Shown: positions 1 through 64,000 of the stretch, one piece after another
How the letters are laid out: each line of letters starts with the position of its first letter
Position numbering within the stretch: position 1 is the stretch's first letter
Assembly: GCA_002189035.1 (NCBI GenBank)
Contig: NEEC01000012.1
Span: 1,984,001 to 2,048,000, forward strand
DNA length: 64,000 bases
DNA from: Utricularia gibba
Lineage: Eukaryota; Streptophyta; Magnoliopsida; Lamiales; Lentibulariaceae
Direction of reading: 5' to 3'
Position numbers and translations under genes: made by a program
Notes under the pieces: generated by a model
Seen by the model: only the letters and a program-made list of their open reading frames with translations
Database searches by the model: none
Told to the model about the DNA's origin: nothing

Positions 1-1855
1 TGGATTAGCAGCACGACAGATGAACATTCACCTCTGTTTAAGTAAAGCCAGTAGAATAAGGGCTAAGAGTAGATATGGGTAAGGATACTGGTGAATTTAA
101 ATATTCATTGATCTGTCATAAGTCAAACACATTACCCTTAATTATACAACATTGATACGAAATGAATCTATATAATACATAGGTACGAGTAGATTCGATA
201 TTTTTTACTAAATGAGTTGAACAACTCAATCAATTGAATCTAGAATTTATGAATTAAATTCGATTCATGATAATATATATAAATTATATAATGATTCGAG
301 TCAACTCATGATTTAAGATGAATGTAATATATTAAATTGTATTCATTTAATCACAATTTTTTCATTAAATCGTAATTTTTTTATGTTGACTTGACGTATT
401 CAACTCATATGTCCATTTCTACCTCCCAGCCAGCAAATGATAAGAGCTAGGCACTTCATCCTGTATTACTGAATAGAGCACCCCACTTTGCATATATTAG
501 GGATACAAGCATCTTCCACTCATCTAAAGGGTAAAGCATGAATGGTTTACAACGAAATCGACTAGCAAGAATCACAGCAAATGCTCTTGAGTTGCCGTAA
601 GTGGAAGAAGATAACTGCAAAATCAGTAGGAGACTTGTTTCTGGTTTAGCAATCACAGACAATATTGCAAGGAAACAAAGTGATGATTCCAAAACCAGCA
701 CAAGGAGAGGCCCTGCGACCCAACAAGCTGAGCTAATAACTCCAGTTATTATTACATAGGAAACTACTTTCTATAAAGTCCCTTAATATTCAAAAACTTG
801 GGAAACACCAACTTAGTTTTAATCCCCCAAACAAAACTTTGATCAATGAGATGGGAAACGAAAGATGATCTTGGCCCTCTATCCGCTCTTCAACCATGAT
901 GAAACAGCTAAGATAACAAGAGAACCACCCCACCCCCAACAAAAATGTAAGATCATTTGCATTGTACATGTTAAAAATTGAAACTTTACATAATAGCTTG
1001 TTTTGAAAACTTAGATCGAAAAACAAGAAAAGTAAAAGAAAACATACCAGTTTTACATAAAAACTCGAGATGAGAGAATATCACGGGTAATGAAGTCGTT
1101 CATCACTACAAAAGAAAAGTTTTTAAAATTACAATACTTATAAAATAAAATAATTAAGTAAGAAAATAAATGTAAATAATATTAAATTTCTTAAAAGAAA
1201 AGTCTTATATCTTATATTGTATGATGTCGTATGAAATAAACATCATGTCTTGTTATTATATTAAATTATGATAACTCAAATTATAACAAATTGAAGACAT
1301 TAACCCAACAAAAAATGTTGAAACCATTATGTTCACACAAAAAATGGAACCATCCATGACCTTTGAATGGCTAAAAGTTGCGCCAGAGAATCCAATCATT
1401 AGTCATCAAAATTGTAGAACTGATGAGATGGGTGTTGATAGGAATTGCCTGAACTCCAACTCTCTACTTACATCAACATGATGATGAACATTGATAAGTG
1501 TATCTGCTTCCATTCTGAGATTTGAAGCGCACAGCATTACAACAAAAAAGTCAAGGATCCATACGAGTTCAATCAAAATAAAAAATTTGGAGCTATGAAT
1601 CGATCTAAAGTTTTAACTTCAAAGAACAATCCAATCCATCACAAAATCTAATTTAAAAAAAAAACAATCTTTACTTTCTTTGATGGGGAAGAAGGATGAA
1701 TTTTGTGGCAAGACTGATCATGGTGACTGGTGAGTGCTCTCTCTACAATATTATTTATTAGGAAGAAAAATATATCCATATTGTACAAATTAGCAATGAG
1801 GTGTCGTCTATGCAAATTTATCCCTTTCAGGGTTTAAGCCTCATATGCAATTATA
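1..1855. other. Intergenic/upstream region, no gene called
   Basis: AT-rich DNA upstream of PurH. Short minus-strand open frames at 456-701 and 790-1026 look unlike any family I know and lack convincing splice partners. The last few hundred bases before 1856 should hold the PurH promoter and 5'UTR, but I see no element that I can name with confidence. Confidence 0.5.
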
Positions 1856-4800
1856 ATGGCCGCCGCCGCTTCTATTGCCGTCACCGTCGTGTCTTCTGGT
1901 TCAGGTTGTGGCTTTTCGAGCAAGCCTGAGCCGTGCATCACCTGCGCTAGCTTGTTTGCTATCCGCCGTCGAACTGCCTGGCCATTGAGCAAACTGGTAC
2001 GTCACAATGCGTTGGGAAGGCCACGACTTTTGTGTTTCTGTTTTGTATGAAAAGTTGATTTTTTTCGTGTTCAGGGAACTGGACGGGGATTTATTCTTCT
2101 GTGTTTCGCGCGAAGGCTATGGCGCAAACTCTTTCTAATTCAGCAGTGGAGAGTTTGTCCTCGGGTTCTGGTACTTCTTCCTTCCTAATGAGATTTGTTA
2201 GGGAGTGGCAACTTTGCTGTTGTTCTCAAAATTGCATGCGCTCCTTTCTAATATCAAATTCTCTTATGCTTTTTTAAGGAAAGAGGCAAGCTTTGGTTTC
2301 ATTGTCGGACAAGAGGGACTTGGAAATTCTTGGCCGGGGACTCCAAGAGCTGGGGTATTCATTATTTTATTTAATTTCTTCATGGTGATTTGGAAGATGG
2401 GTTGTATTTTGAAGACTAACTCTTATAGTTCATCTCCTTTTTCCACTGAGTAGAGGGGATAAGTAATGGATGCCTCATGTTAACATTACTCAAGAGTTGC
2501 TTTCTTAGTGTGAACGCTTGCACTCGATTGAGATATTCACTAATGACGTATCCATGTTTCAAGGTTCAACATAGTTTCCACGGGAGGGACGGCCGCATCC
2601 ATTGAAAGTCTTGGGGTCCCCGTTACCAAAGTGGAAAAACTTACTTCTTTTCCTGAAATGGTGTTTCTCTAGGCATTTTTTTGTCTGCCTTTCATTATTT
2701 TGTATAATCTAAGTGCCTGCAATTTCCTTTTACATTTGTTTTCATGCCCTGTGAAAAATCATTGTTGCCATTTCATTGCCATAATCGAATGCTTTCTCAC
2801 CCTTTCTCGTATTTGAACAGCTTGATGGTCGTGTGAAAACCTTGCACCCAAACATTCATGGAGGCATCCTTGCAAGAAGAGATCAGAGGCATCACATGGA
2901 AGCTCTTGAGAATCATGGAATCTGTGAGTGAACATTTTTTTTGTAGAACTATGTTTTGGAGTTCAGGCATCTTTGCATCATCCTTCCATTCTTTGCATCT
3001 GTGAGTAAAACGTTTTCATCATCGGAAGGTTAAATCTTTTGTTTTCTTTTTTCCGTTTTTCAGTTTCATTCAGTGTTTCTCTTTTAGTGCACGATTAATC
3101 ATAATTAATTACCTCCATATGAAATGGACAATATGGTTTGGTGACTTGCTTATTGATGAAAACGAGCTCCAAAGTAATTAGCATTATACTTAAATATAGT
3201 TCGGGTGACTTTTTCTTTGATATTTTTTTCCATTCTCTTTTGACGTCTAGTCCATCATTTGTATGTAAACTTGTGTTTCTGCAGGTACATTTGATGTAGT
3301 CGTAGTTAATTTATATCCCTTCTATGATAAAGTTTCGGCTTCTTGTGGGGTATCTTTTGAAGATGGGATTGAAAATATCGATATTGGTGGACCTGCCATG
3401 ATAAGAGCTGCGGCTAAGGTACATGAGGCTCAAACACTGATGCTTCGTTTTTGTAGTCAGAGCATTAACTTTTTTTGGTTTTCCCCAAGGACCCCGTAAA
3501 CTTCCTCTTAGAGACCTGAGCAAAACTATAACTTCTCGAGGTTTCATTTTGCACTCTGATAGATTTCCATATACAGAGGAGATTGTTATCTTCATGTTTT
3601 TCTCTTCTCTTTAACTTTTTGTTATGTGTATATGTGTGAGGCCGGATTCCTTCATATTACTAATGTGGATAAACGTATCTTTTTTCTCTGCAGAATCATA
3701 AGGATGTTCTAGTTGTAGTAGACTGCAATGATTATCCAGCACTATTAGAATATTTGAAAAACAACCAGGACGACCAGCTCTTTCGTAGATGGCTAGCTTG
3801 GAAGGCTTTTCAGCATGTAGCTTCATATGACTCTGCTGTCTCTGAATGGTTGTGGAAGAGTACTGAAACAGGTAGTTCCAATTTCTTCATTCCCAGTTCA
3901 TTTAACGTATTGTTTCCCATGGATGTGAAAAGAATACACCACTTTGGAGTAGCAGTTTGCATTTAAATGTATAATGTGCAAAATCTTTCACAGGCAAGTT
4001 CCCCCCGCCATGGCAGTACCTCTGTCTCTCATTAGTTCACTTCGGTATGGTGAAAACCCTCACCAGAAAGCTGCATTTTATGCTGATAAGTCTTTAGCAG
4101 AGGTAAATGCTGGTGGCATTGCCTCTGCTATACAACACCATGGAAAGGTATGATAATCCCCTATTTCATTGAGCCTGAGTTGTTTTCCTGTAACCATTTT
4201 TAGCTGATTTGATAACCATTTTTTGGTTTTGCTAAATATGTTTCTCAGTTCAGTGTCTTTTATCATGCTTCAGTTAACGAGTGACTCATGAAATGTTTTC
4301 ATCATGCAGGAGCTCTCTTATAACAATATCTTAGATGCAGATGCTGCCTGGAGCTGTGTATGCGAATTTAGCAAACCAACCTGTGTTGTGGTGAAGCATA
4401 CCAATCCTTGCGGCGTGGCGTCGCGCGACAATATTGTGGATGCATACAGACTGGCTGTAAAAGCAGATCCTGTTAGTGCTTTTGGAGGCATCGTGGCCTT
4501 CAATGTTGAAGTCGACGAGGTATCACACATCTGACTCCTCAACATGCAGTTTTTACTTCGTAACTTAAGATCTGTTTGATGCATCTTTAAAAAGATAACT
4601 CTAAAAAAAGTGATTCTCTATATTGAAGAAGCATTTCAGTGTTTCAATTCTATGTAAAGTAAAAATAGTGTGTTTTGTCTGAGAATTACTTCTAGAAGTA
4701 ATTTTATTAAAACTGAAGTTGAAGTTGCACCAAACAGATTCTTGGATTGTTGTTAATGCATGTCGCATTCCTCATTTTTACGAATGAACATGTCGTGGGC

Positions 4801-5637
4801 ATATGGTAACTTTGATCGTTGCAAAATCCTCAGGCCTTTCGATGTATTCATCCTATTTGCTTCTCAGGATTTAGCCAGAGACATAAGAGAGTTCAGGAGT
4901 CCAACTGATGGAGAAACCCGCATGTTCTATGAGATCATCATCGCTCCCAAGTACTCCGAAAAGGGCCTCGAAATACTCCGAGGGAAGTCCAAGAACTTGA
5001 GAATCCTCCAGGCAACCAAAAGCACCGGAGGAAAGATTTCACTGAGGCAAGTCAGCGGTGGCTGGTTGGTTCAGGAGGCAGATCAGCTAAGCCTGGAGGA
5101 TATCCAGTTCAGTGTCCGCTCAGAGAAATCCCCACAGGAAAATGAACTCGACGACGCCAAATTCGCATGGCTCTGCGTAAAACATGTGAAGAGCAACGCC
5201 ATTGTCATAGCCAAGGTCTGCATTTCCCCTGACTTCCTGCACACTTCACTAGTTTTCACTGCAGCAAGTTTATTTTGGACAGAACAACTGCATGCTCGGT
5301 ATGGGATGCGGCCAGCCGAACCGTCTCGAGAGCTTGAGGATTGCGATGAAGAAGGCAGGGGATAACATCACGGGAGCTGCTCTGGCCAGCGACGCGTTCT
5401 TCCCATTCGGTACATTTTCCTTCTAGAAGGCGTGCTTGGAATCCTCCATCACCTCTTAGTTTTGTGTTGTGGTGCATCGTCGCAGCTTGGAACGACGCCG
5501 TGGAGGAAGCGTGTCGAAGCGGCGTCGGCGTGATCGCAGAGCCGGGCGGCAGCCTGAGGGATCCCGACGCGGTGGACTGCTGCAACAAGTACGGAGTTGC
5601 ACTCGTCTTCACCCAAGTAAGGCACTTCAGGCATTGA
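1856..5637 (+). CDS. Bifunctional AICAR transformylase / IMP cyclohydrolase (PurH), plastid-targeted
   Basis: PurH performs the last two steps of de novo IMP synthesis: formylation of AICAR and cyclisation of FAICAR. Twelve exons are seen: 1856-1996, 2075-2164, 2279-2354, 2564-2660, 2821-2923, 3285-3418, 3694-3871, 3994-4147, 4310-4519, 4868-5215, 5283-5409 and 5486-5637. Exon 1 is Ala/Ser/Arg-rich, like a transit peptide. The cyclohydrolase half begins with [18 protein letters not shown] and contains [20 protein letters not shown]. The transformylase half has [26 protein letters not shown] and [13 protein letters not shown], and ends in the conserved VRHFRH. Two problems exist. A base appears to be missing in the C6 run at 4001-4006, and exons 1 and 2 do not join in phase, so either exon 1 lacks one base or translation starts at the ATG at 2119. 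With two bases added the model gives 603 residues, normal for plants. Confidence 0.93.
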
Positions 5638-6875
5638 TGGACGACCAAACTAGTGAACCTGATGGAAGAACGGGGGAGCGCATTTTATTTTTTACTACTT
5701 TTTTTAAAAAATAAAATTACATCATATCATTTTTAATCCATTAATTAATCAAATAGAGAAAGTCAATTTTTTAATATTATTAATCTAAGAATATATTAGA
5801 TGTATGATTTATTTTTTGACTTGTAATTTAAAGTATATATTAAAATTAGAGAAAAATCATTTTTGAAATTACAATATTTGAATTTTTTTATTTTATAGTT
5901 GAACACTTTATATTATGTAAAATCCAATTAATAAGTTTATCAATAAACTCATCTTATGGTATCTTGATCAAAAATTTGTTGGAATTAATTATCACAATTG
6001 TTATTTGCACTATTTTCTCTTTTTATTCAATAATTATGTATTTTTCAAATAAATCATAAAAAAATTTAAGTTATAATTGATTCAATAATTATGGTTCAGC
6101 ACAATTATTCAAAATTATGGGAAATTATTTGAAAAAAAATACATAATTATTGAATCAAAAAAAAAGAAAAGAGTGAAAATGATAATCGTGATAGTTAGTT
6201 ACAATGAGTTTTTGGTTGTAATGTTATAGAATGAATTCATTTGTAAACTTTTGGTTAAGATTTTACACAATATATAGTATTTGATTGTAAAATAAAAATA
6301 AATCAAATATTATGTTTTTAAAAAATATTTTCCTTAAAATTAATTATTATATATTATCCCAATTTTTAATTATTTATAATTTTTATTCAAACTTTCACTT
6401 AACTTTTACTTATTTTAAATTTTTTTATATTTCTACTCAAAATCCAACTTATTTTGTAAGTTACCTTGGCCTACTTATCAAAATAAGTCATCAATTTTTT
6501 CAAATATTGTGCACACAACAACTACTTATTTAGATTCTACTCATTTAATAAATTATATTTATAAATTAAGTAAAAGTTATGAAATAAGTTGTGTAGATTA
6601 TATTCTAAGTTTTTGTATAATATCAAATATTAATATAATCTCATTTGACCATATCATTTTTAATTCGACATACTTGATTTATAGGAAAAAAAGTAGATTT
6701 ATTTTTTTTAATTTAAAAAATATTTGAATATAATTCATTATATTCAATACTAATTGCATATTTAATATATATTTTTTTACTTTTAAAATTGTTGTGTGTC
6801 TGGTGTGGATCATTTTGAAGGATGAAAATAAAAAATGTAATTATATATATATAATTTTATGTTGTATATGAAATG
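5456..6875 (+). repeat. Direct duplication, copy 1 (PurH last exon plus downstream DNA)
   Basis: This 1.42 kb segment starts at a TTA inside the last PurH intron and runs through exon 12 into about 1.2 kb of AT-rich downstream DNA. It matches 9829-11136 closely along its whole length, including the intron end, splice acceptor, exon and the fold-back element. Similarity stops near 6875, where transposase-like sequence begins. This copy carries the intact PurH 3' end. Confidence 0.9.
5984..6201. mobile_element. Fold-back (MITE-like) inverted repeat, copy 1
   Basis: Two arms of about 70 bases are imperfect reverse complements. The left arm begins AATTAATTATCACAATTG and the right arm ends CGTGATAGTTAGTTA. 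The inner parts pair as ATTCAATAATTATGTATTT with its complement near 6135-6155. There is no coding capacity. No clear target-site duplication is visible, so the superfamily is left open. The same structure lies at 10259-10469 because it sits inside the duplicated segment. Confidence 0.6.
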
Positions 6876-7110
6876 AAATGATCTCTTCCTCTATTCTATC
6901 AAGGAACAGGTGAAGATCATTGTGGCATGTGCCGTTCTACACAACTTTATATGGAATGAAATGGATGTTAATCCATTTGAAAATGAACTTGATGATGAAC
7001 ATGAGGAAGATGATACCGAGCCAGATATTAGCATAGTAGAATCAACCCTTATGAGATTGCAAGGAAGTTATATGATGAATGGAAAACATGACATATGCAG
7101 ATTCAACTTT
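6876..7110 (+). pseudogene. Harbinger transposase C-terminal fragment
   Basis: The open frame reads SIKEQVKIIVACAVLHNFIW followed by an acidic tail rich in Glu and Asp. The VACxxLHNFI core is the hallmark of the last part of the DDE_Tnp_4 (PIF/Harbinger) nuclease domain, just before the C terminus. Everything N-terminal, including the first catalytic Asp residues, is absent because homology to the flanking duplication takes over at about 6875. It therefore cannot be an active transposase. A tail after the LHNFI block is normal for the family. Confidence 0.75.
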
Positions 7111-7436
7111 GGTATTAATTCATTGTTGGTTTATACCTTTTCTTTATTATAATATTTCAACAATGGATTCCAAATTTAGTTTCAATTGTTATCATTTTGT
7201 GTTTTTGGGCTGTGTTGACGTTGCTTTTGGTTATTCATTATATATGCTATTCATTATACATGTTTGTTTCTAGCATTAATTATAATGTTTTATAATATTG
7301 ATATTTTAGTATAAATTATATATGTTATTTATAGAAGTACATAAAATAGGTATACTACATCTATTTTTATTTACATATTTTCTAATGTATTTTAAAACAA
7401 ATAATTATTAATACTTTAGACAATTAATATAAAATA

Positions 7437-7800
7437 AATAATACATTCAATCATTAGAAAAGTATAAGGATATAATGCATTTTTTTTATTAAAAATAAAT
7501 AATTAATAAAAATAATACATTCGATACTTATCATTTTTAAAAATAAAGTATATTTTTTATGACAAAATGATGCATTCGATCCTCAAAAACATAAATATAG
7601 AATGTAATATTTTTATTAAAATAAATAATACATTCGATTATTATTGCTTCTAAAAATAAAATATATTTTTTATTATAAAATGATGTACTCAATTCTTAGA
7701 AAATATAAGGATATAGTGCATTATTTTTATTAAAAATAAATAATACATTCTAATCTTATGTATTTTAAGGATTAAATGCATTGTTTATTTTATTAAAAAT
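7437..7800. repeat. Degenerate tandem repeat, period about 113 bases
   Basis: The phrase AATAATACATTC recurs at about 7437, 7511, 7624 and 7738. It is followed each time by related AT-rich text with a GATGCATTCGAT-like or AAGGATATAGTGCATT-like block. The last two intervals are about 113 and 114 bases; the first is shortened to about 74. The array lies inside the Harbinger-like element between its two genes. Confidence 0.6.
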
Positions 7801-7876
7801 ATTTCATTCTATACTTACATGTTATATGAGTTAAGTATGTTGTTTATCCATAACGTATGTGCGTTGTTGACTTACG

Positions 7877-8046
7877 TGGGTTACCCATAACCCAATTCTG
7901 TATGACATGCTGATGACATGGACGTGGGTCACATAACCCATGCCCATGTGCAATGCCGATGACACGAATGTCGTTCGTGTGAGTTGCCGATGGATGTGGA
8001 TAACGCATGAGATTGTCAATGGACGTGGGTTATGTGTAACCCACGT
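7877..8046. repeat. Cluster of three TGGGTTA/TAACCCA palindromes
   Basis: Three inverted repeats occur within 170 bases: TGGGTTA-CCCA-TAACCCA at 7877-7894, TGGGTCA-CA-TAACCCA at 7925-7940 (one mismatch), and ACGTGGGTTA-TGTG-TAACCCACGT at 8023-8046 with perfect 10-base arms. The stretch is clearly richer in G+C than the DNA around it. It lies in the middle of the transposon. Confidence 0.65.
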
Positions 8047-8575
8047 TCGTGTTGCGTTTGATTATATATGTATATAATTTAATATTGTAGTATTAAATGA
8101 ATATAAAATATTTATATCCATGTTAAATGTACAAAATAAAATTGAAAATTTAATTGATTTGATTTTTAATAAATAAATCAAATCTTAATTGATTGATGTT
8201 ATTTTATATGTGAATATGTATTTTAGTAAAAATAGTTATGAAAGAATATTGTTTAATATATATTTATGACTATTATTTTTATAAAAAAGATATAATAAAA
8301 TGACATATTTAATGAAATATATTCTAAAGATATTTAAAATTATAATATATTTTTAATTACATTTAAATGATGATTAGTGAAGCTAATTTTTCCCAACAAA
8401 ACATTACGTAATACAAAAAAGGCAATCTTGTAATCTTAATCCATTGTTATACATAATGCAGCAAAATAGACAACAAAACACATACTCCTACATAATACAA
8501 AAGAGATGTATTGTGCAGCATCAAATCATTGTTTTTGGGATAATAAAAGAGGCAATGCTTCATTAAAGTTGTTTG

Positions 8576-9553
8576 TCATATAATCTGAAGTAGATCAGCA
8601 ACCCACTCAAGACGATTGTTCTCACTCATTTCAAGAAAACATTCTATTTTTGGTTGATCACTAAAAATCCTTGCATATACCTCGCCTTTTTGCTTAGCAG
8701 TCAAACCCGTTGTTCCTACAATTTCTGGCACAGTCTTTCTATCATATGGGTTCCCACACATCAATGCAATCGTCATGGTGAACATATCCTTATTATTTGC
8801 AGCAATAGTATCTAGCTTCTGGACCAAGTTGTTCATCAATCCAATGGGATCATCAAATGCCTTCCTCTTACCCAACCTTTTTGATTTTGTTCCAGCAGTC
8901 TCAATGCAGGAACTGCATTGATGGCTGAAGACTTTGTACCAAAAGATCCTGCTTCTAGATTACTGGTTGATACCTCAGGTGGCCCTTGAGGAGGTGCAAA
9001 CTCATCAAGTCCATCTTCTTCATTGCATCCAAAACCTTGATCACCACTTGCTCGATCTTTTTCAAATATCTCACACCATGCCTCATACATTGGGAACGAT
9101 TTATCCTTTAGTGTAGAAAACTCGACCTGTCATGCTGCAAAACAAAAGTATAAAAATATGAAAACTTAAGGTATCTTAAAAGAATAGTTAGAGGTAGTTC
9201 ACCTCTAAAAGCTCGTTCCATTGCTTGTCGGTGACATTTATCATTTTGGTTATCTGGTTGAAGCTATTTCCAGACCTATTCACAAAATCATACACGGCAC
9301 TCCATTGATTCTTCCAAATTTTTATCTTAGATTCGATATGGGGTGTGGCTCGCAAATCACAATTTCGCAACTTCAATTTCAAAGCCATTTCTGGATCTTT
9401 CTGATAGTTACCCCTGAAACCATTTTCACAATGCCCTCCGTTAACAATATACTCACACAAACAGTCAAGGAATACGTGCTCTTTGGCTGGAACCCATGAG
9501 CGTCTAGCACGCTTTGATTTCTATGTGTTTTCCACCATGTGTGAATCTGCCAT
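8576..9553 (-). pseudogene. Myb/SANT-like DNA-binding protein of the Harbinger element (degraded)
   Basis: Read from 9553 leftwards, the frame starts MADSHMVENT, then meets TAG at 9521-9523. It continues open into RRSWVPAKEHVFLDCLCEYI, the start of a Myb/SANT-like domain with conserved Trp residues (KIWKNQWSAVYDF, KQWNELLE). An intron at about 9201-9130 joins LLE to VEFSTLKDKSFPMYEAW. The tail, GKRKAFDDPIGLMNNLV to DLLQII, matches the C-terminal domain of these proteins but is in another frame, with the shift somewhere in 8880-8940. Such proteins accompany PIF/Harbinger transposases and help them bind DNA. The stop and frameshift suggest decay, although single-base losses also affect host genes in this window. 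Confidence 0.7.
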
Positions 9554-9859
9554 TTGCGGCTAAAGACTTGAGAAGCAGGCTTAGGGTTCGTAAAATCACC
9601 AAGAACGCTGCATTTGAGTAAACTCAATGCACATCCAAAATTCCCTCGATTTATTTCAGTAAAATAAGGACATTTTCATTATTTTAGATATACAAACAAT
9701 TATCTCATCCCAATTATTACAATATAAATAAAACACATCAAAATACATTCCCATTTAATCCTAACCTACTATCCTACTTAATTTTATCTTGAGATAACTT
9801 ATCCCACGAACCAAACGCAAATGCAACCTTAGTTTTGTGTTGCGGTGCAACATCGCAGC

Positions 9860-9950
9860 TTGGAACGACGCCGTGGAGGAAACGTGTCGAAGCGACGTCG
9901 GCGTGATCGCAGAGCCGGGCGGAAGCCTGAGGTATCCCGAAGTGGTGGAC
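9860..9950 (+). pseudogene. Decayed copy of PurH exon 12
   Basis: After an intact-looking acceptor (ACATCGCAG) the frame reads [20 protein letters not shown] and continues GGSLRYPEVVD. This matches the genuine exon at 5486-5637 with several substitutions. The conserved C-terminal block that ends in VRHFRH is deleted, and the frame runs on into downstream AT-rich sequence. If ever spliced to upstream PurH exons it would give an enzyme without its usual C terminus, so it is treated as a dead copy. Confidence 0.85.
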
Positions 9951-10258
9951 GAGCGCATTTTATTTTTTACTACTTATTTTAAAAAATTAAAATTACATCA
10001 TATCATTTTTAATCCATTAATTAATCAAATAGAGAAATGTTAATTTTTTTAATATTATTAATCTAAGAATATAATATGGATTTATTTTTTGACTTGTAAT
10101 TTAAAATATACATTAAAATTAGAGAAAAATTATTTTTTAAATTACAATGCTTGAATTTAATTTTATTTTATAGTTGAACACTTTAGATTATATAAAATCC
10201 AATTAATAAGTTTATCAATAAACTCATTTTATGGGTATTCTGGTCAAAAATTTGTCGA

Positions 10259-10469
10259 AATTAATTATCACAATTGTTATTTGCACTATTTTCTTTTTTT
10301 ATTCAATAATTATGTTTTTTTTCAAATAAATCATAAAAAATTTTAAGTTATAATTGATTCAATAACTATGGTTCAGCAAATTATTAAAAATTATGGGAAA
10401 TTATTTGAAAAAAAACATAATTATTGAATAAAAAAAAGGAGAGCAAATGATAATCGTGATAGTTAGTTA
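10259..10469. mobile_element. Fold-back (MITE-like) inverted repeat, copy 2
   Basis: This is the same fold-back structure as at 5984-6201, carried along by the segmental duplication. The arms still pair well, with small indels in the A/T runs. Its presence at the same place in both copies shows that it was inserted before the duplication. Confidence 0.6.
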
Positions 10470-11527
10470 CGCTGAGTTTTTGGTTGTAATGCCGTAGAAT
10501 GAATTTATTTGTAAACTTTTGGTTAAAATTTTACAAAATATAAAGTAATTGAATGTAAAATAAAAATAAATCAAATATTATGATTTAAAAAATATTTTCC
10601 TTAAAATTAATTATTATTGATTATTCCAATTTTTCATTATTTATAATTTCTATTCAAATTTTTACTTAATTTTTATTTATTTTAAATTTCTTTATATTTC
10701 TACTAAAAACCAACTTATTTTGTAAGTTACCTTTGCCTACTTATCAAAATAAGTCATCAAGTTTTTCAAATATTGTGCACACAACAACTACTTATTTAGA
10801 TTCTACTCATTTAATCAATTATATTTATAAATTAAGTAAAAGTTATGAAATAAGTTGTGTAGATTATATTCTAAGTTTTTGTATAATATCAAATATTAAT
10901 ATAATCTCATTTGACCATATCATTTTTAATTAGACATACTTGATGTATAAAAAAAAAACTAGATTTAATTTTTTTAATTTAAAAAATATTTGAATATAAT
11001 TCATTATATTCAATATTAAGTTGTATATTTCATATATATTTTTATTTTTAAAATTGTTGTGTGTTTGGTGTGGATCATTTTAAAGGATGAAAATAAATAT
11101 TTAATTATATATATCATTTGATATTATATATGAAATAATAACTTTTGCACTGAATTTAAAAAAATGAAAAATTAAATACAATTAAATTTATAGATTGCTT
11201 ATGGTATTATTAGAAAATATAATTAATAATTTAAAAAATGAAAAGAAAATCGCTATATTTTCGTGATGGCTGCTGTCTAAACAAGCATCCCAATCCGTTA
11301 GGTCAAAATTCCTGATCCCTTTGTTTCGTTTCCAGCCTGATTGTAGTTACCTTTTTTTTTCTTTCTTCGTCGTAAAGTTGAGTTTGGAAGCGGAAAAGTT
11401 TCAGTGCATCATCTTCTTTTTGTATAAGGTTTTGTGCGTATTCTTTTTTTTAACGATTTGAGGAACGCATGCCCATGTTCAAATTCCTGGTCAGGTCGTG
11501 GGTGCTGAGCCGGTGGCAAACGCGGGA

Positions 11528-14500
11528 ATGGAAGGCGGTGATTGGAGGGGTCAGCTGCAACAAGATTCTAGGCAGAGAATTGTGAATAAAATGTAAGAAT
11601 TAGGTTTTAAGTTTAGGTGGAGAGTGTCTTTTAAGACTTTGAGATAAGTATCAATTATGATGCTTTCGATTGCAGAATGGAGACGCTGAAGAGGCATCTT
11701 CCTTATTCTGGACCAGAGGGATTGCAAGAACTCAAAAAAATCGCTGTTAGGTTTGAGGAGAAGATATACATCGCAGCAACAAGCCAGGTTTAAATGAATT
11801 TTCTCCTGTTTCCTCCTGCGTACACGCTGAGCATTGACCGTTCCTGTTGTCTTTTAATTGGACATACAGTCAGATTATCTAAGAAAAATATCTATGAAGA
11901 TGTTAACTATGGAGACAAAGTCTCAGAATCCGGATTCTATGCAGCCTGGTGGTGGAAGTAATTCGCAGGACCCAGGTACAGAATATCGCTGAAGTATATG
12001 AAAAGAGTCATTTTTTTTTTGTTGATGTTGCCATTAAGAAGGTGACTCTCCTTGCTCTTGTGGCATTTGGGCTCGATACATTCTCACTGGCACACCATCC
12101 CCTTTATAATGAGCCTCAACTTTTCATCAATGATGAGCCGATATACCTATCTATTCCGGCAACTTGTGTATCGCATACCTATGGATCCAATGGCATACTC
12201 CGAAAAATTTTCAACTCTTCTTGATTGTTGCAAATGAATGTGATTAAGGGGTTTTCTGGTGTTATTTTCCAAGTTGGATTTGATATTAGTGTCTGGTGTG
12301 TAGATCACATGTTATGAGTGCTTATGAAGTTGGGGGCTTCAGGCTATGGGGGGATTGATTTCCTGACTGGAGCGGTTGATAACTTGCCAGATTTAAAGGG
12401 TTTTTCCATAGCTGATTCCATGCATTGCTAGAATGCTGTCTAAAGACCATTTGAAAATCTCGTTCTGGAAAAAGCTTCTAGTTTTCTTGCCAAATCATTA
12501 AGTGAAGTGGTATTGGTATTCGACAAGGGATTACAAATCATTCATCTCACAGGAAATTTACGGAACCCTGTCTAAAAGTTGTTTCTATCATGTTATCTGA
12601 TTAGAGCCATAACACTTTTGAATATCATCTTTTTTTTTACTATTTTTATTTTTTGGATTGAGCAGTAGTCTGCTAACATCTCTTGGTGTTGCTTACATGA
12701 TTATTATCTGCACAATATGAATTGCTTTATACTGGTAATGCTGCCAGGATTTGGTCTCTGGTTATTTTTATCTTGAATTAATTACTAGTACGCTACCTGT
12801 TTTATATGAGTTATTGTGTCACCATATGTTCAATCTCTCTGCTTGCTTAACGCAGCTTCTCAAAGCATGCAGCCCCAAATACAAAATCAGGTCCAACAAC
12901 TTCAACTTCCGATGGTTTCCAGTCAGTCTCAGGTGCGACAGCAGATTTTATCCCAGAATTTACATAATAATATTGCCTTGAATGGCGCTCCAAATTCTTC
13001 TGGTTTGTCATCTGGTCTTCCGCGATGAGTGGCACCATGCCCAATATTCCTGGGCCAAATGCTAACATTCAGAACATGCAAAGCCTTCCAAATATGGCCT
13101 CTAACGCAATTGGGAATTCAATGGGCCAAGGTATGCCTGCTGGTAACTATGCCAATCCACAGAGGCAAGTTCAGAATAGGCAACAACCTGCTGCTAACCA
13201 GGAGCAGGCACAGCACTCCCAGGGGTCTCATCAGTATGTATACAATCAGCAGGTATTTATGAAGCCAAAGTACCAGACAGGTGGTATTCCACAGCAACCC
13301 ATCATGCAATCTCAGGTCTCACAGCAGCAGCAACAACAGAACCTGATGCTTCCTAATCATCTTCAGTCGTCGCAGCAGCCTGTTATTCAACCATCATTGA
13401 GGCAAACATCTTCACCAGCATCATCATCGTCTTCTACTCTCCAAAGTCAACAGTCATCTCTTCAGCATTCAAATCAATCTATGCTTCAACAGCCATCACA
13501 GTCGGTTCTTCGACAGCAGCAGCAGCAGCAGCCACAGGCTCCAGTCATGCATCAGCAGCAAAACCCAATGTCTCAACACTCAATATTGCCTTCTCAGCAG
13601 CCGCACCATACTGCACAGCAGCCAAATGCTGCAAATATCCAACCAAGTCAGCTGATTGGCCAACAAAACATTGTTGTTGATACACAACAACAGCAAAGGA
13701 TGATGCCGCAGCAGAATGCTATGCCCAACATGCAACAGCAGCATACAGCCAGTAAGCAAAACAATATTCCAAGTTTGCTTCAGTCGCAATCAGCCGCCCA
13801 GCAGAATAATATCCCAAATGTGCATCAGCAGCAATTAGGCTCCCAAAACAACCTATCTGGATTCCAGCAGCAGCAAGCGGTTGGTATCCAACTTGGCAAT
13901 TTTATCTTGCAACTTACTTTGAGCCTGTCTGTGGTTACAGTAATCAATGTTTTGATGCAGCAACAGATGCAGGCGAGTATGTCAAATATGTTGCCTAATC
14001 AATCTCAATCGCAGCCAATGCAGCATCAGTTGATGTCACAGATGCAGTCACAGTCAGGGCATATGCAACAGCAGTTAGGATTGCAGCAACAGGCGAATGC
14101 ATTGTCAAGGGACATGCAACAAAGGATTCAAGCATCTGTTCCCTTGAATCAACAGCCGACAACGGTTGATCAAAAGCCGATTATGCAACCTCAGAGAGTG
14201 ATTGGTGAATCACAACTAAGTAAGTAGCTGGTGCTTTTGTAATAACTCGGACATTTATCAAAGGAGAAAAAAATATGATAATGATATTGAGGCTCAGCTA
14301 TTAGTGCAGGCCATGGATTCGAAAATTGAATGTTCTTTCCTTGTCTGGATTGTGCCGTATAATTCATTTACTGCTTTTAATCATGGTTCTCTTTTGCTTA
14401 ATCTAACACTTTGAAAACTTAGCATCTCGAGATCCCTCGTCACAGATGGGAAATTCAGGTGGAGATTGGCAAGAAGAAGTTTATCAAAAGGTATTACATC

Positions 14501-17500
14501 TAAGTGGAGATTGGCAACTGTGACCTGTCGCGTGTGCATTTTCTGTGTGAAGCTCCACTTTAGTCTTCCTAACTTTTGGGCTGATTGCAGATCAAATCCA
14601 TGAATGAGATGTATTATTCTGAATTAAACGAAGCATACCAAAGAATTGTTGCAAAGTTGCAGCAGGTGAGCTACTGTTTGATTTTCATTGTACTCTAATT
14701 GGTCACCTTTGATCAAGTGGTTGATTGGTGTGTTTTGTGCTTCACAATCTGTGGTTATTTAAATTTGAAAGCTAATGTAGGTTTTGTTGATAGAAAGTAA
14801 TCACGCGTGTATAATCCATCACTTAAATCGATTTGACGTATGACGTCTGGCTCTTGTTTTTTTTTTAAGAATACATTTCCTTCCAACTCTGTATCATTCA
14901 ATTTCTATTGCCGTGTATCAAATTTTTATTCCCTCTTTCTTATACTTCTTTTCATCATTTTAACGTTTCATCAAGCTTTACCAATAAATCCTTGTTGCGT
15001 TTGATACAACTGAAATCGTTGATTTCTTTTTTCTTTTTTTTTAAATGGGTATTTTGAATAAGGTGAGTAAATAACTGTTAAATAGGGGTAAATGAGATTA
15101 TTCATTTAATTACTTATACGACAAGCACAATGCCTATAATCTACTTCTTAATGAGGCATATAAAGCACATAAAATTTCACCTTAATGCACTGCAAACTAG
15201 TCTCTCTTCAAACAAATTATTTATAAAAGGCCAGATTTATCTTTGAAAATTCACTTTGATTATCAACATTTTTATTTTCGACTGACTTTACTTCTGCTTT
15301 TGCAGCATGATTCGATTCCTCAAATGCCAAAGGGTGACCAATTTGATAAGCTCACCTTTTTCAAGGGAATGTTGGAGCGATTGCTTTCATTTCTGAGAAT
15401 TTCCAAGAATGAAATTCAACCAGCTCTTAAGGATAAGATGGTTCAGGTTGAGAAGCAGATCATCAGCATTCTGAATTCAAATAGGCCTCGAAAGCCTGTT
15501 TCTTCATTGCAGAAAGGACAACACATGCTTGCTGCACAGCAGCCTCAGCAACAACAGCCTCAAATTTCTCAGATGCAGACAAATGAAGGTCAAATGAATT
15601 CTCAGATACAGTCTCTGAATGGACAAGGTTCAGTTGTGACTAATTTGTCCAATCTGCAGCATGGTTCACTATCTTCAGCTTCTGGTGTTCCGAATTCTCG
15701 TCAGAGTATTATGGATATTATGCAGCATGGTTCGAATTTTGATGCAGGACAAGGAAATGCATTAAACCAGATGCAGCAAGTGGCTATAAACTCTCTGCAG
15801 CAGAACTCTGTGAGTGGTCCTCAGCAGATGAACATCCCTTCTGTGACATCCCAATCTGGTTTGACAACCTTAGCATCTTCTGTTAACCCATTACATGGAA
15901 ATTCTAATATGATTCAGGGACAGCAAATAAAGCAGGAACCACTTATGTTAAACCAACAGTTGAAACAACAGTACCAGCAGCGACAGATTCAGCAGCAATA
16001 TATACAAAGACAACAGATCATGCAGCAGCAACAGCAGCTCCAAGCACACCAACAAGCTGTCCAGATGCCTGGTCAACAAGTGACCCATCTTAATCAGATT
16101 AATGATGCAAACGATGTGAAATTGAGGCACCAGATGGCTGGAAAAACAGGAGTTCTGCAGTCACATTCCTCTATCCAGCGGCCGGCCTATCATCATCAGT
16201 CATTCTCTATTTCCTCACAACAGGCTCCATCCTCACAGATTCCTCATCATTCTTCTCCCCAAATGGAACAACAAAGTCTTCTGGCATCCCATACAAAAGT
16301 TGGAACTCCTTCACAATCTGCAAATTCTCCTTTTGTTGTCCCATCACCTTCAACCTCGGTGGCTCCATCTCCCATGCTAGGTGATTATGAGAAGATTGTC
16401 TCTGTTGTTCCTTCACAGTCAAATGCTGGAAATAGCAATAATCTGCCGACACCTGCAGCATCTGTACAAAATCAGTCACTTGCCATTGGAACTCCTGGTA
16501 TATCAGCCTCGCCTTTACTGGCAGAATTTTCCAACCCAGATGGGCCACATGGTGTGTTGCCTAACATTATTCCTGCAACCTCGAATGTAGTGGAGCGACC
16601 ACTTGATCGCTTGATAAATGCTGTCAGTGAGACTTTAACATCTTTTGTATTTAGACATTTCGTCCTTATGTAGTCTGAATTTCTATTTTATTTTGACAGG
16701 TAAAATCTTTGACTCCCACAGCTTTGAGTGCTTCAGTTAATGACGTCAGCTCTGTTGTCCGGTTGACTGACAGAATAGCTGGTTCTGCACCAGGAAATGG
16801 ATCACGGGCTGCAATGGGTGAAGACTTAGTTGCTATCACAAAGTGTCGTCTTCAGGCCAGAAATTTCTTCAGTGCAGATGGGTCTGGCTGCACAAAAAAA
16901 GTTAGACGTTGTATCTCTGCAATGACTTCTAATGTTGTTTCGTGTACTGGGACCATGAATGAGAGTTCCAAGAGTGCTGGTGGAAATGAATCCTATGGAC
17001 AGTCACTGAAGTTTCATCCAAGAAAAGGCCTAGAAATGATGTACTTCATCTTTTTTTTAAGCCTAAATTGATGCATGTTTTTATGGAGACTGCCAATGTT
17101 TAAATATCAATATGACATTTGTGTTATTGTTGCACACCTGTGAATTTAAAATAAACTAAAGCTGTTCTTATTTGCAGGTCAATCACGTGCTTGAGGAAGA
17201 ACTGCATGAAATTAATGTGGAACTTATTGATACTGTGGTGCATATTAGTGATGATGTTGATCCAACTGCAGTAGCTGCAGCTGCTGAATGTGCAGAAGGA
17301 ACTGTGGTGAAGTGCTGTTTCAGTGCTGTGGGTCTTGGCCCAAATCTGAAATCGCAATTTGCTTCCGCTCAGATGGTGAAATTTTGGACCTCTTGAGCCA
17401 TCTTTTATTTTACTGTTTTCTTTTAGTCATCATTGTACCTTTCTTTAAATGCAGTCACCAATTCAGCCTTTAAGATTGCTCATTCCAAAGGATTATCCAA

Positions 17501-17894
17501 GCTGCTCTCCTGTACTTCTGGATAAGTTTCCAATTGAAGTGAGGTTAGTCTATGTGCGGTTAGTGGTGCATCCATTTATTCCTGAGTAGTTGAATTGGAT
17601 GATTTCGTTTTAGAATGTATTTTTTCTTACCTTTGGTCGTATGTTTTTTTGCACAACCATGGTAATGCTTTTTCCCTCACCTTCAGCAAGGAATACGAAG
17701 ATCTTTCTATGAAGGCAAAGTGTAGACTCAGCATCTCCCTTCGAGCTCTTCCGCAGCCAATGTCTCTTGGAGAAATTGCACGAACCTGGGATAAATGTGC
17801 CCGAGCCGTCATATCCGAGTATGCACAGCAGAGTGGTGGCGGTACTTTCAGCTCCAAATATGGTACCTGGGAGAACTGCCTCAGTGCCGCCTGA
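11528..17894 (+). CDS. MED15A: Mediator of RNA polymerase II transcription subunit 15 (MED15a-like, KIX domain)
   Basis: MED15 is a tail subunit of Mediator in the nucleus; its KIX domain binds transcription activators. Twelve exons: 11528-11592, 11676-11787, 11870-11975, 12856-13879, 13961-14219, 14423-14490, 14591-14665, 15306-16622, 16700-17040, 17178-17375, 17455-17543, 17687-17894. The KIX domain spans exons 1-3 ([49 protein letters not shown]). A long Gln/Ser/Asn-rich centre follows, then the conserved C terminus ending [11 protein letters not shown]. Two single-base losses break the frame, near 13021-13025 and 16990-17005; allowing for them gives 1,287 residues, normal for plants. The start at 11528 is the first ATG in frame before KIX; the open frame extends a little further upstream, so a short extra N-terminal exon is possible. 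The 81-base intron 13880-13960 is itself open and in frame, so its removal is uncertain. Confidence 0.93.
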
Positions 17895-20068
17895 ACGAAG
17901 TTTAGATCAACTGAGAGAAGTGCTTCCATTAGTCTGCAGCCATCTGTAAAGCCGAGGGGGTCTTCAATCCCTCTTTGTATCAGTGCTGCCTGAACGACCT
18001 CAGGGACTCAGTTGCAAAGATGAACATTCTATACATACATATCTCATACTGTCCTAAAACATGAATGATGTTGGTAGTTGAAGTATTATTTTGTATCGTT
18101 GGAAAGGTGTATTTGAATGTGTCGAGTCATTTTTGTATTTTTGAAACTTGAGAAACATATGCTAAATTATTAGTTTTTGGAGGGTATTAACTAAGTATGT
18201 GTTTGATAGTTATATCGATATAGATTATTTCGATATAAATTTTTATTGATTGAAGTTATAAAAATAAGGAGGTATATTGATGTAGATAATTTTATGTTTT
18301 TAAAAAAGTAAAAAAGTATTTCGATAAAATTTAATATCGATTATTAAACATATTATTATTATCTCTAATGTTTGGATATTTTATGTTATCTTTATTAGTC
18401 TAACAGTACAACTGAGTCGAGTCGGCTCGAACTCAACTCAACTACAACCGGCTCGATTGAGTTTGAGCTGAGCCAATATCAAACTTGAGCCAATTGTCGA
18501 ACCGAGCTCGAGCTTCACATTCCAAGGCTCAAGGCTCGAGTAGACACATTTGTGGGTTCGAAATACATTTTTGGACTCGAGGCATATTTTTGGATTCAAA
18601 TTTAGCCCGAGTTCGAGCCAAGTTTTCTTGGGTTCGACGAGCTTGAGCTCGAGCTCGAGCTCGAAATTTACTGAAAAACTAGGTTTGGCTCGAGCTCGTT
18701 TGCAAACCTAGTATCAACCATTATAGGTATATGGAAATTATGTGCATGTTTTATGATATTTTTTTCATACATCTATATTGAATTATTATCGAATTAGTGA
18801 AAAATACATGTATTTTATAATAAATAATTTCTATGTAACCATAATAATGTTAATCAAACATTAATGATCAATGATGTTAAGTTTTGACCAAAGAATCATA
18901 GTTATTATTATTAAATTGACATACAATTTTGATTAAAGTAGATGATTAAAAAACTATGTCATGTCTCTAGCCAAATTGGTTGACTATTTAAGTCTTAAAA
19001 AATACTCACTATTAGTTTAAATTAATAATTTATAAAACCAAGATTAAAATCATACATTTTAATACTTGTCATTGTATATATATAAAAATTTAATAAATTC
19101 TAAAAGGTATATAGTAAAAAATATCTATATTGATACTTGAAATTACCAAATTAATTAAATCAATTAAATTGATCATTTGAGTATAAATAATTGATGTTCG
19201 AAATTATCAAATTGATAAAACATTTGATCAAAATAAATCTTAATTATTCGTTAAAGTTGTTTATTCAATAAACGTTATTAATCAGTTTTGTTATTGTTAA
19301 TAAAACTTAGGTAAAAATTACATGTTTTGCAAAATATGCAAGTCACGTTTGCATTGTATATAACATGGTTGATGATCAAAATTATAATTATTAAATATCA
19401 TTTATGTAAAAGAAAATTTTAATAATAACACCTCAAATTTTGATCACTATAAATAGTTTAAATCTAAATAAATTATAATAATTTGTGACATTGTTCATTA
19501 TCAAAATATGCACATTCTTGGTTGACTTAAAAAAATTCGGAAACCGTTAAACTGAGTAACCGTTTTTTCCGGTTACAAATGTGGTCAGAAAATCATGTTA
19601 TCATCATCTGGCTTCCCAGTTTTTTGGTCAGTTATTTTTGTGGGCACCAGGGAAGAGGTTCCACGTAGATTCATGTTGGTGTCGGTTTTTCTTTTCAATT
19701 TACAGATGCACGCATTTATGGAGTTCCGTTGATTCTTGCTTCCCGCGGTAAAGACGCCTACTCTTTGTCCTTCCCTGCAAATTTCGTTAGAGAAAAAAGG
19801 AGGGGGGGAAGAGATTGTACCGGGAGAGTGGCATTGGCCGTGAAAATCAACTTTCTTTGGCGTAAACGAAATTGCCCAGATCATTTCCACGGCCACCGTT
19901 CACTTTTTCCAACCAACGGATATAGACATACGGTGGAGTCCCTGAAATCTCTCATTTTTTTATTTCCAAACCTTTCATTGTTCTTGTATCTTACACCCCA
20001 GATTGCGTTTCCCCTCCTTTTCTCCTGTTTTCAAGCTCTTTAGGGTGCTACACTATATTGCCAATACT
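17895..20068. other. Intergenic region between MED15 and the ETO1-like gene
   Basis: The first part is the MED15 3'UTR. The remainder is AT-rich with no supported gene. It contains the GAGCTCG-rich patch listed separately. The last 450 bases, from about 19600, are richer in C and T and probably form the promoter and 5'UTR of the next gene. Confidence 0.5.
18409..18715. repeat. GAGCTCG/CTCGAG-rich patch, likely remnant of a dispersed repeat
   Basis: A patch of much higher G+C stands out from AT-rich surroundings. It is built of overlapping GAGCTCGAGCTCG, GGCTCGA and CTCGAGTC words, and includes a run of four GAGCTC units near 18640-18664. Patches of this kind are common in plant intergenic DNA and usually derive from dispersed repeats. 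No terminal structure or coding frame is visible. Confidence 0.45.
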
Positions 20069-23000
20069 ATGCGTAGTTTGAAGATGATTGATGGGTGCAA
20101 AGGAGCCCAAGTTTACGCTCTGAATCCAAGCAGCGGCGGTGTTGCAGAGCGGTTCTTGCAACATTTGCAAGATAACCTCAGGGTTAATTCGATGAGATCG
20201 AAATCTCATCGGCGTAACCGAAGTTTACCTCAGATTCCTAATAATGCGAATGTAATTAGTGTAGCAGAAACTTTTGCGGTTTATGGGCTTCCTCAAAAGG
20301 ACCTTTTGGAGCCTCAAATTGATCCATATCTTAAATTTGTTGATTATGTTGATGTTCTAGCGGATGCTTATAGGAGACTTGATGAATGCCCTGAATTTGA
20401 TAGATCAAGGATGTACATTGAGCAATCTGCGATCTTTAGGGCTTTCATGACTCAAAATTTTTTAGGCGATGTCTTCGTTCTGCGAGGCAATATGCAGTGG
20501 ATGTGCATTCTAAGGTTGTGCTTTCATCTTGGTTGAGGTATGAACGACGGGAAGATGAGTTGTCTGGTGTGTCCGCAATGACGTGTAGTAGCTTAAATAT
20601 GGAATGCCCCAAAGAGTCATTGCGACCAGGGTATAATCTTGAGTCTTCAAATGATTTATGTTGTTGTTACAATGGAGAAAAGGAGCAATGCTCAAAATCT
20701 ATTAGATATAATGATGGTTGTGATAGCCTTGGTGATGATCATGATCTTTGTTTTTGCATTGGGGATAGTGAAGTTCGATGCAATAGGTTTAAAATAGCTT
20801 CACTGTCAAGACCATTCAAGGCACTGTTGTATGGTAGCTTCATGGAAGCTAGAAGTGAAAGAATATATTTCTCTGAAAATGGTATTTCCGCAAGAGCAAT
20901 GAGAGCTGCTGAGGTGTTTTCCAGGACGAAGAATGTGAATTCTTTCGAGCCAAATACAGTTTTGGAGCTCTTGACATTGGCTAACAGATTTTGTTGTGAT
21001 GAGATGAAATCTTCATGTGACGCACATCTTGCTTCTCTTGTTACAGACATGGATACGGCTGTTCAGCTCATTGAATATGGACTGGAGGAGGCTTCATACC
21101 TTCTAGTAGCAGCTTGCTTACAGATCTTTCTCAGGGAATTGCCACATTCGTTGCGAAATCCATTTGTGATGCGAATCTTGTGCAGTTCAGAAGCAAAAGC
21201 GAAGTTAGAATTAGCTGGGCATGCATCCTTTTTGCTTTACAGTTTTTTGAGTCAAGTTGCTATGGAGGAAGATATGGAGTCCAATACAACTGTCATGCTT
21301 CTGGAGAGGATGGCAGAATGTGCATCAGAGAGTTGGGAGAAGCAGTTGGCGTATCATCAGTTGGGCTGTGTGATGCTTGAGAGAAAAGAATACATAGATG
21401 CACAAACATGGTTTGAAGCTGCTGTTCAGGAAGGACATATTTATTCCTTGGTTGGAGTTGCAAGAGCTACAGATAAGCGTGGCCAAAAGTACAAGGCTTT
21501 CAAAATGATGAACTCCATCATTTCTGACTACACACCCTGTGGATGGATGTATCAAGAAAAATGTTTATATAATAACAATGGAAGTGATAAACTTACTGAT
21601 CTAGATACAGCTACCAAGCTTAACCCCACTCTTTTGTATCCTTACAAATACAGAGCAGTATCAAAAATGGAAGAAGAAGATATTGATGGAGCCATATCCG
21701 AGATAAACAGAGTCATTGGCTTTAAGGTGTCTCCAGATTGCCTTGAGTTGCGTTGTTGGCTCTTGATTTCCAAAGGAGACTATGAGGGAGCTCTAACAGA
21801 TGCTCGTGCTCTCATTACATTGGATCCTCATTATATGATGTTCCATGGGAAATTACATGGAGGCAAGCTAGTTGAACTGCTAAACCATCATGTTCAGGAG
21901 CAGCGCAGTCAAGCTGATTGCTGGATGCAGCTGTATGATTCTTGGTCTTCAGTTGATGACATCGGCTCTTTGGCTGTTGTGCACCACATGTTGGATAATG
22001 ATCCTGGGAGAAGCCACTTAAGATTCAGGCAGTCTCTCCTTCTTCTCCGGTGAGTACCTACTTTTGTTCTGAGCTCTGCAATCTCTGATGCATGATGGCA
22101 TAGTGAATTGGTGCTGTGAATAGATTAAACTGTGACAAGGCTGCTATGAGATGTTTAAGAATGGCGAGGAATGATGCACCATCCGAACACGAGAGGCTTG
22201 TGTACGAAGGATGGATGCTATATGACACAGGCTACCGTGAACAAGCAGTTGCAAAAGCTGAGGAATCCATCTCAGTACAGAGATCATTTGAAGCATTTTT
22301 TCTAAAAGCATATGTTTTATCTGAAACAACCACAGACCATGAGTCTTCACTCTATGTCATCCATCTTCTAGAGGAGGCTCTGAGGTGCCCATCAGATGGT
22401 CTGAGGAAGGGACAAGTAAGTAGTATTGCTTCTGCATTTTCACTGTGAAACAAATAATGTGAGAAGAGATTCATTGTGCAACTGCAGGCCTTGAGCAATC
22501 TCGCTAGTATATATGTGGATGTGGATAAACTAGACAAAGCTGTGGACTGCTACATGAATGCACTCAACATTAAGCATACAAGAGCTCATCAGGGCCTGGC
22601 TCGAGTATACCATCAAAAGAATCTTCGCAGAGCGGCCTGTGACGAGATGATCAAGTTGATCGAAAAGGCTCAAGGTAGCAACAATGCTTCAGCTTCAGCT
22701 TCTGCATATGAGAAGAAATCAGAGTACAGTGACCACGAAACTGCTAAAAGTGACCTTGCCATGGCCACTCGTCTTGATCCTCTAAGAACTTACCCCTACA
22801 GATACCGTGCTGCTGGTAAAAATCTAATCATCCATGAGTACAGTAACGATTTTCATCTTGGGGAAGCATCAAAATTGAGTCTTGCTTCAAATTCTGCAGT
22901 TCTCATGGATAACCACAAGGAAGCTGAAGCCATAACAGAGCTGGCAAACGCCATAGCTTTCAAGCCAGACCTCCAGCTGCTTCATCTTCGCGCGGCGTTT

Positions 23001-23123
23001 CATGATTCGATGGGTGAAACCGCTGCCACCCTACGTGACTGTGAAGCTGCTCTGTGTCTGGATCCTACACACACTGATACACTTCAGCTATACAAGAAAG
23101 CTAAAAATGGAACCTTGATTTGA
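20069..23123 (+). CDS. ETO1-like protein (BTB/TPR adaptor for ACC synthase turnover)
   Basis: ETO1/EOL proteins link type-2 ACC synthases to CUL3 ubiquitin ligase and so limit ethylene production. Exons: 20069-22049, 22124-22415, 22488-22815, 22900-23123. The protein starts MRSLKMIDGCKGAQVYALNP, as in ETO1. A BTB domain begins DHDLCFCIGDSEVRCNRFKI. It is followed by TPR repeats such as EKQLAYHQLGCVMLERKEY, LVYEGWMLYDTGYREQA and ALSNLASIYVDVDKLDKAVD, and by the conserved YPYRYRAA and LLHLRAAFHDSMGE near the end. One base is missing near 20443-20460: the frame before it ends IFRAF and the frame after it reads RRCLRSARQYAVDVHSK. With that base the model has 941 residues. The 84-base intron 22816-22899 is free of stops and in frame; splicing restores RAAVLMDNHKEAEAI, the family form. 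Confidence 0.93.
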
Positions 23124-23941
23124 TCGACTTGTTGCTACTGGTGTCTTGTTGTGTTTTAAGTACATATCTCAGAGATAATGTGTTAACATTGCGTTGTATT
23201 GAGTTGTATATGAGTTCTGTTTTTTTGGATTCATATCAAGAATTACTTTTAAGATCTTTTTAAAAATAAAAATAAAGTATCATTATCATCAGAATTTCAT
23301 TATGCTTGGAACAATCCAAGAGGAAGATTGTGTTTCAGGTTTTGTCTTGTCTTGTTCCGCGAAAAGGAAGCTGTGTTGTGTTCTTCCAATTCGTTCCTCT
23401 TTAACCTTCAGTCTTCCCTTCTCCCTCCCCTTTTAGCCTACCTTTTAACTGTAGTCGAAAAGAATGCCAGTCTTTCGGTCAAATGCCACCAGTTGGCAAC
23501 TCTTGCAATTCCCGGTAACCTGCTTCTGTTCCTCATCCTAAATTCGCACGCTTTCACCTAAAAGTTGTCCCCTTTCCAAATACTTTCATCAAATCTGAGG
23601 ACCCATTTGGGGTTCAGCTGTTTTCTCGGAGCTTGCTCGTTTTTCATTCCTTTCCTTAAAACACCGGTGGGTCGTGTGTTGAACCTTCAACTGACTGTGG
23701 GCTGGTTGGGGAATTGGCCCTCCGTGGTCGATTCGTCTTGTGCTGCGGACTCCCATTCATCTGTTTTTGCTTGGACTACGAATCGAGTTTCGTTTCAACC
23801 CATGAAAGTTGGTTTGCTTGAGTCGATTCTTAAATCTCGTTGTTTGTTGTCTGTAACATGATTAGGCATCAAGATTTGTAATCTGTTGACAAGGAGGGGA
23901 TTTGAGTTTCCTTGGGGGCTGTGGAATTGGTTTACCGGAAG
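23124..23941. other. Spacer: 3'UTR of ETO1-like gene and 5' region of XLG
   Basis: From about 23330 the sequence becomes CT-rich, typical of a plant promoter and leader. Open frames at 23328-23861 have no recognisable family and no splice partners. They are most likely leader sequence of the downstream G-protein gene. Confidence 0.5.
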
Positions 23942-26914
23942 ATGGTTGACAACAGGGAAAATGAATGGAGAGACTTAGCGAGGAAAATGCTGCCTCCGGG
24001 AGCTCCCGTTCCCGATGAAGATAATATGGATTACTCAATAGCGTTAGAGTTTAATGGTCCTGCACTTTCATATGATCTCCCGAGGGTTGAACCATTTCCG
24101 TTGGTTCCTGATTCTCTTCGTGTTGCCGATACAGTTTCCAATTCGATAAGTGTGGTGGCTCATGATCATGATTCAATACCTACACCTCTTCCCGTTTCTC
24201 ACATTGCTACCTTGCAGAGGGATAACTCTGTTTCTTCACAGTCACTTTCTGCTGCTTCTGATTCACACTGCTCAGTGCAGGGTAGTGGAGAGAGCGAGCT
24301 TCCTGGAACCACAAATGAAGGTAGGAGGAAAATGGTGGTTAGGTTCAATACTGCAGAGAGATCAAAGAGTACAGGAGTAGATGCAGAGAAGCAAGTTTTT
24401 CCTGAGTCCGTAGGTTCCCTTAAAGAGAAAAAGAAAAGAAAGAAAACAAGGGTGTGCTATAGATGTGGTAAAGGGAAGTGGGAGTCTAAGGAAGTTTGCA
24501 TAGTATGTGATGCAAGGTATTGCTGCAGTTGTGTGCTGAGAGCAATGGGCTCTATGCCTGAGGGGCGTAAGTGTGTGACATGTATCGGAGAGCCTATCGA
24601 CGAGATTAAACGAATAAGTTTAGGGAAACGCTCGAGAGTTTTGTCTCGTTTGCTCAGTCCCTTGGAAGTCAAGCATATCATGAAGGCAGAGAGGGAATGC
24701 TTTGCTAATCAGCTCCGTCCACAACAGGTAATCGTCAATGGCTGCCCTCTGAAGCCTGATGAGATGGCTGATCTTCTTGGCTGCCCCCTCCCTCCTAGGA
24801 AACTGAAGCCAGGCCGATACTGGTATGATAAAGAATCCGGTTTCTGGGGGAAGGTAAAGAAAATATGCATAAAGCTCAACCATGTGTAGATTCTTTGTTG
24901 TATGATATATTGATCTTGTTCATTTCACAGGAAGGTGAAAAACCTGACAAAATTATCAGTTCAAATTTGAACTTTTCTGGAAAGCTAAGTCCAAATGCTA
25001 GTAATGGGAATACAGAGGTTTACATTAATGGTAGACAAATCACAAAGCTTGAGCTCAGAGTACTCAAGGTCTGTCCTTTCTCTTTGAACTCGTTCAATAG
25101 CATATCAAGTTCCTGTTACATTCGTTTTGTTTTTGAGCCTCAGTTAGCAAATGTGCAGTGCCCTCGTGATACCCATTTTTGGGTGTACAACGATGGCACG
25201 TATGAAGAGGAAGGCCAGAATAAAATCAGAGGAAACATTTGGGAAAAGGTGTGTAACATCCTGATGGAGTTTTACTGGTACTCTGCTTCTTTAGGAACTA
25301 ACTGTCTTTGGATTCTTGCTGTAAGCAGGCCTCAACCCGATTTTATGCTCCTTGCTCTCCTTGCCTGTACCTCAAGCTCAGCAGCTTCATGCGAATAGGG
25401 ATGAAGCAAGCAACTATGCAGCTAGTGCTCCACACCATTCAGATAACAAAAAGATTCAGAGGCTTCTTCTTCTTGGCCCAGAAGGTTCTGGCACGAGCAC
25501 TATTTTCAAGCAGGTGACTGCTTTCTTAAACCATATAACCTGCAGTTTGATGAAGATTGTGGTTTCAAAGAAGGTGATGTATATTGTTGAACAGGCAAAA
25601 TTTCTATACGGGAAATGGTTCACTGCTGAGGAACTTGAGGATATTAAACTTATGATTCAGAGCAACTTGTACAAATATCTCAGCATTCTGCTTGATGGCC
25701 GTGAGCGTTTTGAGGAGGAGGCTGCTACAGCTGTTTCGGAGACCCAGGGCCTCAAAGACCAAGGTAGTTTTGTCCTTGTGCTCATAAAATTAAGACCTTT
25801 GGCTCCCAGAGCTTCAAAATTTGCTGCAACAGGTGGACAGTGTGTGAGTATGTATTCCCTGAATCCTCGACTGAAGCACTTCTCAGATTGGCTGTTGGAC
25901 ATCATAGCCACAGGAGATTTGGATGCATTCTTTCCTGCAGCAACACGTGAATATGCGCCTCTTGTCGAAGAAGTCTGGAGAGATCCTGCCATCCAGGCAA
26001 CTTACAAGAGAAAGAACGAGCTCCACTTCCTCCCAGATGTGGCTGAATATTTTCTCAGCAGGGTAGGTGGCTATTGCCTTTTTTCAATCCTGAAAACCAC
26101 ATTTTACCTGTCTTCATCCTGCAGCTTAGTTTGATTCTCCTGCTTCACATCAGGCTGTCGAAATATCGAGCAACGAGTATGAACCCTCAGACCGTGACAT
26201 TCTCTATGCAGAAGGAGTCACTCATGGAAATGGGCTGGCTTTCATGGAGTTCTCAATCGATGATCGCAGCCCGGTGTTCGAAGGGTACACTGAGAATGTG
26301 GAAGGTGCAGGAACAAGGTATCAACTGATCCGGGTGAAGGCTAATGGGATGGCAGAAGGATGCAAATGGGTGGATATGTTGGAAGATGTAAGGGCTGTTG
26401 TGTTCTGCATCGCCCTCAGCGAGTATGATGAGGTATGTGGCACCGAGAACAAGATGATAAAGAGCAGGGAACTCTTCGAGGCCATAATCAGGCTTCCCTG
26501 TTTCAAGAACACCAGATTCATCCTCATTCTGAACAAATACGACTTGTTGGAGGAGAAGATCAGCCGTGTGCCACTGCATGTCTGCAAGTGGTTCAGTGAC
26601 TTCCGGCCGATCGGAGTTGGCGGCCATAGCAGCAACCCAACGCTGCAATGGCACAGCAAGCGTATTTCTACATGGCCATGAAGTTCAAGCATCTGTACAC
26701 CTCTGTAACCGGGCAAAGGCTGTTTGTGTGGCACACTAAAGCCAGAGATGGATCAAGCGTTGACGAGGCTTTCAAGTATGTGCAGGACATAGTGCGCTGG
26801 GATGCTGAGAAGCATCAAAACTACTTTGGCGCTGGCAACAACGAGGACTCCTTCTACAGCACCACGGATATTGCATGTTCCCCGGTCCACAGCTCAAGTC
26901 ACAGGCAAGAATGA
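23942..26914 (+). CDS. XLG3: Extra-large guanine nucleotide-binding protein, XLG3-like
   Basis: XLGs are plant-specific G-alpha-like proteins that bind G-beta/gamma and act in immunity, root growth and hormone responses. Exons: 23942-24853, 24931-25068, 25144-25248, 25329-25513, 25595-26062 (containing a probable 69-base intron, 25764-25832) and 26154-26914. The N terminus has [20 protein letters not shown], then a Lys-rich signal ([10 protein letters not shown]) and the Cys-rich region [20 protein letters not shown]. The G-alpha part has the degenerate P-loop [33 protein letters not shown], and the guanine-specificity motif [10 protein letters not shown]. The tail [10 protein letters not shown] is XLG-like. 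Single bases are missing at about 25341-25344 and 26635. With them restored and the 69-base intron removed, the model gives 833 residues. The choice of XLG3 over XLG1/2 rests on the N-terminal MLPPGAP block. Confidence 0.93.
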
Positions 26915-28658
26915 AAGAGGACACAGTGTACAGTGTACAATATATGCATTGGCCATGGCATTTGGACTGTACTCTTATCTATGCGGTTTTGCACAACTAA
27001 TGCTGCATGTGCTGAATTGAGGGAACTCTCCAAATTGTATTCTCGTCTCAATCAATTCATTTACACCAACCTGTTCAAAGGAATAACATCCAAGCTTTGT
27101 GTATACACAAGGAATTGCAGAGGCAGAGCTGCTCATCAGCTCCTAGCTGCATTGCCATGATGAGGTTGGTGTCTGTAGTGTGTCAGCCGCAGAGCCTGCA
27201 AATGGGAAGAACTGCAGACCTGTTTGACTCATAATTCACTGAACATGGGACCTAACACTGCTTTGGAGGCATTTTTCACAACGAAAAGTCTACAAGAGAC
27301 TAATGCCCAAAAGCCATATCAAACTGGTGTTAGATCCCAGAGACAGACGATAACCAAGGATTTTAAGGGCAACTTCGCTTTCGCGTTCATCAAATGTAAA
27401 GTATTCAGCTTTTCAATCCTAGTTGCAGTAGAAGAATCCAGAAAACATGATTTTTCACAGGTTGTGCAGGAGGATCTTACGGCCATTCTACCACTCACCT
27501 CTCATGGCCTTTGAACCCTCCTTTGAGGGTTACCATAAAAAGACCACTGGAAGCGAAACGCATTCATGTGCTTGTCCTTACAGTTGGATGTCAATCTGTC
27601 AAATGTCGGGGAGAGTTTGATTAGAGTTGTAATATGTTCGAACCCAAACATAACGTATTCAGGTCAGTTTGATATATTTGAAAATGAGAAACCCTAGTTT
27701 CGATTTTAAGACCAGTTTGATATATTTGACCCTAGTTTCGATTTTAAGACCATTTCATGGTTTTTACATGTGGCACTTTCATTTCATTTATTAGATTTCT
27801 TAAGATCATTGTAGTAATATAATTTTATTTCCTGATTTTATTAAATGAATTTTCATTTACATTATAGAAATCCATTAAAATGGATATAAAAAAATGACAC
27901 ATCAAATTTGCAGAAATGATTTATGTTACGAAAATGATTATAAATAAAATGAAAATTTAGTAACTATATTTATGAAAATATAATAAAAGTAACATGGCAC
28001 TCCAAATTTTCGGAAACCATTAGACATGCTCTTATGGAATCAATGGAATCGATGGTTAGAAATTGATGAATCATCAATTTCATTTTTAAATAATCATAAT
28101 CATGCTTAATAACAATCATATCAACTTGAAAAAACATTAAAAAGAATGATGTATTTTTTAAATATGCTCAACGACTTATATAAATATCTAGAAAACATTC
28201 TTTATTTTGAGGACTGTTTATAAGTACTCGAAGTTTAGAAAATCCTTTAAAAACGACATGTTTCGTAGTTTAGAAATTAATTTCTAAAAATATTATTCAA
28301 TTCCGATTTTGATTTGTTTCAACGTTTTTGCTTCCAATTTTACTTTGATTCATAGTTTAAAAATATGATTTCGGTTCAAAATCAGAATCAAAGTGAAAAG
28401 TAAATCAAAATTTATTGAATGGACGATTTAAAAAAACCATTCGATTTTAAGTCGCAACTCTAAGTTTAATTATATTCAGGTCCAACCCATCAATTTAAAA
28501 TTTGTAAACCCGTTTCAGTACGAGCAGCCGGGAAATAAGGCCCGGGTCCGTGTGGCCCATACCGCGAAGGCAGCCCAGGCTGGACCCAAACAAGGGGAAG
28601 CTCCAAGCAACCGCTCTTGTAGATTCCGACGTCATTCTTTCCGATCGGCGATCCGATT
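26915..28658. other. Intergenic region between XLG and MAG2-like gene
   Basis: The first several hundred bases are probably the XLG 3'UTR. From about 27530 the DNA is AT-rich without a supported gene. The open frame 27224-27514 matches nothing I recognise. The last 150 bases (28500-28658), with higher G+C, likely hold the promoter and leader of the next gene. Confidence 0.5.
27665..27750. repeat. Two-copy tandem repeat
   Basis: Unit 1 (27665-27712, 48 bases) begins CAGTTTGATATATTTGA and ends CCCTAGTTTCGATTTTAAGA plus C. Unit 2 (27713-27750, 38 bases) repeats both parts but lacks about ten bases in the middle. The match is otherwise essentially exact, which suggests a recent local duplication. 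Confidence 0.8.
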
Positions 28659-31475
28659 ATGGCCCCTCAGTTACCGCCATGCTCATCTCTCTCGCCCTAC
28701 GCGCTCGAGTTCCTAAATTCCAATTTGAGCTCCGAGGTTGATCTTGCTGGAGGAGCCGCTTTGCTATCGGAACTTCGAGATCAATCCGATGATCTTGCTC
28801 GCTCCATATCTGAACTCAACACCGAATTGCTGGGGCACTTGGCCCGGCATTTCTCGAATTCGGAGAGGGTCGCTTCAGTATTCTCTAGCGTCCGTGGTCA
28901 GTTAGAGGATCTTCGTCGCATTTCTGGTGGCCGTCTGTGGGGTAATCCTGGATTTTGGGCTTTATTTTGGGTTGAATCATGATTTTTTAGGGGACTTGCA
29001 TGAGTGCAGATCCGGAATCCAGTGGAGGCATGTGGGTTAAATTACAGGCAATGGCGAAGGAAGTGGCCAGAGTAGACATTGTGAGAAATTATGCAGGTTT
29101 GGAAACATTGCTATTGGCATTGCCGGGTCTCCTTAGTGTAGAATGGTGAATCTTACCAGATTTTTCGTGAACTGAGGCTGAAATCATGTGCCTTTTTAAT
29201 CTCAGTATCCTGTGTTGTTTTGCTCAAGAATGATTCATTTTAAAAAATCGTTTAATATGCAAGTTTTTGTGGTCTTCATAATATTCAGAGACTGCGCTGA
29301 AGCTTGATATGTTAGTTGCTGATGTTGAAGATGCTGTGACTTCCTCTAGAACTGTAACCCTGAGGAAGCTTCAATCGAAAAATGAAGTAAGTATCCCGTA
29401 AAAGAAGAGTTTCTTGTTTTTTCTTCTTTTTCTTTTTCCCTGTTTCCACTGGTCTTCAGTATTGCTTAGAAAAATGAAAGTGCTTTATATGTAAATATTT
29501 GGAAGGATGATATGAGATGTCCATCAAAAGTTTTTTTTTTCCCCTGCCTTTTCCTTTGCAGGATAAGATTGCAGTTGCTCTAAGAGCTCTTAAACTTACT
29601 GAAGATGTACTTGCCTCAGTTGTAAAGCAGAATCCTCAGTGGTCCAGGCTAATTTCAGCTGTTGATCATAGGATTGATAGGGCCTTGGCAATCCTTAGGC
29701 CTCAGGCTATTGCTGATCATCGTGCCCTTCTCTCTTCTCTTGGGTGGCCTCCATCAGTATCAAACTTGAATTCATCATATTCAGAAACAAGAGCATGCGC
29801 TGATGCGCAGAATCCTCTTTTCACGATGCAAGGAGACTTAAAGATCCGATACTGTGAAAATTTTCTGGCATTATGTGGACTTCAGGAACTTCAGATAAGA
29901 AGAAAATACCGTCAACTTTTGGGGCATTCTGTAAATGTTCCTTTGCATGAACCTCTTTGGGTCATAGAAGAGCTCGTGAATCCCATAATTACTGCATCAC
30001 AGCACCACTTCTCTAAGTGGATCAATAATCCAGAATACATCTTTGCCCTTGTCTATAAGATTACTCTAGACTACGTAGGCTCTATGGATGATCTATTGCA
30101 ACCTTATATTGATGAATCAATGCTATCTGGATACAGCTGCAGAGAAGAGTGGATCTCTGCAATGGTATCATCGCTAGCAACCCACTTTTCCAAAGAAGTA
30201 TTTCCAGTATACGTAAACAACCTTAGTGATGCTGGTAATGCCCATTCTCGAAATCAGGCTAGAATGTCTCTTCTGAATCTGCTGGACTTAATGATTGAAT
30301 TTGATAAAAGATTCCAATCTCTTGCTGCACAATCTGGAGTAATTCCATCTGGCATGGAATATAGCAATCTTGAGAAGATTTCCTCACTTAGTATATTCTG
30401 TGATAGACCCGACTGGCTTGATTTATGGGCTGAAGTTGAGCTTGCTGAAGCACTTGATAAATTGATTCCTGAAATGGAAGATGAAAGAAATTGGATAGAT
30501 ACCCCACCACAGGTCTCTCAACTGCCTGATGAGTTAGAGAATAAATGTCCTATAATTTCAACTGCTGTTATTCGATGCCTGAATTCTGTTATTGATCATT
30601 GTCGGGCACTTCCCAGTGTATCATTGAGGTCTAGATTTGTCCAGTTGACTGTTGGTCCCATAATTAACAAATTTTTGGATTGCCTGCTTCAAAGGTGTCT
30701 TGAAGCAGAGGGTTTAACGGCGTTGACAGATGACACTTCCCTAATAAAAGTTTCTCAGTCTGTTAATACTGTGCATCACGTGGAGGCTGTGTTGAAGGAA
30801 TTCTCTGAAGACATATTCTTTCTGGAGATGGTATCAGACCGACATGCATCTGAAACTGTAGATGCTGATGGTTCTAAAATACAGCTTTCCTCACAAGGAC
30901 CAGAAAGTAATATTCTTTGTGAAGAAATCGAGAAGTTGCAAGGATTCAGAACTGAGTGGGTTGAGAAGTTTTCCACTGTTATACTAAGAGGGTTTGATGC
31001 ACTCTGCCGGGATTACATAAAGAACAAAAAGCAATGGCAGGAGAAGTGTGATGAGGCCTTGTCACTTTCCCGATCATTTGCCCAAGCCATGGATTATTTG
31101 CATAAAAAACTGTCCGTTGTCCAAGATGGATTAAACAAAATGGACTTTACAAGGGTTTGGAGAAGTGTGGCTGCTGCTGTGGATAAGTTTTTCTTCTCAA
31201 GTATTTTGATAGGAAATGTGAAATTTCATGATGGAGGGGTGGAGAGACTTGGGAGTGATCTGGCATTGCTGTTTGGAGTATTTGCAACCTGGTGCATGAG
31301 ACCAGAAGGTTTTTTCCCAAAGATTGCCGAGAGCTTGAAGTTACTGAGAATGGAAAAGCAATTGCTGCAAAGCAATTCCGTTGATGATGAACGGTGGTTA
31401 CGGGACAATGGAATAAAGCACTTAGGTGTTCTCGAGGTACAAAAGGTCGTGAAAAGTAGAATCTTCTCCAGTTGA
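28659..31475 (+). CDS. RINT1-like / MAG2-like vesicle-tethering protein
   Basis: RINT1/TIP20-family proteins are subunits of the DSL1/NRZ tether that captures Golgi-derived COPI vesicles at the ER; in plants MAG2 and its relatives act in storage-protein export. Exons: 28659-28941, 29010-29096, 29289-29386, 29562-31475, giving 793 residues with no frame break. The N terminus (residues 1-100) is a helical coiled-coil region. The RINT1/TIP20 domain fills most of exon 4, with LHEPLWVIEELVNPIITASQ, DRPDWLDLWAEVELAEALDK, TRVWRSVAAAVDKFFFSSIL and LLFGVFATWCMRPEGFFPKI. It ends at the usual place (KVVKSRIFSS). It could be the MAG2 orthologue or the MAG2-like paralogue; the sequence alone does not let me choose. 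Confidence 0.9.
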
Positions 31476-32447
31476 ACTCCATGTACTTCTGCTGGAGTAA
31501 CCGTTTTCTTCTGTTTACATCCATCAAAAAGGGCGTCATTCCCAGTAATAACCCCACTTATTTATTATCAACTGTTGCATGGTTGTGTCCCCGATGCCTG
31601 GATCAATTACCACGCAACAAAATAACTCCATATGTTGAAAATGTCCCCCTGGGGCCCTTTTCAGGTTCATCTCCTCAATTCTCAGGAACCACTACTTCTG
31701 TATAACATGAAGCCGTTCTTTTTTATCAGGCTCTGATGCGTTGATCCTTCTCAAGATTTATCAACATTGGCTTGCACAACTTGCAAACAGAGTTTTCCGC
31801 TTGAAGGGAGAAACACAGGAACAGCGTATCATAGCATCTTGGTATATACCATAGGATTAGTGCAAATGGTTCAATTGAATTACAACCATCATTTTAATAT
31901 CGCCACCCAATGAACTATTCTACTTTCTAGCTTCCCTTTTTAATACTTTTTACCTATTTGTAGGTTTTGAAAATAGAGTATTCAACTCAGACGTAACTCC
32001 TCATTTACAGCTCACTGATTTGATCTGTAATTTACTGTTACGATCGTTGACTATTGTAGGCTGTTGGGGAGGAGTAAAATGAAGTCATTTCGAGGAAGGG
32101 CTATTTTTCATAGGTTTTCTTTGGTATTCTGTTCATACTGTTGTGTTGAATGATCCCAGCCTGTTACCTGCTGTTCCCTCTGGTTGTTCTTGCCGGTTGA
32201 ACGGGCTCCATGGCCTTGTACCCCTTTCATGTGAAGTAAAGAGCTCGATCAATCATGAGCATCCTTTGGAGGATAAAAATGAGAACAAACCACAGTACAA
32301 CTAAAAGGTGTGTTATTTCATTCATATACTACTACTAAATACATCATGTTCAGGGCTCTCTGTAACATATGTAGGAGCATTCATGTTTCAGGCGTATCAT
32401 AGTGATGCTGTCACAAGTTGCAGGTTTGTATACTGGAACACTTTCCA
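31476..32447. other. Spacer between MAG2-like gene and a small minus-strand gene
   Basis: The left part is likely the 3'UTR of the MAG2-like gene and the right part the 3'UTR of the minus-strand gene. The transcripts converge here. Open frames in this stretch show no protein-like features. Confidence 0.5.
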
Positions 32448-32939
32448 TCATTTCCGGATTACCCTCAAGAGGTTCACCATCATCGATACGCACTTCTTCT
32501 TCGATTCGTTTTCCAACTTGTGCTGTGCCTGCAGGAGTCTCTCCTCCAGCTTCTTCTTAGCATCCCTCGCAGACTGATGAAGGTGGCTCTCGTCCCCGGA
32601 GCCCGGGCTTCCTACCAAGTTCTTGGCCTGTAATCAAATATCCCAAGGCATGAATGGCCGTGTGCCGTTCGTTCCCACCGCTTCACCAACAATGAGATCA
32701 TATGCTTACCGCATCCAAAGAGCACGGCTGGAAGTCCGGATAGGGGCGATAGACGGCGGTGCGGATCGGGATGCCTCGGATGGTGTCCGGCGTGTACCTC
32801 CTCCGTGTGTGCTCTATCCCCGGCAACCGACCTGCGATTCATTCTCATAACCAAATCTTAGACGTGCACGATTCCGATTCCGAATAGCGATCGGTATTCG
32901 AATCGCGACGACAAGCGCACCTGGATATCCCGACGGCAT
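32448..32939 (-). CDS. Small unrecognised protein with basic centre and C-terminal coiled coil
   Basis: Three minus-strand exons fit together in phase: 32939-32921, 32831-32710 and 32627-32448, with proper GT/AG borders, giving 106 residues. The first exon encodes only MPSGYPG. Exon 2 reads LPGIEHTRRRYTPDTIRGIP, then AVYRPYPDFQPCSLDA. Exon 3 is charged and helical (SARDAKKKLEERLLQAQHKL) and ends VNLLRVIRK. The sequence has no signal peptide or membrane segment. I do not recognise the family. An alternative first exon is possible, because the overlapping minus-strand frame reads GVIEILTNAVGIS just upstream and looks protein-like, though it would enter exon 2 out of phase unless a base is missing. 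Confidence 0.5.
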
Positions 32940-34074
32940 TGGTAAGTATCTCGATCACTCCTGCAATCTGGAGATGGATATGGAGATGGAGATGGAAGGG
33001 GAGAGCTTGGTGGTGGTTTAAATAAACCCTCAAGCCTTGATGAGTGAGCTTCACTAGTCATTTGTTAAAGCGTTAGGTGAAGGGGGGGGGGGGGGGGGGC
33101 CTTTGCCCTAATTAAGTTCCCATCATCACCAAGTCTTTCTTTTCCTGATTAGGAAATGGGGTGGATTCGATTCTTGACCTAGTGAAAATAATAAAAAAAA
33201 ACACACTATTTCCGGTCAATTCTATGGAATCATGATCCATGTTATATAATTTAATTTATTGATATTAAATAATTACTAATTTCGAATGAATTTATTTAAA
33301 TGAGAATTGTATTAACTTTTAATTCAAAGAAAATTAAGAACATGTTTGGAATAACTCTAATTTCAATAAAATTATTTTTAAAATTGATTTTCGAACAAAA
33401 CATATACTAATTTTACTCTACAGAGTTAAAAGGTAAAGTATTTCAGTTTTTTTAAGAAGTTGATGAACATCTCATCAAACAAAATTTAAAATGTTTCTTA
33501 AATATAGATAATTGTTTTTTTGAAGTTATTTTTTAAAACTACATCAAACAAATTTTAATCATCTATAATATATATATATATATATATATGTATTATTTTA
33601 TTTAATTTTATGATGGTATAAGTAAGGTGAATACTAAATTCATATAATTTATAACTAAAATTGAAAAACCATGGAAACTTATATGCTCAATGGAAAGAAA
33701 GGAATGAGTTAGGGTACATTTTTTGAAATTGGGATGTGAACTACACTTGTCAAGTGTTGCACATGTAAATCAACATCTGCAAGGGGCTTCAGTTTCAAGC
33801 ATTGCCGGTTTCTTGTACTGGAAAGAAGACGGATGGGAATCCACAGCTGCAGCAGCAAACGGGCAACGCAGCCTCCTTGAGTTGCTGTGAATGGTGTGTG
33901 TCTCTGAGCTTGTGACTCTTCTCTTTCAGGCATACAGCTCGTCGCCTGTTTTGTCGCCTCCGCCGCTGTTTCACAGCAAATGCACGTTATACTGTTGCTG
34001 CTTATGTGCAGTTGCAGTCATAGGAATGGGACTGAACTGAAAAGGGGCATCAGAGGATTTGATTCTGCATTTGG
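32940..34074. other. Intergenic region with poly-G and (TA)n tracts
   Basis: A run of 18 G lies at 33082-33099, about 145 bases upstream of the small minus-strand gene. A (TA)n microsatellite lies near 33568-33588. The rest is AT-rich up to about 33700. The stretch 33700-34074 is likely the 3'UTR of the KNOX gene. No coding region is supported. Confidence 0.55.
33082..33099 (+). repeat. Poly-G homopolymer, 18 bases
   Basis: An uninterrupted run of 18 G is seen on the plus strand, flanked by GGTGAA and CCTTTGCCC. Length in such tracts is unreliable in any assembly. Confidence 0.9.
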
Positions 34075-35707
34075 TTACCTCTTGCGCTTGCTTTTCTGGG
34101 AAGATGAAGATGAAGGATTGCTGTGCCAGTTGCGCTTTCTTTGGTTGATGAACCAGTTGTTTATCTGCTTCAGCTGCAGTCCTGTTTCTTGAACCAGTCT
34201 TGCCTTGTCTTCCTCCTGCATTCATTCCATAAGATTCCGTCTAAAGATCCAGCTAAAGTGGTAGAAACTTACAGTGGGATAAGGCCACTTGGAATGGGAT
34301 TTCCACCAAGCTTTCAACACAGAAGTGGTGTCTCCGGGGAGCTTTCCAGCTCTTCTTTTTCTCAGTATTTCTTCCCTGATATCCACAATCTTGTCTTTGT
34401 AACCCTGCAAAGAAGCACCAAACAGCTCGCTAAAATGAACAACAATCACGAGAAGAAGGGAAGTTAATGTCAATGTATGAGACCTGCTTCAGCTCATGTT
34501 TCAGTTCCTGTCTCACTCTTTCCATCAAAGATCGTTCCGATTCGCTCATAACAAGAGGGCCGAACCCCATATTGTCCGGTCCATCGACGCTTTCGTCGAA
34601 CAAGTTGGTTTCGCTGTCGCCCTGGTCATCGTCATCATCGGACATGGTTGCTCCGGTGCCTTCTCCTGGTGCCACCCCTGTGATTGCATGATCAGATCAG
34701 GGAGTGGATAGAGAAGCAGAAGCCAGAGTGTTTCTTTGAAACCAGAAGTTTGGTATACCAGTCAAGCTCTGCAGGGATTGCTCGAGCTCCCAACAAGCCA
34801 TGACGGCTTCCATAGCGTGCACACGAACGTGCTGCTGGAGCTGCTCTTTAAACGATGAAAGCAGCAGAACGTAATGCGTCTACACAGAATCAAAATGCCA
34901 TTGTGAACAAGAGATGATCTCAACCAAAGTAACAAAAACACAGGATTCTGAATCATTGCATCCAAACTGTGCACATAAATCGAGGAGATGCTTTCGGAGG
35001 CAAGAAAAGGAAAACAAGAGGATATGTTGATACAAAAATATATGCATTGCACTGTAGAAACTACAGGAAGATGGATGAATGGAGTCAGAAAGAAAGGATC
35101 ATGTAAGGAATGAAAAACAAGCATGGTTCTAGTTTCCCAAATGAACAAGAGACAAAAGGATGTAAATTTCACTGTAAAAAATAAAGAGACAAGGAGCTTG
35201 AAAATCGAGCCCTCAAAAGTGGAATCGGAAAAAGGGGGAGTGTGGGTGTTACCATGAAATGGTCGAGGTCCTTTTGGTCGAGGGGCGGTTGAGACTGTGC
35301 GAGAAGGGAATACTTAGCGACAACCTGCTGCGACTGCGCGAGCTGGGCGTCGATTCTGGTGAGTTGGTCCACCGGCGTCGCGATACGAAGACACGCCACG
35401 TGCGCCGCCAATAGCTCCTCGTAGAGTGGGTGGCTCAGAATATCCGCCTTGCACTTATCTCTCTCCCAGTTACAATTACTGCTGCTGCTGTTATCGCCTC
35501 CCCAGCACCCCCGCCGCCGTCGTGAAACTGATCGGAAGCCCTATCTTGATTCTGGGCGGTGGCGGGGAGCCAGTGGTGGTGCTGCTGCTGTTGGAAACTG
35601 CTGTTCCAATTGGTGGGTGTGTTTTTATCCGAACGGAAAAGGGTGGACGGCGGCGAGGAGTGGTCGGGGTAGTGGAGCGGCATCTGGGTGTGGTCCTGAA
35701 ACGCCAT
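34075..35707 (-). CDS. Class II KNOX homeodomain protein (KNAT3/4/5-like)
   Basis: A TALE-class transcription factor, expected in the nucleus and acting with BELL partners. Class II KNOX genes promote differentiation and secondary-wall programmes. Five minus-strand exons: 35707-35253, 34879-34759, 34677-34484, 34404-34273, 34215-34075. The N terminus is Gln/His-rich ([18 protein letters not shown]). KNOX1 is [20 protein letters not shown] to DLDHFM. KNOX2 runs from [20 protein letters not shown] to [10 protein letters not shown]. The ELK domain is [19 protein letters not shown]. The homeodomain has the TALE insertion Pro-Tyr-Pro (SKWPYPT) and [15 protein letters not shown]. One base is missing near 35491-35500; with it the protein has 347 residues. 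The KNAT3-type rather than KNAT7-type assignment rests on RIATPVDQL and KDLDHFMTHYVLLL. Confidence 0.93.
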
Positions 35708-37278
35708 GGATTCCGATGACGGGAAAGCTTTTGCCTTTTTCGTTGTTGTGAAAGACGGGGGAGGCAGAGCAGGCTACAAGCTACCAGCAAAATTGCTGTG
35801 CTGCTGCTGATGGTATAAGTAGCAATCACAAACGGGGACCGGTTGTCCTTACTCCTCTGAAAACGACAATGGAAGTTGAAAACCAGGGACCTCTCTACGT
35901 TGCATTTTTTTATCAACTAGACTCAAGACTAAATCTCCGTTTACACCTCACCCGCCTTCCTTCCCCAAAACCGATGCACCGGTCGGTTACCATAGAATCT
36001 AGCCACCGGACTTAACAAACCAGCCATGAACGTATCTTATTCGTGTTTTGTAATGTGATCAATATATATATTTTTTACTTTATTTTTATGTGCACTCACA
36101 TGACCCTATCAAATACTTAAATTACGATTATTAGTGATCTACGATTTATTATATATTTAATTATTTCAATTTCAAATTACAATATGAATTTATTTATTTT
36201 AATATTTATTCTTAAGTCAAATTGGTCTTTGAACATTTGTTTTTTGTGATTATAAATAATATTTGGATCATATGTTAATCTATTTTTTTATCATCTTAAA
36301 TCCAATGATTTCTTTGTTTTTTTTACTAGAATTCAGATAAATAAAAATCTATCTTGGTCATCCAAATCATCCCATAAGTCAAATGTTTTAATACCATATT
36401 GAAATTAAAAATTGGATGAAGTCGAATAAGTAAACATAAAATCTAAATATACCAATAATTTGCAATTTCTTATATAGTTAATTATTTTATTTTTAAATTT
36501 TGATATAAAATTATTTATTCTAATAGTTCCCATTATGATACAAGAGAATTCCAATCATCCTATTTTCAATATTCTTATATGAGTGGAAATGACATTGTTT
36601 CATCATCTTTAAAATAAAAACATAAATCCTTCCAAAATACTTAAAAATATAAAAACATTTCTTATTTTTAAATTTAATTTTTCTTTTTTAAAAAACGTTT
36701 TTTTTTCATAAAACTATACCTTTATTCCTAATTTTTCTAAATCCTTCGCGTAGCACACACTCATGAGCCAAAAATATTGTATTTTTAAAAATGTACGGAA
36801 ACTGTCAATTTCTCTTTTTATTCAAATTTTAATATTTTTTATTTGAAAAAGAAAGAAACAAGACCATCAATACTTCACCAAGAGATTCTTTTCTTGTCCT
36901 ACTGTCGTTGGAGGGCGCTGCTCTCCTACACTCACGACCACCTTTGTCCTCTTGCACATTACATCCCTTCCCTGATCCCTCCCTCCCTTCCTCCCAATAA
37001 AATATTCATATTAAATAACCAAAATATTCTCAAAATTCATATATTGCAATTAAATATTTCCCAAAAATCTGGATATCCCTTGCAACCAAGCCGTCTGGAT
37101 AGGGGCAGTCCCGGCTGAGCCGAGTATCTCATCTCGGCGCGCCGGTTTTTAAAAGCAAAGCAGAGGTTTCCAAAGGCGGAAAGAAATGTTTAGCCAGCGT
37201 CCGTCGGCTCGTGTGAGGGTGACGGGAGCCCCGCCCCCGATCATGTTTGGGCCCACGCATCCTAGTGGGGTCCATATT

Positions 37279-37288
37279 GCCACGTGTC
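37279..37288. promoter_or_regulatory. G-box (CACGTG) in the shared promoter region
   Basis: GCCACGTGTC contains a perfect G-box core, bound by bHLH and bZIP factors. It lies about 1.6 kb upstream of KNOX and 1.7 kb upstream of DCL4. The match is short and could be chance. Confidence 0.3.
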
Positions 37289-38191
37289 GACCTACTTTTG
37301 GACCACTGACACCCGGAAAGGGGGACCACCATCGTAACCCGCGCCGATACTTGGACTTGGACCTGTCTCCTGCTGCTGGCTGCCCCCATAATAAAATCCT
37401 ATTCGTTCTTAAGCGGGTAGAACCAACCCGACCCGACCCGAACCGCCATAATCATTAACAAACCATTATTTATTTATTTATTTATGAAAATAATAATGGG
37501 AATTGGTGCTGCAGTTGGGCGCGGTCCCAACAGAAATTATGAGGTACCTGCGACTGTGGGGATTTATTCTATGCAGCGGCGTGTGAAGAATAGAATAGAA
37601 TGGTCCCCTGGGCAGGGCTGGCTCAGCCCCCATTTGAACAGTAATTAATAATATTTATTATTTTATTATTATATATTATATATTATTATTATTCTGTGTC
37701 AATTATTTTATATTATATTCTCGTTTTTCGGTTCCGCAGGCCGCGGCGTGCATGTCTTTTGAGGCCGATCATTTAATTCTCCCCTTGCTTATAATACGCA
37801 TGCAAATATTTATTATTATTCATTTTCAGTAAACTTAATAAAAGATTCACTTAGGGGTGGTTGACCCATTCCGTAATAAATCCACACATTTATTAAACAA
37901 GATATTATTTATGAAAAATTAGAATTTTAAGATATGTAAATTTCAATATTCATTTAATATTTAAATTAAAACGTGATGATGATGTAACTATCTTTTAGTA
38001 TATGAAAATTTGAGATCTTTTTGAAGTACTGTTTTTTACTTCATTTTCTAAAGTTATTTAAGAATATTCGTTTTTTAATTCAATAATTTTAAATATAATG
38101 AAAATTTTGCTTCACTTCTATCTGGAGGAGGAGAAATCGAGAGGAGGCTTTTGTTGGCCCGCTAGCGACTCCGGCCCAGCTTTAATGAATA

Positions 38192-38222
38192 ATCACGTGG
38201 CGGGCCCACATCCACTTGGGCC
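38192..38222. promoter_or_regulatory. G-box/ABRE followed by two GGCCCA (site II type) motifs upstream of DCL4
   Basis: ATCACGTGGCGGGCCCACAT holds CACGTGGC, an ABRE-like G-box, and a GGGCCCA; another TGGGCCC follows about 15 bases later. TGGGCC/Y elements bind TCP factors and are common close to plant promoters. The cluster is about 800 bases before the DCL4 start codon. Confidence 0.4.
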
Positions 38223-39000
38223 CTTCGTTTTCAACTTGGATGCATAAACTATACCATTTTTGTGACCGTTCCGAGTGAATTGGTTCAGTTGATAGATTCA
38301 TCCGTTTGTTAAAAAATATATATTTGAAATGTTATTATATAAATTATAAATTAATTTTTTTTAATAAAAATCAATATATAATATAAAAATAAATTTGAAA
38401 TAAATTCAACACAAAATTAATGAACATGAAATGACCATAATTAAATGAAATGATAAAAATAACGTCAAAATAAAATAAAATAAATAATATGAATGATGTA
38501 ATAATTTTATATGTCACTCGATTTTTTTTTCTCGATATCAGTTCACCGGTTCAATTGGAAGGTGAACTTGTGGATTGAAAACGTAGCTTGGACTGTGCAT
38601 GTGCTATGGATATTGTTCTAAAGACCATGAGAACTATCAACTAAATATGTTTATTAATTTTTTTTATCAGTAATATAAATATGTCTATAAATGTGTATTA
38701 ATTTTTTTTTCACGAAAAATACTCAGTATTCTGAATTTGGAATAATATATATATAAGGCTTTAATTATTTTACAATAATAAATATAATTTGCATTTTTGC
38801 GGGGGCGTCTTTCGCCGTCGCTGAACAGTAAAAGAAATGCTTGGCTTAGCGCGGAAGCGAAGAAAAGGTGGGAAAGAGCTTCAATTATTGCATTTGCGCC
38901 TTCCGTACTAGCCACGAGGGGTGTGAAGTACTTCTGTACTCTGGAGAACGAACCGTTGCTTGCATTCACCGAAAGTGAAGATTCCGCGATCACCGCTGTG

Positions 39001-42000
39001 ATGATGGATGATCGGCCGATGGAGACTGAGTTGGTGAGTGTTTGTCAACGTCTGTCAACTCTCAGAGTCAATGCAGACACCAACGGAACGCCGGAGCATG
39101 TGGAGAGTGGAATCGAGGAGGCGATGGGTTCGGTATCACTTGACGCAGACGAGGATCGGGTGGTTGCTGGGAATCAGGAAAAGGACCCTTGGAAAATAGC
39201 AAGAAAGTAAGCTAGTTTTAGTTATTTCTTTTAGTTTTTTGGCCTAGAAGGTCTGTGGGCTGAAATTCGTGCGAAGGTTAGTGTAGTTTTTTTTCAGATA
39301 TAGGTCGGTATGCTTTTACGAACCCAACCAGAAAATTATATCCTGGTTCTGGGCAGTGGAGTCGTCAGCACTTTGGTAGTTGTGGTTTCTATCAGTTGAA
39401 CCACGGTCTAAAACAAAGCATGTAAACGAATTTTTGGGAATATAGGCAATGTTTTATGCAGTAAAATTTCTGATTATTGAATATTAATGAAATGCATGGG
39501 AACCTTGTAAAATTGTAGTGGTCGATTTCCTTCACGTGAACTGTTTAATTGCCAATATATTTTTTGGAATTCCTTTCTTTTTGTAGATGAGCTTTCACTG
39601 GTCAGTCCAATGGTTTTGATTTGCAGGCCCCTCGCTTTTTTCTGATTTATTTTGTTACCCGTATTTTCTTGTATCTGCTACTTTTTACTAGCTTTCCTGA
39701 GTATCAAACTGTCTCCGGGTAACCGTGGGAGTAATGCCATCATTTGTGTGCTTTAAATTTTGATGAAAAAGTATTCTTGTAAGTAGTATCGTGGTCAAAT
39801 TGTTGAAAAACAGAACACACTCCATGATATTGACTACAGCATTTCATAGGTATCAGATTGAACTATGTAAGAAAGCATTGGAAGAGAACGTCGTGGTGTA
39901 TCTGGGAACTGGCACTGGGAAAACGCATATTGCTATTTTACTTATTTATGAGATGCGGCACCTTATTAAGAAGCCCCAAAACAACATATGCATCTTTCTT
40001 GCTCCCACGGTGGCTTTAGTTCAGCAGGTTTGTGCATTCTTTCGATTCTCATGTTCTTTTATTTACAATATCATGTGACGCATAATCATTTATATACCTG
40101 CTCTGGCATTTTTCTGCGCTTTTGTTTAGGCTTGCTTCGTTCACCATGGGCGTAATGTTGATTGAAATGTGTTTCTTTACAAGCTACTCTGTTTGTCTCA
40201 CCTCATTTTTTTTTGGTGCAACAAGCAAGCTAGGCTTATACAAGATTCTCTTGATCTTAAAGTTGGGATTTGCTGTGGGAACTCAACACACTTGAAGAGC
40301 CACAGTGATTGGGAGAAAGAGGTCGCCAAATATGAGGTTGGTTGTATTAAATGTCTGGTTTTTTTTAAGTCCTTGTCATTAACTCTGTAATGAAGTGTCA
40401 TCCAGCCTCCAAATCAAGCATAGTGGTTATGTCTAATTTTCTATTAATTCCTCTTTTTCATTCATCTGTATTTTCTATATACGTGCAGATCTTTGTTATG
40501 ACGCCTCAGATAATGCTGCATTCTCTATCTCACTCCTTTATCAAAATTGAATGCATTGCCCTTCTTATATTTGATGAATGCCATTATGCGCAACTTGGAA
40601 GTAATCATCCTTATGCTGAAATCATGAAGGTGATTTGCTGAATTTATTTTCCATAGTTCATTTGTCAGTTGGTGATCCTGTGAATGGGAACCTACTTTTC
40701 CTATAAATGCCACAGATCTTCTATAAAGTTGATGCTATGAAACTTCCTAGAATTTTTGGCATGACGGCATCTCCAAAGTTTGGAAAAGGTAAGCTAGATG
40801 TTCTGGCACAGTTTCTATTAGTTAGTGTCCTTTCACATTGTCATATATTTTATTAGTTAGTGTTCTTTCTATTAAATGTCTCTGCTTTACTTGGAGAGGA
40901 TTCTAGGGATGGGTAACAATATTTTATCCAGAGCTATCATCATGCGTAGAGTTGATGTGTATTTTGATTATAAAAATTATATGCTGTGCCATATTACACA
41001 TCCTGAGGCATACTAAACTTTCACACATCAGGTGGCTCAATTGACGGTTTAGAGACATTACTTCGTGCAAAGGTACCATTTTCATGGCCTGCCATTCAAG
41101 TATCTAGACAATGAATTAAAATATTTTTGACAGGTCTATTCTGTTGAAGACATGAAAGAGCTAGAGAAAGTTGTTAATTGCCCAAAAATAAAGATATATT
41201 ACTACTGTTCTTCCCCTAATGGAATCTATATCAGGAAACTAGAGGAAATCAAGCACCAGGTATAAGCTAGTCAGGCATTTCACACTATAGCTTCTCATGG
41301 GAAAATAGTGTCCATTTTTTGCTCATTCAACTGTTTTAGCAGTATGTTTCAGAATTCCGAGCTGACTCATTTGATCAGAAAATTTTAAAGAATGCAAAAA
41401 AATTGCTTCTAGGGCTGCATTCCAATTTGCTAATTTGTCTGGAAAGTCTTGGATTATGGGGTGCATTACAGGTAAAAATCTTAGATGTGTGGCAGTTTCT
41501 GAATCTCTTGAAGTAGATAACTGAGAGTCTAACCTTTATTTTGTTAAAGGCCAGCTACAACTTCATACGCCATGGTTATGATCTTGAGAGTAATATGCCT
41601 GTGGACAAGGAAAAGGCGTCTGATGGCTTATGCAATAAGTACTTGCAGGAAGCCTCCAAGCTCCTTGCTTCTGATTGCACTTGGGGTATTTTTCACTGCT
41701 GCGCGAATACATCCAAAATTCGCACCCTTTTGTCACTTTCACTCACACTGTTACTAATACTTATCTGAATCATAAATTTCCAATATAGCTGGTTGCATCA
41801 TTTTCATATTGCAACTGATGGTTTTTCCCTTTCCTACTGCTTTTTATTTGAGAAATCATATCTGTATTTTGATGAATGTACTTTTTCAATTATTATTTAT
41901 GCAGATGGAAATGAAGTTGGTTTGTGCAATGTTGAAGTCTTGAAGGAGCCGTTTTTTTCAAGGAAGGTCTTAAAGCTTGTGGGAATTCTCTCAGGCTATA

Positions 42001-45000
42001 GGTTTCCATGATTGTGTTCTGTCGCCACTATTTCTATATTGTAATCTGTAGTGAAACGTTTGAGTTTTCTTGCAGGTCACAGCCTAACCCCAAATGCATA
42101 ATATTTGTGGATAGGATCGTCACTGCTTTGTCCCTTTCACACATGGTTCAAAATTTAAAGCATTTATCTTCATGGAAATGTGGGTACCTTGTGGGAATAC
42201 ACTCTGGGTTTATGTCAAGAAAAAATACCAATGATGTTCTCGAGAAGTTTCGTGATGGCGAGGTAAATTTTCTACGATGTAAGCAAGTGCTTTTATTGTG
42301 GTTAAAATAATTCTACCCCTTTACTATATATTCTTCTAGCCTTTTTTAAGTCCTGAAAATGAGTTTTCTTAAATGGGCAGCCAAAAGAGAAGTTTTCTGT
42401 TCTTTTAATATGCATGCAAGTGTAAGCAGGTTGACACCATACGCGAAAGCTTAGGGTGTTGTTATGTGTACCGCTAGGAGACCCTAACAAATTGAATGTG
42501 ATTGTGCTAACTCAGGACTCTTGTACAGATTTTCAAATTTTCCTTGATTGCATATTTGGAAACTGTGTAATGACTTTTTTATTTTCTGGCTCGTTGTCCT
42601 GATCATGCTATCTTGGCAGCTCAATCTGTTGGTTGCAACAAAGGTGGCTGAAGAGGGGCTAGACATTCAAACATGCTGCCTTGTAATACGTTATGATCTA
42701 CCAAACACTGTTGCAAGTTTTATTCAGTCAAGAGGACGTGCTCGAATGGCACTTTCAGAGTACGCTTTTTTGGTGGACAGGTGCCTTTCTCATGCTATGC
42801 AGTTTCAGTTTCAGATACTAATCGTGTTTAATGCACAAGGTTGTTTTGAATCTTACATTGGATGATGCAGGACCAATCCACAAGAACAGGAATTAATTGA
42901 AAAGTTTAAAAGGGATGAATCTCTAATGAATGAGGAAATTTCATCTAGAAAATATAATGTGCCAATGGTCAATTTTGAGGAGAAAACCTATAAAGTTGAG
43001 TCGACAGGGGCAACTATTAGTTCAGTTTCAAGTGTTTCATTGCTCCATCACTATTGTTCAAAACTTCCACATGATGAGTAAGATTTAATTTAGTTTGGTA
43101 ATTCCTTTCTTATGTTCTTATCATGTCCAAATGAGTTTTGTTGTTAGACTTATTAAACTTTTATATTGACAGGTACTTCAATCCAAGGCCTGAGTTTTTC
43201 TATTGTGAGGATGGAGACGAAACCCTTTGTACTATAATTCTTCCAGCCAATGCTCCACTGCATCAAGTTGTTGGTGCCCCGCAGTGCTCTAGAGAGGAGG
43301 CCAAGAAAGATGCCTCCCTTGAGGCATGCAAGGCTCTGCATCAGATTGGAGCACTAACCGATTATCTCTTGCCAGAGGAAGATGATAAAATTGAGGAATC
43401 AATAATTGACATGCTTGATTCTAGCAGTTGTAATGGTCAGTATGTCTCGTGCCATTTATTTTGAAATGCTTTCGTTTCTTACCTGGCTATTTTATTTTTT
43501 TCCCAATTCTTTCAGATGATTATCGAGCTGAACTACATGAAATGTTTGTTCCCGCAACCATAAGGCAACCCTGGAAATACATAGGGAATTCTACTTGTTT
43601 AAGTTCATACTTCTTCAAAATTTGTCCTTATCCAGAGGATCGGACTTATTGCAAGTTTGGGCTTTTTTTGATGGAGCCACTTCCTGAAGAGGCTGGGAAA
43701 ATTAAACTTGATCTTTGTTTGATGCATGGTAGAATGGTTAAGACAGAGCTTGTCCCTTCTGGAACTTTGTCGTTTGATGAAGATCAGGTGCCTTTGCTTT
43801 CAGTTTCATCTGTTCAAGTTTAGATGAAAAATTGTTGTACTGAGTAAGCTACTCGAAAATGCAGATTAATGCTGCAGAAGCGTTTCAGAAAATTTGTCTT
43901 GGAGTTATTTTTGATCGACATGCATTTATGCCAGAATATGTGCCGCTGGAATCCAATGATGTCCATGAACCAAGCACCTCAACTTTTTACTTGCTGCTGC
44001 CTGTCATTCAACATGAGCGTCATATCTCTGTAGACTGGAAATTAGTGAAGAAGTTTATTTCCTCGCCTATTTTCAGACAACCAGGTTCAGGCGATGGTGG
44101 AACCTCCCAAATTACTGGTTCCTTGCATCTTGCCAATGGTCGCAGAAGTGTGGAGGATGTGGTGGGTAGCTTGATTTTTGTTCCTGGGAAAAATGTATAT
44201 TTTTTTGTTGCTGATGTTCTGGAAGATAAAAGCGGGTACAGCTTATATTGTAATTCAAAAACTCATGTGAGGCACTATGCTGAAGAGTAAGTCTTCCTTT
44301 CTTTTTTTCATTTCAGGCCAACGTATAGGTTTCTTTTCATACATAACAGTCTTCTTTAATGACACATTTTGTACATCTAATTTTATCAGTTGGCTTTGTT
44401 TTGGAGTTATGATCATATTCGGTGGATGTTCTTCTGATTTATCTGTATGAGTTTAAAATAATGCTGGATTTAAGAACCCTTACTGTTCATATTGTCAGAA
44501 AATTATGAATTCAGACACTGATAGTCAACAGATCTCATTGTAGTGTGTGTGATTTATATATCTGATTTTAAAAGTATTTGTGCTTCAATGTAAGTACATG
44601 TGTATTCCTCTTATCATCGTTGCTTCTTTCTTGATCTTATTCTTAAAAACCTCGGCTTATATAGCTTAGGTATTCATCTGGCGCACCCGGATCAGCCCTT
44701 ATTGAAAGCTAAACAAGTTTTTGTTTTGGACAATTTACTGAGAAAGAAAAAACACACAGGTTAAAATTTAATTTTGTTCATGTATCACCTTTTATTGGAC
44801 GTGTTAATTTCCACTCTATTGTGTGTTTGGCAATTCTGTAACTCCTGTCACATCATCTGCAGAAAAATTGAAAGAGAAAGTGGAGCATTTTGTTGAATTG
44901 CCCCCTGAGATTTGTCAGTTGAAAGTAATCGGTTTTTCCAAGGAAGTTGGAAGTACATTATCGCTCCTACCATCAGTAATGCATCGGCTTGAAAGCTTTT

Positions 45001-48000
45001 TGGTAGCTTTCGAGTTGAAAAATAAACTTGTTGATTCTTTCCCTGAGGCCAAATATGTAACTGTTGATCATGTAAGTTCTATCCATCTGGTCTTTTAATA
45101 ATTTATAATTGGTTTGTTGATTAGCAGGCATCTTAGGATTTCCTGACAACAATCTTTATCTTGCTAATACGTTGCCTTGAGCGGTGCAGGTTCTTGAAGC
45201 CATAACAACAGAAAGTTGCTGTGAACAATTTTCTCTTGAACGGCTTGAAACTCTAGGAGATTCATTTCTAAAGTTAGCAGTTAGTACACATCTTTTTCTA
45301 AAGCATGATGTTTTGGATGAAGGCCACCTAACCAGAAAGCGTTCCAACCTTATTAACAACTTGAATTTGCACAAACTGGCAAAAAAGAAAAATTTACAGG
45401 TAACAACACATGGCAACATTTCCTTCCGCACACATTATCATTGTTTTAACCTCGCCTAAAAGTTTAGAATGAGTTGCTTCCTCCTGTGAAAAAGAGCAAA
45501 GACTAAATTTCAGAGAAACTTCCCATATCGGTCTTTGGTGTTGCTAATTTTTTAAATAAATGTTATAGGTATACATACGCGATCAATCACTTGATGCCAA
45601 TCAATTCTTTGCACTTGGTCATCGCTGCCCTATTACTTGCAATAAAGAAACTGAGGGAAGTATTCACCCTCATCCTCATGGAAAGGAACATGGTAGAAGT
45701 TCTGAAAAGAGGTGCAACAAATGCCACCACTGGTTATACCATAAGACTGTTGCAGATGTTGTTGAGGCACTCACTGGTGCTTTTGTAATTGATGGTGGAA
45801 TAAAGGCTGCGACAGCTTTTCTTAATTGGATTGGCATAGATGTTGAATTTTCACGTATTCAACTAGAGAGTATCTACTCTGCAAGCAAGGCATTCCTGTC
45901 ACTTTCCAGCAAGATTGATACGAACACTCTGGAGGATATGATGAGATACAGATTTGTGCACAAGGGTTTGCTGATTCAAGCTTTTGTTCATCCATCCTTT
46001 AACAGGCATTCGGGAGGATGTTACCAGGTATGGTGTTGAGCTCCAACTTTGAGTGCATGAATTGGTTGTTCTATCTTGGCATCACTGGCTTATCCACTTT
46101 TAAATGGAAGCAACATTCGAATTTCATTTCTGTGTGTAGGTTTTAGAATTTGGATATTTCAATGTGAATTGGGAACAATTGCATTAGTCCAAGGCAAAAT
46201 CTAAATTCTCTCTAGTGCAAAAATGTCGCCATGTTTTTTTAATCCCACATCATTTGTTTTGCGTAACTATTTTACTGTTCCACTAGTTTAATAACCTGTT
46301 ATATTTACCCTCTGGTCAGTAACAATGACCATTCATCCGCTTATAACTCTAATTTATCCTATTGGGTGATATGCATTGAATTCTTGATCAGAGACTTGAG
46401 TTTCTCGGAGATGCTGTCTTGGACTATTTGATCACTTCATATCTGTATTCAACATTCCCAACCTTAAAGCCTGGCCAGTTAACGGATTTGAGGTCTCAAT
46501 GTGTTAACAACATTGCATTTGCTGATGCGGCTGCCCGTTTGTCCTTCCAGAACTTCATCATTTGTAACTCTGCAGTTCTTCGTGAGTCATTGACGAAATA
46601 TGTGAACAGTGCACTGTCATCTACAGAGAGTGAACATGTTGAAGGGGTTCCCTGTCCCAAGGTTCTTATTCTGTTAACTATTGCATGGAATTTAACAAGT
46701 TTTTCTTGGTGTTCTTTCATTTTGAGCTGATCATCTTGGTAAACTGAGTCAGTTTGGATAACCGTATGCCATTGCTTGAAGAGCATACATATCACAAATT
46801 ATATCCACCTCTCTTTTCTTGAGAAAATGTCCGTCTGTCTCTTATAAATTTTTTTTAAGAAAAAAAAATCGTGCGGTTACATGATATAACAGTTGATTGA
46901 GCGACTTCTTTTAAGTTAACTTTCGTATCCTTCATGTTGAAAGATTGGTAGTCTGCATAGTATGATGGACAAAGCCTTACTTAACACTGCAATGCTTCAG
47001 GCCCTTGGTGACCTCGTGGAATCTTGTATGGGTGCCTTGTACCTTGACACTGGATATGATTTGAAGCATGCATGGGAAACAATGCACATTTTGCTTGATC
47101 CGGTCATTAATTATGCAAAGCTTCAACTTAATCCCATTCGAGAGATTATAGAGCTTTGCCAATCTTACAATTGGGAGTTGAGATTTTCTTCATCTAGTAG
47201 AAAAGGTGAAGTTACAACTGAAGCAAAAGTCGATGAGATAAACATGTCAGCTTCAGCCACACATACTAGTGTACGAGCTTCCAAAAGATTGGCTGCAAGT
47301 GAACTTACTAATCTTTTGAAGGTGTGTTAGTTTTAATGATTTCCTTTGTCCTAGAAAGTTAATGAAGGCTGTGAGATTGCACTTTATGGGCTTTCTCTTT
47401 TTGGTTTTTGATATATCGCTCCTTTGCATTATGGGCTTTCTGCCATTCTCATATGAACCCTTTAATCTGCAGGAGAAAGGCTACAAATCAAACACAAAAT
47501 CACTGAAGGACGTTGTAGGAAAAGCCAAACGGGCAGAACCAGTATTGATTGGACATGATGAAACCCCCACCAATGGAGCTTCGAAATCTGAAGCCCCTGC
47601 AACCTTTCATGGTGACTGTAGTCAGAAAGCATCTCCTCGTGATGAAGATCCCACGCACATTCCTGATAACAATGCAATTCCTATCAGACAGTCCCCTTCT
47701 AAAGATAGGCTTTTAGGATCCTGCAGAAAGCAAGAAGCTCCCTCTAACAGCAGCAAAAGTGATGCTTCTGCCGAAGATCTGAATAAAGGATGCGACTCTC
47801 ACTCACCAGTAAAAGGAGGTATTCTTCTGATTGGCATTCTCAAGCCTTTTTCCCCCAGATGTGTGTCTTACTCTACCACTCAACACATATGTTAGGTTCT
47901 GGACCCAACACATCAGCAAAATCACGGCTATTTGAAATATGTGCCGCCAACTACTGGAAGCCTCCAGTTTTTGAATGCTGGAAAGAGACCGGCCCGGTCA

Positions 48001-48472
48001 CTTGAAGGAGTAAGATCTATAGTGTGGATTCCACTTTTTTTTTATCTATCGGTTTGGCTTATTGAATGGGGCATGTGATTATTGAATACTAGAAGTAGAA
48101 TATTAGGACATACTGGGAGAACTTGAAAAGATCTAGGTATTAGGACAAACTGGTTTTTATCATATCCTTTGAGGTGAGCAAATGTAATGTTGATCATGCT
48201 CCCAAGGTAAAACCTACTTTAGCAGTTCCTCTTTCTCTTGCTTTTAGCTTCAGCTGTGGTCCATTTCCCCGTTTGATGCATTGAAATTCTAGAACCACAC
48301 AGATGTTAACCCTGGTTTCCACAGATTCATTTTCAGGATCACCTTCGATATCGAGGAAGCAATGCACGAGTCGATCGAGGCCTACGGAGAACCCAGAAAC
48401 AAGAAAAAGGATGCTGCAGAGCACGCTGCAGAAGGAGCCCTCTGGTACTTGAAACAACGAGGTTACACATAG
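39001..48472 (+). CDS. DCL4: Dicer-like protein 4 (DCL4)
   Basis: DCL4 cuts long double-stranded RNA into 21-nt siRNAs, including tasiRNAs and antiviral siRNAs. About 25 exons encode roughly 1,640 residues. The helicase has Walker [19 protein letters not shown], the DECH box [20 protein letters not shown], motif [10 protein letters not shown], and the C-terminal lobe with [20 protein letters not shown] and [11 protein letters not shown] Dicer dimerisation domain (43173-43436), a PAZ region (43516-44760), RNase IIIa ([26 protein letters not shown]) and RNase IIIb ([35 protein letters not shown]) follow. The last dsRNA-binding domain ends [18 protein letters not shown]4 rather than DCL2 is chosen from the double C-terminal dsRBD arrangement and QSYNWELRF. 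One base is missing near 48001-48004, just before the last intron. The start at 39001 is the first ATG in frame; upstream open sequence has no ATG. Confidence 0.95.
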
Positions 48473-51400
48473 GGCCAGCCACAAAGGTACTCTCTCCCAA
48501 ATGCAGCATGTTGTTGTGCGTTCATGAGCCATGAACTGTGCGCCTCTGCAGGAAGGTCCTAATGCTTGTTGTGACTGGGGGAGACACGTCGCCACAACTT
48601 GACCGTTTAATATCCTGGGCAGTAAGTATTTTTGGCCTGGAATATGAATCCCCGTACATAATGGGACTTCATGGTCAAGCCTCAGCTAGAGATGGGAGGA
48701 GCCTTTTTTGATCGCCTCTGCATGGTGACGTTTGATTCCCTCCAAATTGCATTGTAAAATTATGTTATCTCCCCAATTTAAAAGCAGTGTTTTAAAACTC
48801 AATTAAACCTCAACCCAAAAGAATTTTTTTTTAAAAAAAATATATTAATTTTTTAAAATATTGAATTCATATGATTATTTTATTTTCATAATATATTTAC
48901 ATTAAATTTAACTGGTTTAGAGTTTAACGTCATTTTAATTGCCGAGGCGTAAATATGGAATTAGGTTACTCTTTTTAAAACATGTATAAGGAGTAAATAT
49001 TAATACAAAAAAAAAAACAGAAGGACTGCGTGGCGATCTGGTTTCTCTGATCCGAGCCTCAAAATCCGCATCTTTCACCCCACTCGGTTTTGCGTTTGGA
49101 TTTCTCCTGCACCTCTTTTTTTGGCAACTGCTGCTTCGATACGGACGATGACGGAGATAAGGATTTTCCGGCGAAGGATTCCGCCGACTCCTCGTCGCCC
49201 CACGACTTCGACTTCGCGGCAGATTGCCAAAATGATTTTGTCGACCAAATGTTCTCATCCATTCCCCTGTGGTGGCCAGTTTGTAAGAACAGCCACCGCT
49301 GTGCCGTTGACGCCAAAGACCACCTGTTGGTTCAACTGCCGTTTCGCCTTTGCCGCCGGTGGTGCGGCGATACAGTATCTTCAAGACAAAGGCCGCTGCT
49401 TCATGCCCATCTTCGAGCCTCTCATGCAATGCATGTGCTCAGCAGAAGGTAAGAGTTATCCAAGCTCGACTAAAACCAGAGATTACAAAAGAAAACAAGC
49501 ACTTCAGACATGCATTGCACGAGAGGCTCGGTTTTGTCATTGAGGCCGTAAAGAACAAGACATAATCAACAAAGGAAGCACAAAGAATTCAAGACCACCA
49601 TGCCATTTCATGTCCGAGATCTCGGACACACCAACATTAGATGCTAGTTGACGTACGAACAAAGCAGCGATGCAATATGAACAAGAAACCAGCAACCCAC
49701 CAATGCATTGGTACGACAGACAAGTATTGCTTACTTAAGGAGCAGTAGATAGCTGTGCCAAAACGCGAAAAGCGAGGTTCCATTGTGGGATCCCGCTCGA
49801 TAAGTATTTGGCTGACATGTTTCTGTGGCTGGTTTAAGGGGAGCATCACATCATCTATGCCATACGCCAAACGCTAGTAAGGACATATGCATCATTGAGC
49901 TCAAGACATCCCTAACCCAGCAAGAGGTATCAGAAAGAAACCGAAAACAAAAATGTCAGGAACAGGGGCACCTAAACATGGAGGGAAGAATCACGAATCA
50001 GCTCAAAAACCACAGTTCAAGTCCCATATCCCGTTGCTACACCAATGTCGGAGGTATTCCAATCAGAACTGCATGCTTGAAATGACGAACCGACTACCAT
50101 ATGCTAAAAGATAGTATCCATCCCACTCGGGTTCCTATACAATGGAGAACGGCAGGGACTGAAGCCTACACTTCACATGAATTTTGAATGTATCATTGAA
50201 ATGGCAGCAACCGGGCATTGGGATCGCAAATATGCGAAAGGGGAAGATGAGCATCGGAAGATATGTAGTCAACCGCTACGGAGTAAAAGCCCCACGATCA
50301 GAGACCCACTCGACCTTAAAGTTGATACTCTTTTCTTGCAGCTGGTTTCAGGAAGCATGCCGTGTATCATGCATGCAGGACATCAAACCGCTGCTTAACC
50401 AGCATACACGAAAATTCATGCAAGAAAAAGAAAAGGAAAAGCAAACTCTCCGATGGAAACGTAAACACAACGCCCAACAACTTAAAAGACAGGGAAACAG
50501 GAAACATTATAACCCACAGAGCTTCCACGAGTCTTCAAACTGAGATAAGTTGCAGCTGCATTGTGTAAACGAGGATTCGCCACCACGTTTCAACTGTCGT
50601 TCGCCATTTTCAGATCTGAAAACGGAGACGGGAAGAGAAAGGCAAAATTGGCAAGCGAGAGGGCTCCAGAGTCCAGACCAAAACTAGGGTTCATTTATAA
50701 AGAATTACAATTTATCGGGTTATTTCTCTTGAATTAGAAATTTCGAAAAAAAAATATCAATAAAATTAAAAATTATTATTTTAAATGCAATAACAATCTT
50801 AATATATACGAAAAAGGAGATGGACCTTTGGAAACAAATCTTCAATCTTCAGTATTTGAATGTATTTTTATTTTTGTTAGCTGTTCGCTTGAAGTCCGGA
50901 GAGAAGGTAGGATAATCTGGGGTCCGTTGATTCTTCTGAGTTTCTTCTTCCTGACTACTCTCGCTTCCTCAGATGATCCCCTTCTTTTTCTCCTCGCATA
51001 TAGATGCACCGCGAGTACGTATAGGTTTCCCTGGGCTGAGCTTCCGCGATGTGCGTGTTTCTTGTTTTAATTGGGTTCATTGATTGCGTTTCTTAATTGG
51101 GTTTTCTCTGAAGATTCGCATTTATTTTGTGTTCTTCTCGAAAGTACGTGTTTATCTGTTTTTTACGCTATCGATTGAGCTCACCATTAGCTCCTTTTCG
51201 TACGTAAGTTGGGAAATTGTTGAATTTTAGCTGTACCCAGAACCATATTTTTGTTTTCTTTTTTCGGGGCTACCCGTTTGAGGTAATTCATGCATTCTTT
51301 GCTTCAAATGGGGTATCGATCCGCTGATCTGTTTAAGGATGAAAAATGTAAAAGCTTTGTCTTTTTTTTATGGTTTTAGAACATTTGTAAATTGGCGCAT

Positions 51401-51746
51401 TGGGAAACAAAGTGGGGGTGCTCTGAGGCTGTATTGAACATGATTGATGTAGCAGGGTGAATAAGAAAGTTCAAAGCTTTTCTGGCTTTTGATTGCTCTG
51501 TCGTTATCCATTTTGATTCCTTTTGTGATCTTTTTTGGCCATGGAGTTGTCTGCTCGGTGGCATTTTCTTGTATTAGGCATAGATTTTTGCTTTCCCTGA
51601 ACTCATATGATGACAATTGCAAATGCTTCCCATTAAATGGCTCAGCTTTTTCATCTTCTACATATGCATCTGTATTATGTTGCCGCCTGAATCCCCTTAT
51701 GCAAATTTTGTTGTTGGCATGTTGCAGATCACCTGGAATTGAAGCA
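48473..51746. other. Region between DCL4 and GT17; possible minus-strand transcript 50650-49020
   Basis: No gene can be assigned. On the minus strand, 49452-49059 is G+C-rich and open in more than one frame (for example MDENIWSTKSFWQSAAKSKS and ILYRRTTGGKGETAVEPTG), with a CT-rich leader-like stretch near 50690-50600. This could be a transcript running from about 50690 down to about 49000. The plus strand reads DTDDDGDKDFPAKDSADSSS over the same bases. Neither version matches a family I know. The stretch 50900-51727 looks like the 5'UTR and a 5'UTR intron of the GT17 gene, ending in an acceptor-like TGTTGCAG. Confidence 0.35.
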
Positions 51747-51866
51747 ATGTTAACACCTCAGGATGGCCTTCCGATCATCACGGCTTCTTCGGAGGCGTTC
51801 TCCTCGATATCTCATTTTCCCTGTGCTCTTGATGCTTGTCCCCATATGTACCATAGGGATAGTTAG
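51747..51866 (+). CDS. Upstream ORF overlapping the GT17 start
   Basis: An ATG at 51747, 16 bases before the GT17 ATG and in another frame, opens a 39-codon frame that ends at 51866, about 100 bases inside the GT17 coding region. Its context (GCAATGT) is weak, while the main start (AGGATGG) is strong. Whether it is translated is unknown. Confidence 0.4.
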
Positions 51867-52887
51867 CCACCATCAGAAGATCTCATACTTCTTTAGACCT
51901 CTGTGGGATGAAGCCCCTGCTCCATTCCACACTCTGCCACATTATTATGCAGAGAATGTGTCCATCAAGCACCTGTGTCATCTTCATGGCTGGTCTGCGC
52001 GGTCGGAGCCCCGCCGTGTTTTTGATGGAATAATATTCAGCAATGAGCTCGACATTCTGGAAATCCGGTGGAATGAGCTTCTCCCTCATGTCACAAAGTT
52101 TGTGATACTTGAATCCAATACTACATTCACTGGCATCCCTAAGCCTCCCTTCTTCTTGGCCAACCAGCAGAGATTCTCCTTTGCAGAGGACAAGATCGTG
52201 CACGGTGTGTTCCCTGGTGAAATAGCGGTGGAGGGATCCAAAAGAGACCCTTTTCAGCTTGAAGCTGCACAGCGTGTGGCAATGAACTCCCTGCTTCGCC
52301 ATGCCGGAATCTCCGCCGGTGATCTCCTCATCATGTCGGACACAGATGAAATGCCGAGCCCCCACACCATCAAGCTACTGCAGTGGTGCGACGGATGGCC
52401 TCATCCACTCCATCTCGAGATGCGGCACTACATGTACTCATTCGAGTTCCCGGTGGATTACAGCAGCTGGCGCGCCACGGCGCACATCTTCAACGAGCGG
52501 ACGCAGTACCGGCACTCCAGACAGAGCAATTCCATCCTCTCCGACGCAGGGTGGCATTGCAGCTTCTGCTTCAGGTTCCTAGACGAGTTCGCTTTCAAAA
52601 TGAAAGCCTACAGCCACGCGGATCGGGTTCGACATAAGAGCTTCTTGGAGTACGACAGGATTCAGGAGCTGATATGCCGTGGAGAGGATCTGTTTGACAT
52701 GTTGCCGGAAGAGTACTCGTTCAAGCAGCTGATCAGCAAGATGGGAGCCATTCCCAGATCAGCTTCTGCAGTCCACATTCCTGCATCTTTGATCCAGTAT
52801 GCTGACGAATTCAGGTTCCTCCTCCCCGGAGGATGCCACCGGCGGCGATCCTCCAGTTCAGACTCTCCGCCGGCTAGGGGTCTTTGA
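51763..52887 (+). CDS. Glycosyltransferase family 17 protein (beta-1,4-N-acetylglucosaminyltransferase-like)
   Basis: A single-exon gene of 374 residues. The family resembles animal GnT-III, which adds bisecting GlcNAc, but its role in plants is not settled. The protein is a type II Golgi membrane protein: a short basic N terminus ([15 protein letters not shown]), one membrane anchor at about residues 17-35 ([18 protein letters not shown]), then the luminal domain. Family blocks include [52 protein letters not shown], the acidic metal-binding-type motif [36 protein letters not shown] and [15 protein letters not shown]. It ends shortly after FLLPGGC, as family members do. No frame break is seen. 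Confidence 0.9.
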
Positions 52888-54070
52888 ATTTCAAGGCCAG
52901 AACTCCTCTCCTCCTTTTAGTTCAGGCAGCCGAGTAGTACGTACACTCACGCCATCTCTTTAATTTGTACTTTTTCTTATATCATTAGTACTAATTTGTA
53001 CTTTTATTTAAATGTACTTAAAAACGTGTGGCTAACTATTTGTAATACACATCGATACCTAACTAAAAATTTAAAATAATATGTTTAGTTGAAAATTCTT
53101 TAAAAATAGATGATTTATAATTTTAATTGTATGATTTAATAAAAAAAATTAGTAGAGTTAATCGGATACAATTGGAATTCTGAGTTCCGTACGGCTCTGG
53201 TTGGTTTCAGATTGATTTGGTATTTTTGAAATCGGCAAACTGCACTTTCAACTCATTTGGAACTGATAGAATCGATAGTTCGAAATTGTTGAATTGTCGA
53301 TTTAGATTTTAAATTTTAAATATTATTAAAACAAATTGAAAGTTAAATTAGTTTGATTAATTGAATCATAGTTAGTTAGTTGAATGGAATATTTATATTT
53401 TAAAACCATGGGTTAAAACATGTATATTGTATATATATCATATTTACAATTTTTTTTACTTTTTTTTTCATTTTTGACTTGTTTTTTAAGAAATTCATCT
53501 ATCTTCAAATTACTCTAAGTCAATCACGTTTAATTTTAGAATTCTTACCAAAGATTATATCCTATACATGGAAAAAAAATCTCATATAATGTTTAATTTT
53601 ATTATCTACCTCATCTGTAATCGATGTTAAATTTAATTTGATATTTTTAGTTATTTTTCTGGGTAAAAAACTATAATTTATTTATCATAATATAACAAAA
53701 AAAATACAGAACCATGATGTATTGAGTGATGGAATCAGCAAGTTCAAAACACCGTTGGATTGATCGATTAATCATTCAATTTTAAAATATCTTCACCAAA
53801 CAGTGAATTTATCATTAATTAAAAAATAAAAAATGCGGGAAAACTTATAGACCAGTGAGTGAGTGGAGGGGGAGGGCCCACCTCCTGGTCGGCAGTGACC
53901 AGTGTGTGGCGGCGCAAGCAGTTGGGAAGCTTCTCAACCACCCGGGAGTTAGAGTCGGGTTGTTCACCTTCCCGGCGCATTTATTGCGCCGATTAGGTTG
54001 TATCTTCAGACAACCCGCCAGAGAATTTTAGGGCTGCTTTCGCCATTTTTAGACACGAGCCTGCGAAATC

Positions 54071-54166
54071 ATGTCGCGGTGTTATCTCGCATCGACCCTG
54101 TCTCTGACTCCATGCATAACTAATGTCTCTCCAGTGCCCATCGCCTCCAGCACAGTTAGAGTATGA
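54071..54166 (+). other. Orphan candidate first exon
   Basis: An ATG at 54071 follows a G+C-rich, leader-like stretch. It encodes MSRCYLASTLSLTPCITNVS and a Ser/Thr-rich continuation, then stops after 31 codons. The composition resembles the start of a plastid transit peptide. No partner exon is visible downstream for over 2 kb. It may be the remains of a gene or chance. Confidence 0.2.
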
Positions 54167-55922
54167 TCGCATTTGAGTGGTGTGTATAGTTGTGATCCGG
54201 AAACAAGATATAAAATTTGGTGATTGGAAACCCGAAGGAAGAATCCGGGGTATTCAATCAATGTAACAAAACGATGTGGAAACAAAAATATGAAATGTTT
54301 ATTAGAATAAAGAATAGCATATCGATATTTGAAAATAAAATAATAAATTATATAATAAATTATGAATTACTAATAATTGATTTGATCTAATTTTTTTAAA
54401 TATGTTTTAATTTTTTTTATGTATTTGAATTTTATATATATTCATTTGATCTATTGGATTCTTAATTACAATATTTTTCTTTCTAATTTCGAAGATAATA
54501 CTCAAAAGGTTTCAGTATGAACCTTTAAGCATATATGAAGTTTTTAAGAATGTCTTTCTACAATATCGAAAGGAACCTATTGGCCATGTTTCATTAAAAG
54601 TAAAGGAATTAAGTGGTTTAGGTTATTAAAGATTATGTATGTGTTTAGTTTAAAATAAAATATTTTTACCCAATTTTCTCATAAGATTTATTTATTTTTC
54701 ATTATATAAAGAAAATATCATGTTTTTGTTTTTTTCATAGATTTGATAAATCTTTATACCAAACACAAAAATATAATTTATATTCATTCAAATATGTCCA
54801 AACTGATCAACAAAACATGGCCCTAGTGTTACATTCAAACTTCAAATCATGAAAGATTATTCTACAAATAAGTAGTCTTCCATTAATCTCTAATACAGGT
54901 CCATTGCTGTATATGATCAAGATATGATGATAATATATTATTATATGTACAAAATTGCAAATATATACCAAATATATATATATATCTTCAGATATCTGGG
55001 TTTATCGAGGCTGATGGAATCTGATTTCGATCGTGTGCATTCGACCAGAGTTGCAGTAATTAATGAACTGCTGTCTTTTGAAACGGTAACTCCCTCCGGT
55101 TTCAGTGGAGACTTCCCGGTTTCTGATCCTCTCAGATTCCCCTGTAACTGGGATTGTCTGCTCGCTCAAACCCATCGTTCTTCTGCGCCATGGTCTGAGA
55201 AACCAGAACCAATGCAGTGTGTGTCAGCAAATTATCCACGTTTCCCTATGAGTTTGAAATTTCTTCATCCCTAGAGTCGAGGGTTGGTTGTAGCCTATGA
55301 GAGGAAGGTGTTAGCCTCCCTAATCGTTGAAAACCAGGATAATATAGATATCTTATAACGGTACTCTGAAATTCTTACAAAATTGATTTCTTTGTCTTGT
55401 TATAGAATGTGATTTTTGTAATGATTTCAGAATATTTGTTTAAATTTCGTTTATGGGTATGGTAGGAGGCCTACTTACCCTCGGAAAAACGATGGAATAT
55501 TGATTTTTTTTTTTTTACTATGAGCGCACGTAATGCGTATCCATGGAGTTTAGATCGAATGCTGAATGGGTAATTTGGCGTGTAGACCTTCCCCTCCCAC
55601 GGCATGCCTAATATGGGGAGTATTTTAGTGAATGGAGCTTCTAAAACAGAAGATAAAGTAATGGGGCAGCCACGAGTTGGGCGATGGGAGGGGAAGGTTG
55701 AGGGGTACCATCTTTTTCATTAAATTCATGGCGCATCCAACGTCTATATATAACTGTGTGTCGGGAAAACATCTACCCACCACGGAAAGTTCGAGTTTTT
55801 TCTCCCGTAGAGTGGCATAGACCTGGGAACAGAGTAGCAAGGTGACGGCAAACCCGGAATCTAGTTGCCATTGTCGCTCTCCTTTGCTGATTTTCATGAA
55901 TCTTGGCGAGGGCTGACTTGTT

Positions 55923-56529
55923 GGTAAGGTAAAGGAATTTCTTTTTCTCTTTTTATTTTTCCGGCCAATTGGTTTTTGTTGTGTTTTTTTTCCAATCTTT
56001 TGCCGATCTGGTAAAATTGGGGTTATTGGGTCTTCAATGGGTCTCCAGAATTTTGGTTGCCGTTTTCTTCTGGATGTGTTTGCTGTGTTTTGTATATTGG
56101 ATGATCAGATCTACGGCCTTTTTTTGCAAAAAATGTTTCATCTCGTTTGCCGTCTCTGTTGCAAGCTTGGTCTCTTTGACCTTTTTATGTAATCTCGGTG
56201 CCCAGATTGCTAGGTTCATAGATAATGCAATTTCTTGGTGCTTTACGGAGTATGTGGTATTTTTATTTTTGTTCAAAACTGAATCCTATTCATGCATTTG
56301 TTATAAATTTTCTTTTTTTCATATTTCTGTTCACCTGGGATCATTTTGGTATACATATCCTTATGGTTTGTTAACGCCCCTTCCGAATCTTTTTCATTAA
56401 GGAGATTCAAGTTGATTTCTTGAAGATTGTATGGTGTTGTGTCTCTGGGCCACCTTGTTGTGATGAATTTTTTCACATCTCCAGTGTCTTGACTCTCTAG
56501 AACTTTCATTCAGAGTACTTTTTTTTCAG
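55923..56529 (+). other. Probable 5'UTR intron of the FATB gene
   Basis: A donor-like TTGGTAAGGT at about 55922 and an acceptor TTTTTTTTCAG at about 56519-56529 bracket 600 bases of T-rich sequence. The exonic leader continues to the ATG at 56588. FATB genes often have a leader intron at this place. Confidence 0.5.
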
Positions 56530-56587
56530 GGTGCCTCCAATTCAACCTAGCACAGGCGTTCTACTCTCTGCTTGATAAGAAGAGAGC

Positions 56588-58322
56588 ATGGTAGCTACAG
56601 CTGCAGCTTCGGCATTTCTGTCAGTACCTTCTCCATCTTCTGAGTTCTCTGGAAAAAATGGTGGGAACACCCATCAACTGTTGATGTTGGTGGAGTTAGG
56701 ATTAAATCGAAATCTGCATCTTCGGGAGGATACAGGTTAAAGCAAACGCTCAAACCTCTTCGAAAGTCAATGGGACTAAAGTTGGATTCTTGGATGCTAC
56801 AAGGATAGATGATGAGGGGATCGTTTCTCACCCTCCAAGGACATTTATTAACCAGTTGCCCGATTGGAGCATGCTTCTTGCTGCCATTACCACTATCTTT
56901 TTAGCTGCCGAGAAGCAATGGATGATGCTTGATTGGAAACCAAAGCGGGCTGACATGCTTGTTGATCCATTTGGTTTGGGGAGGATTGTGGAGGACGGTT
57001 CCATATTTTGCCAGAACTTCAGTATTAGATCATATGAAATTGGGGCGGATCGAACAGCTTCAATAGAGACGTTAATGAATCACTTGCAAGTATATCCACA
57101 TCTTTTTACTATCCCTGTTGATCCATTTGTTGTGCGGCTTTTTTCCCTGCTTGCGAATTGTTAATACTCATCTCCTTGTTTGCTGGTAAACGTGCTCACT
57201 CCTTTAGGAAACAGCTCTAAACCATGTAAAGAGTGCTGGACTACTTGCCAATGGCTTTGGTTCAACACCGGAGATGTGCAAGCGGAATTTGATTTGGGTT
57301 GTTTCAAAGATGCAGGTTCTTGTAGACCGCTACCCTCAATGGTAAACATCACTGAATGAAATGGTGTGGTATTCCACTGGACATTTCTATGGATTTGACA
57401 TTGATTCAATGGCTATACTTGTTATTTTTGAAGGGGTGACGTTGTTCAGATAGAAACCTGGGTTGCGGCAGCCGGTAAGAATGGAATGCGTCGAGATTGG
57501 CATATCCGAGACTGCAATACAGGCGATACATTACTTCGAGCTACGAGGTTTGGTATTATGAACACGTTGAGTAGCTCATTCTTGTGCTGTAGTTTCATGG
57601 TAGGAACTTACAGAAGTCTCTGATCACCTTTTTTTTTGTTGTCCCTTGGATTAATGTCAGTGTTTGGGTGATGATGAATAAAGAAACAAGAAAGTTATCT
57701 AAAATTCCTGATGAGGTTCGAGAAGAAATTTGTGATTATTTTGTTGATTCGCCTCCGATAGTTGCTGAAGATGTCAGGAAGCTTCCTAAGCTCGATGCTA
57801 GTAATGCAGATCACTCCCGCACTGGCTTAAAGGTAAGCTGCAACCTCTTTTCCTGAAATAATGCTGCATTGTTTCTTGGAATCATTCATTTTTTTTTTTT
57901 CACTTGTAGCCTCGCTGGAATGATTTGGACCTCAACCAGCATGTGAACAATGTGAAGTACATTGGTTGGATTCTTGAGGCAAGATTCTTGTATTCTATTT
58001 GCGTACTTGGAGAATCTGGTATTGCACATTATGATCCGCATCAAAGTTACGATTTTGTGGTTGTGCTGTGTGTGTTCAGAGTACTCCACCATCAATTCTG
58101 GAGAAGCATGAGTTGGCTGGCCTGACACTCGAGTACCGGAGGGAGTGTACTCGGAGCAGCACCGTGGAATCCCACACCTCCGTCATCAACAAGGACGACG
58201 GAAGCTCCCCTCCAGAATGCCAGCACCTGCTTCTCCTCGAAGGAGGTGGTGAAATCGTGAAGGGGCGGAGCATCTGGCGCTCCAAGCTCGTCGACAGGGC
58301 GATCACTACACCTCCGGAGTGA
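56588..58322 (+). CDS. FATB: Palmitoyl-acyl carrier protein thioesterase (FATB), plastid
   Basis: FATB releases mainly palmitate from acyl-ACP in the plastid stroma and so sets the supply of saturated fatty acids. Exons: 56588-57089, 57208-57341, 57434-57547, 57661-57832, 57910-57978, 58080-58322. The start MVATAAASAFLSVPSPSSEF is the classic FATB transit peptide. Conserved parts include NQLPDWSMLLAAITTIFLAA, DMLVDPFGLGRIVEDG, YEIGADRTASIETLMNHLQ, and the hot-dog active site with DLNQHVNNVKYIGWILE and the later Cys in PECQHLLLLEGG. Two bases are missing, near 56669-56673 and 56734-56737, both in the transit-peptide/linker region; with them the protein has 411 residues. The intron 57979-58079 has a GC donor (GAG/GCAAGA) instead of GT. 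Confidence 0.94.
57979..58079 (+). other. GC-AG intron of FATB
   Basis: The exon ends ATTCTTGAG and the intron begins GCAAGA; it ends TGTGTTCAG, and the next exon begins AGTACTCCA. Joining them gives WILE-STPPSIL, which fits the family (Ser after WILE). No GT nearby keeps the frame. Confidence 0.75.
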
Positions 58323-58682
58323 CCCACCAAGCTTCAGTCAGCCTCCACATACTTACCCGTATATCATGGCTGGATGTCATCTGGGGCTGCTGAGCTGCCG
58401 CCCTTGTCGTCTATACTACTTAAACGAGTATTAATTAGTGAGCATCTGCTTGTATTCGTTCATTGCTTGGGATGAAGAGACCACACAGTAAATTATGCCT
58501 CTTTATGCCTGGTGTTTATGGCTTGAATGTGTATACTTGAACTGAATGAAATGAAGGGCGGTTGTGGTGACGGCGCCAGGTTCCCAGTAAGAGTTCCCGT
58601 CAACTGTGGGGAAGATAACGTAGTAATTATACTGCGGTTTGTGAGGGAGTGAGTCCAGGGTGAAGCAGTCCTTGAGCGAGTC
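58323..58682. other. Short spacer between FATB and the hydrolase-like gene
   Basis: These 360 bases must hold the FATB 3'UTR and the promoter and leader of the next gene, a tight head-to-tail arrangement. No specific element is recognised. Confidence 0.5.
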
Positions 58683-61600
58683 ATGCTGACGCTGCCTCGG
58701 CTATTAGTTTACTCATCGCCCTTCTCCTCCAACCCCTCGCTATTCAGCCTTTCCCACGTTAACCCAAAACTCTTTCGTCGATTAAGGTTCCTAAACGTCG
58801 CAGCTATGGCCGAGGAATTCGTCAAGGGAAATGTGCACCCTAATGGCGTCGCTATCATCACTCTCGATCGCCCTAAAGCCCTCAATGCTATGAATTTAGG
58901 TTGCTTTCGCCTATTTCCTTTCATTTCTCGTTGTTTTTGAAGTGGGTTTGGGGCGGCGTTTCCTTGATTGATTATTCAAGAGCTTGATGGGTTTTTTTGT
59001 TGTTTGTTGCAGAGATGGATTTGAAATACAAGGGATATCTTGATGAGTGGGAAGAGGATCCTAAGGTGAAATGTGTCTTGGTAGAAGGCAGTACGCCGCG
59101 TGCATTTTCTGCAGGTTGATATTTTAAGTCTTCTTTAGTTGGTTAATTTGATTATATAGTAACACATCTTTTGCAGTGACATTCATAAAAACTAATACCC
59201 ATCTATGTGCTTATCTTGATGTATAGCAGCACGCTTCGTTTTGGTGTTTTGTTTCTAGAACTAAAATTTCAGTATTTTGGTCTGGGTTTTGTTTGATTTT
59301 GGTTGAAACTGCAGTGCTCCATTGACACTGTCTTAAAGGGTGCTGAGGCCAAATATTATACATCATTTATGCAGGAATGGATATTAAAGGTGTTGTTGCA
59401 GAAATTCAAAGAGACAAATTTACTCCTCTTGTAACAAAGGTTTTCTTTTTGTACAAAACATATTTTTCATTGCTTGATTGACTCTGGCATTGTGTCTTGT
59501 AGTTGTTGGGAAAAAAATCGACTTGACTATGTTTTTGGATTTTAATTTGAAGCTACTTAAATTCATAAAGATGGTGTTGTGCAGAAACATTTTCCCAGGA
59601 TCTAGATTATCAGACTGCTAAGGTGTTTAGTTGTAAAATTCTGTGCAGGTGGTGATGTGAAGCAGATTACCAAAAGTAGTCAACTATCAGACATGATTAA
59701 GGTTTTGTAGTGTAGCAAACTAGCTTATATGTAGAGGTTTGTAGGGTGTTCAGCTGGTATGTGGAAAAAATCATAACCTAATTTCTTGAGTCTCTGCCTC
59801 TGGTTCAATGCTCTTTCAACTCCCTGACAAGCAGCTAAAAGTAAATTAGTGGCGCCTTCCTTCTTACCTTCTGCAACCAAAATCTGCATTGATTTAGTGT
59901 CTCTATTCGGCTATTAGGATCTTTGGATTCCTTAAAGCTAGGAGGTGTGCATGTGGGTAGTGTAATGTTCAGATAAAACCACACATAATGCTCTTCCTTA
60001 AACTGTTCATCTTACTGCCAAGTTTTTTTTGAAGCTGCTTTCTCTTACTTGTTGTTTTTGTAATTTCATTGACAGTAAAGGAGTTGGGTTGGCAAAATTA
60101 TCCATACATGTATTCATTGTGAATGCTATATACAGAAAGTTGCATCTATGTCTATGCACATGCTCCTTACTGAAAATTCATCCATGGAGCATTTCTTATT
60201 GTTCTTTGCAATTCCAGGTATTTTCTGCAGAGTATTCTCTGATATGCAAAATATCTGAGTACAAAAAGCCTTACATCTCCTTCATGGATGGTATAACGAT
60301 GGGTTTTGGCATTGGTCTATCTGGTCATGGCCGCTACAGGGTCATAACAGAGGTACCTTCCTTGGATACTTTCTCTCATCAATGACTAGAAAAATATTTT
60401 ATCTGATACGTGATTACATCCAGAAAACAGTTCTTGCTATGCCAGAAAATGGCATAGGCTTGTTTCCAGATGTTGGTTTTGCACATATTGCAGCCAAAAG
60501 TCCTGGAGAAGGAGCAGTGGGTTAGTGACTGTGCATATAGTTCATCTTTCATTACTATAGGTTGTTGTCATTTAGCTCACTGATGATAGCAACGGATTGA
60601 TCCTAACAACCAGAGAAGACTTGAGAATTCCACATATCAGATTTGTTTCCTCTCTTCTTGATCCATTAGGGGCCTATCTTGGATTAACCGGGAATAGAGT
60701 ATCTACTCCAGCTGATGCTCTATATGCTGGTTTGGGATCACACTATGTACCTTCTGCGAGTCTAGCCATGCTAAGGGAAGACCTCCTGGCGACAACCTTG
60801 TAGGCTTCCTCTTCCTACATTTAACACTTGTTATGCTGTAATTTGAACACCCTTGTTCCTAGTGCTTGTAGAACCTTTGCTTCTCAGCATCATCTCTAAA
60901 AAAGTACTTTTGCAATCTGCAAAATTGGTTGTTCAGTCTTCATTCTATACTTGAAAAAAGCTATTCAGTTCACTTCACCTGCAGTTGTTGCTAATTTATC
61001 CAGCTTGTCCTTGTGTTTGATGCAGCTCTGAAGATCCAGATCACAATATCAGATTACTATTAGAAAGATACAGCAAGAATCCGGAGTCTGAGCCTCGGCT
61101 TAAACTGCTATTACCGCGAATAATTTCGACATTCGGAGGTAGCAGATCGATTCAGGAGGTGATCAAGGAGCTAGAAGATCATCAGCAAAGCGGTGATACA
61201 TTAGGTTCGCATCAACATCTTGTTGTCTCTTACCCCGGAAATCAAATATTCAACATTTCTGAATACCATCATCCTTGTATGCAGTGGCTGAATGGGCAAA
61301 AGATGCTCTGCAAGAACTCAAGAAAGGAGCGCCCTTATCTCTTTGCCTCACCCAGAAGCATTTCTCAAAAGTTGCATCTGCCCAAGGCAATGGTGGCAAT
61401 GAACTATCTGAGGTGAGCAGTGCCTGAAATTTGCATAAACACAGTGTTATCCATCTGCCTCTTCTATCATCATGCGTCCACCTTTTTTCACTTGAGTCTG
61501 TTTATACCAGCTACGTGGTGTGATGAAGGCAGAGTATCGCATCGCTTTGCGATCGTCTCTCCGAGACGATTTTGCAGAAGGTGTTCGAGCCGTCTTGGTC

Positions 61601-61915
61601 GACAAAGATCAGGTCAATTGTCTGGTATTACCGTCCTTGAACCTGTGCATGTGTGCTCGTGCATCTGTCTTTTAGCAACCAGTTTCTGTTCGGAATCCCA
61701 CCATCGGCTCTCAGTTTTCAGCCACACCGTTTTGCTTTTCTGCTTGAGTGTGTTTGGTTCTTCCGATGAACCAAACGAACATGCACTGATTCTTGTCAGC
61801 TGGTGGTCTGCAGAACCCGAGGTGGAGTCCGTCGAGCTTGGAGGAGGTGACTAATGGCGAAATTGAAGCTCTGTTTGAACCATTGAGCCCCGACATTGGA
61901 GAATTGAAGGTTTGA
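58683..61915 (+). CDS. 3-hydroxyisobutyryl-CoA hydrolase-like protein with two alternative third exons
   Basis: A crotonase-superfamily member related to CHY1 and to the plant HIBCH-like proteins. CHY1-type enzymes hydrolyse 3-hydroxyisobutyryl-CoA in valine breakdown; the role of the HIBCH-like branch is less certain. Exons: 58683-58899, 59013-59114, 59375-59439 (3a) or 59649-59701 (3b), 60218-60352, 60424-60520, 60670-60799, 61026-61204, 61285-61412, 61511-61612, 61814-61915. With 3a the protein has 418 residues, with 3b 414; both are frame-perfect. Motifs: [72 protein letters not shown]. The start [16 protein letters not shown] looks like an organellar presequence; a second ATG at 58806 ([10 protein letters not shown]) in good context could give a shorter form. 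It is convergent with the glucanase gene. Confidence 0.92.
59375..59439 (+). other. Alternative exon 3a of the hydrolase-like gene
   Basis: A 65-base exon bordered by ATGCAG and GTTTTC. After the shared first G it reads [20 protein letters not shown] plus TK. It enters in phase 1 and leaves in phase 0. From memory, this form resembles the one used by the Arabidopsis HIBCH-like gene At4g13360. Confidence 0.85.
59649..59701 (+). other. Alternative exon 3b of the hydrolase-like gene
   Basis: A 53-base exon bordered by CTGTGCAG and GTTTTG. After the shared first G it reads [18 protein letters not shown]. It has the same entry and exit phases as 3a. GGDV is the usual oxyanion-loop sequence of 3-hydroxyisobutyryl-CoA hydrolases. 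Using both exons together would shift the frame. Confidence 0.85.
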
Positions 61916-62192
61916 TCACGATGGCGTCCCGATGCTCTCCGTCCCTCCTTGATCGAACGGTATCACGATCCTCATCTTGTCTTGTTTCAATGAAAACTGG
62001 TAGCCTCTTTGTCGTGAATAAAAGGATGAGATCTCATGGCCGTCGTCCGAAGGCCGTGCTGCCTCCGAGAAATATCGACGATCCCAGGCGCACTCCGGCC
62101 TAGATCGATGGAGGCGCTCGGGGAAGACGACCCGCGACGCCGTGTCTGTTTTTGAAATTAGAAATTGGGGTATAAAAATTGAACGAGTGACG

Positions 62193-63732
62193 TTAGGATA
62201 CCAAAAGGAGAAAGACAATGCAACCTTCGGCGACGGCGAGCAGAATCCCGACGACTTTCCTCCTGAGAAGCAGGAGGGAGTGGTTGTCGGCGATCATCAC
62301 CGGAAAGACACATTTCTCATCGGAGGGATCCTCGTGGGTGATCCTCGCCAGGCCGGAGAAGTCGCAGTCCCATTCATTCTGACTCTTCATCTGATAGTAC
62401 ATGTTGAAAGCGTAGGAAGCATTCCCCTCGAGAGTCAGATGGTTGCACGATGATCCGAACCCTAGCGCTGTGCAGTCCGATTGGCTGCAGGCGAAATCGA
62501 TGTTCGCCGCAAGATCTCCGTCGACGTCCTCCGCTGCCGCCACCGTGGGTTTCAACACGCACCACCGTCGCACCATGTACTCCACGCCTTCCACCGCCAC
62601 GAGTGCTCCATTTCCGCCTAACAAATCCAGCTCGTACTTGGGTTTTCCGTCGAATTCGAAGATCCCCCAATGCCGTTCGAAGGATCCGGGTTCGATGCTC
62701 TTGGCGTTTTCGTCGAATAGGCTGAAGAGGTAGATTTCTAGTTCCCCCTTTCTTGCCGGCGTTCCTTGCGCCGCGGCTGCGTGGCGGATCAGCCCCTGGT
62801 TGAATCTCCTTGCGTTCTCGATATTCGCGTGCTCGTCGCCGTCGGTAGGCCACCCAACCTCCCCGACGATGATTTTCATATCCGGGAAGCCCGCCTTCGT
62901 CAGAGACCAAACCAGAGTGTCGAAATTCGCATCAAACACATTTGTGTATGTGCAACTTCCGTCTCTCAGGGGACGAGCTCCGCCATCGAAGAAAGCGAAG
63001 TCGACCGGAAAGTATGCATTCTGGTAGAGACTCAAGAACGGGTAGATATTAACGACGAAAGGGGCGTCGTTGGAATGGAGAAATTGGACAATCTGAACGG
63101 TTAAATCACGGATCTCCGGCCGGAAATCGCCGCCAGAAGGAACGGGATTCGATTCCGGCGAGTTGTAGATATCAGCGTTGAACGGAACGGTTGCTTTCAC
63201 CACCGATCCCAATCCTGCTCTGTTTAAAGCTCCTTGAATGTTCCTCAACGCCGGCAAAGTATGCTGTAGATAACTTCCGTTGTACGTTTTCAGAAACGGC
63301 TCATTCCCGACGGCGACGTACCTGAAAGAAACACCAAAATCCGATTCCGGTACCCACAAATTGAACGGTTTTCTTGATCGAAAAAACAACCACCCACCTG
63401 ATATCAACTCCCCCGGGATACGCATATGCGGTGACATTCGCGTCCACCCACTGCGCAGCGGCGCCGGCGTCGAGGCTCAGCTGACGCAGCATACAGTTAG
63501 GAACCGCCAACATAACTTCGATCCCACTCCCGGAAAGCGCTTCCAGAATCTTCCGATCAGCCTCGAAGAGCTTCACCCTCTTGAACCCGTTTTCTTTCAG
63601 CATATTCACCACGCTGTAAGGAGCTAAAGAGTGCTTAGCCATGGTACCCCAGTTGACGCCTATAGCGGCCGCGGCGGCCGGCGAATCCAGCGCCGCCGCG
63701 AAGAGCATCATCAGCAGCAGAAGCTCGTTCAT
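62193..63732 (-). CDS. Glucan endo-1,3-beta-glucosidase, GH17 with X8/CBM43 domain, probably GPI-anchored
   Basis: The enzyme would hydrolyse callose-type beta-1,3-glucan at the cell surface or wall. Two exons, 63732-63398 and 63321-62193, give 487 residues with no frame break. The start at 63732 is chosen because [20 protein letters not shown] is a signal peptide; the frame also opens further upstream at 63846 without one. The GH17 domain begins [20 protein letters not shown]. Its acid/base Glu is in [10 protein letters not shown], split by the intron, and its nucleophile Glu is in [16 protein letters not shown]. The X8 domain (WCVLKPT to EKCVFPV) has the six expected Cys. A hydrophobic C-terminal tail ([20 protein letters not shown]) fits a GPI signal. 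It converges on the hydrolase-like gene with 277 bases between the stops. Confidence 0.92.
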
Positions 63733-64000
63733 CTGTCGACTGTGAAATTGCGAAATGACGGGGAATTCAACCGGCGGCATGCAAGGAAAGCATCCAGGTG
63801 GTGTCCCAGTCTCTAAAACCGACAACTTTTCGCCTTCTGAATCCATACTTCAGTTGTAAGTAGTTGCGCGTATCCGTTCCCGTGAAGGTTGCCAATTGTA
63901 GCACCCGCTCAGGAGCTTTTGGATTAACCGATAAACTACTGCCATTGTGTGGGGGGTGGTTTTGATTTTTAAAAAATAAAAATACATTATTAAATACGCA
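63733..64000. other. Upstream region of the GH17 gene
   Basis: This short end of the window must hold the 5'UTR and the beginning of the promoter of the minus-strand glucanase gene. No named element is recognised. Confidence 0.5.

Follow-up and report, generated by a model that had tools for sequence, protein, structure and literature searches.

Tandem, probably mutually exclusive exons in an HIBCH-like gene of Utricularia gibba and their predicted exchange of an oxyanion-hole residue

The window, that is, the whole stretch of 64,000 nucleotides of Utricularia gibba DNA analysed here, contains an HIBCH-like gene with two tandem alternative exons, 3a (65 nt) and 3b (53 nt), between its shared exons 2 and 4. 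We are confident that the best explanation of this arrangement, taken as a whole, is that the gene is the orthologue of Arabidopsis At3g24360, Medicago AC145449_47 and rice Os06g39344 and carries their known mutually exclusive pair, whose products are most likely two CoA-ester enzymes of differing substrate preference. The pair itself has been known, in kind and in detail, since 2008; the new elements proposed here are a reading of the swap in terms of the putative active site and one more lineage in which the pair is kept.

The gene model was obtained by spliced translation; on the forward strand it begins with the Met codon at 58683 and ends at a stop immediately ahead of 61917, with AG/GT at every border. 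The coding part of exon 1 (58683–58899) is followed by exon 2 (59013–59114), which ends in phase 1, with FSA and a single base of the codon for Gly107; the other two bases of this codon, in FSAG[M/G]D, come from the alternative segment. Exons 3a (59375–59439) and 3b (59649–59701) both enter at phase 1, exit at phase 0 and belong to the same splice-site class. Each starts with GxD[IV]K right after the shared FSA and runs into the shared VFSAEY, and each alone completes the frame, giving a protein of 418 residues with 3a and of 414 residues with 3b. A previous inspection of the same DNA, the sequence-only reading, had arrived at exactly these coordinates, exon lengths, borders, phases and protein lengths. 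The remaining exons are shared: exon 4 (60218–60352) contains the second oxyanion-hole region, exon 5 (60424–60520) the residues aligned with the HIBCH catalytic pair, and exons 6 (60670–60799), 7 (61026–61204) and 8 (61285–61412) lead to exon 9 (61511–61612), which carries the HIBCH C-terminal signature, and to the last coding exon, exon 10 (61814–61917), where the protein ends in ELKV. A second in-frame Met lies at 58806, 41 codons past the first one, and the N-terminus between them is basic and Ser-rich. This N-terminus is possibly a mitochondrial presequence, and the alternative starts at 58683 and 58806 could give rise to an organellar versus a cytosolic form. Upstream on the forward strand (57500–58322), the exons LKPRWNDLDLNQHVNNVKYIGWILE..., with a stop near 58322, form the end of a gene that, judged by its motif, looks like a plant acyl-ACP thioesterase gene of the FatA/FatB type. 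The downstream gene found in the list of open reading frames (62193–63731, reverse strand) is convergent and resembles a glucan endo-1,3-beta-glucosidase (GH17) with an X8-like Cys-rich part at its C-terminus.

The lengths of the two exons are those of a published pair. In Medicago AC145449_47 a 65-nt Exon3 and a 53-nt Exon4 are mutually exclusive and lead to proteins of 418 and 414 amino acids, no isoform including both exons, and ESTs revealed the identical 65/53-nt pattern in Lotus LjTC_2465, Arabidopsis At3g24360 and rice LOC_Os06g39344 (Wang et al. 2008, PMC2277414). The identical exon lengths, order and protein lengths leave little doubt that the gene in the window shows this published event in a further lineage of angiosperms, and it is on exon lengths, protein lengths and pattern that the proposed orthology to At3g24360, rather than to another plant gene, rests. 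Thus, the tandem mutually exclusive exons postulated by the sequence-only reading are borne out both by the anatomy of the gene and by the published ESTs from four plants. Its statement that separate Arabidopsis paralogues use one form each was mistaken: At3g24360 splices both exons, while in At4g13360 the 65-nt exon is constitutive and the 53-nt exon was not found (PMC2277414). The suggestion built on it, that duplication may have replaced splicing in some lineages, finds no support here, the Arabidopsis duplicate coexisting with the splicing gene and the present genome having one copy of the subfamily. The same publication described conserved silent positions in both exons, which may be splicing signals, and noted a slight difference between the isoforms in the ECH domain, with the active site and the oxyanion-hole residue left unmentioned (PMC2277414). 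Knock-out of At3g24360 altered several metabolites, including oxylipins (PMC6314165).

The lengths of 3a and 3b are both equal to 2 modulo 3, and therefore the inclusion of both exons shifts the frame to a TGA at 59658–59660, inside 3b, in agreement with the earlier claim that the two together break the frame. When both are skipped, the reading ends at a TGA within exon 4 (60256–60258). These premature stops are placed upstream of the last exon junction, at 812 nt (both exons in) and 730 nt (both out), and decay of the double-inclusion and double-skip mRNAs is thus to be expected. Such an arrangement would also suit a gene in which the alternative exons mainly set the amount of protein by way of decay-targeted mRNA, with two functionally equivalent loops; both wrong products stop more than 700 nt ahead of the last junction, and one Medicago EST without either exon has been reported (PMC2277414). 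We regard this control of protein amount as an unlikely main role, since two differing loops of exact lengths have been kept from rice to legumes and the residue changed at the oxyanion hole is invariant in the 80 bacterial relatives described below, both of which suggest selection on the protein sequence.

Between exons 2 and 4 there are 34 open, phase-compatible AG..GT segments of 20–149 nt, and splice borders together with frame are therefore weak evidence that a given segment is an exon. Each of the 34 segments was put into the full protein and scored against a profile derived from 80 bacterial relatives of HIBCH, which are a biased sample of the nearest ones, mostly alphaproteobacteria. 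The 53-nt exon 3b occupied the first rank (324.4 bits), followed by a 71-nt form of 3b with an upstream acceptor (319.3 bits), the 65-nt exon 3a (319.0 bits), which is the top segment without overlap to 3b, and a 56-nt form of 3a (317.8 bits). Segments overlapping neither exon reached 305.7 bits at most. As the top two independent fits among the 34, 3a and 3b are thus two real coding exons; this ranking rules out either of them as a chance pseudo-exon, and no third tandem copy was present among the candidate segments between exons 2 and 4. With their shared flanks, their GxD[IV]K start and the good family match of each, the two exons code for alternative forms of one protein segment. The similarity between their sequences is weak, being matched by 84 of 2000 protein shuffles and by 1314 of 2000 DNA shuffles, and it is therefore their position and motif that point to an old duplication.

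It could still be argued that this plant uses one exon only and that the other survives as a not yet decayed relic, given the weak donors of both (see below) and the precedent of At4g13360, which keeps only the 65-nt exon (PMC2277414). However, both exons are intact, open, phase-matched and of the published lengths, each of them outscores every unrelated segment in the family profile, and in a small genome (~100 Mb) one would expect erosion of an exon that is dead, all of which makes a relic highly improbable.

Both isoforms match ECH_2 along the full length (346.4 and 349.6 bits; cut-off 27.2) and exceed the cut-off of NCBIfam PRK05617, 3-hydroxyisobutyryl-CoA hydrolase (308.5 and 313.3 bits; cut-off 274); the best solved relative is human HIBCH (3bpt). 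The Glu and the Asp aligned with the HIBCH catalytic pair are kept in the plant protein and, lying in shared exon 5, are common to both isoforms; as in HIBCH, they would be the catalytic pair here. As family assignments, the ECH_2 and PRK05617 matches fall short of proving the substrate. ECH_2 also includes, beside enzymes, mitoribosomal proteins (mS47).

A search of the genome (100.1 Mb in 516 contigs) gave strong matches at this locus only, and no second copy of the subfamily was found in it; a split of the 3a and 3b forms between paralogues in this genome is accordingly rejected. The remaining ECH_2 genes resemble CHY1, HIBCH or a ribosomal protein and have GGD or GTD loops. Their frame runs uninterrupted into the loop, and the intron just before GxD was therefore not found at that place; it is this intron that made the tandem exon pair possible. 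One of these paralogues (L026, G000:C213:2763000-2768500) has Thr at the oxyanion-hole position (FCSGTDV) and resembles mitoribosomal mS47, which shows FCSGADV in the 9evs chain, so that it may belong to a ribosomal branch. Two loci on small contigs, L027 (C416:10500-16500) and L029 (C422:2500-8500), contain one and the same ECH_2 gene in opposite orientation, possibly as a haplotig or an assembly duplication; their match scores are equal and their loop sequences identical.

The NH donors of the oxyanion hole in rat ECH are Ala98 of loop-2, placed after Ala96-Gly97, and Gly141 (PMC13126182). The motif supports a correspondence of rat Ala96-Gly97-Ala98 with Ala106-Gly107-Met/Gly108 of the plant protein, and the assignment of the alternative segment to the oxyanion hole, made previously, is upheld by this match to the Ala98 loop (PMC13126182). 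Residue 108 is Met when 3a is used (GMD) and Gly when 3b is used (GGD). By this alignment the swap exchanges the predicted oxyanion-hole residue 108, and the putative catalytic Glu/Asp and the region of the second donor stay in shared exons. The donor in the crotonase DmdD is Leu71, whose side chain also lines the acyl pocket (PMC3660561), and we infer that Leu71 is equivalent to plant residue 108. GGD, with Gly at the place of residue 108, was seen in 80 of the 80 bacterial relatives, and the paralogues of this genome with a readable loop have Gly or Thr at the oxyanion-hole position. Judged from these sequences, Met at 108 is unusual within the HIBCH/ECH_2 family; other crotonases differ at this position, with Ala in rat ECH and, if the equivalence holds, Leu in DmdD.

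The loops differ in length as well. The spacing from GxD to EY is 28 residues in 3a and 24 in 3b (a difference of 4 residues), and in the 80 bacterial relatives it is 27 in 69, 26 in 10 and 24 in one. On this alignment neither exon simply equals the standard family loop, 3b combining Gly with a short spacing and 3a Met with a long one. The isoforms would thus most likely be a pair of CoA-ester enzymes that share the catalytic Glu/Asp and differ in the acyl pocket, and a different pocket would in turn imply a different substrate preference. A change of substrate or of reaction between them, from a hydrolase-like to a variant activity, is plausible.

In this plant the spliceosome would join exon 2 to 3a or to 3b, and then to exon 4, and the mis-spliced products, being non-coding, would probably be cleared by nonsense-mediated decay. 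The donors of 3a (AAG/GTTTTC) and 3b (AAG/GTTTTG) have 4/9 consensus matches each, which makes them the weakest in the gene (5–7 in the others). Exclusivity probably arises from the competition of these two weak, near-identical sites together with the frame-based removal of wrong products, which is the simplest account of it. A U12-type intron was rejected as the cause, no donor in the gene being of that type, and a steric block is unlikely, as the intron between 3a and 3b measures 209 nt and another intron of the gene 71 nt. An intron of 209 nt is long enough to splice, and therefore nothing steric forbids double inclusion, which is a point against exclusivity. Competing RNA structures between the introns, in the manner of the docking-selector pairing of Dscam, could also enforce the choice, and mutually exclusive exons in animals can work in this way (PMC6071210). 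We consider it highly improbable here: the intron pairs 2/3, 2/4 and 3/4 pair no better than shuffles, 14, 14 and 55 of 60 shuffles, respectively, reaching the duplex energy, in what is a weak test on one species.

Conserved mutually exclusive exons enforced by the reading frame have seldom been described in plants. A survey from 2014 stated that none had been described for Arabidopsis (PMC3923563), despite the Arabidopsis pair having been in print since 2008 (PMC2277414). In Arabidopsis proteome data, 11 mutually exclusive events have peptide support (PMC13136898); At3g24360 is not mentioned by name in the main text of that paper. If the chemistry of the isoforms differs, the gene would be an example, rare in plants, of splicing that alters the active site of an enzyme and not just its amount. 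As a tentative extension, which we hold with less than even confidence, flowering plants may have kept this splicing switch since before the monocot-eudicot split, exchanging the oxyanion-hole residue and the acyl-pocket loop so that one gene yields two enzymes that differ in specificity for substrate or reaction, with the switch under the control of tissue or condition.

Compared with known systems, the plant gene has in common with the Dscam type of animals the use of tandem homologous exons, one at a time, but it differs in having two copies only and in showing no sign of docking-selector pairing. With human HIBCH (3bpt) and PRK05617 its protein shares homology over the whole length and the Glu and Asp of the catalytic pair; these, however, have a single loop (GGDIR), whereas the 3a isoform has Met there. 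At4g13360, a paralogue in the closest homologue group, has the 65-nt exon in common with the present gene but lacks the 53-nt exon. Finally, the pair of Medicago, Lotus, At3g24360 and rice was established with ESTs (PMC2277414), whereas that of Utricularia gibba is known here from genomic sequence alone; the exon order and the 65/53-nt lengths are the same, and the 418 and 414 residues of the two proteins are those reported for Medicago.
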